From Oxalobacteraceae bacterium (GTDB taxonomy: Bacteria > Pseudomonadota > Gammaproteobacteria > Burkholderiales > Burkholderiaceae_D), in contig JAJTGC010000005.1 of NCBI GenBank assembly GCA_021298975.1, positions 67,340-116,591 of the forward strand: 49,252 nucleotides of DNA, in the 5' to 3' direction. This document shows positions 1 to 49,252 of this stretch, piece after piece; the first letter of the stretch is position 1, and each line of letters begins with the position of its first letter. Position numbers and translations under genes: made by a program. The notes under the pieces were generated by a model that saw only the letters and a list, made by a program, of their open reading frames with translations, had not been told where the DNA came from and did no database searches.

Positions 1-1
1 G

Positions 2-37
2 AATGAAGATGCCGTGAAGCGTTATGCATTGAGTTAG
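2..37 (+). CDS. Possible 3' end of a gene cut by the window edge
   Basis: Reading from base 2 gives eleven sense codons (NEDAVKRYALS) and a TAG stop. The next gene starts 56 bases later with its own ribosome binding site, so a gene ending here is plausible. A stretch this short cannot be distinguished from chance and no family can be named. Confidence 0.25.
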   Translation, partial: NEDAVKRYALS

Positions 38-93
38 CGATCGCCCGGGATGTCCGGGATGGTCGGCAATCTTTACCACAGGAGATTCGTTCG

Positions 94-423
94 ATGAAAC
101 ACCGGAACCGCATGATCGCCGCCATTGCTGGCTTGCTGTTTCCCGCGCTGGTCTGCGCCGAAACCCTGAAAACGAACAACCCCGAGTTAGTCGTCAAGCG
201 GGTTTATTGTGTTGACTACAATATCGGTGGTGTGCTCGTCAACAAAGGTGGTCAGCCGTTTCGCGGCAGCTTTTCGGTAGCGGTCAAAGATGAAGAAGGG
301 GATGTCGTTGGTCGTAACAAAATGCGACTGCGCGTTGGCGCTGAAAATGGTGCGCGCTTTTCTTTTCATTACATTAATACCCTTGATTGCAGAAAACAGA
401 AATTCGAATTTCAGGTGGAGTAA
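94..423 (+). CDS. Small secreted protein of unknown function
   Basis: A 109-residue protein with a classical Sec signal peptide: basic start (KHRNR), hydrophobic core at about residues 8-20, and cleavage expected after VCA near residue 22. The start is supported by AGGAGA about 9 bases upstream. The mature part of about 87 residues alternates polar and hydrophobic residues as beta-sandwich proteins do, and has two cysteines (in VYCVDY and LDCRK) that could form a disulphide in the periplasm. I do not recognise the family. It may be co-transcribed with an upstream gene mostly outside the window, while 175 bases separate it from the copper genes downstream. Confidence 0.75.
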   Translation: MKHRNRMIAAIAGLLFPALVCAETLKTNNPELVVKRVYCVDYNIGGVLVNKGGQPFRGSFSVAVKDEEGDVVGRNKMRLRVGAENGARFSFHYINTLDCRKQKFEFQVE

Positions 424-598
424 ACCCGACCTTGGATTCTGCTTGATCCACCACCCGACGCTCGGCCAGAATGCATCCTCGGGCTTGCGCGTTCCCGCAT
501 ACACGCAAAGCGGCCAACTTCGGCTAACGCGCGACTTTTGAACGTTGAAGTCCGAGAGGGATTTTGTGCCGAATGTTCAACTGTGTTAAGTTGAGCTC

Positions 599-1030
599 AT
601 GTATCCAAGCGCACGTCATCTGATGATTGTTCTGCTTTGCTGCCTCTTGCCGGTGCAGGGCGCGCTGGCATTTGCGCGGTCAGTGGGTATGGTCTCGCAT
701 CATGCGCGGGCACTGCCGCTGGCTGCTGAAACTGCCCCTGAAGCCCATCAGCACCATCACGGCCACCAGCAGACGCATCATGCCGGGCATTTCTCATTGG
801 ACAAGACGGAAAAGGCCGTGGCGAAGCCCGCGCCGCACTCGAAGGCTTCCTGTACCGATTGTGCGAAGTGCTGCATGACAGGCGCTGCTGCGCCACCGCC
901 TGCTGCTATTGAGGCCAGCCCAGTTTCTTATGTGCTGAATGCTTTCAAGGCCGTGTCCATCCGAGTGGCCTTCCACATCCCCGAAAAGCCTGAACGACCT
1001 CCCAAAGCCTTCCATATCGCTCTGACCTGA
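599..1030 (+). CDS. His- and Cys-rich exported protein, DUF2946-like, probably copper-linked
   Basis: A 143-residue protein with a hydrophobic signal at about residues 8-25. A histidine-rich stretch (HQHHHGHQQTHHAGH, around residues 50-64) and a cysteine cluster of the form CxxCxxCC (SCTDCAKCC, around residues 84-92) are both plausible metal-binding elements. The layout of signal, His/Cys middle and short conserved tail resembles small DUF2946-type proteins that often stand beside copper resistance genes. It is the first gene of a same-strand run with a TolC-like protein (78 bases on), a multicopper oxidase and a CusF-like protein. A role in periplasmic or membrane copper binding is inferred from composition and context. 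Confidence 0.7.
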   Translation: MYPSARHLMIVLLCCLLPVQGALAFARSVGMVSHHARALPLAAETAPEAHQHHHGHQQTHHAGHFSLDKTEKAVAKPAPHSKASCTDCAKCCMTGAAAPPPAAIEASPVSYVLNAFKAVSIRVAFHIPEKPERPPKAFHIALT

Positions 1031-1107
1031 CACGCAGCCTGATGGCGTGTCAGCGCTGTCATGCTCGCTTGCTACGGGCAAGCATTCACTTTGTGTCGAG
1101 GTTTTTC

Positions 1108-2514
1108 ATGAAATCCAAATCAATGGCTCGTGCCTGGTCCATGTTCGCGTGTGCGGTCGTGCTGTCAGGTTGCGCCGGTTTTTCACCCGATGGTGGTCTG
1201 GATCGTGTGTCTTCACTTACCCGGGATCGCGCTGGGTTTGGTGTTCAACGCAACTCGGAAGCGGCGCGAGACCAAGTCGCCCAATTACTTGCCAGCGGTC
1301 TGACGCCCGATCGCGCCGTGCAGGTCGCGCTGCTCAACAACAAACGATTGCAGGTTGCGCTGGCCGATCTGGGCGTTGCCGAAGCCGATCTGGTGCAAGC
1401 CGGGCGTTTGCGCAATCCACGTCTTTCCTTGGGTCGTCTGTCGGGCAATGATGGCACTGAAACTGAGCGTACGGTGTTGTTCGATCTGGCAGGTCTGCTG
1501 ACCCTGCCGTTGCGTCGCGCGATCGAAGAGCGTCGATTCAGTCAGGTGCAACTGCAGACCGCCCTGCAGGTGATCCGCTTGGTAACCGACACGCGTCGTG
1601 CCTACTTTCAGGCGGTCGCTGCGAATCAAACCCTGAGTTATATGCGACAGGCAGCGCAGGCAACCGAGGCGAGCGCCGAGCTTGCGCAACGCATGGCAGG
1701 GGTGGGCAATTGGAGCAAACTGGATCAGGCGCGCGAGCAGGTGTTCCACGTCGAGGTCACGGCACAACTGGCGCGTGCCGAGCAGAGTGCTACTGCCAGC
1801 CGCGAGAAACTGATACGCCTGATGGGATTGTCGGGTGAGCAAGCGACGATCAGCTTGCCCGATCGTCTGCCCGCCTTGCCTGAACAGCCCGATACACCGG
1901 CGGATATCGAAAATACGGCGATCGCGAGACGACTGGATGTGCAGGCAGCCAAAATGGAAACCGAGTACACCGCGCGCACGCTGGGTCTGACCCGCGCGAC
2001 GCGTTTCGTGAACGTGCTCGAGGCTGGCTACCAAAACAAGAGCGCCAACGGTGAGCCGCGCGCCGATGGCTATGAGGTGGAGCTCAGTCTGCCCTTGTTT
2101 GACTGGGGTACCGCACGCACACGCCGCGCCGAGGCGATTTACATGCGCTCGATGATGCGAACCGCAGATGTCGCCGTTCAGGCGCGCTCGGAGGTCCGTG
2201 AATACTATGCAGCCTATCGCACAAACTTTGAAGTGTCGCGCCGCTACAGGGACGAGATTGTGCCCCTCAGAAAGCGCGTCTCCGAGGAAGTTCTGCTGCG
2301 TTACAACGGCATGCTGGTCAGTGTATTTGAGCTGCTGACCGATGCGCGCGCGCAGATCACCAGCATCAATGCAGCGATCGAAGCGCAGCGTGACTTCTGG
2401 ATTGCCGACACCGAGCTGAATTTCGCCATGCATGGCGGTAGTTTGGGTACCCCATTGATGCCGGCTGCAGGCAGTATGCAGGCACCGGCCGCGTCTGCCA
2501 CCGCAGCGCACTGA
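1108..2514 (+). CDS. TolC-family outer membrane efflux lipoprotein
   Basis: A 468-residue protein. I start it at the ATG at 1108 and not further upstream because this gives a proper lipoprotein signal: basic start, hydrophobic stretch, then the lipobox LSGC with Cys near residue 22. The rest has the two repeated, Ala/Gln/Arg-rich helical halves of outer membrane efflux (OEP) proteins, with long coiled-coil stretches around residues 60-240 and 270-440. TolC-family members form the outer-membrane channel of tripartite exporters. This one is followed after 12 bases by a multicopper oxidase and then a CusF-like protein, pointing to copper export or detoxification. No RND pump or membrane fusion partner is present in the window, so its inner-membrane partner is unknown. 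Confidence 0.9.
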   Translation: MKSKSMARAWSMFACAVVLSGCAGFSPDGGLDRVSSLTRDRAGFGVQRNSEAARDQVAQLLASGLTPDRAVQVALLNNKRLQVALADLGVAEADLVQAGRLRNPRLSLGRLSGNDGTETERTVLFDLAGLLTLPLRRAIEERRFSQVQLQTALQVIRLVTDTRRAYFQAVAANQTLSYMRQAAQATEASAELAQRMAGVGNWSKLDQAREQVFHVEVTAQLARAEQSATASREKLIRLMGLSGEQATISLPDRLPALPEQPDTPADIENTAIARRLDVQAAKMETEYTARTLGLTRATRFVNVLEAGYQNKSANGEPRADGYEVELSLPLFDWGTARTRRAEAIYMRSMMRTADVAVQARSEVREYYAAYRTNFEVSRRYRDEIVPLRKRVSEEVLLRYNGMLVSVFELLTDARAQITSINAAIEAQRDFWIADTELNFAMHGGSLGTPLMPAAGSMQAPAASATAAH

Positions 2515-2526
2515 CAGGAGACGATC

Positions 2527-3939
2527 ATGGTGACACGCAGGGATTTTTTTCGAGACGCAGGGGTGCTGGCGCTGGGTGCCGGGCTGGTCAGCAGGGCAGG
2601 CGCTGCTGCCTTGCCCGAGGCGGCCGTAATGAAAGATGCCAAGACCACACCGCCGCCTTTGCCCGGAGATGGCCGACCGTTTCATCCGGTGGTCACGCTC
2701 AATGGCTGGTCGCTGCCTTGGCGGCTGAATCAGGGCATCAAGGAATTCCATCTGGTGGCCGAACCCGTGGTGCGTGAATTTGCACCCGGCATGAATGCCA
2801 ATCTATGGGGCTATAACGGTCAGTCACCGGGGCCGACGATTGAAGTGGTGGAGGGTGACCGTGTCCGTATATTTGTCACCAACCGTTTGCCCGAAGCCAC
2901 CAGCGTGCACTGGCATGGACAACGGCTGCCCAATGGCATGGACGGCGTGGCGGGTCTGACGCAGCCACGCATACCCGTGGGTAAAACCTTTGTCTATGAA
3001 TTCGAAGCAAGACGCGCGGGCACGTTCATGTACCACCCGCATTCGGACGAAATGGTGCAAATGGCGATGGGCATGATGGGCTTCTGGATTACGCATCCGA
3101 AGGATGAAAATTTCATGCGTGTCGATCGTGATTTTGTTTTCTTGCTGAATAGCTTCGACATCACGCCCGGTAGCGCAACCCCGCAGGTGAACACCATGCT
3201 GGACTTTAATCTTTGGGGTTTTAACAGCCGCGTTTTCCCCGGCATTGATGCGATGCGCGTGCGTCAGAATGATCGAGTCCGCGTCCGTGTGGGGAATCTC
3301 ACCATGACCAATCACCCGGTTCATTTGCACGGACATGAGTTCACGGTGACGGGTACCGATGGTGGCTGGACCCCGCCGGCATCGCGATGGCCAGAAGTGA
3401 CCGTTGATATTGGCGTGGGTCAGATGCGTGCGATTGAATTCGATGCGACCGAGCCGGGCGATTGGGCATTTCATTGTCATAAATCGCATCACACGATGAA
3501 TGCGATGGGCCACAAGGTACCGACCATGATTGGTGTGGATCACCGCGGTATCGCAGAAAAAATCAGCAAGCTGGTGCCAGACTACATGGTCATGGGCGAG
3601 CGCGGCATGGGTGATATGGCGGAGATGGAGATGCCACTCCCCGAAAACACCTTGCCCATGATGACCGGTGACGGACCTTTCGGCAGCGTGGAAATGGGGG
3701 GTATGTTCACGATGCTGCAAGTACGTGCGGATCAAAAGCCGGGTGACTACAGCGACCCGGGCTGGTACAAGCATCCACCGGGGTCGGTTGCCTATGAATG
3801 GACGGGTGAACTGCCTGAACCATCCACTCGGGATAGTGCAGGCGGTCAGTCCATGCCCGCGCAGGTCAAGCCGGCAAATACAGCGCCGGTCGAAATCAAG
3901 CCGCCCAGTCGAAAATCCTCAGGCCACAGCGGCCATTGA
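2527..3939 (+). CDS. Tat-exported multicopper oxidase (copper oxidase, CopA/laccase-like)
   Basis: A 470-residue periplasmic oxidase. The N-terminus has a twin-arginine motif (TRRDFF) followed by a hydrophobic segment, so export should be by Tat, folded with its copper. All four copper-ligand motifs are visible: HWHG at 128-131, YHPH at 169-172, HPVHLHG at 263-269, and HCHKSHHTMNAM at 316-327, the last giving the type 1 site with Met as likely axial ligand. The tail after residue 350 is rich in Met and His (MGERGMGDMAEMEM), as in copper-tolerance oxidases. Such enzymes oxidise Cu(I) or phenolic substrates with O2. It is coupled to the TolC-like gene (12-base gap) and precedes a CusF-like gene. 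Confidence 0.93.
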   Translation: MVTRRDFFRDAGVLALGAGLVSRAGAAALPEAAVMKDAKTTPPPLPGDGRPFHPVVTLNGWSLPWRLNQGIKEFHLVAEPVVREFAPGMNANLWGYNGQSPGPTIEVVEGDRVRIFVTNRLPEATSVHWHGQRLPNGMDGVAGLTQPRIPVGKTFVYEFEARRAGTFMYHPHSDEMVQMAMGMMGFWITHPKDENFMRVDRDFVFLLNSFDITPGSATPQVNTMLDFNLWGFNSRVFPGIDAMRVRQNDRVRVRVGNLTMTNHPVHLHGHEFTVTGTDGGWTPPASRWPEVTVDIGVGQMRAIEFDATEPGDWAFHCHKSHHTMNAMGHKVPTMIGVDHRGIAEKISKLVPDYMVMGERGMGDMAEMEMPLPENTLPMMTGDGPFGSVEMGGMFTMLQVRADQKPGDYSDPGWYKHPPGSVAYEWTGELPEPSTRDSAGGQSMPAQVKPANTAPVEIKPPSRKSSGHSGH

Positions 3940-3973
3940 ATTATTTTTCATCCTCACTCAAAGGAGCATTCAA

Positions 3974-4336
3974 ATGCATCAATTCATTTCTCGGGCGCTC
4001 GCACCTGCCATCGCTCTGTTACTGAGCTGCACGATAACCACCGTCTGGGCCAATCATCATGAGCATGAGTCGCATGGGTCGCACGCGGCGCATGCGGCGC
4101 AGACCAACAGCATGACCAAAGGCGAGATACGCCGCATCGATAGCGGAACCCGCAAGCTCACGATCAGGCACGAGGCCATTCCTGATTTGGATATGGCCGC
4201 CATGACGATGGCGTTTCGGGTTGCCGATACGGTGCCTGTTGATAAGCTCAAGGTCGGCGACAAGATTCGTTTTTCGCTGGGCAAGGTAGAGGGAAAATGG
4301 GTCGTCGTGGCAATGGAAACTGACACGAGCCCTTGA
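3974..4336 (+). CDS. CusF-like periplasmic copper-binding protein
   Basis: A 120-residue protein started at the ATG at 3974, which has AAGGAG 8 bases upstream and gives a clean signal peptide; a longer in-frame reading from 3668 only overlaps the oxidase gene. After the signal comes a His-rich linker (HHEHESHGSHAAH) and then a CusF-type OB-fold domain. CusF binds Cu(I) through one His, two Met and a Trp packed on the metal. Here the His (66) and the two Met (77 and 79, in AMTM) are present at the right spacing, but the Trp position holds Met74. It is the last gene of the copper run, 34 bases after the oxidase, and likely carries periplasmic Cu(I) to the oxidase or an exporter. Confidence 0.9.
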   Translation: MHQFISRALAPAIALLLSCTITTVWANHHEHESHGSHAAHAAQTNSMTKGEIRRIDSGTRKLTIRHEAIPDLDMAAMTMAFRVADTVPVDKLKVGDKIRFSLGKVEGKWVVVAMETDTSP

Positions 4337-4399
4337 TCGAAGGTAGGGGAAGCCCATGCTGCATCAGGCGGGATTCAACTGAGGAAAATGCAGTGGCGG

Positions 4400-4783
4400 T
4401 TAGCCTGCGTGTTCCTCATTTGCGTCAAAATCAAGTTCCACGCGCGCGCCGTTGGGATCATGAAAAAATAATTGCCATACGCCCGTCGCTTGCTGGCGCC
4501 GCAAATCGAAAGCAAGCCCATGGGATTTCAGCTTGCTCAGCGTGTCGTTCAAGTCAGTTGCAGAAAAAGCCATGTGGTCCAATATGCCGGCTTTTTCTGC
4601 AGGTAGCACCCCTTTGTCCACGATGTGCAGCACCGGTGCATCATTGCAGTACATCCAGGCACCCGGAAATGACATGGGTGGTCGGTAGCCCGTTTTTAGC
4701 CCGAGTAATTCCTCGTAAAACCGAACGGTTTCTTCAAGCGCGTCAGTGACGATGGTGAAATGATTCATTCCGGTGATGGCCAT
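4400..4783 (-). CDS. VOC-superfamily (glyoxalase/dioxygenase-like) protein
   Basis: A 127-residue single-module VOC protein. I start it at the ATG at 4783, which has AAGGGA just upstream; a longer reading would run into the neighbouring oxidoreductase. Expected metal-site positions are visible: His in MNHFTIVT near the start, a second His in ILDHMAF in the middle and Glu in ARVELDFD near the end. VOC proteins bind a divalent metal and act as glyoxalases, ring-cleaving dioxygenases, epimerases or resistance proteins, and the substrate cannot be told from sequence. It follows the DadA-like gene by 17 bases on the same strand and is almost certainly co-transcribed with it. Confidence 0.85.
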   Translation of the reverse strand: MAITGMNHFTIVTDALEETVRFYEELLGLKTGYRPPMSFPGAWMYCNDAPVLHIVDKGVLPAEKAGILDHMAFSATDLNDTLSKLKSHGLAFDLRRQQATGVWQLFFHDPNGARVELDFDANEEHAG

Positions 4784-4800
4784 GGCAGTTCCCTTGTTAA

Positions 4801-6060
4801 TTAAAACCTGTCCACCCGGTAGGGCGTCGGATCCGCATAGGTCGGCAATCCGCACATCATCTCCGCCAGCAGTCGGCCGCTGGATGCTGCCTGCGTGAGT
4901 CCGTGATGCGCATGCCCAAAACTGAACCACACCCCCGCGTGGCGTGGTGCCGGCCCGAGCAGGGGCAGCATGTCAGGTGTGCAGGGACGTGATCCCAGCC
5001 AGGGTGTGTCATCGAGCGATGCACCCAGCGGGTACAAACGCCGCGCGATCGGTTCCAGTGTGCGCAGTTGTACGGGCGTCGGTGGCGCGTCACGTTTTGC
5101 AAATTCGGCACCGGTAGTCAACCGTATGCCGCGTGCCATAGGCGCCAGCGCGTAGCCATGGTCCGTGTCAACCAAAGTGTGCCGCAGTGAAGTGCCCTGG
5201 TTACCAAAGTGCCTGTGATAACCGCGCTTTCTTCCCAGCGGCAAACGATAGCCCAGCTGGCGTGCGAGGTCCTCACCCCAGGGCCCGAGGGTCACGACGA
5301 CATTGCGCGATTGTGCAGGGCCCTGATGGGTGTCGATCTGCCAGTTGTCAGCGGCGCGGCGCAGGCTGCGTGCATCGCCCATGCGGAATTCGCCGCCGCG
5401 TTCCCTAAATAGTTCAAGATACGCAAGCGAGAGCGCATGCGGATCACTGATTTGTCGTGAATCAGGATAATGCACGCCGCCTCGGATGCCATCACCGATG
5501 CCGGGCTCGAGTGCCAGTAGTTCGCTCAAGGACAATTCGCGCACCCGCAATCCATAGGCCAGACTCTGATGGGCCATCAATCGACTGGTTGCTTCGCTAT
5601 CGGCTGTTCGGTATACCTTGATCCAGCCACGTTCATTGACGAGCGCACGTGCCCCTGCTGCGTCGATCAAGGGTTCATGTTCGCTCCAGCTGTGCTCAAT
5701 CAAAGGCAGGGCACCGGCGATGGCGGACGGGTAGCGTTGTGGTGAGGAGTGCAACCAGTAGCGCACCAGCCACGGTAGCAGCGCGGGCAAGGCTCGCGCG
5801 TGATAATGCGCAGCCGCTTTGCGCTGCAGCGCGTAATCAATCAGAGTGCGCCAGTCGCGCGGGAATGCATACGGAAATACGGACGAGCGCTCGATCAGGC
5901 CGGCATTGCCGAAACTGGTCGCAGTGCCGGGAGCTTGCCGGTCAATTAACAAGACCTGACGCCCGCGTCCCTGTAATTGCAGCGCCAGTGTGATGCCGAC
6001 AATGCCTGCACCCAGCACGATGGCGTCGGGGTCTGCCGAAGGTTTCAATTTATTTATCAT
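4801..6060 (-). CDS. FAD-dependent amino acid oxidoreductase, DadA-like
   Basis: A 419-residue flavoprotein of the DAO (glycine oxidase/D-amino acid dehydrogenase) fold. The dinucleotide-binding motif VLGAGIVGITLAL lies at residues 15-27, followed by an acidic strand end (LLIDRQ), and the C-terminal FAD-closing region reads WFSFGHAHHGLT. The length matches DadA, about 420-430 residues. The family oxidises amine substrates such as D-amino acids and passes electrons to quinones or oxygen. It is the first gene of a two-gene unit with the VOC protein. The true substrate is not visible; hydroxyproline, D-amino acids and sarcosine are all possible. The ATG at 6060 is the only well-placed start. Confidence 0.88.
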   Translation of the reverse strand: MINKLKPSADPDAIVLGAGIVGITLALQLQGRGRQVLLIDRQAPGTATSFGNAGLIERSSVFPYAFPRDWRTLIDYALQRKAAAHYHARALPALLPWLVRYWLHSSPQRYPSAIAGALPLIEHSWSEHEPLIDAAGARALVNERGWIKVYRTADSEATSRLMAHQSLAYGLRVRELSLSELLALEPGIGDGIRGGVHYPDSRQISDPHALSLAYLELFRERGGEFRMGDARSLRRAADNWQIDTHQGPAQSRNVVVTLGPWGEDLARQLGYRLPLGRKRGYHRHFGNQGTSLRHTLVDTDHGYALAPMARGIRLTTGAEFAKRDAPPTPVQLRTLEPIARRLYPLGASLDDTPWLGSRPCTPDMLPLLGPAPRHAGVWFSFGHAHHGLTQAASSGRLLAEMMCGLPTYADPTPYRVDRF

Positions 6061-6233
6061 GGCGCGCCGTCATGGCAGTTACCCGTCTAATGAAAATCAT
6101 GAGCCTAAATTACGGGATTCGTTCATGGCTTAATCCCGGCCACGGGTGCATTATCCGCTCACTGTCTGCGGTCTTGTGAAGGCGCAGATAAAGCGAGTTG
6201 ATAAACCCCCCGTAACACCATTAGGAGATAATC

Positions 6234-6308
6234 ATGGCATGGACTACACCAGCAGCAACTGATCTGCGTTTCGGCTTCGAAATCACCATGTACATCGCTA
6301 ACCGTTAA
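6234..6308 (+). CDS. pqqA: PqqA, peptide precursor of pyrroloquinoline quinone
   Basis: A 24-residue peptide starting at 6234 with AGGAG about 8 bases upstream. It has the PqqA signature: TDLRFGFEITMYIANR, with Glu16 and Tyr20 spaced E-x3-Y, the two residues that PqqE cross-links to build PQQ. PqqA is normally 22-29 residues long. It stands alone: no pqqB, C, D or E follows, and a strong terminator begins 31 bases after the stop. It is therefore a single-gene transcript, with the other pqq genes presumably elsewhere. PQQ is the cofactor of periplasmic alcohol and glucose dehydrogenases; a decayed relative of such an enzyme lies 2.9 kb downstream. Confidence 0.93.
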   Translation: MAWTTPAATDLRFGFEITMYIANR

Positions 6309-6339
6309 TCCGGTTACTCTGTACGGCAACCTCGGTTGC

Positions 6340-6370
6340 AAAAAAATCGACCTGCGGGTCGATTTTTTTT
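6340..6370 (+). terminator. Rho-independent terminator of pqqA
   Basis: The arms AAAAAATCGACC (6341-6352) and GGTCGATTTTTT pair perfectly around the 4-base loop TGCG and run straight into a T tract ending at 6370. The A-rich left arm means it could also work on the opposite strand. It confines pqqA to a very short transcript. Confidence 0.88.
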
Positions 6371-6610
6371 GCCTTTTTTGCAGCATTTTCGGAACGCGCG
6401 TGTCGCGCATGCCGCGATCGAGTGCTTATAGCCTGCCTCTTTGGGCCGCATTGGACCGCCTTGCCAAGGGGATAGCACTGTCTTCATTCGTGCGTTTTGC
6501 CATTGACGTGATGAGGCAGGCTCTTCGATTCGGTCGCCTTGGCCTGAATCTGCAGCAGGCAAATCGTATTAGAAGCTGAATATTTTGTAAGCTATTGGAA
6601 AGGTGAAGTC
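6371..6610. other. Spacer between pqqA and a small membrane peptide gene; one doubtful 56-codon ORF
   Basis: No recognisable gene. On the plus strand a 56-codon reading frame runs from ATG 6409 to TGA 6579 (beginning MPRSSAYSLP), with no ribosome binding site and no family resemblance. I do not call it a gene. The stretch also carries the leader of the next small gene. Confidence 0.4.
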
Positions 6611-6733
6611 ATGGGTATGTGGATCGAGTTGGGTCTATTTGTACTGGTGCTGCTTTTTGGCGTGCACCAGATATGGGATGTAAAAAGAGAGCAGCGCAAG
6701 CGAGCGCAGCAAAAAAGCGATCCTGATACGTGA
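6611..6733 (+). CDS. Small single-pass membrane peptide, 40 residues
   Basis: Starts at ATG 6611 with GGAAAGG 7-13 bases upstream. Residues 4-23 form one hydrophobic helix (WIELGLFVLVLLFGVHQIW), followed by a strongly basic tail (KREQRKRAQQK) that should stay in the cytoplasm. I do not recognise it. It resembles in design, though not clearly in sequence, the 35-residue peptide at the end of the puc operon. It lies between pqqA and the YkgJ/GNAT pair but is 314 bases from the latter, so a shared transcript is uncertain. Confidence 0.6.
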   Translation: MGMWIELGLFVLVLLFGVHQIWDVKREQRKRAQQKSDPDT

Positions 6734-7047
6734 GTAGGTTTGGTTCAACGCCCGCGCAATCCTGCCGAGGCGCGTCTGCTTTTCAAGCCCGAGCCACGCT
6801 GAAATTACTCAGGTCGCCGTTTTGAATCCATCTTGTCGGGGCCGCTGACCGTCATTTTTTTCGGCGGCTGCGATTACAGATTGGTTGACAAACGAAAATA
6901 GTTTGTGACATTTCGGGTTGTATTGAGTTATCTTACGCCCATAATCAATTACCTAAAAAAGCGCAGCCGCCACAAAAGACATGTTCCGGCTCGCGTTTCA
7001 GATGTAGCCTATGCCATCAAGGGCCTGTAATTCTTTCAGGATAGCGC
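6734..7047. other. Non-coding leader of the YkgJ/GNAT pair
   Basis: No gene is visible in these 314 bases. They hold a TTGACA hexamer (6885-6890) overlapping an inverted repeat (6888-6906), listed separately, and AT-rich sequence after it. This is the likely promoter and leader region for the gene starting at 7048. Confidence 0.5.
6885..6910 (+). promoter_or_regulatory. TTGACA box overlapping an inverted repeat, candidate operator
   Basis: TTGACA at 6885-6890 is a perfect -35 hexamer. ACAAAC at 6888-6893 and GTTTGT at 6901-6906 form a perfect 6-bp inverted repeat with a 7-base spacer that overlaps it. The -10 at 17 bases (ACATTT) is poor, so this may be a regulated or activator-dependent promoter. 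A repeat overlapping -35 is a common repressor arrangement; no regulator gene is nearby to suggest which. Confidence 0.35.
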
Positions 7048-7491
7048 ATGCCATTTGACCACTGCGCAGAATGTCGGCGATGCTGCTACGTCGAGGCGGA
7101 GTATCCTCCCCTCGAAATAACGCTGACCCAAAAAGAAAAGAAAAAATACGGCAGTATCTGCATTGAAACCAACTGCGCGAATCTCGGCCCGACCGGCTGC
7201 GTGCTCGGTGACACCAAACCTTTCAGTTGCAAGCTTTATCCACTCGCTTATAATCCGGCCTCAAAGACGGTCCATTACGACAGGGACTGTCCTTTAATGC
7301 CGGAGTACGTTCGCCAATTAAAAGACTCAAAAAGCGAGGCATCCAGACACCTGGCTTCCTGTAAAAAGGAAATCGTCAGGCTGGAAAAATCCGATCCCGG
7401 GTTTTTGAAAAATAACTTCGAGATCGACTCGGATTATTTTGATTTGAAAAAACTTCCGATTGCACCTTTACATAAGGACACATCAGAATGA
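7048..7491 (+). CDS. YkgJ-family cysteine cluster protein
   Basis: A 147-residue protein with the CxxCxxCC signature at its start (Cys6, 9, 12, 13) and further cysteines at 38, 43, 51, 61 and 81, including the typical later block PFSCKLYP. Proteins of this family bind zinc or an iron-sulphur cluster; the same domain occurs in the flagellin lysine methylase FliB, but most members have no known role. AGGA lies about 9 bases before the ATG. Its stop overlaps the start of the next gene by 4 bases (ATGA), so the two are translationally coupled and probably work together. Confidence 0.88.
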   Translation: MPFDHCAECRRCCYVEAEYPPLEITLTQKEKKKYGSICIETNCANLGPTGCVLGDTKPFSCKLYPLAYNPASKTVHYDRDCPLMPEYVRQLKDSKSEASRHLASCKKEIVRLEKSDPGFLKNNFEIDSDYFDLKKLPIAPLHKDTSE

Positions 7492-8378
7492 ACGGATCCC
7501 TATACCGATTGGGCGAAATCAAGAAAGCCCGTCAGTCGCCGCGGGTAATGCGTGTCGGTAACCAGAGCTGGACCGCCAGAAATCTCTGCGTCGAGAGCTA
7601 CCACGAGGACATCCTCTACTACACGACTCGCTGGGACGCGCTGTGTCCCTACATCGACATCAGCGACGAAATGCTTGCCATGGCACCGCGGCCCTTCGTG
7701 GTCTATGCGCTGCCACCGGACAGCCCTTACGGTGTGCCCATCAATGACAAATACGGCCTGGTGGACACGGCATCCGACGAGTTCTGGTGTGAGGAGCGCC
7801 GTTCCCGGAAATTCCGCGAGTTCGACAAGCAGTACCGGGGCTTCAAATACACCGAAGAGGTCATTCAGGGCAAAGATCTGACCATTGACGACATGTTCGA
7901 GATGGGTGGGGCGCATTTCGAAAAATGCTACATCGCCGACGAAGAGGTTGCCGGGTTTCTCGATTATGTAAAAAATCTTGAGGTGCTGGTCTTGCGCATG
8001 CACTCGCCCGAGGGTGAGTTGGTGTTGACGGATGTCTCGGTCATCCTGCCTAAATACGATCAGCTGTACGGCAGCTTCTGCCAGTGGAATCGGGATTTCA
8101 AGACACGCTCGCCGGGCAACTATGCGTGCTTGTTGGCTTGCCGCTGGGCTGCACGCAACGGTCTGCGCTACTACAATCTCGGTCCCGTGGACGACTACGG
8201 CTACAAGGCCTTGTTCGTCACTGACTATGAGCCGATTTATGCAATGGCGCTGGTCGATCCGGACCATCCGCTGGCGCTGGATCCTACTTCACCGCTGAAA
8301 ATCGATTTCAAACCTGAAGAATTGAATCAGATCTATCGCCACGGCGAATCTCTCCAGCTCAAGAACTGCGCCGCCTGA
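7488..8378 (+). CDS. GNAT-fold (Acetyltransf_6/BioF2-like) transferase, substrate unknown
   Basis: A 296-residue protein with no signal peptide. The C-terminal half has the layout of the Acetyltransf_6 branch of GNAT transferases: a beta strand with LVLTDVSVIL, then RSPGNYACLLACRWAARNG (the SPG-helix element), then LRYYNLGPV and DYGYKALF. This branch includes transferases that use aminoacyl-tRNA or acyl-CoA donors on peptides and cell-wall precursors. The N-terminal 130 residues are not recognisable. It overlaps the YkgJ-like gene by 4 bases and is followed by a large hairpin and a convergent SET gene. A role in modifying a protein or peptide is an inference. Confidence 0.65.
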   Translation: MNGSLYRLGEIKKARQSPRVMRVGNQSWTARNLCVESYHEDILYYTTRWDALCPYIDISDEMLAMAPRPFVVYALPPDSPYGVPINDKYGLVDTASDEFWCEERRSRKFREFDKQYRGFKYTEEVIQGKDLTIDDMFEMGGAHFEKCYIADEEVAGFLDYVKNLEVLVLRMHSPEGELVLTDVSVILPKYDQLYGSFCQWNRDFKTRSPGNYACLLACRWAARNGLRYYNLGPVDDYGYKALFVTDYEPIYAMALVDPDHPLALDPTSPLKIDFKPEELNQIYRHGESLQLKNCAA

Positions 8379-8400
8379 TCGCCAGGCGACGCAGTTCTTG
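8360..8400. terminator. Large perfect-but-one hairpin at the end of the GNAT gene
   Basis: CAAGAACTGCG (8360-8370) and CGCCTG (8372-8377) pair with CAGGCG (8383-8388) and CGCAGTTCTTG (8390-8400) around a 5-base loop, giving 17 base pairs with one C/A mismatch. The left arm encodes the last residues of the upstream protein and includes its stop. There is no T run on either side, so it is more likely an mRNA 3' stabiliser or a barrier between convergent genes than a classic intrinsic terminator. Confidence 0.6.
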
Positions 8401-8444
8401 AATGGATTGGCGAGGACGATTCATCCCCTTCAGCACGACAACTA

Positions 8445-8912
8445 TCAGGAATTCCGGGCGGGTCCGCTCGATCGGAAGTTCGGATCATCTTCACCAAACA
8501 GGTGTTCTTCGCCGAAGCTGATGTCGTAATCAATCGATAGCTCTTCATTGCGTGCGATGTCGCGCACAGCTTCAAGCACATCTTTCTCATTGAAGCGCAA
8601 ATTCGGCGTCTTTGAGTGGTTCAGGTAAATCGACAGATTCACCGCATTCATGCCGATTTCCGGCGCAAACACCCGTCCTTTTTCCACCAAACAGAAACTT
8701 GCCAGATGCTTGCGCACGCTGCTCGGGACTTTTTTGAGCTCGATGCGGGAAAATTTTATTTCCTTTTTGCTCACCATGCTGTTGAGCGGCTGGGTTCCCT
8801 TGGGTATGTCGCGCAACGCAAAAACGCCAATGCCGTGCACTGGCGACACCCCGAGCTTGCAGTACACCTGACTCAGTAAGTGTTCGTACAGTTTTTCTTT
8901 CAGACTGCTCAT
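8445..8912 (-). CDS. SET-domain protein, probable protein lysine methyltransferase
   Basis: A 155-residue minimal SET protein. The three hallmark blocks are present in order: GIGVFALRDIPKGT at residues 27-40, NHSKTPNL at 98-105 (the NHS motif of the cofactor pocket) and EELSIDYD at 123-130 with the catalytic-site Tyr. SET enzymes move a methyl group from S-adenosylmethionine to lysine side chains. There are no pre-SET or post-SET cysteines and no signal peptide, so it acts in the cytoplasm on an unknown protein. It converges on the YkgJ/GNAT pair, with 66 bases between the two stops. Confidence 0.85.
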   Translation of the reverse strand: MSSLKEKLYEHLLSQVYCKLGVSPVHGIGVFALRDIPKGTQPLNSMVSKKEIKFSRIELKKVPSSVRKHLASFCLVEKGRVFAPEIGMNAVNLSIYLNHSKTPNLRFNEKDVLEAVRDIARNEELSIDYDISFGEEHLFGEDDPNFRSSGPARNS

Positions 8913-9096
8913 ATTCCTGATCTATCGAGAAATGGGTTCGTGGTGCCCGGACAGGGATCTGGCCGGGCGTTCGCTGCTGTGCAGCATTCTACGCCAAGCG
9001 GTGGGCGGCTCTGCACCTCATCTGGCATTTCCTGAGCTTCGGTGCTCGCTTGAATTTTATTGAAGTGAGACTGCAATTAATTCGTCAGAAGCTTGA

Positions 9097-9125
9097 TTGA
9101 CACCCATTTTAAGTGCGGATACCAT
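9097..9125 (+). promoter_or_regulatory. Strong sigma70-type promoter
   Basis: TTGACA at 9097-9102, a 17-base spacer, then TACCAT at 9120-9125: a perfect -35 and a -10 with four of six consensus bases. It points at the decayed dehydrogenase fragment, and a strong terminator follows about 390 bases on. If active it would make a transcript of about 410 bases with no intact gene. An alternative is that it is a relic of a lost gene. Confidence 0.5.
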
Positions 9126-9181
9126 TTGTGTATTCTGAATTCAGAGTGCAAAATCGTAATTTTATGGGCTAAACCGCACGT

Positions 9182-9361
9182 CCGTCCTGCGTGATCGGCG
9201 TGCCAAGCGTCTACGAAGTCAATGGCGAGCAGTCCATCGCTATTCAGGCAGGCCGGGGCGTTAGTGCTCAGCGTCTGGCTAGTGCCATCGACCACAACAA
9301 GGGTACCAACACCGTGGTGCCACGAGGCGGCGCGCTGAGGGTATTCAAGTTGCCGAAGTAA
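9182..9361 (+). pseudogene. 3' remnant of a PQQ-dependent methanol/ethanol dehydrogenase
   Basis: In frame from 9182 to TAA at 9361 lies a C-terminal end typical of the methanol/ethanol family of PQQ dehydrogenases: PSCVIGVPSVYEVNGEQ, then IAIQAG, then ASAIDHN and the closing VFKLPK. The matching frame is blocked by a stop at 9170, and none of the roughly 500 upstream residues is present. Conserved positions also look damaged: the usual YxAxQxGWG reads S and R where I would expect Tyr and Trp. It is therefore a decayed tail and not a gene. The intact enzyme would be a periplasmic, calcium- or lanthanide-containing alcohol dehydrogenase. The exact subfamily cannot be decided from the tail. Confidence 0.75.
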
Positions 9362-9516
9362 GTTTCAAGCAGGGCGCTGGTGTTTTGTCCGGCTTTTGCG
9401 TGAAATCCGAATGAGCAGGTTGCACCAACACCTGTTCGTCCGGACCAGCGCGGTATCTACAAGATACTCAACAAAACAAGACGTTCAATTTAGTCTCCGT
9501 ATTAGCCTATTTTTAT

Positions 9517-9543
9517 ACGACCCCTTCGGGGGTCGTTTTTTTT
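9517..9543 (+). terminator. Strong Rho-independent terminator
   Basis: ACGACCCC (9517-9524) pairs perfectly with GGGGTCGT (9529-9536) around a UUCG tetraloop and is followed by seven T. It is the natural end of the unit that starts at the 9097 promoter and contains the dehydrogenase remnant. It lies 44 bases from the 3' end of the convergent speD-speE gene. Confidence 0.9.
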
Positions 9544-9586
9544 GGAGAAGGAACGCCAGAATACGCCTCAGGCCTACTGGCTGCTT

Positions 9587-10825
9587 TTATTTCGCTACAA
9601 GTTTTTGGAAGTAGTTAGGCAATGCAAACAGCCCTTCGTGGGTGGAAGGATTAAAGTACTCAAGATCTTTCAGTTTGGCGGACGCAATGAGCTCTGCGAT
9701 TTGGGTCGATGACGCTTTTCTTGGATCAAGGCTCTCGCTGCACACCGCGAACGACCAATAAGCACCATAGAGCGGTATGTAAAGACCCATCGGTGCGACG
9801 ATAGTGAAATTTTTCTGCAGCCGCTGGTACAGCATGGACACCACATCAGGCCGGAAGATGGGCGATGCGGTGTGCAGTACCATTGCACCACCCGGGTTGA
9901 GCAGTTTTTTTACGGAGGAAAAAAATTCAGCGGTATACAGTGCTGATGCGGGTGTGTCAGGATCGGTGAGATCCAGCAGCACGAGATCAAAGCGCTCGGT
10001 TGTATCCTGCACAAAGGCGAGTCCGTCGCCAATGCGCACTTCAACGCGCGGGTCATCCAGCGCGCCATGATGAATACTTTGAAAATAGTCGCGCGCAACA
10101 CGGATGACGACTTCATCAAGTTCGGCAATGATGACGCGTTCAACACTGGGGTATTTCAGCAGTTCCTCAGCCGCACCCCCATCACCACCACCCAGTATCA
10201 GTACCCGCTTTACTTTTCCGTGACTGGCGGCCGCGGGATGCACCAGCGCTTCATGATAAAAAAATTCTTCTTTTTCCGATGTCATGTAGTCGCCATCCAG
10301 CCGAAACAAGCGACCGAACTGTGGTGAATCATGAACCTCGATGAGCTGGTAGGGGGACTGCTCACGGTACAGCACCGGCCCAAGCTGGTAGGCATAGGCA
10401 CTGTGATCATTCAGCTTTTCCTGGCCCATGGTGTGAGCGCTGTGTGCTGCACCGATTTCACCGCGCTGCAGCCGTTGATGGCTGACTTCGGCAGGGTCGA
10501 ACAAGTCGGTCATTGCCTCAAGCAGCTGCGACGCTCTTTTGCTGTTGTTGGTCGAAAAATTGCCTGCATAGACGTCAAGCGTGACCGCAGACTGTTCTGG
10601 CCAGGTATGAATCGCCAGATGCGACTCGGCGAGCAGTACCGTGCCCGTCACGCCGCCGGGAGAATCGCCAATCCCCGGAAGTCCAACAAAGGTATCGCCG
10701 ACGACGTTCAGACCGCAGCGGTTCACCACCTCCAGGCATGCCTGGCGCAGACCCGTCTCGTCGGTCATCAGTGTGAGGTGGGTACGGCAGCCGGACAAAT
10801 CTGCGGTGAAATGAATGCTTTGCAT
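9587..10825 (-). CDS. Fused SpeD-SpeE (AdoMet decarboxylase plus spermidine synthase), SpeD site altered
   Basis: A 412-residue fusion. Residues 1-120 are a class 1b AdoMet decarboxylase domain with the self-cleavage site Glu67-Ser68, which would give the pyruvoyl group, and His73 (ESHLAIHTWPE). Residues 140-412 are an aminopropyltransferase with the SAM-binding GGGDGG at 212-217 and the catalytic-loop LDLTDPDTP near 285-292. Together they would make decarboxylated AdoMet and pass its aminopropyl group to putrescine to form spermidine. One key residue is missing: the Cys that donates a proton in the decarboxylase (Cys83 of the Thermotoga enzyme) aligns with Gly88, codon GGC. The gene diverges from a hydrolase 122 bases away. 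Confidence 0.9.
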   Translation of the reverse strand: MQSIHFTADLSGCRTHLTLMTDETGLRQACLEVVNRCGLNVVGDTFVGLPGIGDSPGGVTGTVLLAESHLAIHTWPEQSAVTLDVYAGNFSTNNSKRASQLLEAMTDLFDPAEVSHQRLQRGEIGAAHSAHTMGQEKLNDHSAYAYQLGPVLYREQSPYQLIEVHDSPQFGRLFRLDGDYMTSEKEEFFYHEALVHPAAASHGKVKRVLILGGGDGGAAEELLKYPSVERVIIAELDEVVIRVARDYFQSIHHGALDDPRVEVRIGDGLAFVQDTTERFDLVLLDLTDPDTPASALYTAEFFSSVKKLLNPGGAMVLHTASPIFRPDVVSMLYQRLQKNFTIVAPMGLYIPLYGAYWSFAVCSESLDPRKASSTQIAELIASAKLKDLEYFNPSTHEGLFALPNYFQKLVAK

Positions 10826-10947
10826 TTTCTTGATGGGATTTGGCGTTTAGATAACAAATCGGCCTTGGATTGTGCCATCAAAACAAGGTCGGGCAAAATG
10901 AGCGCACAGGCAATGCACATTTCATTATTTAAATAAAAACACTGACT

Positions 10948-11847
10948 ATGATGACAACACACGATGCAGTAAAAAAATCCACGCTTACATCGCGGCTTGA
11001 GATCGAATACCTCGAATGGAATCCCTCAGGCACTCGCACGATGGTACTGGTGCATGGCTGGCCGGATTCTGTACGAACCTGGTTTCAGGTGGCACCAGCG
11101 TTTGCTGCGGCTGGCTTTCGCGTGCTGGCGCCATCAGTGCGCGGTTACGCAGGAACGCGTTTTATTGATCCGGCCACACCGCGCAGCGCGCAATTGTCGG
11201 CCCTGGGGCGTGATCTTCTGGATTTCGTGGACGCCCTCGGGCTGCGCAACCCTGTGCTGGTGGGGCATGACTGGGGTGCGCGTGCAGTGGCCAATGCAGC
11301 GGGTCTGCGTCCGGGCGTCGCTGCGCACCTGGTGATGGTCTCAGTGGGCTATGGCACCAACACGGTTCAGCAGCAGCTGAGCCTGGAGTTGGCCCAGAAC
11401 TACTGGTATCACTGGTTCATGGCCACGCCACTGGGCGAAAAATCCTTGCGCGATGACAGGCGCGCCTTTGCCCGTCGGATGTGGGATCTCTGGTCGCCAC
11501 CGGGATGGTTCGACGAGGCTGAGTTCGAAGCAACCGCGCAGGCTTTTGACAATCCCGACTGGGTTGCCATCACTTTGAGTTGCTATCGTCATCGTTGGGG
11601 TTTGGCCGAGGGTGATCCTGCCTATGCCCATGATGACGCTGCACTTGAACCCTTGCCGGTGCTGGCCGATCCCATGTTGGTGTTACACGGCAGTGCAGAC
11701 GCCGTGAACCCGGTACATACATCTGCGGGCAAAGAAGCCTGGTTCACTGGAATGTATCAACGGGTCTTGATCGATGGCGTAGGCCATTTTCCGCAGCGTG
11801 AATCACCGGCGTATTTTGTTGAGAAGGTGCTGGAATTCTGCGGTTGA
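10948..11847 (+). CDS. Alpha/beta hydrolase, epoxide hydrolase-like
   Basis: A 299-residue cytoplasmic hydrolase. The oxyanion loop HGWPDS, the nucleophile elbow GHDWGA (Asp nucleophile, not Ser), the acid in LHGSADAVNP and the catalytic His in GVGHFPQRESP are all visible, with a Trp/Tyr-rich cap (NYWYHWF) between them. An Asp nucleophile together with HGWPDS marks the epoxide hydrolase / haloalkane dehalogenase branch, with epoxide hydrolase the better fit. It would open epoxides to diols through a covalent ester. It starts at one of two adjacent ATGs (10948 or 10951). The next gene, a TonB receptor, follows 65 bases later, but a shared role is not evident. Confidence 0.8.
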   Translation: MMTTHDAVKKSTLTSRLEIEYLEWNPSGTRTMVLVHGWPDSVRTWFQVAPAFAAAGFRVLAPSVRGYAGTRFIDPATPRSAQLSALGRDLLDFVDALGLRNPVLVGHDWGARAVANAAGLRPGVAAHLVMVSVGYGTNTVQQQLSLELAQNYWYHWFMATPLGEKSLRDDRRAFARRMWDLWSPPGWFDEAEFEATAQAFDNPDWVAITLSCYRHRWGLAEGDPAYAHDDAALEPLPVLADPMLVLHGSADAVNPVHTSAGKEAWFTGMYQRVLIDGVGHFPQRESPAYFVEKVLEFCG

Positions 11848-11912
11848 TGGTATCGGCCTGTATGATGTCGCTGCGTTAAACAAAATTACGGCGTCATACA
11901 CGCTAGCCAAGC

Positions 11913-13967
11913 ATGATTCATCTCCGACTATCACGCAGCTCATTGCAGGTTCATGGACTTGCGATTTCAATGCTGAGTGTTTCGCTTGTGGCGTGGGGCG
12001 ATGATATTCGCAGTTTGCCAGCGGTTGAAGTATTCAGTTCGCGTTACAGCTTGCTGGGTGCCGCAGATACGGCGAATGAGGGTGCTGTCGGACAAGCGCA
12101 AATCAATACGCGGGTCGTATCGCGAACCGGCGAGGTTCTCGAGGTCGTGCCCGGGCTTATCGTCAGTCAGCACAGTGGCGAGGGCAAGGCCAATCAGTAC
12201 TTTCTGCGTGGCGTCAATCTGGATCATGGTATCGATTTTCGTCTGACGCTGGATGGCATGCCGATCAATCAGCGCAGTCATGCGCATGGTCAGGGCTGGG
12301 CAGATCTGAATTTTCTGATTCCTGAACTGATCTCGTCGATTCACTATCGCAAGGGTCCTTATTACGCCGCCGAAGGTGATTTCAGTTCCGTTGGTTCGGC
12401 CAATATTTTTTATGCCGATACGCTGGACAGGGGTATAGCGAGCATAGGCATTGGGCAGGGTGGTTATTACCGTACGCTGCTGGCCAATGCACCAAAATTC
12501 CATGAAGGTCAGTTGCTCTACGCACTGGAGCTTTCCCATTATGACGGGCCGTGGATCAATCCCGATAACTACCAGAAGTACAACGGTACGCTTCGGTATT
12601 CCCAGGGCACCAACGCCAACGGCTTCAATATGACTGCACTGGCTTATTCGGGCCAGTGGAATTCTACGGATCAGATACCGTGGAACGAGTACAAGCAGGG
12701 ACTGATTTCGCGATGGGGTTCCATGGATACCTCATCAGGTGCCACCGCCAGTCGTTACAGCTTATCGGGTGAGTGGCGTCAGTCGGATGCAGATGGCACC
12801 ATGAAGGCGCAAGCCTACGTGATTCAGAACTATCTTGATTTGTATTCCAATTTCTCCTATGTGGCCAATCAGCAGTTCAATCAGCGCGATAGCCGGGTGA
12901 CATCTGGCTTGAATCTCTCCCGCAGTTGGAATATGGCTGGCGTGGGCAAAGAAGCCGTCAACACACTGGGCATGCAAATCCAGAACGATAACGTGTTCAA
13001 CGGCTTGCACACCACCGAGCGTCGTGTGCGCAGTGCCACGGTTCGCAGTGATCACATCACGCAGAGCAGCATTGGCGTCTACGCCGAGAACCACGTGCAC
13101 TGGAATGACTGGCTTCGTACGGTCAGTGGTGTGCGCGGCGATTTTTTCCGGTTCAAAAACCTGGGCTTGAGTCACGCGACCAATACCGACAAGATCGGTG
13201 ATTTCATCGCCAGCCCGAAGTTGAATGTGGTCTTTGGTCCCTGGTACAGCACCGAGTACTACTACAGTGTTGGCAGTGGCTTTCATTCGAATGACACGCG
13301 AGGCGTGACGGCTGGTCCCGGATTTACGGGTGCCGCAGGACGATCACAAGGCTTGGTGCGCAGCTTCGGGCACGAAATAGGGATCAGAACTGAAATCATT
13401 GATGGCTTGCAAAGCAGCCTCGCTTTGTTCCAGCTCGATAATGCGTCCGAAATCGTGTATGTCGGCGATGAGGGCACGACCAAAGACTCTGGCCGTCGCA
13501 GTCGCCGCGTGGGTTGGGAGTTCAACAACTATTACAAAGCGTCCGACTGGCTGACGATTGATGCCGACGTTGCATTTGCCCGGGCGCGATTCCGAGACGC
13601 CGGAGGCGAGGGTCGTTTCATTGAAGGTGCAGTGGAAGGCGTGGCTTCACTGGCCGCCGTGGTGGACCATGGTGGATCCTATTATGGTTCCGCTCAATTT
13701 CGCTACTTCGGACCGCGTCCGCTCAAGGAAGACAATAGCGTGCGTTCTGACGGAACCCGAACCGTGAATGGACGGGTAGGCTATCGCATCGACAAGAATA
13801 CCCAGCTTGAGCTGGTGGGCTTCAATTTGTTTGGCCGTGAGGACTCCGCCATTGATTATTACGGCGACTACAACGCCGCCAGCATTAACGGTGGAGCGGG
13901 CCCGGGCCGGGTTTTCCACCCAATTGAGCCGAGAACTTTTCGCCTGATTCTCATCAGTCGTTACTGA
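11913..13967 (+). CDS. TonB-dependent outer membrane receptor
   Basis: A 684-residue receptor. A short signal peptide (hydrophobic run around residues 12-28) is followed by a possible TonB box (PAVEVFS). The plug domain spans about residues 50-170, with the typical VLEVVPGL and an RGVNLDHG block in place of the usual RG..N. A beta barrel rich in aromatic strands follows, ending in a terminal Tyr (ISRY) as barrel proteins do. Such receptors import metal chelates, cobalamin or other scarce ligands with energy from TonB. The HAHGQGWADLNFLIPEL stretch in the plug recurs in a receptor group of unknown ligand. No siderophore genes or ABC importer lie nearby. Confidence 0.9.
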   Translation: MIHLRLSRSSLQVHGLAISMLSVSLVAWGDDIRSLPAVEVFSSRYSLLGAADTANEGAVGQAQINTRVVSRTGEVLEVVPGLIVSQHSGEGKANQYFLRGVNLDHGIDFRLTLDGMPINQRSHAHGQGWADLNFLIPELISSIHYRKGPYYAAEGDFSSVGSANIFYADTLDRGIASIGIGQGGYYRTLLANAPKFHEGQLLYALELSHYDGPWINPDNYQKYNGTLRYSQGTNANGFNMTALAYSGQWNSTDQIPWNEYKQGLISRWGSMDTSSGATASRYSLSGEWRQSDADGTMKAQAYVIQNYLDLYSNFSYVANQQFNQRDSRVTSGLNLSRSWNMAGVGKEAVNTLGMQIQNDNVFNGLHTTERRVRSATVRSDHITQSSIGVYAENHVHWNDWLRTVSGVRGDFFRFKNLGLSHATNTDKIGDFIASPKLNVVFGPWYSTEYYYSVGSGFHSNDTRGVTAGPGFTGAAGRSQGLVRSFGHEIGIRTEIIDGLQSSLALFQLDNASEIVYVGDEGTTKDSGRRSRRVGWEFNNYYKASDWLTIDADVAFARARFRDAGGEGRFIEGAVEGVASLAAVVDHGGSYYGSAQFRYFGPRPLKEDNSVRSDGTRTVNGRVGYRIDKNTQLELVGFNLFGREDSAIDYYGDYNAASINGGAGPGRVFHPIEPRTFRLILISRY

Positions 13968-14148
13968 GCGTTCCTTCCCCGCCTCCGCATACCGCGTCTT
14001 TCGTTAGGCGTTCGCCTTTTCCTCTGGTTTTTATTGCTTTTTAAAAAATATTTATCAAGGTAAATACCCTGAGTAGCCTTGATTTTCCTAGGGTTCTTCA
14101 ACAGTTGAGTTTTTTTGTGACTGATGGGTTGACGAACGACTGATTTAT
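13968..14148. other. Upstream part of the puc promoter region
   Basis: No gene. A weak stem (ATCAAGG at 14054-14060 with CCTTGAT at 14077-14083, then TTTT) could end transcription from the receptor gene. A TTGACG hexamer at 14129-14134 is a candidate -35 for puc; at 17 bases it would place a poor -10 (CAATAT) inside the first PpsR-type box. Confidence 0.4.
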
Positions 14149-14166
14149 TGTCAATATTCAGTGACA
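14149..14166. promoter_or_regulatory. PpsR/CrtJ-type operator box 1
   Basis: An exact TGT-N12-ACA motif within a 7-bp inverted repeat (ATTGTCA at 14147-14153, TGACAAT at 14162-14168). This is the recognition pattern of the aerobic photosynthesis repressor PpsR/CrtJ. It would overlap the -10 of the candidate promoter that begins at 14129, so bound protein would block RNA polymerase. Confidence 0.75.
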
Positions 14167-14174
14167 ATTAAAAG

Positions 14175-14192
14175 TGTAAACGCCTGTTTACA
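14175..14192. promoter_or_regulatory. PpsR/CrtJ-type operator box 2
   Basis: A second exact TGT-N12-ACA motif, TGTAAAC-GCCT-GTTTACA, a perfect 7-bp palindrome. It lies 26 bases from box 1, the kind of tandem spacing that supports cooperative binding of PpsR tetramers. It is 98 bases before the pucB start. Repression under oxygen and light, and release under low oxygen, is inferred from the known role of PpsR. Confidence 0.75.
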
Positions 14193-14289
14193 TGATTGGT
14201 TGCTCAATACCGCGTCAGGCTGTAAGGGATGCGGGGCGCCTGCAGGCGGGTCCGGCAGGATTACGGGTGTTTTTCTAAGGAGTATTGAT

Positions 14290-14442
14290 ATGTCTGACAG
14301 AGACAAGGTTTGGCCTACCGGCCTCACAGAGGCAGAGTCTGAAGAGATTCATCGCCATCTGATCCAGGGTACGCAGCTGTTCGGGATGATTGCCGCATTC
14401 GCCCACCTGCTCGCGTATATCTATTCACCTTGGCTTCACTAA
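14290..14442 (+). CDS. pucB: Light-harvesting LH2 beta subunit
   Basis: A 50-residue antenna peptide. I start it at ATG 14290, with AAGGAG 7-12 bases upstream; a longer in-frame reading from 14161 would run through the operator. The two conserved histidines are present 18 residues apart: His21 in EEIHRHL and His39 in AHLLAY, the axial ligand of one ring bacteriochlorophyll. The single membrane helix spans about 27-46, and the end PWLH is typical of beta chains. With the alpha chain it forms the peripheral LH2 ring that passes light energy to the LH1-reaction centre core. First gene of pucBAC, 18 bases before pucA. Confidence 0.95.
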   Translation: MSDRDKVWPTGLTEAESEEIHRHLIQGTQLFGMIAAFAHLLAYIYSPWLH

Positions 14443-14460
14443 CCTTCAGGAGAACTCAAG

Positions 14461-14685
14461 ATGATTTACGGAAAAATGTGGTGTGTCGTTAAGCCGTCGG
14501 TGGGTATTCCCATCATCATCGGTGCGGTCGCTGTAGGTTCGTTTCTGGTGCACCTGTCACTGACACTGAACACGACCTGGGTGAAGAAATTTCTAAATGG
14601 CAATGCCGCACAGGTATCGGCAATCCACTCGGACACGGTACAACCCGTGGCGATGCTGGTTGCTCAAGATCCTGCGCGAAAGTAG
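14461..14685 (+). CDS. pucA: Light-harvesting LH2 alpha subunit, B800-820-like residues
   Basis: A 74-residue antenna peptide with AGGAGA just upstream. The N-terminal pattern MxxGKxWxVVxPxxGIP is that of LH2 alpha chains, unlike LH1 alpha; Met1 is the expected B800 ligand and His31 binds the ring pigment. In B800-850 complexes residues 44 and 45 are Tyr and Trp, which hydrogen-bond the pigments and shift absorption to 850 nm. Here they are Phe44 and Leu45 (TTWVKKFL), the same pair seen in the B800-820 complex (LH3) of Rhodoblastus acidophilus. A 27-residue tail of low hydrophobicity follows. A blue-shifted antenna is therefore predicted. Confidence 0.95.
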   Translation: MIYGKMWCVVKPSVGIPIIIGAVAVGSFLVHLSLTLNTTWVKKFLNGNAAQVSAIHSDTVQPVAMLVAQDPARK

Positions 14686-14700
14686 ATTTGTTCGGGATTC

Positions 14701-14730
14701 ATGGTTCGGGACCTGCAGGTGCCGAACCAT
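14701..14730 (+). terminator. Intercistronic stem-loop after pucBA
   Basis: ATGGTTCGG (14701-14709) pairs perfectly with CCGAACCAT (14722-14730), and the interior contains a further self-complementary ACCTGCAGGT. There is no T run, so most likely it does not end transcription fully but protects the pucBA part of the message from 3' decay and lowers pucC output, as similar loops do in puf and puc operons. Confidence 0.75.
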
Positions 14731-14784
14731 GACTGAACTCAACTCCTGAACGGGAAACTGGCGTCGGGAAACGTCGAGAACGAC

Positions 14785-16185
14785 ATGCAGACACCTACCG
14801 TTCAATCAGAAATTCGACGTGGCTGGGCCAGAATCGGGTCCAGATTCCTTCCTTTCGCTGACGCCGCGACACCGGACCTTCCGCTCTCGCGTCTGCTCAG
14901 GCTATCGCTTTTTCAAGTATCGGTCGGCATGGCACTGGTGCTGATGATCGGTACCCTTACACGCGTGATGATTGTCGAACTCAAAGTGCCTGCGGCACTG
15001 GTCGGCGTCATGATTGCTTTGCCTCTGATCTTTGCGCCTTTTCGCGCCATCATTGGTTTTCGCTCGGATCATCATCGCTCTGCCTTGGGCTGGCGCCGCG
15101 TACCTTATCTCTGGATGGGGACGATGGTGCAGTTTGGCGGGCTGGCCATCATGCCATTTGCGCTTCTGGTTTTGTCAGGTATGGGTCATGCCTCGCATGC
15201 GCCCGCATGGGTGGGGCATATGGCTGCAGGTATTGCCTTTCTGCTGGTGGGGGCGGGTTTGCACACCACCCAGACCGTCGGTCTGGCGCTGGCCACGGAT
15301 CTGGCCACCCCCGAGTCTCGCCCCAAAGTCGTGGGGCTCATGTACGTGATGCTCTTGCTGGGCATGATCGTCAGCGCCATCATTTTCGGTGCGGCGCTCG
15401 CCGAGTTCAGTCCCGGGCGTCTGATCCGCGTGATTCAGGGCGCGGCCATCATGACCATGGTGTTGAATGTGACCGCGCTGTGGAAACAGGAGTCGCGCAG
15501 TCGCGGCCGCGCCGGCGCACCGGCCGTGGCACCCGATTTCCGCCTGTCCTGGCAAAGTTTCTGCGAAGGCGAGCATGCCGTACGGCGGCTGACCGCCATT
15601 GGCCTGGGTACCATGGCGTTTACCATGGAGGACGTGCTGCTCGAACCCTACGGTGGCGAGATTCTGGGCTTGAGCGTGGGCGCGACCACCTCGCTGACCG
15701 CGGCACTGGCCGTGGGTGGTTTGCTGGGATTCGGATTTGCCTCGCGCGTCCTGAGCCGGGGGGCCGATCCTCTGCGGCTCGCAGCCGTCGGCGCTGCGGT
15801 CGGGTTACCGGCTTTTATGCTGGTGATCTTTTCCGCGCCCTTGGCCATGCCGCCGCTGTTTGCGCTGGGAACGCTCTTGATCGGATTGGGTGCTGGTCTG
15901 TTCGGCCACGGCACGCTGACAGCCACCATGAACCTTGCGCCCGCAAGCCAGAGCGGTCTCGCACTGGGGGCTTGGGGTGCGGTACAGGCATCCGGCGCAG
16001 GTGTTGCCGTTGCTTTGGGTGGCATTTTTCGGGATATCGCCGCCGCAGTGGGTGGTCCTGCGTTTGGTTATATGAGCGTTTATGCGCTTGAGGTGATATT
16101 GCTGGTGATTACCTTGATTGTCATGACACCGCTGATACGGGGAAAATCGTCTTTTCAAGATTTGGGCAATAATACGAACACTTGA
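14785..16185 (+). CDS. pucC: PucC-family bacteriochlorophyll transporter / LH2 assembly factor
   Basis: A 466-residue membrane protein with about twelve hydrophobic segments and the PucC/LhaA signature features: SLFQVSVGMALVL in the first helix, the loop GFRSDHHRSALGWRRVPYLW, then GVGLHTTQT-like helix 4 (GAGLHTTQTVGLALATDLA) and MEDVLLEPYGG midway. The family belongs to the MFS fold and is thought to bring bacteriochlorophyll to nascent antenna peptides; PucC is needed for LH2 assembly in Rhodobacter. It follows pucBA by 99 bases containing a stem-loop, the standard pucBAC order. Confidence 0.92.
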   Translation: MQTPTVQSEIRRGWARIGSRFLPFADAATPDLPLSRLLRLSLFQVSVGMALVLMIGTLTRVMIVELKVPAALVGVMIALPLIFAPFRAIIGFRSDHHRSALGWRRVPYLWMGTMVQFGGLAIMPFALLVLSGMGHASHAPAWVGHMAAGIAFLLVGAGLHTTQTVGLALATDLATPESRPKVVGLMYVMLLLGMIVSAIIFGAALAEFSPGRLIRVIQGAAIMTMVLNVTALWKQESRSRGRAGAPAVAPDFRLSWQSFCEGEHAVRRLTAIGLGTMAFTMEDVLLEPYGGEILGLSVGATTSLTAALAVGGLLGFGFASRVLSRGADPLRLAAVGAAVGLPAFMLVIFSAPLAMPPLFALGTLLIGLGAGLFGHGTLTATMNLAPASQSGLALGAWGAVQASGAGVAVALGGIFRDIAAAVGGPAFGYMSVYALEVILLVITLIVMTPLIRGKSSFQDLGNNTNT

Positions 16186-16375
16186 TCATCGGGATGAGTC
16201 GCTTCGAGACGCTCATTTTGGCAGAGGCGCCTCGCACCTGTCTCATCAGGTCGCTGGCGGCATTGTTCGCGCTTTGTCGTTTGTGTACTGCCTGCGGTAC
16301 CGCCGTCTTGCCATCGACCTGATGAACTAGCTTCTTAGTCGGGTCGCATTGTTTTAACTGAAACGGGAGAGTGAT
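16186..16375. other. Spacer between pucC and the small peptide gene
   Basis: No gene is convincing here. A 10-bp inverted repeat, CATCAGGTCG at 16244-16253 and CGACCTGATG at 16315-16324, encloses 61 bases and could fold the leader of the next small gene. A weak imperfect stem around 16195-16217 followed by TTTT may partly end pucC transcription. Confidence 0.4.
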
Positions 16376-16483
16376 ATGAAAACGTGGCAGATTTTGTTGG
16401 TTATCTGGGTCGTAGGCGCAGGCTTCATGATTCTTAACCATTTCAATCGCGGAAACATCGAGCGTCTTAAAAACCGCAAGTAA
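16376..16483 (+). CDS. 35-residue single-pass membrane peptide at the end of the puc operon
   Basis: Starts at ATG 16376 with GGGAGAG about 8 bases upstream. One hydrophobic helix (residues 4-20, WQILLVIWVVGAGFMIL) is followed by a polar, basic tail (NHFNRGNIERLKNRK). A strong terminator begins 8 bases after its stop, which supports a real gene closing the puc transcript. Rhodobacter puc operons also end in small extra genes (pucD, pucE) for proteins that associate with LH2, but I see no sequence resemblance to these. An accessory or assembly peptide of LH2 is an inference from position and design. Confidence 0.65.
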   Translation: MKTWQILLVIWVVGAGFMILNHFNRGNIERLKNRK

Positions 16484-16490
16484 CCCGCAC

Positions 16491-16518
16491 CAGGCCGCCT
16501 CTCACGCGGCCTGTTTTT
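16491..16518 (+). terminator. Terminator of the puc operon
   Basis: CAGGCCGC (16491-16498) pairs perfectly with GCGGCCTG (16506-16513) around a 7-base loop, followed by five T. The stem overlaps the last codons of the convergent TAXI-type gene, a compact two-gene ending. Confidence 0.9.
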
Positions 16519-17863
16519 CTACGGTGCTGAACTGGGCCCGCACCAATGCGATGTGTTCTCTCAGCACATAAAGCTGATCCGCGAATGCCAGCGGCGGCTG
16601 CAAACTGTTCACCGACGCCTCAATGTCGGCAAGCTGGCGACCAATGTGGGCGAGCTGTACCTCAGTGAGTTCTTCTCTCATCTCGCGCTCTATTTTCATC
16701 AGGCTGCCATACCAGCGATAAATGCGCGAGCGTACTCGCCATCGATACAGCGGTGCGATAAGCCGTGACACCGGCACCACCACGATCAACAACGGTACCA
16801 TCACAAGCAAAATCCGATCGACCAGGCTTGCCAGCCAGAACGGCAGGCGCTTGTACAGGAAGGGTGCGCCAGAAGTGTAGTAGCGTCGTGCTTCTTCACT
16901 GATCGGGATTTCATGCTCAGTCGGCACCGGGAATTCGCCGGCTTTGCGATACATGCCCGGCTTGCCGTGTACTTCGCGCGCGGCCGCAATCAGCAAATCC
17001 GAAATCGCAGGATGGAGCCCCTCTCTGGCAATCAACTCCACGGGCGTGCCGACCAGCGCGGTGTCTTTCGGTGGCAGATTCAGACCGAGATCGAAGCTGC
17101 CCTCCGGCGCCTCAAGGCGAGAGAGATAACGCAGGCGTCGCAAGTAGCCATCGGCTTGCCGCAGACTCATCAGCTTCACGCCGGGTGCACGCATGAGTTC
17201 GCGAATTTTGCGTCCACGGACTTGCTCGCCAGTGAGGAAAATGGCATCCGTCTTTTTGTCGAGCAGTGCCGCAATCGCATCATCCCCATCGAGATCAAGT
17301 AATCGCGTGTTGGTGGCATTCATGTCGTTTTCCTCGAGCATTTTCAAGGAGAGCAAGCGAGTGCCGCTGCCATCGGGACCAATCGCGATGCGTCGACCCT
17401 TGAGTTGGGTCAGACGATCCAGCGGACTGCGATTGCGGTAGAACACCAGAAAGGGCTGAACGTACATCGTCCCCAGCGAGATCAGTCCCGGGGACACCTC
17501 TGCTTCGGCCAGACCCGTCTGAACCAGACCGACGTCGGCGACTTGTTTTCTATCCCGTAGTCGTTGAAGATTTTCAGCGGAACCATCAGTGATCACGACC
17601 TTGACTTCAATGCCATGGGTACTGATGATTTTTGCGTAGCGTTTGGCCGTGTTGTGAAAGCCGCTGTCCTCGGCACCACTGAGGATAACGACGGTGTCGG
17701 GCGGCGCAGGGCGAATCAGTTTGACGGCCAGCCAACCCAGCGCGAGTGTCACCATGAGCACTGGCACGAGCACCAGCAGCATGTCACGCCATGAGATCGC
17801 AACCAGTCGTTGTACAGGTCGCTGGATAGCGGCACGAATGGCAGTAGTTTTGATTTTTTTCAT
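16502..17863 (-). CDS. Membrane-anchored TAXI-family (TRAP-type) solute-binding protein
   Basis: A 453-residue protein. A hydrophobic helix at about residues 27-50 anchors it at the N-terminus. Residues 57-320 form a TAXI-type binding domain: VVILSGAEDSGFHNTAKRYA near the start, VADVGLVQTG and LKGRRIAIGPDGSGTR in the middle, and DAIFLTG after it. Unusually, a second membrane helix lies around residues 350-372 (LVDRILLVMVPLLIVVVPVS), followed by a helical cytoplasmic tail of about 80 residues. Normal TAXI proteins are free periplasmic receptors feeding a fused TRAP permease, and none is present here. It may act as a sensor or scaffold; the ligand is unknown. Confidence 0.8.
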   Translation of the reverse strand: MKKIKTTAIRAAIQRPVQRLVAISWRDMLLVLVPVLMVTLALGWLAVKLIRPAPPDTVVILSGAEDSGFHNTAKRYAKIISTHGIEVKVVITDGSAENLQRLRDRKQVADVGLVQTGLAEAEVSPGLISLGTMYVQPFLVFYRNRSPLDRLTQLKGRRIAIGPDGSGTRLLSLKMLEENDMNATNTRLLDLDGDDAIAALLDKKTDAIFLTGEQVRGRKIRELMRAPGVKLMSLRQADGYLRRLRYLSRLEAPEGSFDLGLNLPPKDTALVGTPVELIAREGLHPAISDLLIAAAREVHGKPGMYRKAGEFPVPTEHEIPISEEARRYYTSGAPFLYKRLPFWLASLVDRILLVMVPLLIVVVPVSRLIAPLYRWRVRSRIYRWYGSLMKIEREMREELTEVQLAHIGRQLADIEASVNSLQPPLAFADQLYVLREHIALVRAQFSTVEKQAA

Positions 17864-18060
17864 TCAGGGATCATGTTCGAAGAACTTGATTTCGCATGGA
17901 AGCAAACTATGGGCTCATGTGGCCCGCTACATCATCGTTTGAGTTGACTGCTGTCTTATAGGGCCTGATGCGGGTTCACGGTTGGGAAGACAACTGCTGC
18001 AACGGCTGCCTGTCGCGAGGTACTGCATCGGTGTTTTACGAACATCAGAACAGTGCATGC

Positions 18061-19596
18061 TTACATCACGGCACCGACTTGCCAAGGAATAAATTCACTT
18101 TGCCCATAGCCATGCAGCTCGCTCTTGCTGGCTTGTCCCGACGCAGTTTGTACCATCATGTCGAAGATACGCTCGCCCATTGTTTCGATTGAACAGTCAC
18201 CCTCGATGATTTCACCACAATTGATGTCGATGTCTTCCTGCTGACGTTGCCAGAGCGCTGAATTGGTGGCCAGCTTCAATGAAGGCGATGGCGCGCAGCC
18301 GAAGGCACTGCCCCGACCCGTCGTAAAACAAATCAGGTTTGCGCCACCGGCCACCTGCCCGGTAGCACTGACCGGATCATAGCCCGGCGTGTCCATAAAA
18401 ACAAAGCCGTGCTCAAGCACCGGTTCTGCATATTCATACACGGCGCGCAATGCCGTGGTGCCGCCTTTGGCAACTGCCCCGAGGGATTTTTCGAGAATGG
18501 TCGTGAGGCCGCCAGCCTTGTTGCCGGGTGAAGGATTGTTATCCATCTCACCGCCGTTGATGGCGGTGTAATTTTCCCACCAGTGAATACGTTCAATCAG
18601 CTTCTCTCCGACGTCGCGCGACACAGCGCGTCGTGTCAGCAGATGTTCAGCGCCGTAAATTTCGGGAGTCTCCGACAGAATCGCGGTGCCGCCATGCGCC
18701 ACCAGCAAGTCTACCGCAGCGCCAAGTGCCGGATTGGCGCTGATGCCCGAGTAACCATCAGAGCCGCCGCATTGAAGACCTACAGTGAGATGGCTCACGT
18801 CACAGGCTTCGCGTTCGCTACGGTTGGCGATGGGTAGCATGTCTTTGATGAGCTGTATGCCCTTGTCAATGGTTTTTGCGGTACCGCCCGAGTCCTGAAT
18901 ATTAAAAGTACGCAGCAGCGGACCTTCGCTCAGGTGGCTATGATCCAGCCAGGCGGCAATCTGATTGGTCTCGCAGCCGAGTCCAACCACCAGTACACCA
19001 GCGAAATTTGCATGCCTTGCATAGCCGCTGAGTGTCCGGCGCAGCAACTGCATGCCAAGACCACTGTGATCCATACCGCAGCCGGTACCATGCGTAAGTG
19101 CAACGACACCATCAATATTGGGAAACTCGCGCAGGGTATCCGGATTGCTTCGCCGCGAAAAAAAATCAGCGATGCCACGTGCAACGGTGGCCGAGCAATT
19201 CACGCTGGAGAGTATGCCGATGTAGTTGCGGGTTGCGACCTGTCCGTTGCTTCGACGGTAGCCCATGAAGGTGGCCTGTTGTTTTGCCGGGGCTGCTGGT
19301 GCCTCTGTACAAAACGCATAGTCGCGCTGAAAACTGCCCTTGTCTTCACCCAACGAGCAATTGTGAACATGGACATGTTCGCCTGCCTGAATCGCTTTGC
19401 TGGCGAAACCGATAATCTGGTTATAGCGACGTATCGGATCGCCGGTTTGCAAATCGCGCAGGGCGACCTTGTGCCCTCCCGGTATCAGGCCACGCACGGT
19501 GATATTGTCGATGGCGGTGCCTCCCACGAGCTGTTGGCGTGCAATGAGTACGTCATCGAGGGGGTGCAGACGAATCGAGGCACTGTGCTTGGTCAT
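18061..19596 (-). CDS. UxaA-family sugar acid dehydratase (altronate/galactarate type)
   Basis: A 511-residue protein of the UxaA/GarD family. The N-terminal SAF domain (about residues 5-90) begins SIRLHPLDDVLIARQQL; the catalytic part follows a short linker from FMGYRRSNGQVATRNYIG on, with GTGCGMDHSGLG, GLGCETNQ, GLQCGGSDGYSG and GRGSAFGCAPSPSLK. These enzymes remove water from sugar acids such as D-altronate or D-galactarate to give 2-keto-3-deoxy acids, using iron. The length matches single-chain UxaA at about 495-510. The substrate cannot be assigned because no uronate genes are nearby. It diverges from an FAH-type hydratase, so both may serve one catabolic path. Confidence 0.88.
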   Translation of the reverse strand: MTKHSASIRLHPLDDVLIARQQLVGGTAIDNITVRGLIPGGHKVALRDLQTGDPIRRYNQIIGFASKAIQAGEHVHVHNCSLGEDKGSFQRDYAFCTEAPAAPAKQQATFMGYRRSNGQVATRNYIGILSSVNCSATVARGIADFFSRRSNPDTLREFPNIDGVVALTHGTGCGMDHSGLGMQLLRRTLSGYARHANFAGVLVVGLGCETNQIAAWLDHSHLSEGPLLRTFNIQDSGGTAKTIDKGIQLIKDMLPIANRSEREACDVSHLTVGLQCGGSDGYSGISANPALGAAVDLLVAHGGTAILSETPEIYGAEHLLTRRAVSRDVGEKLIERIHWWENYTAINGGEMDNNPSPGNKAGGLTTILEKSLGAVAKGGTTALRAVYEYAEPVLEHGFVFMDTPGYDPVSATGQVAGGANLICFTTGRGSAFGCAPSPSLKLATNSALWQRQQEDIDINCGEIIEGDCSIETMGERIFDMMVQTASGQASKSELHGYGQSEFIPWQVGAVM

Positions 19597-19634
19597 GGTA
19601 TTTTCTCGGGGTTGATGGTGTGGTTTTTGAACGT

Positions 19635-19653
19635 GAGCTTACTATGGAAGCTC
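19635..19653. promoter_or_regulatory. Inverted repeat between the divergent dehydratase and hydratase genes
   Basis: GAGCTT (19635-19640) and AAGCTC (19648-19653) form a perfect 6-bp inverted repeat with a 7-base spacer in the 200-base divergent region. A shared operator for both genes is possible; I recognise no specific regulator. Confidence 0.3.
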
Positions 19654-19796
19654 AGAACAAATAAGCGTCTGTGCATGCCGGGTTGGAAATATGGCTGAGA
19701 AATTGTGTAACCTTCACAGTGCAGGTGCCATCAACATTAACAAAAATATCATCACAAACCCACCGGTAGTGAAGAACAAGCACGAGACTCGACATC

Positions 19797-20579
19797 ATGA
19801 CAACCAGCTACGAAGAAGCCGCTGCCCATCTTTATCCACTTTGGCAGCATAAAACCCGTTGTTTGAATTTGCCTGAAGCCATACGACCCGTTGATCGAAT
19901 GGCGGGATACCGGGCGCAGCAGGCTTTTGCCGAGCGCCATGGGGTTGCCGTCTCTGGCTGGAAGATTGCGGCCACGAGCATCGAGGGCCAGAAGCACATC
20001 GGTGTGGATGGTCCGCTTGCGGGCCGCCTGTTTGCCGATCGTGTTCTTGCCGATGGGGCGAACGTGTCGCTGACGGGTAATCTGATGCGCGTGGCTGAAA
20101 TCGAATTTGCATTTCGCTTTGGAGAGCGGCTCGCCCCGCGTGCTGCCGGCTACACCACTCCTGAGGTGCTGGATGCCGTGAGCGCCATGCACCCGTCGAT
20201 AGAGATTCCCGATTCGCGATTCGAGGATTTCGTGACCGCCGGTGCACCTCAGTTGATCGCTGACCTTGCCTGTGCCAATTTGTTCATATTGGGGCCTGGG
20301 CAGAACAACTGGCGCGATGCTGACTACATCGACGCCGCTATCGAGATCAAACAAAATGGCGTCGCCGTCGATCCGGGTTTTGGGCGGAATGTTCTGGGTG
20401 ATCCACGGGTTGCGCTGACTTGGCTGGTCAACGAATTGTCACGCCTCGGTATCGCTTGCGAACCGGGTCAGTTCGTGACGACCGGTACCTGCCGTGTTCC
20501 TGTCACGGTTCGTCCCGAAGATCGCATTGATGCGGACTTTGGCATGCTGGGACGCGTCAGCTGTTCTTTCAGCGAGTAA
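19797..20579 (+). CDS. 2-keto-4-pentenoate hydratase / FAH-family enzyme
   Basis: A 260-residue protein of the fumarylacetoacetate hydrolase fold, MhpD-like branch. Typical elements are the GWKIAATS strand-helix early on, the metal-site acids in VAEIEFAFRFGERL, SIEIPDSRFEDF in the middle and the late FVTTGTC stretch. MhpD-type enzymes add water to 2-hydroxypenta-2,4-dienoate from aromatic meta-cleavage; close relatives decarboxylate oxalocrotonate or act on sugar-acid-derived keto acids. With a sugar acid dehydratase diverging from it, a role on 2-keto-3-deoxy acids is as likely as one in aromatic breakdown. No other meta-cleavage genes are present. Confidence 0.82.
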   Translation: MTTSYEEAAAHLYPLWQHKTRCLNLPEAIRPVDRMAGYRAQQAFAERHGVAVSGWKIAATSIEGQKHIGVDGPLAGRLFADRVLADGANVSLTGNLMRVAEIEFAFRFGERLAPRAAGYTTPEVLDAVSAMHPSIEIPDSRFEDFVTAGAPQLIADLACANLFILGPGQNNWRDADYIDAAIEIKQNGVAVDPGFGRNVLGDPRVALTWLVNELSRLGIACEPGQFVTTGTCRVPVTVRPEDRIDADFGMLGRVSCSFSE

Positions 20580-20715
20580 GCGCACAAGATTGTTATTGAA
20601 TTTTTTGCGGCCGTTTTGCCCGGGGCGCATGGCCATGCTGATGACCATGCGGATGGCAATAACGGCATCGCTGTGGGCGCCGATGCCGGGCGCAAGAGCG
20701 GTTCAACCCGAGCGA

Positions 20716-22074
20716 CTAGCGCGAAGCCGCTTTGCGTTGCGCAGGTCTTGCGTAAGGAGATACAGCGGGCGGTCGCTTGGTTCCCGCTCTCTGACCCGAG
20801 GGTCTGAAAGAGAGATGATCCGGCTCGAGAGCGAGTACCGAATTGTCGGTGATGTCCTGACCGATATTCATCTCGCTACCGAGTGCAGTGCGGGGTACCA
20901 CCAGCGTCGAGCCAGCTCGGGGCTGCATGTTGGCTGGGATGGCATTGGCGCTGCGTATGACTTGTGGCGTGGTCTGAAATCTTGCCGCAATGCTCTCAAT
21001 GCGCTCGCGCGCGATGGTCACTTTGTGGGATGTCCATGAGGACAGCGCCTGAGTCCAGTTTTTCAGATTCTCGCTGAATTTTTCTGCGTTGGGTGTGGGA
21101 AGCAGGATCTGTGTATCCGGGCTGCCTGTGATGACCGGACTATTGAACTGGGGGTTGAGTGCCTTGAATTCTTCCATCGGCAGCTCGGCCAGTTCGGCAG
21201 CCAGCTTGAGGTCGATATCGCGCGTCTTTTTTACCGACACAAAATAAGGCTTGTTTTCCACCGGTGGCAGCTTCACGCCAAACTGCGCTGGCGAAGCGAT
21301 CACGTTTTTGAGTGCCTGCAACTTCGGGTAGTAGTTGCGTGTTTCCGCCGGCATGTAGGCGGACAGGCTGTTGTAGTTGATCGGACGGCCTGCGGCCTTG
21401 GCTCGGGCGATGGCGCGCATCACGGACCCTTCGCCCCAATTGTAGGCGGCCAGCGCCAGCTGCCAGTCGCCGAACATGCCATGCAAGCGCTGCAGGTAGG
21501 TGAGCGCCGCGTCGGTCGAAGCCAGTACGTCGCGGCGATCATCGCGAAAGGCATTTTGCTTGAGATTGAAACTGCGACCCGTACTGGGAATGAACTGCCA
21601 CATACCCGCCGCTTTGGCGTGCGAGTACGCCTGAGGATTGAAGCCTGACTCAATAAAGGGCAGCAATGCCAGCTCGGTTGGCATCTGTCGCTTTTCGAGT
21701 TCCTGCACCACATGGAAAAGATAGCGCGATGCACGCTGAGCCGTGCGCTGAACGCCCTCAGGGCGGGCACCGTACCAGAAGCTGTGATTGGCTACGAGCG
21801 GGTTGTTAAGTTCCTGAATCGCGAAGCCTTTGCGAATACGTTCCCACAGGTCGCTCTGATCTGCAACGTTACCGGTGAATTGCTCATCCAGCAGTTCAGC
21901 CTCGGCGGCGGGAATCAGTGTGGCGGGCGCCAGTTCGATCGCCTGCTGGCCGAGGTCTTCATATTGCGCGAGCAGCAGAGCACGGTCCTGGTTGGCGAAT
22001 GCGTTCATGTGGAGGACCGAGGCCAAGGCCACAGTCGCCATGCAAGCCAGCGAGGCAGGTTTCAAGTACGGCAT
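20716..22074 (-). CDS. mltD: Lytic murein transglycosylase D with LysM
   Basis: A 452-residue exported enzyme with a signal peptide ending near NAFA (residue 27). The SLT catalytic domain holds Glu142 in PFIESGFNP, followed by AKAAGMWQFIPSTGR and LALAAYNWGEGSV, all classic family 1D positions. Two LysM-like segments follow, FVSVKKTRDIDLKLAAELAE and VTIARERIESIAARF, which bind peptidoglycan. There is no lipobox, so unlike E. coli MltD it is probably soluble in the periplasm or attached otherwise. It cleaves glycan strands between MurNAc and GlcNAc to leave 1,6-anhydro ends. The last 60 residues are basic and Pro-rich. Confidence 0.92.
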   Translation of the reverse strand: MPYLKPASLACMATVALASVLHMNAFANQDRALLLAQYEDLGQQAIELAPATLIPAAEAELLDEQFTGNVADQSDLWERIRKGFAIQELNNPLVANHSFWYGARPEGVQRTAQRASRYLFHVVQELEKRQMPTELALLPFIESGFNPQAYSHAKAAGMWQFIPSTGRSFNLKQNAFRDDRRDVLASTDAALTYLQRLHGMFGDWQLALAAYNWGEGSVMRAIARAKAAGRPINYNSLSAYMPAETRNYYPKLQALKNVIASPAQFGVKLPPVENKPYFVSVKKTRDIDLKLAAELAELPMEEFKALNPQFNSPVITGSPDTQILLPTPNAEKFSENLKNWTQALSSWTSHKVTIARERIESIAARFQTTPQVIRSANAIPANMQPRAGSTLVVPRTALGSEMNIGQDITDNSVLALEPDHLSFRPSGQRAGTKRPPAVSPYARPAQRKAASR

Positions 22075-22239
22075 AGGGTGGATTTTCCTGAGGGCATGCC
22101 GGCGAGGCCGCCCTGTTTCGATCGAAACCGGAGTCTATTGATTAGATGGAAAGGCCGTCAAGCAGAATATCGCCTCGCCTTGATATTAAAAAGTACCATT
22201 TTGACCATGGATTGAGGGGGGCTTGCGCATCCAGCTGCG

Positions 22240-22698
22240 CTAATCTTTCATAAATGAAATGTCGGCGAGCATTCTTGCGCGTCTGGCGGGTTCCTCGGCG
22301 ATATGCCGATAACCACTATGGGTCGGGTGAATTTTGTCGCCGGCCAATTCATTCTCAGGGACTGACAACCAGGTATCACGCCAGATTTCAGCCACTTCGC
22401 GAACCATCTCGCGCTGCGCCAGCTTCGCTTTGGGCGGTAATACCCAGAACACACGGGTATTTGACTGGACGTTTTCCCGAATTTTATTCAGTTCTGCAAT
22501 CGTATTAATACCTTGATAATCATTGGTCCCCAAGCTGATGATGAGGTTTTTAACGGGGAGTTGCGCATTCAATGTCTGAAGATAGTGCTTGTTCCATTGA
22601 GAAGAGGTCCAACCCGTGCGTGCGTAGCTGACGCATTCCTTGCGAAAATGCGAAATGCCCACCGCAATGCTATCGCCGATTACCAAACATTCGAGCAT
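22240..22698 (-). CDS. Small SGNH/GDSL hydrolase
   Basis: A 152-residue SGNH protein. I prefer the ATG at 22698 to the one 24 bases upstream because AGGGGA lies at the correct distance only from the inner one. Block I is VIGDSIAVG with Ser at residue 10, block III is IISLGTNDY, and the Asp-His pair is in GDKIHPTHSGYRHIA. No signal peptide is visible, so it is cytoplasmic or exported by other means. SGNH enzymes cleave esters, often acetyl groups on sugars. It is the leftmost of six SGNH-type genes in the next 13 kb, but stands apart from the main clusters. Confidence 0.82.
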   Translation of the reverse strand: MLECLVIGDSIAVGISHFRKECVSYARTGWTSSQWNKHYLQTLNAQLPVKNLIISLGTNDYQGINTIAELNKIRENVQSNTRVFWVLPPKAKLAQREMVREVAEIWRDTWLSVPENELAGDKIHPTHSGYRHIAEEPARRARMLADISFMKD

Positions 22699-23102
22699 GT
22701 CTAATCCCCTGGAGAAATTCATTTGTCTTGCGCCACAGCCATGACGGTTAATCTGGCAAGGCTGTCGAATTACCGCCGATCACGGTAGACGACGCAATTC
22801 ACGTGCCATCACACCAGCGCCCTGCCAGATTATTGTGTAAATAACAATCATCCGGGTGCAAGCATTGACTGTTCGTTGCGCTAAGAACCTTATCTCCTCA
22901 GGCCGCTAGCGGCGTTGGCATCCAGTACTATCGACCTGACAAGGCGGGTTCCAAGTGCCTGATTTGCATGCCTGTGCGTTGCACAATGGGGTTGACTCGT
23001 TACAAAGTGAAGATTGGTTGAGCGCTCCCCAGACTGTGGTCGGGGAAAATCCTCAGCCAAGGCGCTGGCCTATAATGCGGCGGCTGGCTTTAACAAAACC
23101 CC
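22699..23102. other. Divergent intergenic region with a consensus -10 box
   Basis: No gene in about 400 bases. A perfect TATAAT lies at 23071-23076, 27 bases before the first possible start of the transglycosylase; no good -35 is at the right distance. A 12-base palindrome, GCCGCTAGCGGC, is at 22902-22913. Confidence 0.45.
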
Positions 23103-23882
23103 ATGCCCCAAATGGTGGGCGGCACCAAGGGAAAACTCCCAGGAATCTTGGCCAACATGCAAAACAAGACAAAAATCTTTCTGTGGCTGGCCGCAGCCCT
23201 GAGCGCCGTGTTGGCGCTGATTTTTTTATTGAAGGCGCCTTCGCAGGGCATCGACGCGGAGGACGAGCCGCAGGCGGGGAATGATTTCGCCGTGAACTCT
23301 CTGGCCGCCTTCAATCTCTCCCACGTGAAATATAACGAGACCGAGGCAAAAAATCGGGTGGCTGCCTGCATCAGCCGGCGCTACAGAATTACCTCGGACG
23401 CGGCAAGAAAGATCACGCAGTTGGCCGAACAGGTGGCTGCGAAACATGCGCTGGACCCGAATTTGATTTTGGCCATCATCGCCAATGAATCCAAATTTCA
23501 TCCGCTGTTGGTCAGTCCCGTAGGTGCGCTGGGCCTGATGCAGATCATGCCGAATGTACACAAGCGCAAACTGGCTGCCTACGGTGGAGAGAATGCGGCA
23601 CTCAATCCGGAAGTCAACATGACGGTTGGCGCTGGCATCATCAGCAGTTTCATTCGCCAGACAGGCTCGTTGGACGGCGGCCTCGCGATGTATGTGGGCG
23701 CAGGCTTCGATACCTCGCACCCGTATGTTTACAAAGTCAAATACGAAATGGATGTGTTTCGAGATTGTGCCAACGGTATCGCCAGAAACACGCCCGATCC
23801 TTTTGCATCAAGACCCGCTAAGTCAGTCGTGCCGGAGATTGACGAAGCGCCACCCGCTGGCACAGTGGACGCCGAAAAATAA
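23103..23882 (+). CDS. Membrane-anchored SLT-type lytic transglycosylase
   Basis: Up to 259 residues; the start could also be the ATG at 23157, just before the signal anchor. A hydrophobic helix (about residues 25-44, FLWLAAALSAVLALIFLL) anchors it in the inner membrane, facing the periplasm. The SLT domain (about 95-220) has the catalytic Glu129 in ANESKFHP, then PVGALGLMQIMP and, where most relatives have AYNAG, AMYVGAG. It would cut peptidoglycan glycan strands to make room for envelope assemblies. The 23071 TATAAT box fits transcription starting close to 23083. The tail after residue 225 is polar and likely disordered. Confidence 0.87.
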   Translation: MPQMVGGTKGKLPGILANMQNKTKIFLWLAAALSAVLALIFLLKAPSQGIDAEDEPQAGNDFAVNSLAAFNLSHVKYNETEAKNRVAACISRRYRITSDAARKITQLAEQVAAKHALDPNLILAIIANESKFHPLLVSPVGALGLMQIMPNVHKRKLAAYGGENAALNPEVNMTVGAGIISSFIRQTGSLDGGLAMYVGAGFDTSHPYVYKVKYEMDVFRDCANGIARNTPDPFASRPAKSVVPEIDEAPPAGTVDAEK

Positions 23883-24106
23883 TCGGCAAATGATTCAACG
23901 AGGGCCGGTGCTTCAGCGCTCTTTTCACGCACTGCGTCGCTGTCTTCCTGCGCGATCCCAAAAACGTTGATCAAATAAAGCCCGAAATTTTTGTGGCGAA
24001 AAAAATCACGCCAAATATTTTTTTTATCAGTACCGCGCGTCACACGAGTGCGCGGGCTCGTCACAAAACGAGGATGGATTCAGCGGGTCCCTGAGCAAGC
24101 GGGCGC

Positions 24107-25654
24107 TTATTTGGGTGCGATCTCATCGTTCCTTTGCGGCTCGGGCGTGAGGGTGCCTGCTGCGCCTGCCTCGTGTTTCCATCCCAGACTCGCCGCCAAC
24201 TCCTGCGCGAGACGCTGATACCCTTTCACGGTGAAATGGGTCAGGTCTTTCGACATCAGCGAAGGATTGGCCAGTAGCCACGCATAGGCCGACCCTTGTC
24301 CGCCCATGGCCGTCTGCATGCTCCAGACCTTGCACGCATGGCGCGCACCCACCTCTTTCTGAATCGTCGATATTTTTTCGTGGATGGCAGAAAACCGCAA
24401 CAAGTCCACAGCCGAGTATTCGTAGCTCACGCGGTTGTTCGATTTGAGCTGGTGTCCGTGGTTATTTTTCTGTGCGTGCGCGTTTTTTCTTTTGTTTGTT
24501 TTTTTTATCTTGCGTGACCGGGGTACCAGAATGCCCCGATCGCCAGGCGCAATTAACAGGCATTCTGATTGAGGAAATACTTGACGCAAATTTTTCAGTG
24601 ACTGCTCCAGAGTTTTTGCATAACCGGCAGCGTCGAAGTGTGCCGCATTGCCCTCGTTGGTACCGTATTCCAGCATGACTAGATCGTATTGTCTGTCTTT
24701 GAAGTATTCGGCAAAATACGTGGGATCGAGCTGCTGCCATGCGCGAACCGTTGCGCCCGGTATCCCGAACGAATCCAAGGTGGCCAACGGCGCCTGTCGA
24801 TAATTCAGAAACATGCCATTCAGCTGCACCGGCATCTCGTTCACGCGAATCTTCACGACGGATAAGGCACGATTACCGACAATGGTCAGCGAGCCAAAGC
24901 CCTGCGGGCCACTCAGACTGATCTTGTTTTCCGGGCCATCATCGACACTGATCGAGATACTGCCATTCCCTGGTGCCTGATGAAAAAACAGTTCGACACT
25001 GTTGACATCGGCTTCCCCCGTGTCGTTACGCAAATCAAACCACAGGTAGGCCTCAGGTTCACCTTGCAATACATTCAAGCCAACGCCGGTCGGTATGCTC
25101 GCACTGCGAGAGATATACGCCAGCTCCGATTTCCATTGGTCCATACAGTGCCGGCGCAGCGGCAGGTTCACGCCGGCTCGACCCATCGTCAACGGAATGA
25201 ACTGGGTTCGGGTTTTCAGTCCCTGCGCCAGAAAAATTCGCTTCAGTTCGTAAGAGAAGGATCCTGCTGCCAAATGGCTATCCCCCCAGATACCGACTCG
25301 CATCGCTTGCGCGCGCAAGAGGGCTGGTTGCGTCACGGCGCTTGCGATCTGCGTCGTATCCGACGTCTGCGCTGCGGTTATGGCGAGCCGCGCGGTCAGG
25401 ATACCCAGCTCATCGAGTTCTTCGGCGTCGGGCGGCTCAAGGATGTCTTTATTCTGCTGTAAAGGTGCTGGATTGATCTTGGTCTTGACTGGGCACTGAA
25501 GATCGCCAATCGCCGAGCCCTGCTGAAAAATGAAATGTCGCCCCGGCTCAATCGCCAGCGATGTCAGCGGTGCACAGGCCAGCGCCAGCAGCAGCAAGCC
25601 GCACCAACCCCTTGCCGCAGAGTGAGCTCTGGCCATCAAAAATTGCGTCAGCAT
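24107..25654 (-). CDS. Exported SGNH hydrolase with basic insertion
   Basis: A 515-residue secreted protein with a signal peptide (about residues 1-35). Block I is WGDSHLAAG with Ser126, block III is EYGTNEGN and the catalytic Asp-His is in DLTHFTVKGYQ. Between the first two lies a beta-sandwich-like domain of about 150 residues. Between block III and the end is a striking basic insertion (PRSRKIKKTNKRKNAHAQKN). It is a paralogue of the protein at 33454-34968, sharing the domain order and the RxGxNLP stretch after block I. Such proteins add or remove acyl groups on polysaccharides. It is the distal gene of a three-gene minus-strand arm. Confidence 0.85.
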   Translation of the reverse strand: MLTQFLMARAHSAARGWCGLLLLALACAPLTSLAIEPGRHFIFQQGSAIGDLQCPVKTKINPAPLQQNKDILEPPDAEELDELGILTARLAITAAQTSDTTQIASAVTQPALLRAQAMRVGIWGDSHLAAGSFSYELKRIFLAQGLKTRTQFIPLTMGRAGVNLPLRRHCMDQWKSELAYISRSASIPTGVGLNVLQGEPEAYLWFDLRNDTGEADVNSVELFFHQAPGNGSISISVDDGPENKISLSGPQGFGSLTIVGNRALSVVKIRVNEMPVQLNGMFLNYRQAPLATLDSFGIPGATVRAWQQLDPTYFAEYFKDRQYDLVMLEYGTNEGNAAHFDAAGYAKTLEQSLKNLRQVFPQSECLLIAPGDRGILVPRSRKIKKTNKRKNAHAQKNNHGHQLKSNNRVSYEYSAVDLLRFSAIHEKISTIQKEVGARHACKVWSMQTAMGGQGSAYAWLLANPSLMSKDLTHFTVKGYQRLAQELAASLGWKHEAGAAGTLTPEPQRNDEIAPK

Positions 25655-25708
25655 GGGTAACAGGCCTGTTGGGGGCAGCCTTTGGATGGGTGTCTACCGT
25701 GTGTCATC

Positions 25709-26503
25709 TCAAGTATTGGAAGAGGGGTCGATGGTTTTTAAAACGGCCGTAGCAATTCTCTGTAGTCCCTGCGGACTGAAGTGAATGCCATCATCAGCGC
25801 GAAGGTTGATTTTTTTTCCCTCTGCATCTGTCACGGTGCGCACGTAAGCTTGATCCAGACGGCCAATCAATGCTTCGGTTGAGACAAAATCAAAGCCGTA
25901 TTTTTTCATGTTATCCCGAAAAATCGGATTTTGAACAGTGGCGCCCCGGTGTACGCGCGTCTGCTTCATCGTCGGCAGGCCGATCCAGATCAGATGTATT
26001 TTTTTTTCTTTTGCAAACTCACATATCTCGCTGACTCTTGCGCTGTAGCGCGCCTCCCATTCCGGCGATGGAAAACGGATCACTTGTTTTTTTTCGTAGA
26101 TGTCCCAGGGATCGTTCGGGCCCAGAAAAATCACTACTGTGGTGAGCTTGTGCGCGACGATTTCACTTTTTATTTTTTCAACCCAATCCAGCTGGCGCTT
26201 GATGCTCAATCCGGTGCTTTGCTGACTCTCATCGCGCAACAGCCAATCGGGATGGGCTGCTTTCAGCTGACGCATGATGATCGGTGCGATACCCTGCATC
26301 ATCGAATCACCCGCAAAAAGGATGCGTTGCACGCTGGGCTTTTGGGGGCGCGTCTCGGCTGTCGGCTTGGGCGGCCCAGCGATGAGCTCCGAGGTCGGCA
26401 GCGTATCAGGATTCGTGCGCAGCAGCAGCAGACAAGCCAGCAGCAACAGCAAGGCCATCGCCAAGGCAATCATCCGATATTGTTTGTTCGGTATGGACAT
26501 CAC
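25709..26503 (-). CDS. Membrane-anchored SGNH hydrolase, DUF459-like
   Basis: A 264-residue protein with an N-terminal membrane anchor (residues 11-29, very Leu-rich) that should place the catalytic domain in the periplasm. Block I is LFAGDSMMQGIAP with Ser67, block III is IFLGPNDPWD and block V is DDGIHFSPQG with the catalytic Asp and His. This pattern matches the DUF459 group of SGNH proteins. It lies 54 bases upstream of the larger SGNH gene on the same strand, with the acyltransferase 49 bases before it; the three are likely one operon. Role in O-acyl transfer or removal on an envelope polymer is inferred. Confidence 0.83.
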   Translation of the reverse strand: MMSIPNKQYRMIALAMALLLLLACLLLLRTNPDTLPTSELIAGPPKPTAETRPQKPSVQRILFAGDSMMQGIAPIIMRQLKAAHPDWLLRDESQQSTGLSIKRQLDWVEKIKSEIVAHKLTTVVIFLGPNDPWDIYEKKQVIRFPSPEWEARYSARVSEICEFAKEKKIHLIWIGLPTMKQTRVHRGATVQNPIFRDNMKKYGFDFVSTEALIGRLDQAYVRTVTDAEGKKINLRADDGIHFSPQGLQRIATAVLKTIDPSSNT

Positions 26504-26552
26504 TTGGTGCGCGGGTCGTCTCGTAGATTACGGTAGTTTGTGGAGGCGTTTG

Positions 26553-28424
26553 TCATCGTTTGCTGCTGGTACTGCACGGCACCACCTTCAAAGTTTTATT
26601 GATGTCACTGGTCGTCGGTAGGGGCAGGCCGGCGACGTGCAAGATTTCTGTTGTCATTGCACGTACCCCTTTTTTTGTCAGATGGATGTGGTCTTTGCCG
26701 AAGTATTCCTTATGGCTCTGCCCGATGGCGCGCCAGTCAATCAGTTTGACATTTTTAAATTCTTTGCTCAGACCCTTGAGTAACTCGTTATTGGATTTTT
26801 CCCAGCGGCGCGGCGCCTTGACGTTGATGAAGACAACCTTAGGTACATCGGAGAGCAATGTCATCACTTCTCTGACTTGAAATTCATATAAATAACCGTT
26901 CGTCCCAAGGTGAATGATAACGATGTCGGCCAGCTCATTTCTTTCTTTCAGCTCCCGCAGACGATTTAATCCATCCTTGCCCTGACGGCCAATTGCTGCA
27001 TCAATCTCCAGGCCTTCGACTTTCTTTGCGAGGTGGTCACTGGCGCCCAGCAATACAGAATCGCCGAGCACGGTGATCAGCGGTTTTGATTTGACAGAAA
27101 ATTTATTCGACACAGAGCGAATGCAGGCGGCGCGCATCTGATGCGCCACCAGCTCGCCTGGATGGAGCGAGTCATCGGTCTGCGGCAGGTCATCGCTGAC
27201 CGAGTTGGCCAGTGCGTTGTTCTTTTCAGCGGGCGCAGGGCGCATTTGTATGGTCAGAACTGCCGACGCAATACCGATGAAACAGGCCAGACAAAATCCA
27301 TAGCGCTGCCTGGCTGGCCATCGAAATACCTCACCTGTTCTGACGGGATTTTCAATCAGCTGGTAAGAGAGTTCTGTCAGGATCAGAGTCAGCGTCAGGC
27401 GGATCGTCGCCTGCGCCCAGGCGTTATCAGAGATTTCGAATTCGGGGCGCAGCAAAGCGAAGACAGGCCAGTGCCACAAGTACAGTCCATAGGACCGCTT
27501 GCCCAGCCACGCGAGTGGGCGAACGCCCAGCCAGACGGACAATGCATTGTCTTTTTGCGAGGCAGCGAATACCAGGCCAATCGAAAACAGACACACCCAG
27601 AAAAAACCACCCTGATACAAGGCGCGATCATATTCCGTTACGAACAGCATCGCCCACAGCAGAGCGCTGAGGCAGACAAGGCCAAGAAAATCAGTCAGCG
27701 CGAGGGAGCGGTGTGTGGCGGGCAGGGCGTGAGACTGCCAGGGATTCCAGGCGGCGGCCAGGCTTGCGCCTAAAAATAATCCCATGGTGTGCGTATCCGT
27801 TCCCAGATAGATACGGCTGGGATCCTGAGACTGTGGATAGCCGTACCGGGCAGATAAGTAAATCATCCACCCCGAGCTCAGTAGCGCAAGAGCGGCCGCG
27901 ACGAACAAAACGCCACGCTCTCGAAAACGACGCAGTATCACCAGCAACAGCAAAGGCCAGACGATGTAGAACTGCTCTTCGATGGCCAGCGACCAAAGAT
28001 GTTGCAACAGGGCCGGGCGGCCGGACATCTCGAAATACGACTGTTCCGAAAAGATTTGCCACCAGTTGGAAAAATAAAACAGCGCCGGCAGCAAATCAGA
28101 GCGCGTGCGCCAGGCCGCATCCCTGACGAACCACTCTGTGACCAGAATGCAAAAAATAAGCAAGCCCAGAACTGCCGGAAATAATCGACGTGCGCGTTTC
28201 AGATAAAAATTACCAATGGCAATCGTGCCATTTTTCTGGAATTGCCGGATTAACTGGGCTGTAATCAGAAAGCCCGAGACGGTGAAAAAAATATCGACAC
28301 CCAGAAAACCCGAAGGAAACAAGCCGGGAATATCCAGATGATAAAAAATGACGGCGAGTACCGCGAATGCACGCAAGCCCTCAAGGCCGGGCAGATAGTC
28401 GGTAGGTTTCTGCGGGTACGTCAC
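26553..28424 (-). CDS. Acyltransferase-3 protein with C-terminal SGNH domain (OafA/OatA-like)
   Basis: A 623-residue two-part protein. Residues 1-370 form a ten-helix acyltransferase-3 domain, opening with YLPGLEGLRAFAVLAVIFYH, followed by GFLGVDIFFTVSGFLI and RRARRLFP-type motif (KRARRLFPA). Residues from about 430 form a periplasmic SGNH domain with LGDSVLLGAS, HLGTNGYLY and KDHIHLTKKG. In this architecture the membrane part brings an acetyl group across the membrane and the SGNH part places it on a sugar, as in peptidoglycan O-acetylase OatA and O-antigen modifiers. First gene of the minus-strand SGNH arm. Confidence 0.92.
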   Translation of the reverse strand: MTYPQKPTDYLPGLEGLRAFAVLAVIFYHLDIPGLFPSGFLGVDIFFTVSGFLITAQLIRQFQKNGTIAIGNFYLKRARRLFPAVLGLLIFCILVTEWFVRDAAWRTRSDLLPALFYFSNWWQIFSEQSYFEMSGRPALLQHLWSLAIEEQFYIVWPLLLLVILRRFRERGVLFVAAALALLSSGWMIYLSARYGYPQSQDPSRIYLGTDTHTMGLFLGASLAAAWNPWQSHALPATHRSLALTDFLGLVCLSALLWAMLFVTEYDRALYQGGFFWVCLFSIGLVFAASQKDNALSVWLGVRPLAWLGKRSYGLYLWHWPVFALLRPEFEISDNAWAQATIRLTLTLILTELSYQLIENPVRTGEVFRWPARQRYGFCLACFIGIASAVLTIQMRPAPAEKNNALANSVSDDLPQTDDSLHPGELVAHQMRAACIRSVSNKFSVKSKPLITVLGDSVLLGASDHLAKKVEGLEIDAAIGRQGKDGLNRLRELKERNELADIVIIHLGTNGYLYEFQVREVMTLLSDVPKVVFINVKAPRRWEKSNNELLKGLSKEFKNVKLIDWRAIGQSHKEYFGKDHIHLTKKGVRAMTTEILHVAGLPLPTTSDINKTLKVVPCSTSSKR

Positions 28425-28445
28425 AGCGATGCTCGAAAAATGCAG

Positions 28446-28477
28446 ACCGCTGATTATATGGAGTAATCAGCGGTTTT
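28446..28477 (-). terminator. Hairpin between thrH and the acyltransferase gene
   Basis: ACCGCTGATTA (28446-28456) pairs perfectly with TAATCAGCGGT (28464-28474) around a 7-base loop. On the minus strand an imperfect T tract follows a few bases later, which would end thrH transcription; on the plus strand TTTT is immediate but no gene precedes it. Confidence 0.6.
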
Positions 28478-28553
28478 GATAAAGCTTTGGCACGAAATCA
28501 GGATTTCGTGTGCGCGGGTGGAAAATATTGCTAAATTATTATTCTTCTTGACA

Positions 28554-29159
28554 TCAGTTCATCGCGTTTTCAATCAGCGAAAGCAGGTCGTCATAATCAT
28601 CCACCGCAGTAAATTGAGGAAACTGGGCTTTGACATTCACGGGTGCATGGAACAGAAACCCCGCATCGGCTGCTCCCAGCATGCTGGTGTCATTGAATGA
28701 ATCACCAGCGGCAATCACCCGGTAATTGAGTTGCTGGAGCGCCAGCACAGCCGCTCGCTTTTGATCCGGAATGCGCAGTCGGTAGTCGACAATTCGGTCA
28801 TCATCGACCAGCAGCGTGTGGCAAAGCAGGGTGGGCATGCCCAGTTGCCGCATGAACGGTGCAGCGAACTGTTCAAAGGTGTCCGAGAGGATGAGTAGCT
28901 GGACTTTCGAGCGCAAGACATCCAGAAAATCGCGCGCCCCTGGGAGCGGTTCCAGAGTACCAATCACCGCCTGGATGGAAGATAGCGTCAGCCCGTGCTG
29001 ATCCAGTATCTCGAGGCGGCTGCGCATCAGCTTGTCGTAATCCGGTTCGTCCCGCGTTGTGCGGCGCAATGCCTCGATGCCGGTTTTCTCTGCCACGGCA
29101 ATCCAGATTTCCGGCGTCAGAACGCCTTCCATGTCCAGCGTCACTATGGTTTGTTTCAT
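28554..29159 (-). CDS. thrH: ThrH phosphoserine phosphatase / homoserine phosphotransferase
   Basis: A 201-residue HAD enzyme started at the ATG at 29159. The ThrH form of the HAD motif, LDMEGVLTPEIWI (nucleophile Asp9, with Glu where most HAD enzymes have Asp), is followed by TRDEPDYDKLM, LILSDTFEQF (motif II) and AAGDSFNDTSML (motif IV). In Pseudomonas ThrH removes phosphate from phosphoserine and can pass it to homoserine, linking serine and threonine synthesis. It stands alone between the two arms of the SGNH/acyltransferase locus, and a hairpin separates it from the downstream arm. Confidence 0.92.
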   Translation of the reverse strand: MKQTIVTLDMEGVLTPEIWIAVAEKTGIEALRRTTRDEPDYDKLMRSRLEILDQHGLTLSSIQAVIGTLEPLPGARDFLDVLRSKVQLLILSDTFEQFAAPFMRQLGMPTLLCHTLLVDDDRIVDYRLRIPDQKRAAVLALQQLNYRVIAAGDSFNDTSMLGAADAGFLFHAPVNVKAQFPQFTAVDDYDDLLSLIENAMN

Positions 29160-29507
29160 GGGTTGTGCCAATGCTTGTTGAAAGTTCGCTTCGCAACGGT
29201 TCTATTTAACAGCTGCTCATGCAAATGATATCCGCGCAAATCTGTTTCTGCATGATTTATTGCCAATATAGTAATCAAGATAATAGTCAGCTCGCGTGAA
29301 TGGAACAAAAATCAGAACCTTGTATTGGGTCTGTTGGTACAATCAAAATCAGTTGAAGTTCTGATAAAACGGCGTTGAAAATTTGTGCGGCCGGGGATAA
29401 CGCGCCAGCGCTGATTTTTCTGGTCACCAAAACGCATACCCATGATTGCTGGCTCGTCATCGGTGACCCTTCCAGCACCCTCCTGAACGCAAAACAACAA
29501 TATCAAA
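29160..29507. other. Divergent region between thrH and the MBOAT arm
   Basis: About 350 AT-rich bases with no convincing gene or promoter of consensus quality. Both flanking genes point outward, so both promoters should lie here. Confidence 0.4.
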
Positions 29508-30602
29508 ATGAAAGCATCGTTGAGCAGCACCTACAGTTTTATCGCAGCACTTGTTTTTGTGCATGCTGCTCAGGCCGCCGATCCGAATCCGACGATCCCG
29601 TCGGTCGGTATTCAGGAAAATGCCAGGCTGTTATCCGGCGCTGAATTGCCGTCCGGATTACCTCCGGCCTTGAATACCGAGCAGTGGAAACGCTACGCCA
29701 ATCAGGTACGTTCCAACTGGACCCAATACGTCACAAAAATCGCCAATCCCATGATGGCCTGGTCACAGAAAGAAGTGCCGGCATTCCGGGAGACGGTGTT
29801 TTACCCTTTTTCCGGTCCGGATTTTTCCAGTGTCTACCAGATGTACCCGAATGCGCGGCGCTACGTGATGGTGGCGATGCAGCGCGCCTATCAGCCGATT
29901 GATCTGCGCACACTCAATCCGGTAACGCTGGATCAGACGCTTAATGTGCTGACTGCCGCGTGGGAAAACTACGGGCGTGATGGATTTTTCGTCACCGAGT
30001 ACCTGGATCAGTATGTGCACCAGAATCAGGTTCGTATTGGTGCCAGCACCCTTCTCGTGACGACATTGCAGCTTCAGCGTTTCGTAATTGACGAGGTGGT
30101 GCCTATCGAGTGGAATGAGCAGGGCGAGATCGTCGAATTGCCAGCGACCACCAAAGAGTGGACATCGGTACGTTTCAAACTCACCAAGAACGGCCGTCCA
30201 GTTACGCTGGATTATCTGCGCATTGATTTGTCCAACAAAGGGCTTCAGACAGCATCCAAAAATTACACTTTGATCAAACAGCTCGCTTCCAACCCAACGC
30301 TGTTCAAAGCCGCATCACATCTGCCACAAAACCAAAATTTTTCGATGACGGCGGATGCCGTGATCGCCAACGCGCCCTTCATCGTCCAGGACGAAACCGG
30401 TATCCAGTACACCAAACTGGATGCGGGCTTCAGCACTCAGCTCTATGGCAAATTCGAGCGCGCCCATCCTGCCTTCAATGCCTATCAGCGGGATCTGGCG
30501 AAAGCCTTTGAAGATCGCAAAGATATTCGCCCACTGAATTTTCGCATGGGGTATTACAAGGACGGTACCTATGCGGTAATTACGGCGACCCGTAAAAAAT
30601 AA
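29508..30602 (+). CDS. Secreted protein of unknown function, first gene of the MBOAT arm
   Basis: A 364-residue protein with a signal peptide (hydrophobic to about residue 23, cleavage near QAADP). The mature protein contains a segment rich in aromatic residues (FYPFSGPDFSSVYQMYP) resembling a family of unannotated secreted proteins of proteobacteria; no catalytic motif is visible. It precedes the MBOAT gene by 12 bases and the two SGNH genes, and is almost surely co-transcribed with them, so a part in the same envelope or exopolysaccharide function is likely. No ribosome binding site of note precedes the ATG. Confidence 0.7.
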   Translation: MKASLSSTYSFIAALVFVHAAQAADPNPTIPSVGIQENARLLSGAELPSGLPPALNTEQWKRYANQVRSNWTQYVTKIANPMMAWSQKEVPAFRETVFYPFSGPDFSSVYQMYPNARRYVMVAMQRAYQPIDLRTLNPVTLDQTLNVLTAAWENYGRDGFFVTEYLDQYVHQNQVRIGASTLLVTTLQLQRFVIDEVVPIEWNEQGEIVELPATTKEWTSVRFKLTKNGRPVTLDYLRIDLSNKGLQTASKNYTLIKQLASNPTLFKAASHLPQNQNFSMTADAVIANAPFIVQDETGIQYTKLDAGFSTQLYGKFERAHPAFNAYQRDLAKAFEDRKDIRPLNFRMGYYKDGTYAVITATRKK

Positions 30603-30614
30603 GGTCAGCTCGGT

Positions 30615-32012
30615 TTGGTATCCTCCAACTACCTGCTGGCGCTGCCGATATTGGTTGCGCTGTATCTGCTCAGTCAATCCCAAATTACCCGACTCTGCCT
30701 GTTGCTGCTGGGTGGCGTAATCACCCTGTGGTCGGACGGCTGGACCAACTTTCTGCTGATTCTGGTACTGATGGTCGTGACCTGGTGGGGTGCGATGCTG
30801 ATTCAGCGCCACTGCCCGGGAAATCGACAGGTCTTGGGCTTATTGATTGCGCTGGAAATCAGTCCACTGTTGCTGCACAAATTCATCAAGGCAGGTTTGT
30901 GGGGCCTGGTGGATCCGGCCTGGCTGGAGGCGCAGGGCCTCTCGGGATGGTTGCCGCCACTGGGCCTGTCCGTGATGACCTTTCAGGCGGTGAGCTACAC
31001 CGTCGATCGCTACCGCCGCCAGTTGGATACCGGTGCCTGGCCGCACTACGCGGTGTACATGACCTTCTTCCCGCATCTGGCCGCGGGCCCGATTTTGCGG
31101 GCATCAGATTTCGTCAACCAGCTGGTCAACAGGCGCGATGTCAGCAGTGACGATGTCCGTGAAGGCTTGTGGCGCATCCTCCGTGGCCTGGTAAAAAAAC
31201 TCATTTTGTCCGATGTCATCGCCAAGGCCGGTGTCGATCCGATATTCGCGGACCCGGGAAGCTTTTCAGCACTGGAAGTGCAGATCGCCTTGCTGGCATA
31301 CACCTTCCAGATCTATCTGGATTTTTCCGGGTACACCGACGTCGTGATTGGTTCTGCCCGCTTGCTGGGTCTCAGGCTGCCAGAAAATTTCAATCGTCCC
31401 TATCACGCCTCATCCATTGCCGAGTATTGGCGCCGCTGGCATATGAGTCTCTCTGCCTGGGTCACGCAATACGTGTATTACCCTCTGGGGGGCAGCCGGG
31501 TCGAGCGGTGGAAAATCTATCGCAATGTGATGATCTCGATTTTGCTGCTGGCGGTATGGCATGGTGTCACACTCAATTTTCTCTTGTATGGTTTGTTACA
31601 TGGTATGGCCGTCTGCGTTAATCGCTGGCTGGGCTTTCAGCGCAGGTGGCAGACATGGCGAGTCACTTACGAAAAGCCTATGCAGGTCGCCGGGTGGATA
31701 GCGACATTCAGCTTTGTGGTGATTGCACGCATTCTGTTCAAGACCCCGACGCTCGATGAGGCAGCAGCTTTTGTTGGCCATCTGACTGAATCCGAATTGT
31801 CCGGCGCACCGCGCTTCGCCATCATGTTTTGGGTTTGCTTGATTACGGGTATGTTGTCCTGTTTTGCGCCGATAGGGGTAACGGAAGGTGCGCGTACTGC
31901 GTTCAAGCGGCAGCATCCTTTCATTCAGGGCTTCGTTTTTGGTGTGGTCTTATTGGCGGGCGCTTATTTGTCAGGTGGGCAGGCGCTGAATTTCATTTAC
32001 AGGAATTTCTGA
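30615..32012 (+). CDS. MBOAT-family O-acyltransferase (AlgI/PatA-like)
   Basis: A 465-residue membrane protein with many hydrophobic helices, best started at the TTG at 30615 (AAGGT upstream); the first in-frame ATG would remove two helices. MBOAT hallmarks are present: YLDFSGYTDVVIGSARLLG, NFNRPYHASSIAEYWRRWHMSLS and the helix with the catalytic His, AVWHGVTLNFLLYGLLHG (His near residue 316). AlgI- and PatA-type members carry acetyl groups across the inner membrane for alginate or peptidoglycan O-acetylation, working with SGNH partners in the periplasm. Two such partners follow immediately. Confidence 0.93.
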   Translation: MVSSNYLLALPILVALYLLSQSQITRLCLLLLGGVITLWSDGWTNFLLILVLMVVTWWGAMLIQRHCPGNRQVLGLLIALEISPLLLHKFIKAGLWGLVDPAWLEAQGLSGWLPPLGLSVMTFQAVSYTVDRYRRQLDTGAWPHYAVYMTFFPHLAAGPILRASDFVNQLVNRRDVSSDDVREGLWRILRGLVKKLILSDVIAKAGVDPIFADPGSFSALEVQIALLAYTFQIYLDFSGYTDVVIGSARLLGLRLPENFNRPYHASSIAEYWRRWHMSLSAWVTQYVYYPLGGSRVERWKIYRNVMISILLLAVWHGVTLNFLLYGLLHGMAVCVNRWLGFQRRWQTWRVTYEKPMQVAGWIATFSFVVIARILFKTPTLDEAAAFVGHLTESELSGAPRFAIMFWVCLITGMLSCFAPIGVTEGARTAFKRQHPFIQGFVFGVVLLAGAYLSGGQALNFIYRNF

Positions 32013-32014
32013 CG

Positions 32015-33454
32015 ATGCTTGCAAGCGACCGACTGGCACCCCCATTTCATATGCTGGCCATATTGGCCGTGGGCCTGGTGACGGTACTGCCCAGCTACTA
32101 CATTAACGACATGGCGTCATTTCGACCCACCCGAGCGCTGGGCCCACTGGTGTGGTCGCAACCCGCTGAGACATCAGCACCGGTAGTGCAAGCGTCAATC
32201 CCCGACGAAGCGTTGGCTGCCCACGTGACGCAACCAGCGCAAACCACTGACGAGCCACCCTCAGACGATTTGCCAGGCAAGCCCGATGCCGAGAAGGTAG
32301 CGGCAGCAGCAGCTGCCGCCGTGCCCGCAACAAAAAATGTCGGTGTCCCAAACTTGTCTGGCGAAGAACATCTGAGCGGATTTTTTCGGACGCTCAAGGA
32401 GGGCAAGCAAGGTCCGGTCAGAGTATTGCATTACGGTGATTCCACGCTGGCGGGTGACGGCATTACCAAAACGGTGCGCAGTCGTATGCAAGCCAGCTTT
32501 GGCAATGGTGGCCCAGGATTTTTCGTCGCGGGCATGGACCCTCGCTGGATGCGTCGCGATGATGTGCGTGTTGATCGAACTGGTGAATGGAATGTACAAA
32601 CCATTCTTTTCGGTGGTAACAATGGCCGTTACGGGCTGGGTGGTGTGGTGGCAAAACCGCAAGGTAAAAGTCAGATCCTGATTTCGCCACCCAAACCCAA
32701 ATCATCGCTGGGTGAGCATGTTGAGCTGTATGCACAAAAATCCCGGCGCGACGAAGTACCCGTATTCGAAGTCAACGGTAAAAAAATTGACGCGATAAAG
32801 CGTATCGAGCATCAGACTTTCGATCAGTGGGTTGTCGAGAGCACCGATCCCATCACGCGCGTGAAGATCACGGTGACCGAGCCCAATCTTGAGGTCTACG
32901 GCACGGTTGTTGAGGCAGCGCGTGGCATCACATGGGAAACAACTGCGGTGGTCGGTATCGCCAGTGGATCCATACGCCAGTTCGATCCGGCGCATCTTGC
33001 CGAGCAAACCGCTGTCCGCAATCCGGATCTGATCGTCATCATGTTAGGCGGGAATGAAACCAACCACGGTGGCTTGATGACACCGGAAGGACGCATTTAC
33101 AAGGAAGGCTTTGCTGCGGCACTGAAGATATTGCGTCAGGGTGCGCCCAAGGCGGCTTGCCTGGTCATGAGTCCACTGGATCAGGCGATACTCAATGACG
33201 ATGGTCGCATCACTTCGCGCCCGCTGATCGAGCGCATGGTGACTTATCAGCGGCAGGTCAGTCTGGACAACGGTTGCGCCTTCTGGAACACCTGGCAGTA
33301 CATGGGCGGCAAGGAGTCGTTCGCACGCTGGCTCGCGCAAGGCCTGGCGTGGACCGATCTCAATCATCTGACCGAAAAAGGACTGCAACGTATCGGAAAT
33401 GCCTTCTCTGATGCACTGCTGCAGAGTTATCAGCGTTTTGAGACAAGCCCGTAA
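32015..33454 (+). CDS. Exported SGNH protein, first MBOAT partner
   Basis: A 479-residue protein started at the ATG at 32015 (AGGA upstream), two bases after the MBOAT stop. An N-terminal hydrophobic helix (HMLAILAVGLVTVLPSYY) anchors or exports it. A Pro/Ala-rich linker including a run of eight Ala follows (to about residue 110). The SGNH domain has LHYGDSTLAGDG (Ser near residue 141), LGGNETNHGG in place of the usual GTN block, and DLNHLTEKG with Asp-His. In MBOAT systems an SGNH partner takes the acetyl group from the membrane protein and places it on the polymer. It overlaps the next gene by 1 base. Confidence 0.85.
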   Translation: MLASDRLAPPFHMLAILAVGLVTVLPSYYINDMASFRPTRALGPLVWSQPAETSAPVVQASIPDEALAAHVTQPAQTTDEPPSDDLPGKPDAEKVAAAAAAAVPATKNVGVPNLSGEEHLSGFFRTLKEGKQGPVRVLHYGDSTLAGDGITKTVRSRMQASFGNGGPGFFVAGMDPRWMRRDDVRVDRTGEWNVQTILFGGNNGRYGLGGVVAKPQGKSQILISPPKPKSSLGEHVELYAQKSRRDEVPVFEVNGKKIDAIKRIEHQTFDQWVVESTDPITRVKITVTEPNLEVYGTVVEAARGITWETTAVVGIASGSIRQFDPAHLAEQTAVRNPDLIVIMLGGNETNHGGLMTPEGRIYKEGFAAALKILRQGAPKAACLVMSPLDQAILNDDGRITSRPLIERMVTYQRQVSLDNGCAFWNTWQYMGGKESFARWLAQGLAWTDLNHLTEKGLQRIGNAFSDALLQSYQRFETSP

Positions 33455-34968
33455 TGATGAAAAAAACAGCCGATCGTTTATTGCTGGTGCTGGCGCTCCT
33501 GCCCGCCATCGTCGCATCGGAAGAGACAGCGCCGATCGAGATCACCTCGACAGTCACGCATTCGATGTTCAGCGTCGCAGGCGGCAAAGACATGGACGCG
33601 CTGAAGTGTACGAAACCACAACGAAGAAAATCGCCAGAGCCTCGGCCCGCACCTTCGCAAGGCGATAATCAAAAACAAGATCCGGTACCCGCAGGCAGCG
33701 AAGAGGAAATCATTGCGCTGAGTGAAGAAGAGGAAGCGGCCATGCTCAAGAAAGCATTCGCGCCGCCCAGTCCGGAAGAACTGCGTCGTAACCTGCCGAA
33801 ATCAGAGTGGATAAAAAAATTCCATGCCACGTTGCTGGGTGCGTCGCGCCAGCGTATCGCGCGTGTCGGTATGTGGGGCGGCAGCCACATGGCAGCCGAA
33901 TTTTTTACCGCTGAATTTCGACAAGCACTCCAGGACCGCTATGGGGTGGGCGGCCCCGGCCATATCAATCTTTTGTATGGTCGTCCGGGATTGAACCTGC
34001 CGGTCAGTGCTTTTTGTCGAACCGGTGAATGGCACGAGGCGCTGCCGCCCAGAACGGTCAGCTCACCCCACATCGTCTCGGGTTTGGGTTTGTATGCCAT
34101 GACAGCCAATACACCGCAGGCTGCCCTTGAAATTGATCTGCGATCCACGCATGCGAAATATCGGGCCCATCATGCAGCGCTGCATTTCCTGCGGCAGCCC
34201 GGAGGCGGCAGCTTTGACTTGATCGTCGACGGTGAAAATATCGGCACGCTGGATACCGAGGGTCAGCGTGCGATCGGGGTGGTAGAGATCAGTGCCGCAA
34301 TGCCGCTGTCCCGTATCGAGTTGCGTGTGAGCCAGGCAAAGCGCGTGACGTTGCTCGGTCTCTTCGCTGAAGATCATCAGGGTGTGGTGCTCGATAATTT
34401 TGGCATTGCGGGTGCTGCCGGCAATTACTGGCGCGGTGTCGACCCCGAGCTTTTCAAAGCAGTAGCCACCGAGCGGCCTTATGAGGCGGTCGTACTCGCT
34501 TACGGTACCAATGATGTCACCGGCAAAACCTGGAATCCCGAGCGTTATCGCCAGGATTATCGTCAGACGCTGATTGCCATGCGGGCGGCATTGCCACAGG
34601 CCGCCTGCATTCTGGTAACGCCGGGGGATAGGGTGACCCGGTTTTACGTCAAAAAAATCGTCAAGGTCAAGATTGGCAAACGCAAAACCGTCAACAAAAC
34701 GCAGGTAACCACGCATTACGATCTGCTGACTTTCCCGCAGCGACACGCACAGGCTGCCGCGATTCAGCGTGAATTGGGAGACGAGTATCAATGCATGGTC
34801 TGGGACATGTCGATCGTCATGCGTGAGATGGGCGGCGCGTATGCCTTGATGAAGCGCTCCCCACCGTGGATGGCCAATGACCTGATACACCTCACCCCTG
34901 CGGGCTATCGTGAAATGGCAAAGCGCTTCGTGGGGTGGCTGGAGCTCTCCAGCGGCAAGGGTCCGTAG
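33454..34968 (+). CDS. Exported SGNH protein with GGSH variant, second MBOAT partner
   Basis: A 504-residue protein whose ATG overlaps the preceding stop (TAATG). Signal peptide about residues 1-22, then a long acidic/Pro-rich linker with a Glu run. Block I reads MWGGSHMAAE, so the usual Asp of GDS is Gly while Ser (near residue 144) is kept; block III is AYGTNDVTG and the catalytic pair is in NDLIHLTPAG. It shares overall design with the protein at 24107-25654, including a basic insertion before the last block (KKIVKVKIGKRKTVNK). It is the last gene of the plus-strand arm. Confidence 0.83.
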   Translation: MMKKTADRLLLVLALLPAIVASEETAPIEITSTVTHSMFSVAGGKDMDALKCTKPQRRKSPEPRPAPSQGDNQKQDPVPAGSEEEIIALSEEEEAAMLKKAFAPPSPEELRRNLPKSEWIKKFHATLLGASRQRIARVGMWGGSHMAAEFFTAEFRQALQDRYGVGGPGHINLLYGRPGLNLPVSAFCRTGEWHEALPPRTVSSPHIVSGLGLYAMTANTPQAALEIDLRSTHAKYRAHHAALHFLRQPGGGSFDLIVDGENIGTLDTEGQRAIGVVEISAAMPLSRIELRVSQAKRVTLLGLFAEDHQGVVLDNFGIAGAAGNYWRGVDPELFKAVATERPYEAVVLAYGTNDVTGKTWNPERYRQDYRQTLIAMRAALPQAACILVTPGDRVTRFYVKKIVKVKIGKRKTVNKTQVTTHYDLLTFPQRHAQAAAIQRELGDEYQCMVWDMSIVMREMGGAYALMKRSPPWMANDLIHLTPAGYREMAKRFVGWLELSSGKGP

Positions 34969-35098
34969 CGCATACGAAAGTCCTGTGGGCCAGCGGCCAT
35001 GTATGATCCAGTGGTTCGGGTCGCAAAGCCTGCCCGTGAACCAGACCGTCGTGATCTGAGGTGATTAATTGCGCATCAATCAGCCAGGTATCTTTCGT

Positions 35099-36007
35099 AT
35101 GAAATTATGGTCCCTACGTCGTCTCGCCGGACTTTCTTTCTTCCTCTTGTTCATGTGCCAGCAATCCGGATCCGCAGCGCCCCTGTCCGACAAGCTCACC
35201 GAGAAGTCCTTTGTGACATCCGATCGGGTACGTCTTACCTATGTCACCGGTGGGTCGGGTGATATTGATCTTGTTTTCATTCCGGGGTGGCTGATGCCTG
35301 CCCAGATCTTTCAGCCACAACTGGAATATTTTTCGAAAAACTACCGGGTGCATTCGCTCAACCCCAGATCGCAGGGCACATCCGATATTTACCGCGGTCC
35401 ACGTTTGGCAGAGCTGCGCGCACGCGATATCAGGGAATTCATCGCCCACCTCAAATCCAAGCGATTTGTTTTGCTGGGCTGGTCGCTGGGCGTGATGGAA
35501 TCACTGGATTACCTCACGCGCTACGGGCAAGGTGGCCTGATGGCTCTGGTGCTGATTGATAACTCGATTGGTGAGGGGGATCCGCCCAAGGCTCGCCGCA
35601 ACGCCCGTGCAAAAATGCCGGAAGCGCAATTTACGAAGTACATCAAGGAGTTTGCGCGCGCGATATTCAAAAGCACACCGGATGCGGACTTTATTGAAGT
35701 GGTGGAGAAATCCGGGCTGCGGCTGGCAAAAAACCCATCCGATGCTTTCGATGTCCTGACCAAGCCCTATGATCGCCAATACTATCGCGATGCTGTCTAC
35801 GCCACGAATCGACCGGTTTGGTATGCGATCACGCCGCGCTACATCGAGCAATCGCAGCTGTTTTTGAACAAGCATCCAATGGGGCAGACGAAAATCTACA
35901 GCGAAGCGGGACATGCCTTGTTTGTCGATGAGGCGGATGAATTCAACCGCGATCTGGAAGTCTTTCTTCTGACCAGCGAGGAAGCTGAAAAAATCAGCGA
36001 AGACTGA
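35099..36007 (+). CDS. Exported alpha/beta hydrolase
   Basis: A 302-residue protein started at the ATG at 35099, which gives a good signal peptide (RRLAGLSFFLLFMCQQSGSAA); an in-frame TTG 30 bases earlier is the alternative. The fold elements are in order: oxyanion strand VFIPGW, nucleophile elbow LLGWSLGVME (Ser), the later strand with the candidate acid, and His in SEAGHALFVDE. Substrates of this broad family are esters, lactones and thioesters. It lies 130 bases after the SGNH genes on the same strand, so it may belong to the same function, but it has its own spacing and perhaps its own promoter. Confidence 0.82.
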   Translation: MKLWSLRRLAGLSFFLLFMCQQSGSAAPLSDKLTEKSFVTSDRVRLTYVTGGSGDIDLVFIPGWLMPAQIFQPQLEYFSKNYRVHSLNPRSQGTSDIYRGPRLAELRARDIREFIAHLKSKRFVLLGWSLGVMESLDYLTRYGQGGLMALVLIDNSIGEGDPPKARRNARAKMPEAQFTKYIKEFARAIFKSTPDADFIEVVEKSGLRLAKNPSDAFDVLTKPYDRQYYRDAVYATNRPVWYAITPRYIEQSQLFLNKHPMGQTKIYSEAGHALFVDEADEFNRDLEVFLLTSEEAEKISED

Positions 36008-36232
36008 GGTATCTCCTGCTGGCAAGCCTGTATTGCCAGATCTGCATCTCGCTCCGCCCAGTTTTATTGTTTTTGTAATGTCGCATGCGCAGAGTACGCG
36101 CCGTATTTAATGACGCGCATTTTTCCGAAGCTCTCCCCTTGCTTGACGCCCTGAACTGCCGTAATTTCGCAGTGGCGACCAAGCGAACCAACAAAATTGG
36201 CAAGTCGTGCCATCGGCTGGAGGAGACGCATA

Positions 36233-38434
36233 ATGAAAAAAATAACTTTCTTTTGGCTTTGTGTGCTTGCCCTTGGCTACCAGCCGAATGCACTGGCCTT
36301 CAGCGACCTTGAAGCATATGTGGTCAGTGATGACACACCCGTCATCTTCAGCGAGAAGGTGAATCTCCGTGTGCTGGAGGATGCGAGTGGCTTGCTAGAC
36401 CTATCCCAGATCGTCGCGTCATCAGCTTCGTTCAGGCTACCTGCGGATATGCAGCAGATCAAATCGGGCCGGCGCTATTGGGTCGCACAGAAAATCACAA
36501 GCCGTCTGTCAGAAACGCTCGTTCTGCGCATTGATCCTTCGGGCTGGGAATCCATTCACAGTTACGTACTGCGAGCCGATGGCCGCGTCGAGTCATTGAA
36601 AACTTCAGGTGTTTTTTATGCCGGTCATAACCGGCTGATCGAAGTCAATCCATTTGCGGCAGGATCGAGAAAGGTTGAGAGCCAATTCACGCGCCTTTCG
36701 CTGCATGCAGGTGAAGAAATACTGATCCTGACGCAATTGCAGGCCAATAGCAATCTCCCACCAAGAAGCTTCAGCCTGACTTTTTATGATGAACTAAAAT
36801 TTTCCGAAGCGCGACGTTTTGGTCTTTATCTTGAGGGTGCATTGCTGGGTATCCTGTTTGCACTCGCTGTATTCGGATCATTTTCTGCAGCCAACAACAA
36901 GGATGGCGCAAGCCTGGCCTACAGTATCTGGATTGTGGTGGCTTTTTGTCAGATCTTGAGTAATGGCATGCCAGAGGGGCCAAGGTTGTCCGAGTTTGTG
37001 TTTGATGTCGAGGGCCTGACGTATGGACACCAGAGTGCGTACTGGCCTTTGTTTGTCAGCTTCGGCTATTTGCAAGCGATCTGTTACGCATTTTTTGCGT
37101 CATCATTCCTCAATGTCCGCGAACATTTCCCGGTACTTCACAAAGCGGTTTACCTGTATGTCGCCCTCTACGTCGGGCATTATATTTTTACGTCGTTTGT
37201 GCCCCATGAGTTATCTGTAAAAATTCTCTGGCTGCCGCTGGGCGCGATTACCTTGCTGCTGCTGATTTCTTTTTACACCGTTGCATTCATTCGTTATCGC
37301 GAGGGTCTCAAGATTGCAAAATTTTTTATATATGCAATCGTGCCTTATCTGACATTTCGTTCGATTTTCATTCTGGGACTGGCCGGTGTGCCTTCACCTT
37401 TTTCATTGCTCGAGCCGTCGGGTTTCGGACTGCTGATGCAGAATTCCAATACAGCGCAGGCGATCGGCTTGTGCTGTGAGGCGCTGATCATGGCGCTGGC
37501 TGTGGTCAGTCGCACGCGCTGGTTACAGGAGCAGCTTGCAGTCAATTTGAAGGCGCAACAGGAATTGGTCGAGGGACAGAATCGCATGCTCGAAGTGACG
37601 GTTGCCGAGCGCACCGCCGAGCTCGCTTCCCAGCACAAGGCGCTGGATGAGGCGCACCAGATGCTGGTGGGCTCGGTAAATTATGCGAGCCGTCTTCAGA
37701 GAGGACAATTGCCGCGTGCCTTGCGACTTGAGGGCAGGTTTGCTTCTTTCGATGTCATTTGGGAGCCGCGAGACACCATCGGGGGTGATTTGTGGTGGGT
37801 CTCTTCATCAAGGCATGAAGGTCCTTTCGTACTGGCCGTGGCTGATTGCACGGGCCATGGCGTGCCAGGTGCGATGCTGTCGCTCTTGGTGAGCAATTCG
37901 CTCGAGCGTATTTATGCGACCGATACGGATCATGATCCGGTCGCTGCCTTGCAATTACTCGATCACTATGTTCGGACTGGACTGAATCAGGATCGTCCAG
38001 ACAGCGAAAGTGATGATGGTTGTGATGCCGCGATTCTGCGTATCGATACCGAACAGCGACGGCTGGCGTTTGCAGGCGCAAAGCTGGAATTGTGGCAGCT
38101 GAAAAAATCCGGTGATGTGCTGCGGCATCCGGCGGCTCGCATCAGTCTGGGTTATTCGCAACGCTTGACTGAAGATGATCGACCCGAAGTTCAAGTCATT
38201 GCTTACGACGAGGATGACACTTTCGTAATCGTCACTGATGGGTTCACCGATCAGATTGGCGGACCCGATGATCGGCGGGTCAGTTACGGTTATCGCCGTC
38301 TGCAATCGGTACTCATGAACCATGCAAATGCCTCTGTGAGCGAAATTTCAAGGGCAATGAAAGCCGACTTCGATGCATGGCAGGGCAGCAATCTGCGCCG
38401 TGATGATGTGACCGCCGTTGTATTTCGTTTGTGA
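36233..38434 (+). CDS. 7TMR-DISM membrane receptor with cytoplasmic SpoIIE/PP2C phosphatase
   Basis: A 733-residue signalling protein, started at ATG 36233 with GGAGGAG upstream. A signal peptide (1-22) and a periplasmic domain of about 170 residues are followed by seven membrane helices (about 210-410), a coiled coil (residues 430-480) and a PP2C/SpoIIE phosphatase (490-733). The phosphatase keeps its metal acids: RDTIGGDLWW, ADCTGHGVPGAMLS, DDGCDAAIL, VTDGFTDQIGG and RRDDVTAVVF. It should read a periplasmic ligand and dephosphorylate a serine on a partner, typically an anti-sigma-factor antagonist. No STAS or anti-sigma gene is near. Confidence 0.9.
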   Translation: MKKITFFWLCVLALGYQPNALAFSDLEAYVVSDDTPVIFSEKVNLRVLEDASGLLDLSQIVASSASFRLPADMQQIKSGRRYWVAQKITSRLSETLVLRIDPSGWESIHSYVLRADGRVESLKTSGVFYAGHNRLIEVNPFAAGSRKVESQFTRLSLHAGEEILILTQLQANSNLPPRSFSLTFYDELKFSEARRFGLYLEGALLGILFALAVFGSFSAANNKDGASLAYSIWIVVAFCQILSNGMPEGPRLSEFVFDVEGLTYGHQSAYWPLFVSFGYLQAICYAFFASSFLNVREHFPVLHKAVYLYVALYVGHYIFTSFVPHELSVKILWLPLGAITLLLLISFYTVAFIRYREGLKIAKFFIYAIVPYLTFRSIFILGLAGVPSPFSLLEPSGFGLLMQNSNTAQAIGLCCEALIMALAVVSRTRWLQEQLAVNLKAQQELVEGQNRMLEVTVAERTAELASQHKALDEAHQMLVGSVNYASRLQRGQLPRALRLEGRFASFDVIWEPRDTIGGDLWWVSSSRHEGPFVLAVADCTGHGVPGAMLSLLVSNSLERIYATDTDHDPVAALQLLDHYVRTGLNQDRPDSESDDGCDAAILRIDTEQRRLAFAGAKLELWQLKKSGDVLRHPAARISLGYSQRLTEDDRPEVQVIAYDEDDTFVIVTDGFTDQIGGPDDRRVSYGYRRLQSVLMNHANASVSEISRAMKADFDAWQGSNLRRDDVTAVVFRL

Positions 38435-38435
38435 T

Positions 38436-39677
38436 TCAGACGGGGCGAGCGCGACGCCATCCGCTGATGCGCCAGTAAAGCCAGCCCGCGATCGAAAGAT
38501 TGAGCAGATTCCAGGCTACGCCATTGATGAATGCTGCTTGATATGAGCCGGTCAAGTCGAACACTTTGCCCGACATCCATCCGCCCAGTGCCATGCCAAA
38601 CAGCGTTGCGGTGATGACGGAGCCGACGCGTGCGCCAGCCTCCGCCGGCGGAAAATATTCGCGCACGATGATCGCGTAGGATGGCACGATCCCCCCTTGA
38701 AACAGGCCGAACATGATGGAGATCACATACAGTGACATCAGGCCATCGAAGGGTATGAACAAGAGCAGCGCAATACCTTGCAAGGTTGAGCCGAGCAGCA
38801 GTGTGCGTATGCCCCCGATACGATCGCAGATCAGTCCGGAGACCAGCCGACTGGCGATACCGAAGCCCAGCATGAGCGAGAGCATTTGCGCACCGCGTGC
38901 CGCACCGAAACCCAGATCACTGCAATAGGCAACGATATGTACCTGCGGCATGGACATGGCCACGCAGCAGGCCATGCCTGCAATGCAGAGCAAGACCTGC
39001 GCCTGTGTCAGGCTCAGACCAAACGGTCGGTCTGAGGTAAAGGCAGAGATCGGATTTTCCGGCGCTGCCTCTGCCATGGGTGGACGAACTTTCATGCGCA
39101 GTGCGAGCAGCATGATGCCCACGCCACAAAAGCCGCCCAGCGCGAGATAGCTGGTGCGCCAGCCAACATGGTCTATGCCCCACTGCATGACAACAGGCCA
39201 TACGGTTCCTGCGACGTAGTTGCCACTGGCGCAAATCGCGACGGCGATGCCACGTCGTTTTTTCCACCACAGCGCCGTATCCGCCAGCAGCGGAACGAAC
39301 ATGGCCGAGCAACCCACAAGGCCGAGCAGCGCGTGGGCGAGCGTCAGACTCACCAACCCAGGCGACTGACTGGCCCAGAGAAAACCCGCCAGATTGCCCA
39401 GACCGCCAATGATCAGCACGCGGTAAACGCCGAAGCGGTCCGCCAGTCGCCCCATGACCAGACTGCCGATGCCGAAGGCGATCATCAGCGCGGTATAGGG
39501 CAGTGATGCACCGGCGCGATCACTGCCGAACTCCGCCTGTGCGACGGGCAGAATCACGACCACGACATACATGGCCGCGCTGCCAAGGGTCACCAGAACC
39601 AGGGTGGTGAGCAGACGCCAGAACGCGTAGCGCGAGTCGATCAGATCAGGGCTGACAGGGAGGGTGGAACTGGACAT
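38436..39677 (-). CDS. MFS transporter
   Basis: A 413-residue, twelve-helix carrier, started at the second of two in-frame ATGs (39677; the first is at 39695), neither with a clear binding site. The MFS motif A is present as GRLADRFGVYR between helices 2 and 3, with a related loop CDRIGGIRTL in the second half. The nearest group by look is the monocarboxylate/oxalate-formate type, but the substrate is not visible. It is convergent with the phosphatase gene, with one base between the stops. Confidence 0.85.
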   Translation of the reverse strand: MSSSTLPVSPDLIDSRYAFWRLLTTLVLVTLGSAAMYVVVVILPVAQAEFGSDRAGASLPYTALMIAFGIGSLVMGRLADRFGVYRVLIIGGLGNLAGFLWASQSPGLVSLTLAHALLGLVGCSAMFVPLLADTALWWKKRRGIAVAICASGNYVAGTVWPVVMQWGIDHVGWRTSYLALGGFCGVGIMLLALRMKVRPPMAEAAPENPISAFTSDRPFGLSLTQAQVLLCIAGMACCVAMSMPQVHIVAYCSDLGFGAARGAQMLSLMLGFGIASRLVSGLICDRIGGIRTLLLGSTLQGIALLLFIPFDGLMSLYVISIMFGLFQGGIVPSYAIIVREYFPPAEAGARVGSVITATLFGMALGGWMSGKVFDLTGSYQAAFINGVAWNLLNLSIAGWLYWRISGWRRARPV

Positions 39678-39844
39678 GGGTCGGCAGGTTAGCATGCGTT
39701 TTGGGGGAGCCCTCGGGAAAGCTCGCCTGCTGTCGACAAGTAGGCGTACGATCGCAGTTCGCAGAGACCCGCAGCGCTGGCCTGAAAGGCTGGCGCTGAT
39801 GTGCGTTGAAGTGGCAGATCAATGATGTTATCGAAAAGAGAATA

Positions 39845-40411
39845 ATGACAATTCAATCTGCGCTCATCGACAAAGCAAAAGCTTTCCGAGCCGGGAAGTC
39901 AGCGCTCACCAAGCCTCAGGCGGAAGTCGGTGCGGCCTGTGTCGCCAACGCCGAAGATCTCGTTCGTGTTCTGTCGGAAGAGGCGGGCGAAACGGATACC
40001 TTGCTGCTCGCCAGCGCCGTATTGCATGACATTCTTCACACCACGGAGACCCATGAGGCGGAGCTGGCCAGCGTCTTTGGCAGCGAGATCGCTTTCATTG
40101 TCGCTGAGGTCACGGACCATCCCCGGTTTTCGCCAGTGACACGCAAGGCCTTGCGCATGCGGTCCGCACCGCATTTATCTCGCAAGGCCAGGCTGATCAA
40201 GCTCGCCGAGGTGATCGAAAGCATTCGGATGCTCGCCAGCCCCATGTCACCCAAGGCTTGGTCCGATCAGCACAAGCTCGAATACTTCGATTGGGCAGAG
40301 CGTCTCGTGCTGGCCATGGGCAAGACCAGTCCCACGCTGCAGGCGGTATTTTCCGCCGAAATCGAAGGCGCCCGGCTCAAGGTCGGATCGCACATGGCAG
40401 GGGCGAATTAA
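39845..40411 (+). CDS. MESH1/SpoT-like HD-domain protein with degenerate active site
   Basis: A 188-residue protein with the length and order of small alarmone hydrolases (MESH1-like). It keeps the HD pair at His61-Asp62 (SAVLHDILHTT) and the helical blocks FGSEIAFIVAEVTD and RKARLIKLAE. Other positions known in MESH1 are changed: metal ligand His35 is Asn35, the catalytic Glu65-Asp66 are His-Thr and metal ligand Asp122 is Glu122. Hydrolysis of (p)ppGpp (or NADPH) is therefore doubtful. It could be a binding protein, an inhibitor or an enzyme with a new substrate. It is a single gene with its stop 17 bases from the convergent CapA-like gene. Confidence 0.75.
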   Translation: MTIQSALIDKAKAFRAGKSALTKPQAEVGAACVANAEDLVRVLSEEAGETDTLLLASAVLHDILHTTETHEAELASVFGSEIAFIVAEVTDHPRFSPVTRKALRMRSAPHLSRKARLIKLAEVIESIRMLASPMSPKAWSDQHKLEYFDWAERLVLAMGKTSPTLQAVFSAEIEGARLKVGSHMAGAN

Positions 40412-40428
40412 GCGATTCATCCAGGCCA

Positions 40429-41601
40429 TCAATCCCGCGGCGCTTGTGCACCGAAACGCGTCGATCTGAACCACTTTTCAAACACATCCACCTGATCTTT
40501 GTAGCCGTTGAAATTGAGCGCATGAAAATCTGGTAGGGTCTTCATTGCCTGGGTATTAAGCCAGTTCACCAGATGAATCGAGCGACCAGTCGGGTCGATC
40601 TTTGGCAGGCGCTCCGGTGTGAAGGTCACCGGTACGATGCGTACGGATTTGAATTTTCCGCTGGCATCAAACATCATCTCGGGGAAAGTCGAGACATTCG
40701 CCAGATTCTGCGCACTCAAGCCACCCGCGCCCACAAAATTACCAATGGAGTGCAGGACCGGAACGCCATTGATGCATTCTGCTGCACGTACCAGATGCGG
40801 GCCATGAGCGATCAGTGCGCCTGCGCCGGCCTTGATCATTGCAGCAGCAAATTTTCTCGCGTTGCCGCGCTGCTCGCCGAGAAAAACTTCATCCTCATTG
40901 GTGATCATGGCATAGGCATCGCCTTCGCCGCCGAGTTGATAAAAAAGGATTACCAGATCGCTCTTGGCGCGAACTTCAGCGACCAGCTTGGCGCTACCCT
41001 CGATGTCCAGCACATTGTTATACATCGGGTAATGCGCCAGCGCGATCACGCCGACCTTGATACCTTTGACTGATCGAATGACGTAACTCCCCTTGAGGCC
41101 CGTGTGCTCGATACCTGCGGCCGTCAAATGCCGTTGCGTATCGGCGAAACCCGTTGGGCCATAGTCCTGTGCATGATTATTTGCAATCGACAAAATATGA
41201 AAATTCGCTTTTTTCAGAAGTTGAGCGGTGTCGACCGGATAGTGAAAAGCGTAGGAACGACCTGGTACATAGGGCTTGCGTGGCGTGTTGGCATCCGTAA
41301 TCGGCCCTTCCAAGTTACCCAAGACCAGATCAGCTTTGCTCAGCAAAGGCATGAATTCTGTGAAGGCGTTGCGATTGATTTGGGAATTTTCCGAGAAGAC
41401 GAGATCTCCCGTTGCCGCCAGACGGATGTCAGTTGCTGCCGGATCGATCGCTGTGCTCGAGCAGTTCACGAATTTTGGCAAACTGTCTTCCGTCAGAGTC
41501 TCTGCTTGTACGGCGGGCATCAAGCCTGCACTTAGCATCATCAGAGCAGTAAGCAGCGTGTTTTTGAAAGAATGGGTTCGGTGGTGTGCAGGTGTGTTCA
41601 T
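40429..41601 (-). CDS. CapA-family protein, exported metallophosphatase-like
   Basis: A 390-residue exported protein with a signal peptide ending near VQAE (about residue 33). I start it at ATG 41601; an upstream TTG is the alternative. CapA family blocks are present: LAATGDLVFSE, LVLGNLEGPI, ILSIANNHAQDYGPTG, IALAHYP and IAHGPHLVRAAE, which form a calcineurin-like metal site. CapA-type proteins take part in poly-gamma-glutamate capsule synthesis, but most homologues lie outside such loci and have no proven role. No capB or capC is nearby. It is followed upstream on the same strand by an NlpC/P60 peptidase gene 39 bases away. Confidence 0.87.
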   Translation of the reverse strand: MNTPAHHRTHSFKNTLLTALMMLSAGLMPAVQAETLTEDSLPKFVNCSSTAIDPAATDIRLAATGDLVFSENSQINRNAFTEFMPLLSKADLVLGNLEGPITDANTPRKPYVPGRSYAFHYPVDTAQLLKKANFHILSIANNHAQDYGPTGFADTQRHLTAAGIEHTGLKGSYVIRSVKGIKVGVIALAHYPMYNNVLDIEGSAKLVAEVRAKSDLVILFYQLGGEGDAYAMITNEDEVFLGEQRGNARKFAAAMIKAGAGALIAHGPHLVRAAECINGVPVLHSIGNFVGAGGLSAQNLANVSTFPEMMFDASGKFKSVRIVPVTFTPERLPKIDPTGRSIHLVNWLNTQAMKTLPDFHALNFNGYKDQVDVFEKWFRSTRFGAQAPRD

Positions 41602-41640
41602 GAGATCGATAGGCAAGTAGGAGAAAACATTCCGAAGGTA

Positions 41641-42228
41641 TCACTCTACCGGTATACGCACCGCATAAGTGAATCGATGGCGATAATAGGCACTGTCCAT
41701 GCGGCTCACGGTGACACGCGTACCCGGCATGGGTGAATGAATGAATTGCGCATCGTTGATGTAAATACCGACGTGCGTGAACCTGCCACCACGTGTATTG
41801 AAAAATACCAGATCGCCGGGGGCGAGTTCGTCACGGCTGACGCGCAATCCCAGGCGTGACATGTCGATGGGCATACGGGGTAGCCTGATATTGAGTGCAT
41901 GCCGAAAAATGAATTGCACAAAACCGCTGCAATCAAAGCCGGTCAGGGGTGAGGTACCACCCCATCGATAAGGCGTCCCCACATACTTGCTGGCTGCGGA
42001 TACGATGCTCATGCTGCGAGATGGCGACTCGTTCAGCGTCTCTGCCGGCAGGACAGTCATGGTGTCGGTCGCAACAGGCGACTGAGACATAGTTGATTCT
42101 GGCGTCTCCACGGGAAGATCGGACGCTGCCCGTGTGGCGGGTGTGTCGATAGGACCGGCCCACGCAAGGCTCAGTGCCGTCATGAAACCGCCGGCGAGCA
42201 GATAGCAAATTTTCAGCGTTAATGACAT
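41641..42228 (-). CDS. NlpC/P60 (C40) peptidoglycan peptidase
   Basis: A 195-residue exported peptidase. A signal peptide (about 1-24) precedes a Thr/Ser/Pro-rich linker, then the NlpC/P60 domain: catalytic Cys100 in GFDCSGFVQFIF, His152 in RFTHVGIYI and the third polar residue His164 in QFIHSP. The domain cuts the gamma-D-Glu to diaminopimelate bond in stem peptides, as Spr (MepS) does. It is upstream of the CapA-like gene by 39 bases on the same strand and may share its transcript. Confidence 0.9.
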   Translation of the reverse strand: MSLTLKICYLLAGGFMTALSLAWAGPIDTPATRAASDLPVETPESTMSQSPVATDTMTVLPAETLNESPSRSMSIVSAASKYVGTPYRWGGTSPLTGFDCSGFVQFIFRHALNIRLPRMPIDMSRLGLRVSRDELAPGDLVFFNTRGGRFTHVGIYINDAQFIHSPMPGTRVTVSRMDSAYYRHRFTYAVRIPVE

Positions 42229-42397
42229 TGGGGTAAGCGAAAAAATAAAAACGCCGTCGATGGTAGCGCGGAGAGTCGCTGGAAAAATCCATGTTTACTC
42301 ACGACCCAGCGTCGTTGTGCGACGCAGACCGTCAACAAATCAAGGATTTGGCGTAAATTTTTAGCCATAAAAATTTCCGGTGTTATTTGATCGGTGC

Positions 42398-42880
42398 TTA
42401 CTTCAGCGGCCAGCGCTGGAAGGCGGCACCGCCTTTGGCTTCGTAATCTTTTCTGATATTTTGCGGTATGACTTTGGGAATCACCGGGACGTAGGCATAT
42501 TGCTCTCCCTGAACAAGAAAACCTTCTCCCCAGGCGCCACACAACACAGTTTCTTCGATGAGGTAAGCGCGTCGGCTTGCATGGGTATCTCGCAACTCGG
42601 CAAGCACCAGATCGCGCCGGCGGTGGGCTTCATCCAGTGTGACGCTATCCTTTTTGTCGCTGTACTCTTTGACGAACAGCCCGGAAAAAATAGTTTCTGC
42701 CGTCTGGTACCTGCGCTGATTGTTTGGCTCCTCGGCAGCGGTTTCGGCAAGCACCGAGAAGATGGCTGCGCAACGTACCGACTGCGTGGCGATTCTGGAT
42801 TCCTGCGCATGAATGCCGTTGAAAAAACCGGCCAGGCAGAGCCCCGCCATCGTCCCGAATGCAATACTCATCCTGTTCAT
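42398..42880 (-). CDS. Secreted protein of unknown function
   Basis: A 160-residue protein with a signal peptide (about 1-25, cleavage near IHAQE). The mature part has two cysteines (VRCAAIF and VLCGAWG), suggesting a disulphide, and a helical, charged middle (DEAHRRRDLVLAELRD). It resembles small, mostly helical periplasmic proteins of unknown role; I do not recognise a named family. It is separated from the next genes on both sides by 170 to 185 bases and probably makes its own transcript. Confidence 0.7.
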   Translation of the reverse strand: MNRMSIAFGTMAGLCLAGFFNGIHAQESRIATQSVRCAAIFSVLAETAAEEPNNQRRYQTAETIFSGLFVKEYSDKKDSVTLDEAHRRRDLVLAELRDTHASRRAYLIEETVLCGAWGEGFLVQGEQYAYVPVIPKVIPQNIRKDYEAKGGAAFQRWPLK

Positions 42881-43064
42881 TTTGCTTCTTCTCCTTCAGC
42901 CACGATGAAGTCGGTACGCGAATCACCCCGATTATCTCATGGGGCCTGTGCTCGATTGGCCATGTCGTACCGAGAGTGTCTGTCAACCGAGGGCGATGAT
43001 GTGTAAGATGCTCCGTGACACGACGGCTCAATAACTTGTTGAAAAAATAACGCGAGAGACTGCC

Positions 43065-43301
43065 ATGGAAGATTCTCACGGAGTAGATCAGACCCCTGCT
43101 GAAGTCAAGGCGGGGTTGGACGCATTAAAGGCCGTGCAATCCTCCGCAGGGCCGCCGAAGAACGATCCCGAGTCGATTGATGAGCGTCTGCAAAAAGCCA
43201 GGGCAACACAGCGCGAATTCATTGTTCGTTTGTATGTAACCAGCGCGGTCGTCATCGCGCTGCTGAGCTTTGCGATTTATCTCACGATGAAGCTTGGATG
43301 A
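43065..43301 (+). CDS. Small membrane protein, 78 residues
   Basis: A polar N-terminus of about 50 residues (probably cytoplasmic, mostly helical) is followed by one membrane helix, LYVTSAVVIALLSFAIYLTM, near the C-terminus, so it would be tail-anchored. The start has GAGAG 7-11 bases upstream. I do not recognise it. It is convergent with soxZ. Confidence 0.6.
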   Translation: MEDSHGVDQTPAEVKAGLDALKAVQSSAGPPKNDPESIDERLQKARATQREFIVRLYVTSAVVIALLSFAIYLTMKLG

Positions 43302-43382
43302 GGTGCTGCCAGTAGGCTTCGACAGGCGTTTCGGCGCTCGCAGATGGCGATCGGTAGTCTGTCGGGGCAGAGGCGGACGTTT

Positions 43383-43694
43383 TCAGCTCACGGCCGACTT
43401 GTCGGTGCGTGTGTCACCGCGATTATCTTTCCACGTGACTTCCAGCATGTCGCCTTTCGCGCCACCCTTGAAGCTGAATTGGATGAACGGATTTTCGGAC
43501 ACGGCCATGCCGAGATAAGCATCGAAGACGAGTTTCTCGTTGCATTTGACTTCCAGCGTCTCGATGAAATGCGCCGGGATTTTCTTGCCGTTTTCATCTT
43601 TGCGCAGTCCTGATTCCATCGGATGACGGATCATCAACTTGACCTCGATGAGATCCTTGACCAGTACCGCTCTGATGCGCATGGGTTCACTCAT
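43383..43694 (-). CDS. soxZ: SoxZ, sulphur carrier complex subunit
   Basis: A 103-residue protein with the SoxZ pattern: EVKLMIRHPMESGLRKDENGKKIPAHFI-type opening, then VSENPFIQFSFKGGAKGDML and TWKDNRGDT. SoxZ has an immunoglobulin-like fold and pairs with SoxY in the periplasm; it lacks a signal and is carried out by SoxY's Tat signal. Together they hold sulphur intermediates of thiosulphate oxidation on the SoxY cysteine. It follows soxY by 15 bases. No soxXA, soxB or soxCD gene is in the window. Confidence 0.93.
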   Translation of the reverse strand: MSEPMRIRAVLVKDLIEVKLMIRHPMESGLRKDENGKKIPAHFIETLEVKCNEKLVFDAYLGMAVSENPFIQFSFKGGAKGDMLEVTWKDNRGDTRTDKSAVS

Positions 43695-43709
43695 GATGGG
43701 CTCCTGATA

Positions 43710-44174
43710 TCAACCGCAACCGCCGCCACCGGACCGCACCTTGATCACGGTGCTCGCGACGTAGTAGTTGTTTTTGGCCCTGACCACCGCATACACGGAT
43801 GACGTTTCGCCCATTTTGATTCGGGTATTGAGTGAAGGCTGCGTGCCCTCCGGGAATTTGAAAACGCCAACCACGGGTGTTGGATTTTTCTGAACAACCA
43901 GTACGATCAGGTCGGTGCCCTCAAGCCGGCTTTCGACGGACACTGGGACGATATAGCCACTGTCGACCAACTCTGGACCGGACACGGTAATCGCGGTGCT
44001 TTCCACGACCAGGTCACCGCCCAGAGCCTGTGCTGCCTCCTGAAAGGTGCGGGTCTTGAGCAGATCGCCTTCCCATTCCTTTGCCAGTGCCGCCCATGGC
44101 AGTAGTACGCCGCCGGCCATGGCGATCGATAGCGTTGTTGTCAAATCCAAAAAATCTCTGCGTTTTTGATCCAT
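43710..44174 (-). CDS. soxY: SoxY, sulphur-carrying subunit
   Basis: A 154-residue protein, started at the ATG at 44174, which places the Tat motif KRRDFLDL at the N-terminus. The C-terminus ends GGGGCG: the swinging arm with the Cys that bears sulphur intermediates. SoxY usually ends GGCGG, so the final Gly is missing here; the Cys is kept. The core (TVSGPELVDSGYIVPV, GVFKFPEGTQPSLNTRIKMGETS) fits the family. First gene of soxYZ, which alone in other bacteria serves thiosulphate oxidation with sox genes elsewhere or in a partial Sox path. Confidence 0.93.
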   Translation of the reverse strand: MDQKRRDFLDLTTTLSIAMAGGVLLPWAALAKEWEGDLLKTRTFQEAAQALGGDLVVESTAITVSGPELVDSGYIVPVSVESRLEGTDLIVLVVQKNPTPVVGVFKFPEGTQPSLNTRIKMGETSSVYAVVRAKNNYYVASTVIKVRSGGGGCG

Positions 44175-44296
44175 GGCGCTACTCCCGTGACGCATTTTCC
44201 CGCGGAGGGCTGGGTGCGGGTCACTGCCGATAATAATCCCTACTGTATCCGGATATGAGGTTCGTGCACAGCTTTTAAGTCGACCAATCTTCCGGG

Positions 44297-44665
44297 TTAT
44301 TCATTTTTGAGTACGTCGAAGCCTTCCACAAAATATTCGGTATCCCCGAAGCAGGAGGAGGGAACTCCCTTGTGCTGCGAGTACTTGAGCACCAGCCGCT
44401 GGCCTGCATGTGCTGCCAGTTGACTGGCCAACTGGTCATCGCGCACCGTAAACAGGAATTTTTCCGGAACCACGCCCGGAAGCGTTGTCAGCAGGTGTTC
44501 GCCTTCCCATGTTTTGCAAAGCCATCCGCGTTTTGAGAATTTCTGCAACAGACCTGCGCGTTCGCCCGTCGAATAAGACCAGCTGAGCGTGATCCAGGTG
44601 TACAGGCTGAATATGACCACCAGGGCAGCCAGCGTGGCCAAAAGTCCAACGGCTATTTTTTTCAT
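44297..44665 (-). CDS. Membrane-anchored protein of unknown function, 122 residues
   Basis: One N-terminal membrane helix (about residues 5-28) and a periplasmic domain with two cysteines (WLCKTWEG and SSCFGD) that may be bridged. The stretch YSTGERAGLLQKFSKRGWLCKTWEG is familiar from unannotated proteobacterial proteins of the same length. No catalytic motif is visible. It is between soxY and an alcohol dehydrogenase on the same strand with gaps of 122 and 63 bases. Confidence 0.7.
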   Translation of the reverse strand: MKKIAVGLLATLAALVVIFSLYTWITLSWSYSTGERAGLLQKFSKRGWLCKTWEGEHLLTTLPGVVPEKFLFTVRDDQLASQLAAHAGQRLVLKYSQHKGVPSSCFGDTEYFVEGFDVLKNE

Positions 44666-44728
44666 GGGTTCAAGACGGTGTTGATGAATTCAATCATGGA
44701 TGGTTGGCGTGTCACTGGTCGGAACGTG

Positions 44729-45778
44729 TCAACTGAGCGACTGGCGAATATCAATCACGAATCGGTATTTGACATCACTGGTCTGCATGCGCTCATAGGC
44801 CTGATTTACCTCCTGCATCGGAATGATCTCGATATCGGAGACGATCTGATGGTCGCCACAAAAGTCCAGCATTTCCTGCGTTTCTTTGATACCGCCCACC
44901 AGCGAGCCGGCAATGCTGCGTCGTCCGAATATCAGTGGTCGGGAGTTGAGCTCTGATGTCGGGCCAATCGAACCGACCACACACATCGTACCATCGACTT
45001 TCAGCAGTTCCATGTAGCCCGTCACATCATGCGGAACGGGTATGGTGTTGAGCAGGAAATCGAACTGCCCGGCATAGCGAGCGGCCGCCGCTTTGTCAGT
45101 AAACAGTAATACCTCATCTGCACCCAGACGCTTGGCATCTTCTGCCTTGTGAGCCGAGTTCGTGATCATGATGGTACGTGCTCCCATCGCGTGGGAAAAT
45201 TTGATTCCCATATGACCGAGCCCGCCAAGGCCGATCACACCGACCGTCATGCCGGGTTTCACGTTCCAATGTTTGAGCGGCGAGTAGGTGGTGATGCCGG
45301 CGCAGAGCAGGGGCGCAGCGCCCGCAGGATCCAGCGAGTCAGGCACAGTCAGCACAAAGTGACGGTCCACCACGATACTTTTGGAATAACCGCCGTAGGT
45401 GAAGCCGCCGGGATCCTTGCTCGGCGTGTTGTAAGTGGCAGTAAAACCATTGAGACAGTACTGCTCCATATCCGCATCACAGGAAGCGCAGTGCTGGCAG
45501 GAACCGACAAAACAACCCACGGCCACGCGTTGACCCGGTCGCAAATCATGTACCTCAGAACCGATGGCCCTGACGGTACCGACAATTTCATGTCCGGGGA
45601 CGATGGGGTAATTGCTGCGTCCCCAGTCGTTTCGTGCGTAATGGATATCGGTGTGACAAACACCACAAAAATCGATATCGATGTGGACGTCCTTCGCCCC
45701 CGTCGCTCTGCGAGTGATCTGGTGTGGTTTTAGTGGTGCATCGGCGGCGTACGCGGCGTAGCAGGAAACATCGGTCAT
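44729..45778 (-). CDS. NADP-type zinc alcohol/aldehyde reductase, YahK-like
   Basis: A 349-residue medium-chain dehydrogenase. Catalytic zinc ligands are in FCGVCHTDIH (Cys) and VPGHEIVG (His); the structural zinc cysteines are in GSCQHCASCDADMEQYC; the cofactor fold has GVIGLGGLGHMGI. The nearest known group is YahK/cinnamyl alcohol dehydrogenase-like enzymes, which reduce many aldehydes with NADPH. It starts at an ATG at 45778 and diverges from pyruvate carboxylase. The long spacer with an AT-rich palindrome holds its promoter. Confidence 0.9.
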   Translation of the reverse strand: MTDVSCYAAYAADAPLKPHQITRRATGAKDVHIDIDFCGVCHTDIHYARNDWGRSNYPIVPGHEIVGTVRAIGSEVHDLRPGQRVAVGCFVGSCQHCASCDADMEQYCLNGFTATYNTPSKDPGGFTYGGYSKSIVVDRHFVLTVPDSLDPAGAAPLLCAGITTYSPLKHWNVKPGMTVGVIGLGGLGHMGIKFSHAMGARTIMITNSAHKAEDAKRLGADEVLLFTDKAAAARYAGQFDFLLNTIPVPHDVTGYMELLKVDGTMCVVGSIGPTSELNSRPLIFGRRSIAGSLVGGIKETQEMLDFCGDHQIVSDIEIIPMQEVNQAYERMQTSDVKYRFVIDIRQSLS

Positions 45779-46158
45779 CGGTAACTCCTGAAATGGGATG
45801 TTGGGTTGGGCAAGCGCCGAATGACGTCGCGTTTCCTCGATAATAGTGCGTCACCAGACCATGGGCGGCGGCGCAAATTGCTATCCAGTATTCGAGATTT
45901 ATTATCATAATAACCACAATCCCGCGAGGCGCTTGAAAGTGGTGGCCGCTGTTTGTCTTGAATGGCTGATTCTGATCCCATGCTAACCGACCGGAGAACA
46001 TCTTTGGGTAATTGCGCTGCGGGTACCAGGTTATCGCCGGTTTGGTTCAGCGGCTAACGTAAAATAAATGTTGTCACTCAATGCGCTGCTTCCCATGCCC
46101 TGCACTGGTTTGGCGCCGATCTTCTTCCCTATAAGCTCTGATATCCCGTTACCCCACG
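45779..46158. other. Divergent region between alcohol dehydrogenase and pyruvate carboxylase
   Basis: About 380 bases with no convincing gene. A perfect 15-base palindrome, TTATTATCATAATAA, at 45899-45913 lies 121 bases upstream of the dehydrogenase start and could be an operator; on the minus strand its AT-rich core also offers a -10-like hexamer (GATAAT). I see no consensus promoter for pyruvate carboxylase. Confidence 0.4.
45899..45913. promoter_or_regulatory. AT-rich palindrome, candidate operator for the dehydrogenase
   Basis: TTATTAT and ATAATAA flank a single C, a perfect odd-length inverted repeat. It is reminiscent of AT-rich metal- or stress-regulator boxes but is not a good Fur match. 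Confidence 0.3.
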
Positions 46159-49100
46159 ATGAAAAAAATCCAGAAAATTCTCGTTGCGAATCGCTCCGAG
46201 ATTGCCATTCGCGTCATGCGCGCTGCCACCGAGTTGGGCATACGCACGGTGGCAGTGTATGCGGCAGAAGATCGTTTTGCGCTGCACCGGTTCAAGGCCG
46301 ATGAGAGTTATCTGGTGGGCGAAGGCAAGAAGCCTATTGCCGCTTATCTGGATATCGACGACATCATTCGCATCGCCCAGGAAGCGCAGGTGGATGCGAT
46401 TCATCCCGGTTATGGTTTTCTGTCCGAAAATCCTGATTTTGCCCAGGCCTGCACCGATAACGGGATTATCTTCATCGGCCCCCAGTCCGATGTCATGCGC
46501 ACTCTGGGCAACAAGGTCGCTGCACGCAATGCCGCTATCGCGGCCGGTGTACCCGTCGTGCCCGCTACACCGGCCTTGCCGCAGGATATGAACGAAGTCC
46601 GACAACTGGCCAATGAGGTCGGTTATCCGCTCATGCTCAAGGCCAGCTGGGGTGGCGGTGGTCGGGGTATGCGGGTGATCGAATCCGAAGATGAGCTGCC
46701 CGGGCTGCTTGAAGTTGCGCGGCGCGAAGCGGCGGCTGCCTTTGGCAATGACGAGATGTATCTCGAGAAGCTGGTCCGTCGCGCGCGTCATGTCGAAGTG
46801 CAGTTATTGGGCGACACGCATGGCAATCTGATGCATTTGTTCGAGCGTGACTGCTCGGTGCAGCGTCGCAATCAGAAAGTGGTGGAGCGGGCGCCCGCCC
46901 CTTATCTGAGTGCTGCCGATCGAGCCTCCTTGTGCGAGGCAGCGCTGAGGCTGGGACGCGCAGTCAATTACACGCATGCGGGCACGGTCGAGTTCCTGAT
47001 GGATGCCGACACGGGTTTGTTCTATTTCATTGAAGTCAATCCACGCATTCAAGTCGAGCACACCGTCACCGAGCAGGTCACCGGGGTGGATATCGTCAAG
47101 GCGCAAATACGTATTTCCGAAGGTTTGAAAATCGGTGATACCGATGCCCAAGGCCCGCATATTCCGAGCCAGTCCGAGGTTCGTCTCAACGGTCATGCAT
47201 TGCAGTGTCGTGTCACCACAGAAGACCCGGAAAATAATTTCACCCCCGACTATGGGCGTCTGACCGCCTACCGCAGCGCGTCCGGTTTCGGTATTCGTCT
47301 CGATGGGGGTACCGCTTATTCAGGTGCCGTCATTACGCCGTATTACGACTCCTTGCTGGTCAAGGTCACGGCCTGGGCGCCCACGACCGTTGAGGCCACG
47401 GCGCGTATGGATCGCGCACTGCGAGAATTCCGTATCCGGGGTGTGTCGACCAATCTGCAATTTCTGGAAAACGTCATCAATCATCCACAGTTCGTCTCGG
47501 GTGAATGCACCACACGTTTCATCGATACGACCCCTGAGCTGTTTCAGTTCGCCAAGCGGGCTGATCGCGCGACCAGTCTGCTGCGGTTTATTGGCGATGT
47601 CGTGGTCAATGGCAATCCCGAAATGAAGGGTCGTAAAAAAACAGAGGGTTTTCTTCCTGTACCGCTGTTGCCCAAGGCGAGCCGGGCTGCGCCGATACCG
47701 CCAGGCTCCCGCGACCGCTTGCGTGAACTCGGCGCAGAGAAATTCGCGCAATGGATGCGTGAGCAAAAGCCGGTGCTTCTGACCGACACCACCCTGCGTG
47801 ACGCGCATCAGTCGCTGTTTGCGACGCGCATGCGCACCTCGGACATGCGCGCGATCGCACCGTATTACGCACGCATGCTGCCGAACCTTTTTTCGATGGA
47901 GTGCTGGGGTGGTGCGACCTTTGATGTCGCCATGCGTTTCTTGAAAGAAGATCCGTGGGATCGTCTGGCCGAGCTGCGCGAAGGTGTACCCAATATTCTG
48001 TTCCAGATGCTGCTGCGAGCGTCCAACGCGGTTGGCTACACCAACTATGCGGACAATGTCGTCCGTCATTTCGTCGGGCAGGCAGCAGCGGGTGGCATCG
48101 ATCTGTTCCGGGTATTTGATTCACTGAATTGGGTCGAGAACATGCGTGTGGCCATCGATGCGGTACGCGAGACCGGTGCGCTCTGCGAGGGCGCGATCTG
48201 CTACACCGGCGATCCCTTTGATCCTGCGCGGGCGAAATACAGTCTGTCGTACTACATCAGCATGGCAAAGGAACTCGAGCGCGCCGGTGTGAACATTATC
48301 GGCATCAAAGACATGGCCGGTGTTTGCAAACCCGCTGCAGCGCGTGCGCTCGTCAAGGCGCTGAAAGAAGAAGTCGGTCTGCCGATCCATTTCCATACCC
48401 ATGACACCAGTGGCATTGGCGCGGCCAGCGTGCTGGCGGCCATCGATGCAGGCTGCGACGCTGTCGATGGCGCGATGGATGCCATGAGTGGCCTCACCTC
48501 GCAACCCAATCTGAGTTCGATCGCTGCTGCGCTGGCTCATACCGAGCGTGATGCGGGCTTGTCGAAAGATGCCTTGTTTTCCATTTCGCAGTACTGGGAG
48601 GGCGTGCGCCGGTACTACGCACCCTTTGAAGCCGATATGCGGTCGGGCACTTCGGATGTGTATCGTCATGAAATGCCCGGTGGTCAGTACACCAACCTGC
48701 GCGAGCAGGCGAGGGCGATGGGTATCGATCATCGCTGGACTGAAGTCGCGCAAGCCTACGCCGATGTCAATCAACTCTTTGGCGATATCGTCAAAGTGAC
48801 GCCGACCTCGAAAGTGGTCGGTGACATGGCCTTGTTCATGGTCGCCAATGATCTCGCCCCCGCTGAAGTCAGCGATCCGGATCGAGAAATTGCTTTCCCC
48901 GAGTCCGTGATTTCACTGTTTCGTGGTGAGTTGGGTTTTCCGCCCGATGGTTTTCCGACCGCTTTGCAAAATAAAGTGCTCAAGGGATCCAAGCCGCTGG
49001 AAGGTCGACCCGGCGCGAGCCTGCCACCGGTAGATTTGCAGCAGGCGCGCACCAGCGCGGAGAAGGCGGTGGATCGCAAGATCAGTGAGCAGGAACTGGC

Positions 49101-49252
49101 GTCCTACCTGATGTATCCGAAAGTCTTTACCGAGTATGCGCAGCATCGACGTCAGCATGGCGATGTGAGCGTGTTGCCGACCGATGTGTTCTTCGAGGGA
49201 CTCAAGGATGGTCAGGAGATCTCGGTCGATATCGATCGCGGTAAAACGCTGG
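46159..49252 (+). CDS. pyc: Pyruvate carboxylase, single-chain, 3' end outside the window
   Basis: Open from ATG 46159 to the window end: 1031 codons of an expected 1150. Residues 1-450 are biotin carboxylase (KILVANRSEIAIRVMRA, the ATP-grasp loop KASWGGGGRGMRV, FIEVNPRIQVEHTVTE); about 530-830 carboxyltransferase (TDTTLRDAHQSLFATRMR, SMECWGGATFDVAMRFL, HFHTHDTSG with metal His); then the allosteric/tetramer part. The biotin-carrier domain with its MKM lysine must lie past 49252. The enzyme makes oxaloacetate from pyruvate and bicarbonate with ATP, refilling the citric acid cycle. The fused alpha4 form is less usual in beta- and gammaproteobacteria, many of which use a two-subunit enzyme or PEP carboxylase. 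Confidence 0.96.
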   Translation, partial: MKKIQKILVANRSEIAIRVMRAATELGIRTVAVYAAEDRFALHRFKADESYLVGEGKKPIAAYLDIDDIIRIAQEAQVDAIHPGYGFLSENPDFAQACTDNGIIFIGPQSDVMRTLGNKVAARNAAIAAGVPVVPATPALPQDMNEVRQLANEVGYPLMLKASWGGGGRGMRVIESEDELPGLLEVARREAAAAFGNDEMYLEKLVRRARHVEVQLLGDTHGNLMHLFERDCSVQRRNQKVVERAPAPYLSAADRASLCEAALRLGRAVNYTHAGTVEFLMDADTGLFYFIEVNPRIQVEHTVTEQVTGVDIVKAQIRISEGLKIGDTDAQGPHIPSQSEVRLNGHALQCRVTTEDPENNFTPDYGRLTAYRSASGFGIRLDGGTAYSGAVITPYYDSLLVKVTAWAPTTVEATARMDRALREFRIRGVSTNLQFLENVINHPQFVSGECTTRFIDTTPELFQFAKRADRATSLLRFIGDVVVNGNPEMKGRKKTEGFLPVPLLPKASRAAPIPPGSRDRLRELGAEKFAQWMREQKPVLLTDTTLRDAHQSLFATRMRTSDMRAIAPYYARMLPNLFSMECWGGATFDVAMRFLKEDPWDRLAELREGVPNILFQMLLRASNAVGYTNYADNVVRHFVGQAAAGGIDLFRVFDSLNWVENMRVAIDAVRETGALCEGAICYTGDPFDPARAKYSLSYYISMAKELERAGVNIIGIKDMAGVCKPAAARALVKALKEEVGLPIHFHTHDTSGIGAASVLAAIDAGCDAVDGAMDAMSGLTSQPNLSSIAAALAHTERDAGLSKDALFSISQYWEGVRRYYAPFEADMRSGTSDVYRHEMPGGQYTNLREQARAMGIDHRWTEVAQAYADVNQLFGDIVKVTPTSKVVGDMALFMVANDLAPAEVSDPDREIAFPESVISLFRGELGFPPDGFPTALQNKVLKGSKPLEGRPGASLPPVDLQQARTSAEKAVDRKISEQELASYLMYPKVFTEYAQHRRQHGDVSVLPTDVFFEGLKDGQEISVDIDRGKTL

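Follow-up and report, generated by a model that had tools for sequence, protein, structure and literature searches.

A pucBAC locus predicted to encode a blue-shifted LH2 antenna, and conservation of its Val41-Phe44-Leu45 residues among Burkholderiales

The pucBAC locus and its copy number

We analysed a window of 49,252 nucleotides (the whole stretch of DNA under study) from an Oxalobacteraceae bacterium and found in it an ordinary pucBAC set on the forward strand. The first gene, pucB (14290..14442, +), encodes an LH2 beta chain of 50 amino acids (Pfam LHC, 35.4 bits). It is followed by pucA (14461..14685, +), which encodes an LH2 alpha chain of 74 amino acids (Pfam LHC, PF00556, 34.5 bits; cut-off 23), its frame running from the ATG at 14461 to the stop at 14683-14685, and by pucC (14785..16185, +), which encodes an LH2 assembly protein of 466 amino acids (Pfam PUCC, 502.8 bits). 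Counted from Met1, the alpha chain carries Ser27, His31 (14551-14553) and Trp40, and its codons 41-45 (Val-Lys-Lys-Phe-Leu; 14581..14595, +) are the spectral tuning positions: Val41 (14581-14583), Phe44 (ttt, 14590-14592) and Leu45 (cta, 14593-14595). The His31, Phe44 and Leu45 assignments of the first-pass annotation were thus confirmed. The beta chain has its ligand at His39, a further histidine at His21, and Gln29 (codon 14374..14376, +) at beta -10, the place of the B800-bonding Arg. The locus shows the general marks of an LH2, namely LHC alpha and beta chains whose start Met and ligand His are spaced as in LH2, and PucC; the distance from Met1 to His31 is that of the PucD and Rhodoblastus acidophilus (Rbl. 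acidophilus) alpha chains. No pigment-synthesis gene was found among the 29 reading frames of the window that were scanned with Pfam. Elsewhere, positions 24107-36007 hold a cluster that looks like cell-surface acylation genes: it encodes a DUF459 protein, a membrane acyltransferase, an MBOAT and three GDSL-like lipases that pass the Pfam cut-off.

The source genome (2.69 Mb, 131 contigs, 88.6% complete) was searched for LHC chains at E <= 1. All four matches were above the cut-off, and they correspond to a puf pair on one contig and the puc pair on the contig of the window; the same search matched 7 of 14 control genomes, none of them above the cut-off. We then considered the 145 related genomes searched with LHC at E <= 0.001, which included 20 others of the same genus. 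A puc pair was present in 17 of these 20 and two pairs in none, and no second pucA copy with Tyr-Trp was found either in the 88.6%-complete source genome or in any of the 17 genus members that carry puc, in agreement with the proposal that this is the only puc set. Among the 18 puc alpha chains of the genus, the window included, 17 have Phe44-Leu45 and one, in G007, has Tyr44-Leu45. The three genomes of the genus in which no puc pair was detected are G014 (100% complete), which has the core antenna pair only, and G005 (94% complete) and G012 (93% complete), which gave no LHC match; since G014 retains the core pair alone, LH2 can be lost within the genus. Among named records, the nearest are bins titled 'Oxalobacteraceae bacterium', of which some come from ponds, and the freshwater habitat of the group is taken from these record titles.

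Conservation in the MIYGK-type family and regulation of puc

Alpha chains were read from 99 loci (the window, 24 loci of relatives and 74 loci from a contig scan), giving 85 distinct genes over 180 bases, from which three of another type and one broken by N were left out. The remaining 81 genes all have Val41 and Leu45, with Phe44 in 79 and Tyr44 in two; because the contig scan used as queries peptides taken from the alpha chain of the window, among which NTTWVKKF contains Phe44, this count is biased towards window-like genes. In all 81, residue 42 or 43 of the alpha chain, adjoining the tuning residues (14581-14589 in the window), is basic. Two further samples, less biased than the peptide scan, were searched with a mixed profile. 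They comprised 399 genomes from the order and 398 from the phylum, the source genome being in both and some genomes having been met before, and at most 14 candidates were scored per genome. Matches at E <= 1e-5 were obtained in 30 genomes of the order sample and 12 of the phylum sample.

In the pooled set, from which a disrupted copy (L159) and a copy broken by N (L131) were left out, 98 distinct genes start with MI, 97 of them with MIYGK. The alignment of relatives' alpha chains, which the first-pass annotation had proposed as a check, recovered Val41 together with Phe44-Leu45 in 92 of these 98 genes; the others read V-Y-L (two), I-Y-H (two), L-Y-Y (one) and F-F-M (one) at positions 41-44-45, so that Phe44 is retained in 93 and Leu45 in 94. 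Across the set, third codon positions show a mean difference of 53%, and all six Leu codons occur at position 45; given this divergence, the sharing of Phe44-Leu45 is not mere recent descent. The conservation is not due to chance. Ser27 and the residues Ile2-Tyr3 are present in all 98 genes. Among the chains outside the family in these samples, the distinct ones comprise four with F41-F44-L45, five with V41-F44-L45, three with F41-Y44-W45 and four single others. The classical Phe41/Tyr44-Trp45 type occurs in two genomes of the window's own family (G029 and G069). On a PucC tree of 99 distinct loci out of 114, whose backbone is weak, residues 44 and 45 have each changed seven or more times.

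Several members and records of the family deserve separate mention. Tyr44-Leu45 was observed in L039 (from G007 in the window's genus; the same record as L067) and in L118 (from a metagenome-assembled genome (MAG) titled Limnohabitans), and these are probable separate returns of one hydrogen-bond donor. MIYGK-type variants with Tyr44-Tyr45 (L145), Tyr44-His45 (L156 and L160) and Phe44-Met45 (L158) were also read, suggesting other colours within the same family. In L159 (G407), the reading frame of the beta chain passes into a short MIYGKL remnant, and the remaining alpha chain starts elsewhere; this appears to be a pseudogene or an assembly error. Four bins titled Bordetella parapertussis or Rickettsia typhi (L083, L084, L094 and L108) carry LH2 genes of the Burkholderiales type, and their titles are probably wrong. 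The pattern V41-F44-L45 is also present in a named strain, Polynucleobacter kasalickyi VK13 (L088).

The beta chains were compared at the B800 side. Gln occupies beta -10 in all 94 readable beta chains of the family, and Arg is found there in L051, L052 and L057 outside the family, in L144 and L161-L163 of the order sample and in all 10 phylum-sample loci outside the order (L164-L173). A bond from beta Arg30, at -10 from the ligand His, is credited with about 10 nm of red shift in B800, and in Rhodobacter sphaeroides (Rba. sphaeroides) alpha Asn3 holds the B800 ligand (PMC8775250). The effect of Gln(-10) on B800 is uncertain because Gln can still donate a bond; by analogy, the 799 nm band reported for Limnohabitans planktonicus suggests that it would be small. 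We found no mention of a beta -10 Gln in the literature, in searches that were not aimed at this residue, and make no claim that it is absent from print. Tentatively, the MIYGK-type LH2 of freshwater Burkholderiales may be a distinct subtype in which the usual C3-acetyl donors of both pigment rings have been replaced (alpha Tyr44/Trp45/Tyr41 by Phe/Leu/Val; beta Arg(-10), the B800 donor, by Gln, with the fixed Ile2-Tyr3 next to the B800 ligand) and in which Phe and Tyr have replaced one another at residue 44 on several occasions. If this is true, the family offers a set of naturally occurring mutations that bear on antenna tuning. The fixed Gln(-10), the Tyr44 variants in G007 and L118, and Polynucleobacter kasalickyi VK13 make the hydrogen-bond rule testable in nature.

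The region upstream of pucB was inspected for TGT-N12-ACA, the pattern that PpsR binds. Two boxes, probable PpsR/CrtJ sites, lie at 14149..14166 (+; -141 from the pucB ATG) and 14175..14192 (+; -115), the second beginning 8 bases after the first. The whole window holds 8 such patterns against 10.1 expected by chance, so the window-wide count alone means nothing. Across the 76 loci for which 250 or more upstream bases were available, by comparison with 0.063 per locus expected from base shuffles, at least one box lies within 300 nt upstream in 69 and two or more in 40. The seven box-free loci are L071, L051 and L057 (both of another LH2 type), and L090, L115, L116 and L118, which form one clade of the PucC tree and two of which are titled Limnohabitans. 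The source genome also has a PpsR/CrtJ gene (466 bits; cut-off 275). The recurrent boxes and this gene favour oxygen- or light-dependent control over constitutive expression, and puc is probably under PpsR-type control. The suggestion that the antenna is constitutive therefore holds only in the sense that it is the sole form found; unregulated expression is what the paired boxes, their recurrence and the PpsR gene argue against.

Predicted absorption and alternative readings

Across nine LH2 structures, absorption lies at about 850 nm where there are two C3-acetyl hydrogen bonds, at about 825 nm where there is one and at about 800 nm where there is none (PMC9618040). The B800-820 complex of Rbl. 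acidophilus 7050 is described as the one-bond case, with Tyr41 as donor (PMC9618040, Table 1; PMC6988754); PucD is described as having Val at residue 41 and no substitute bond, and PucD-LH2 absorbs at 803 nm (PMC6988754, PMC9618040). By residue identity, the alpha chain of the window offers no C3-acetyl donor at positions 41, 44 or 45 (V41, F44 and L45). Among solved structures it scores best against the PucD chain 7ze3 (E 5e-16), ahead of the B800-820 chain 1ijd at 2.9e-11. Because Tyr44/Trp45 are Phe/Leu and Tyr41 is Val, the ring absorption is predicted to lie well blue of 850 nm. The blue shift that the first-pass annotation had expected from the loss of the Tyr44/Trp45 donors is thus supported by both the residues and the structure comparisons. 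Since no puc pair other than this Phe44-Leu45 one was found in the genome, the organism very likely has a blue-shifted antenna.

The measured analogues, PucD at 803 nm and an Rba. sphaeroides mutant at 826 nm, set a range of 803 to 826 nm. The latter, Tyr44Phe/Tyr45Leu, is reported as B800-826 (PMC8775250), a value given at 77 K (PMC6988754, PMC9618040). The Rba. sphaeroides alpha chain has Leu41 and Ser27; Ser27 is reported to bond the C13 keto group and is retained in the double mutant (PMC8775250), and its change alone is reported to have no effect (PMC9618040, PMC8775250). Since Ser27 is present in the window as in that mutant, the absorption may be nearer 826 nm. Other donors could also act: alpha Lys42 or Lys43, or beta Trp48, a beta Trp being the bond donor in two other LH2 complexes (PMC9618040). 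Phe44-Leu45 is on record with both about 804-806 nm and about 820 nm, and a value of 813 nm is probable by family membership.

Our overall explanation, to which we assign a probability of about 0.78, is that pucBA specifies an ordinary LH2 ring whose coupled BChl pair would lack a hydrogen bond to either C3-acetyl group, the Tyr44/Trp45 donors having been replaced by Phe/Leu and the substitute donor Tyr41 of B800-820 by Val. The ring pigments would absorb at about 805-820 nm, centred near 813 nm, beside a B800 band at about 800 nm, and the product would serve as the sole peripheral antenna found in the organism, probably under PpsR-type control.

An unlikely alternative is an LH4-like complex of the kind seen in PucD-LH2 and in the Roseobacter group, whose bands merge into one peak at about 800-806 nm. 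The V-F-(L/M) pattern is common to the window and PucD, and F44L45 is given as the motif of LH4 in aerobic phototrophs, which shows one peak at about 800 nm (tabulated at 804-806 nm; PMC12654162). V41-F44-L45 with Ser27 also recurs in six loci of family f95; plasmid records searched for an f95-type V-F-L chain gave no match, and a literature search on the identity of 9LT4 (a 'B-800/814' alpha chain) and 8Z81 returned no relevant paper. A merged peak is opposed by the two peaks of L. planktonicus, at 799 and 813 nm (PMC12654162), and by PucD itself, which has Val27 instead of Ser27, a beta Arg and a gamma subunit.

Somewhat less probable still is a B800-820 complex (LH3) like that of Rbl. acidophilus 7050, in which Phe44-Leu45, shared with the window, would be enough by itself for a band at 820 nm. 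In Rba. sphaeroides, the double mutant with Leu41 and Ser27 shows that about 820 nm can be reached without Tyr41, and the betaproteobacterium Rhodoferax antarcticus, with a sole puc operon, absorbs at 819 nm (PMC5374385); the latter chain, however, is Phe-Phe and was compared here at 44-45 only, and L. planktonicus peaks at 813 nm, not 820 nm (PMC12654162). Phe44-Leu45 alone is not diagnostic of B800-820 because it is also the motif of the LH4 complexes at about 800-806 nm (PMC12654162). The first-pass annotation had equated the window's antenna with the B800-820 form; this identity is not supported, because Val41 stands here in place of the bonding Tyr41. B800-820 should not be read from Phe44-Leu45 alone; residue 41, and possibly Ser27, are needed too.

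A concentric outer ring round the core, as in LHh of Gemmatimonas phototrophica, is very improbable. The beta chain does match chains of 7o0u/7o0v, entries for Gemmatimonas, at 2e-5, but it matches an LH2 chain much better, at 1.2e-21, its top score. The alpha chain matches 11 distinct chains (E <= 1), nine of which have nine copies in their entry and none of which belongs to 7o0u-7o0x, although a missed match is not proof. Such a ring was proposed for Limnohabitans on the grounds that the spectra are alike and that the Gemmatimonas genes may have come from a betaproteobacterium (PMC12654162).

Comparison with known antennae

The closest relevant spectrum for the bond-free LH2 proposed here is that of the peripheral antenna of Limnohabitans planktonicus, with bands at 799 and 813 nm (PMC12654162, Table 2), a likeness drawn through Limnohabitans-titled MAGs and not through its own pucA sequence. 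These MAGs of freshwater Burkholderiales (L089, L115 and L118) hold the same gene family, two with V-F-L and one with V-Y-L, and have an alpha chain of the MIYGK/MIYEK type and a beta chain with Gln(-10), like the window. Unlike in the window, pucBAC of L115 (Limnohabitans sp. ZLKRG32) lies between genes that were read by eye as carotenoid synthesis genes (crtI/crtC-like and crtB-like). The Phe44-Leu45 pattern, with its predicted blue shift, looks like a family-wide trait in lake bacteria and is not peculiar to one genome.

PucD-LH2 (LH4) of Rhodopseudomonas palustris (7ZE3) shares Val41, Phe44 and the absence of a donor at 45 with the window, but differs, besides Val27 and the beta Arg, in Met45; it is reported to be made in low light only, beside other puc copies, and to include the gamma subunit (PMC9618040). 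The B800-820 complex of Rbl. acidophilus 7050 (1IJD) shares Phe44-Leu45, but it has the Tyr41 donor and Ala27 and replaces B800-850 in low light.

Two antennae of this kind were described earlier. Rhodoferax antarcticus (2017), with its B800-819 complex, shares a single puc set and the lack of donors at 44-45, but it has Phe44-Phe45, its puc genes lie inside the photosynthesis gene cluster, and it is a purple nonsulfur bacterium (PMC5374385). Pseudohaliea rubra (2013) is an aerobic phototroph whose blue-shifted peripheral antenna (LH3; 804/821 nm) is formed regardless of light (PMC3679898); it is, however, a Gammaproteobacterium and is compared here, by its spectrum, with the antenna predicted for the window. 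Since both precede the present analysis, the antenna of the window is of a kind already described; to these descriptions are added the correction at residue 41, the family-wide conservation of the pattern, the Tyr44 variants that occur in nature and the beta -10 Gln.
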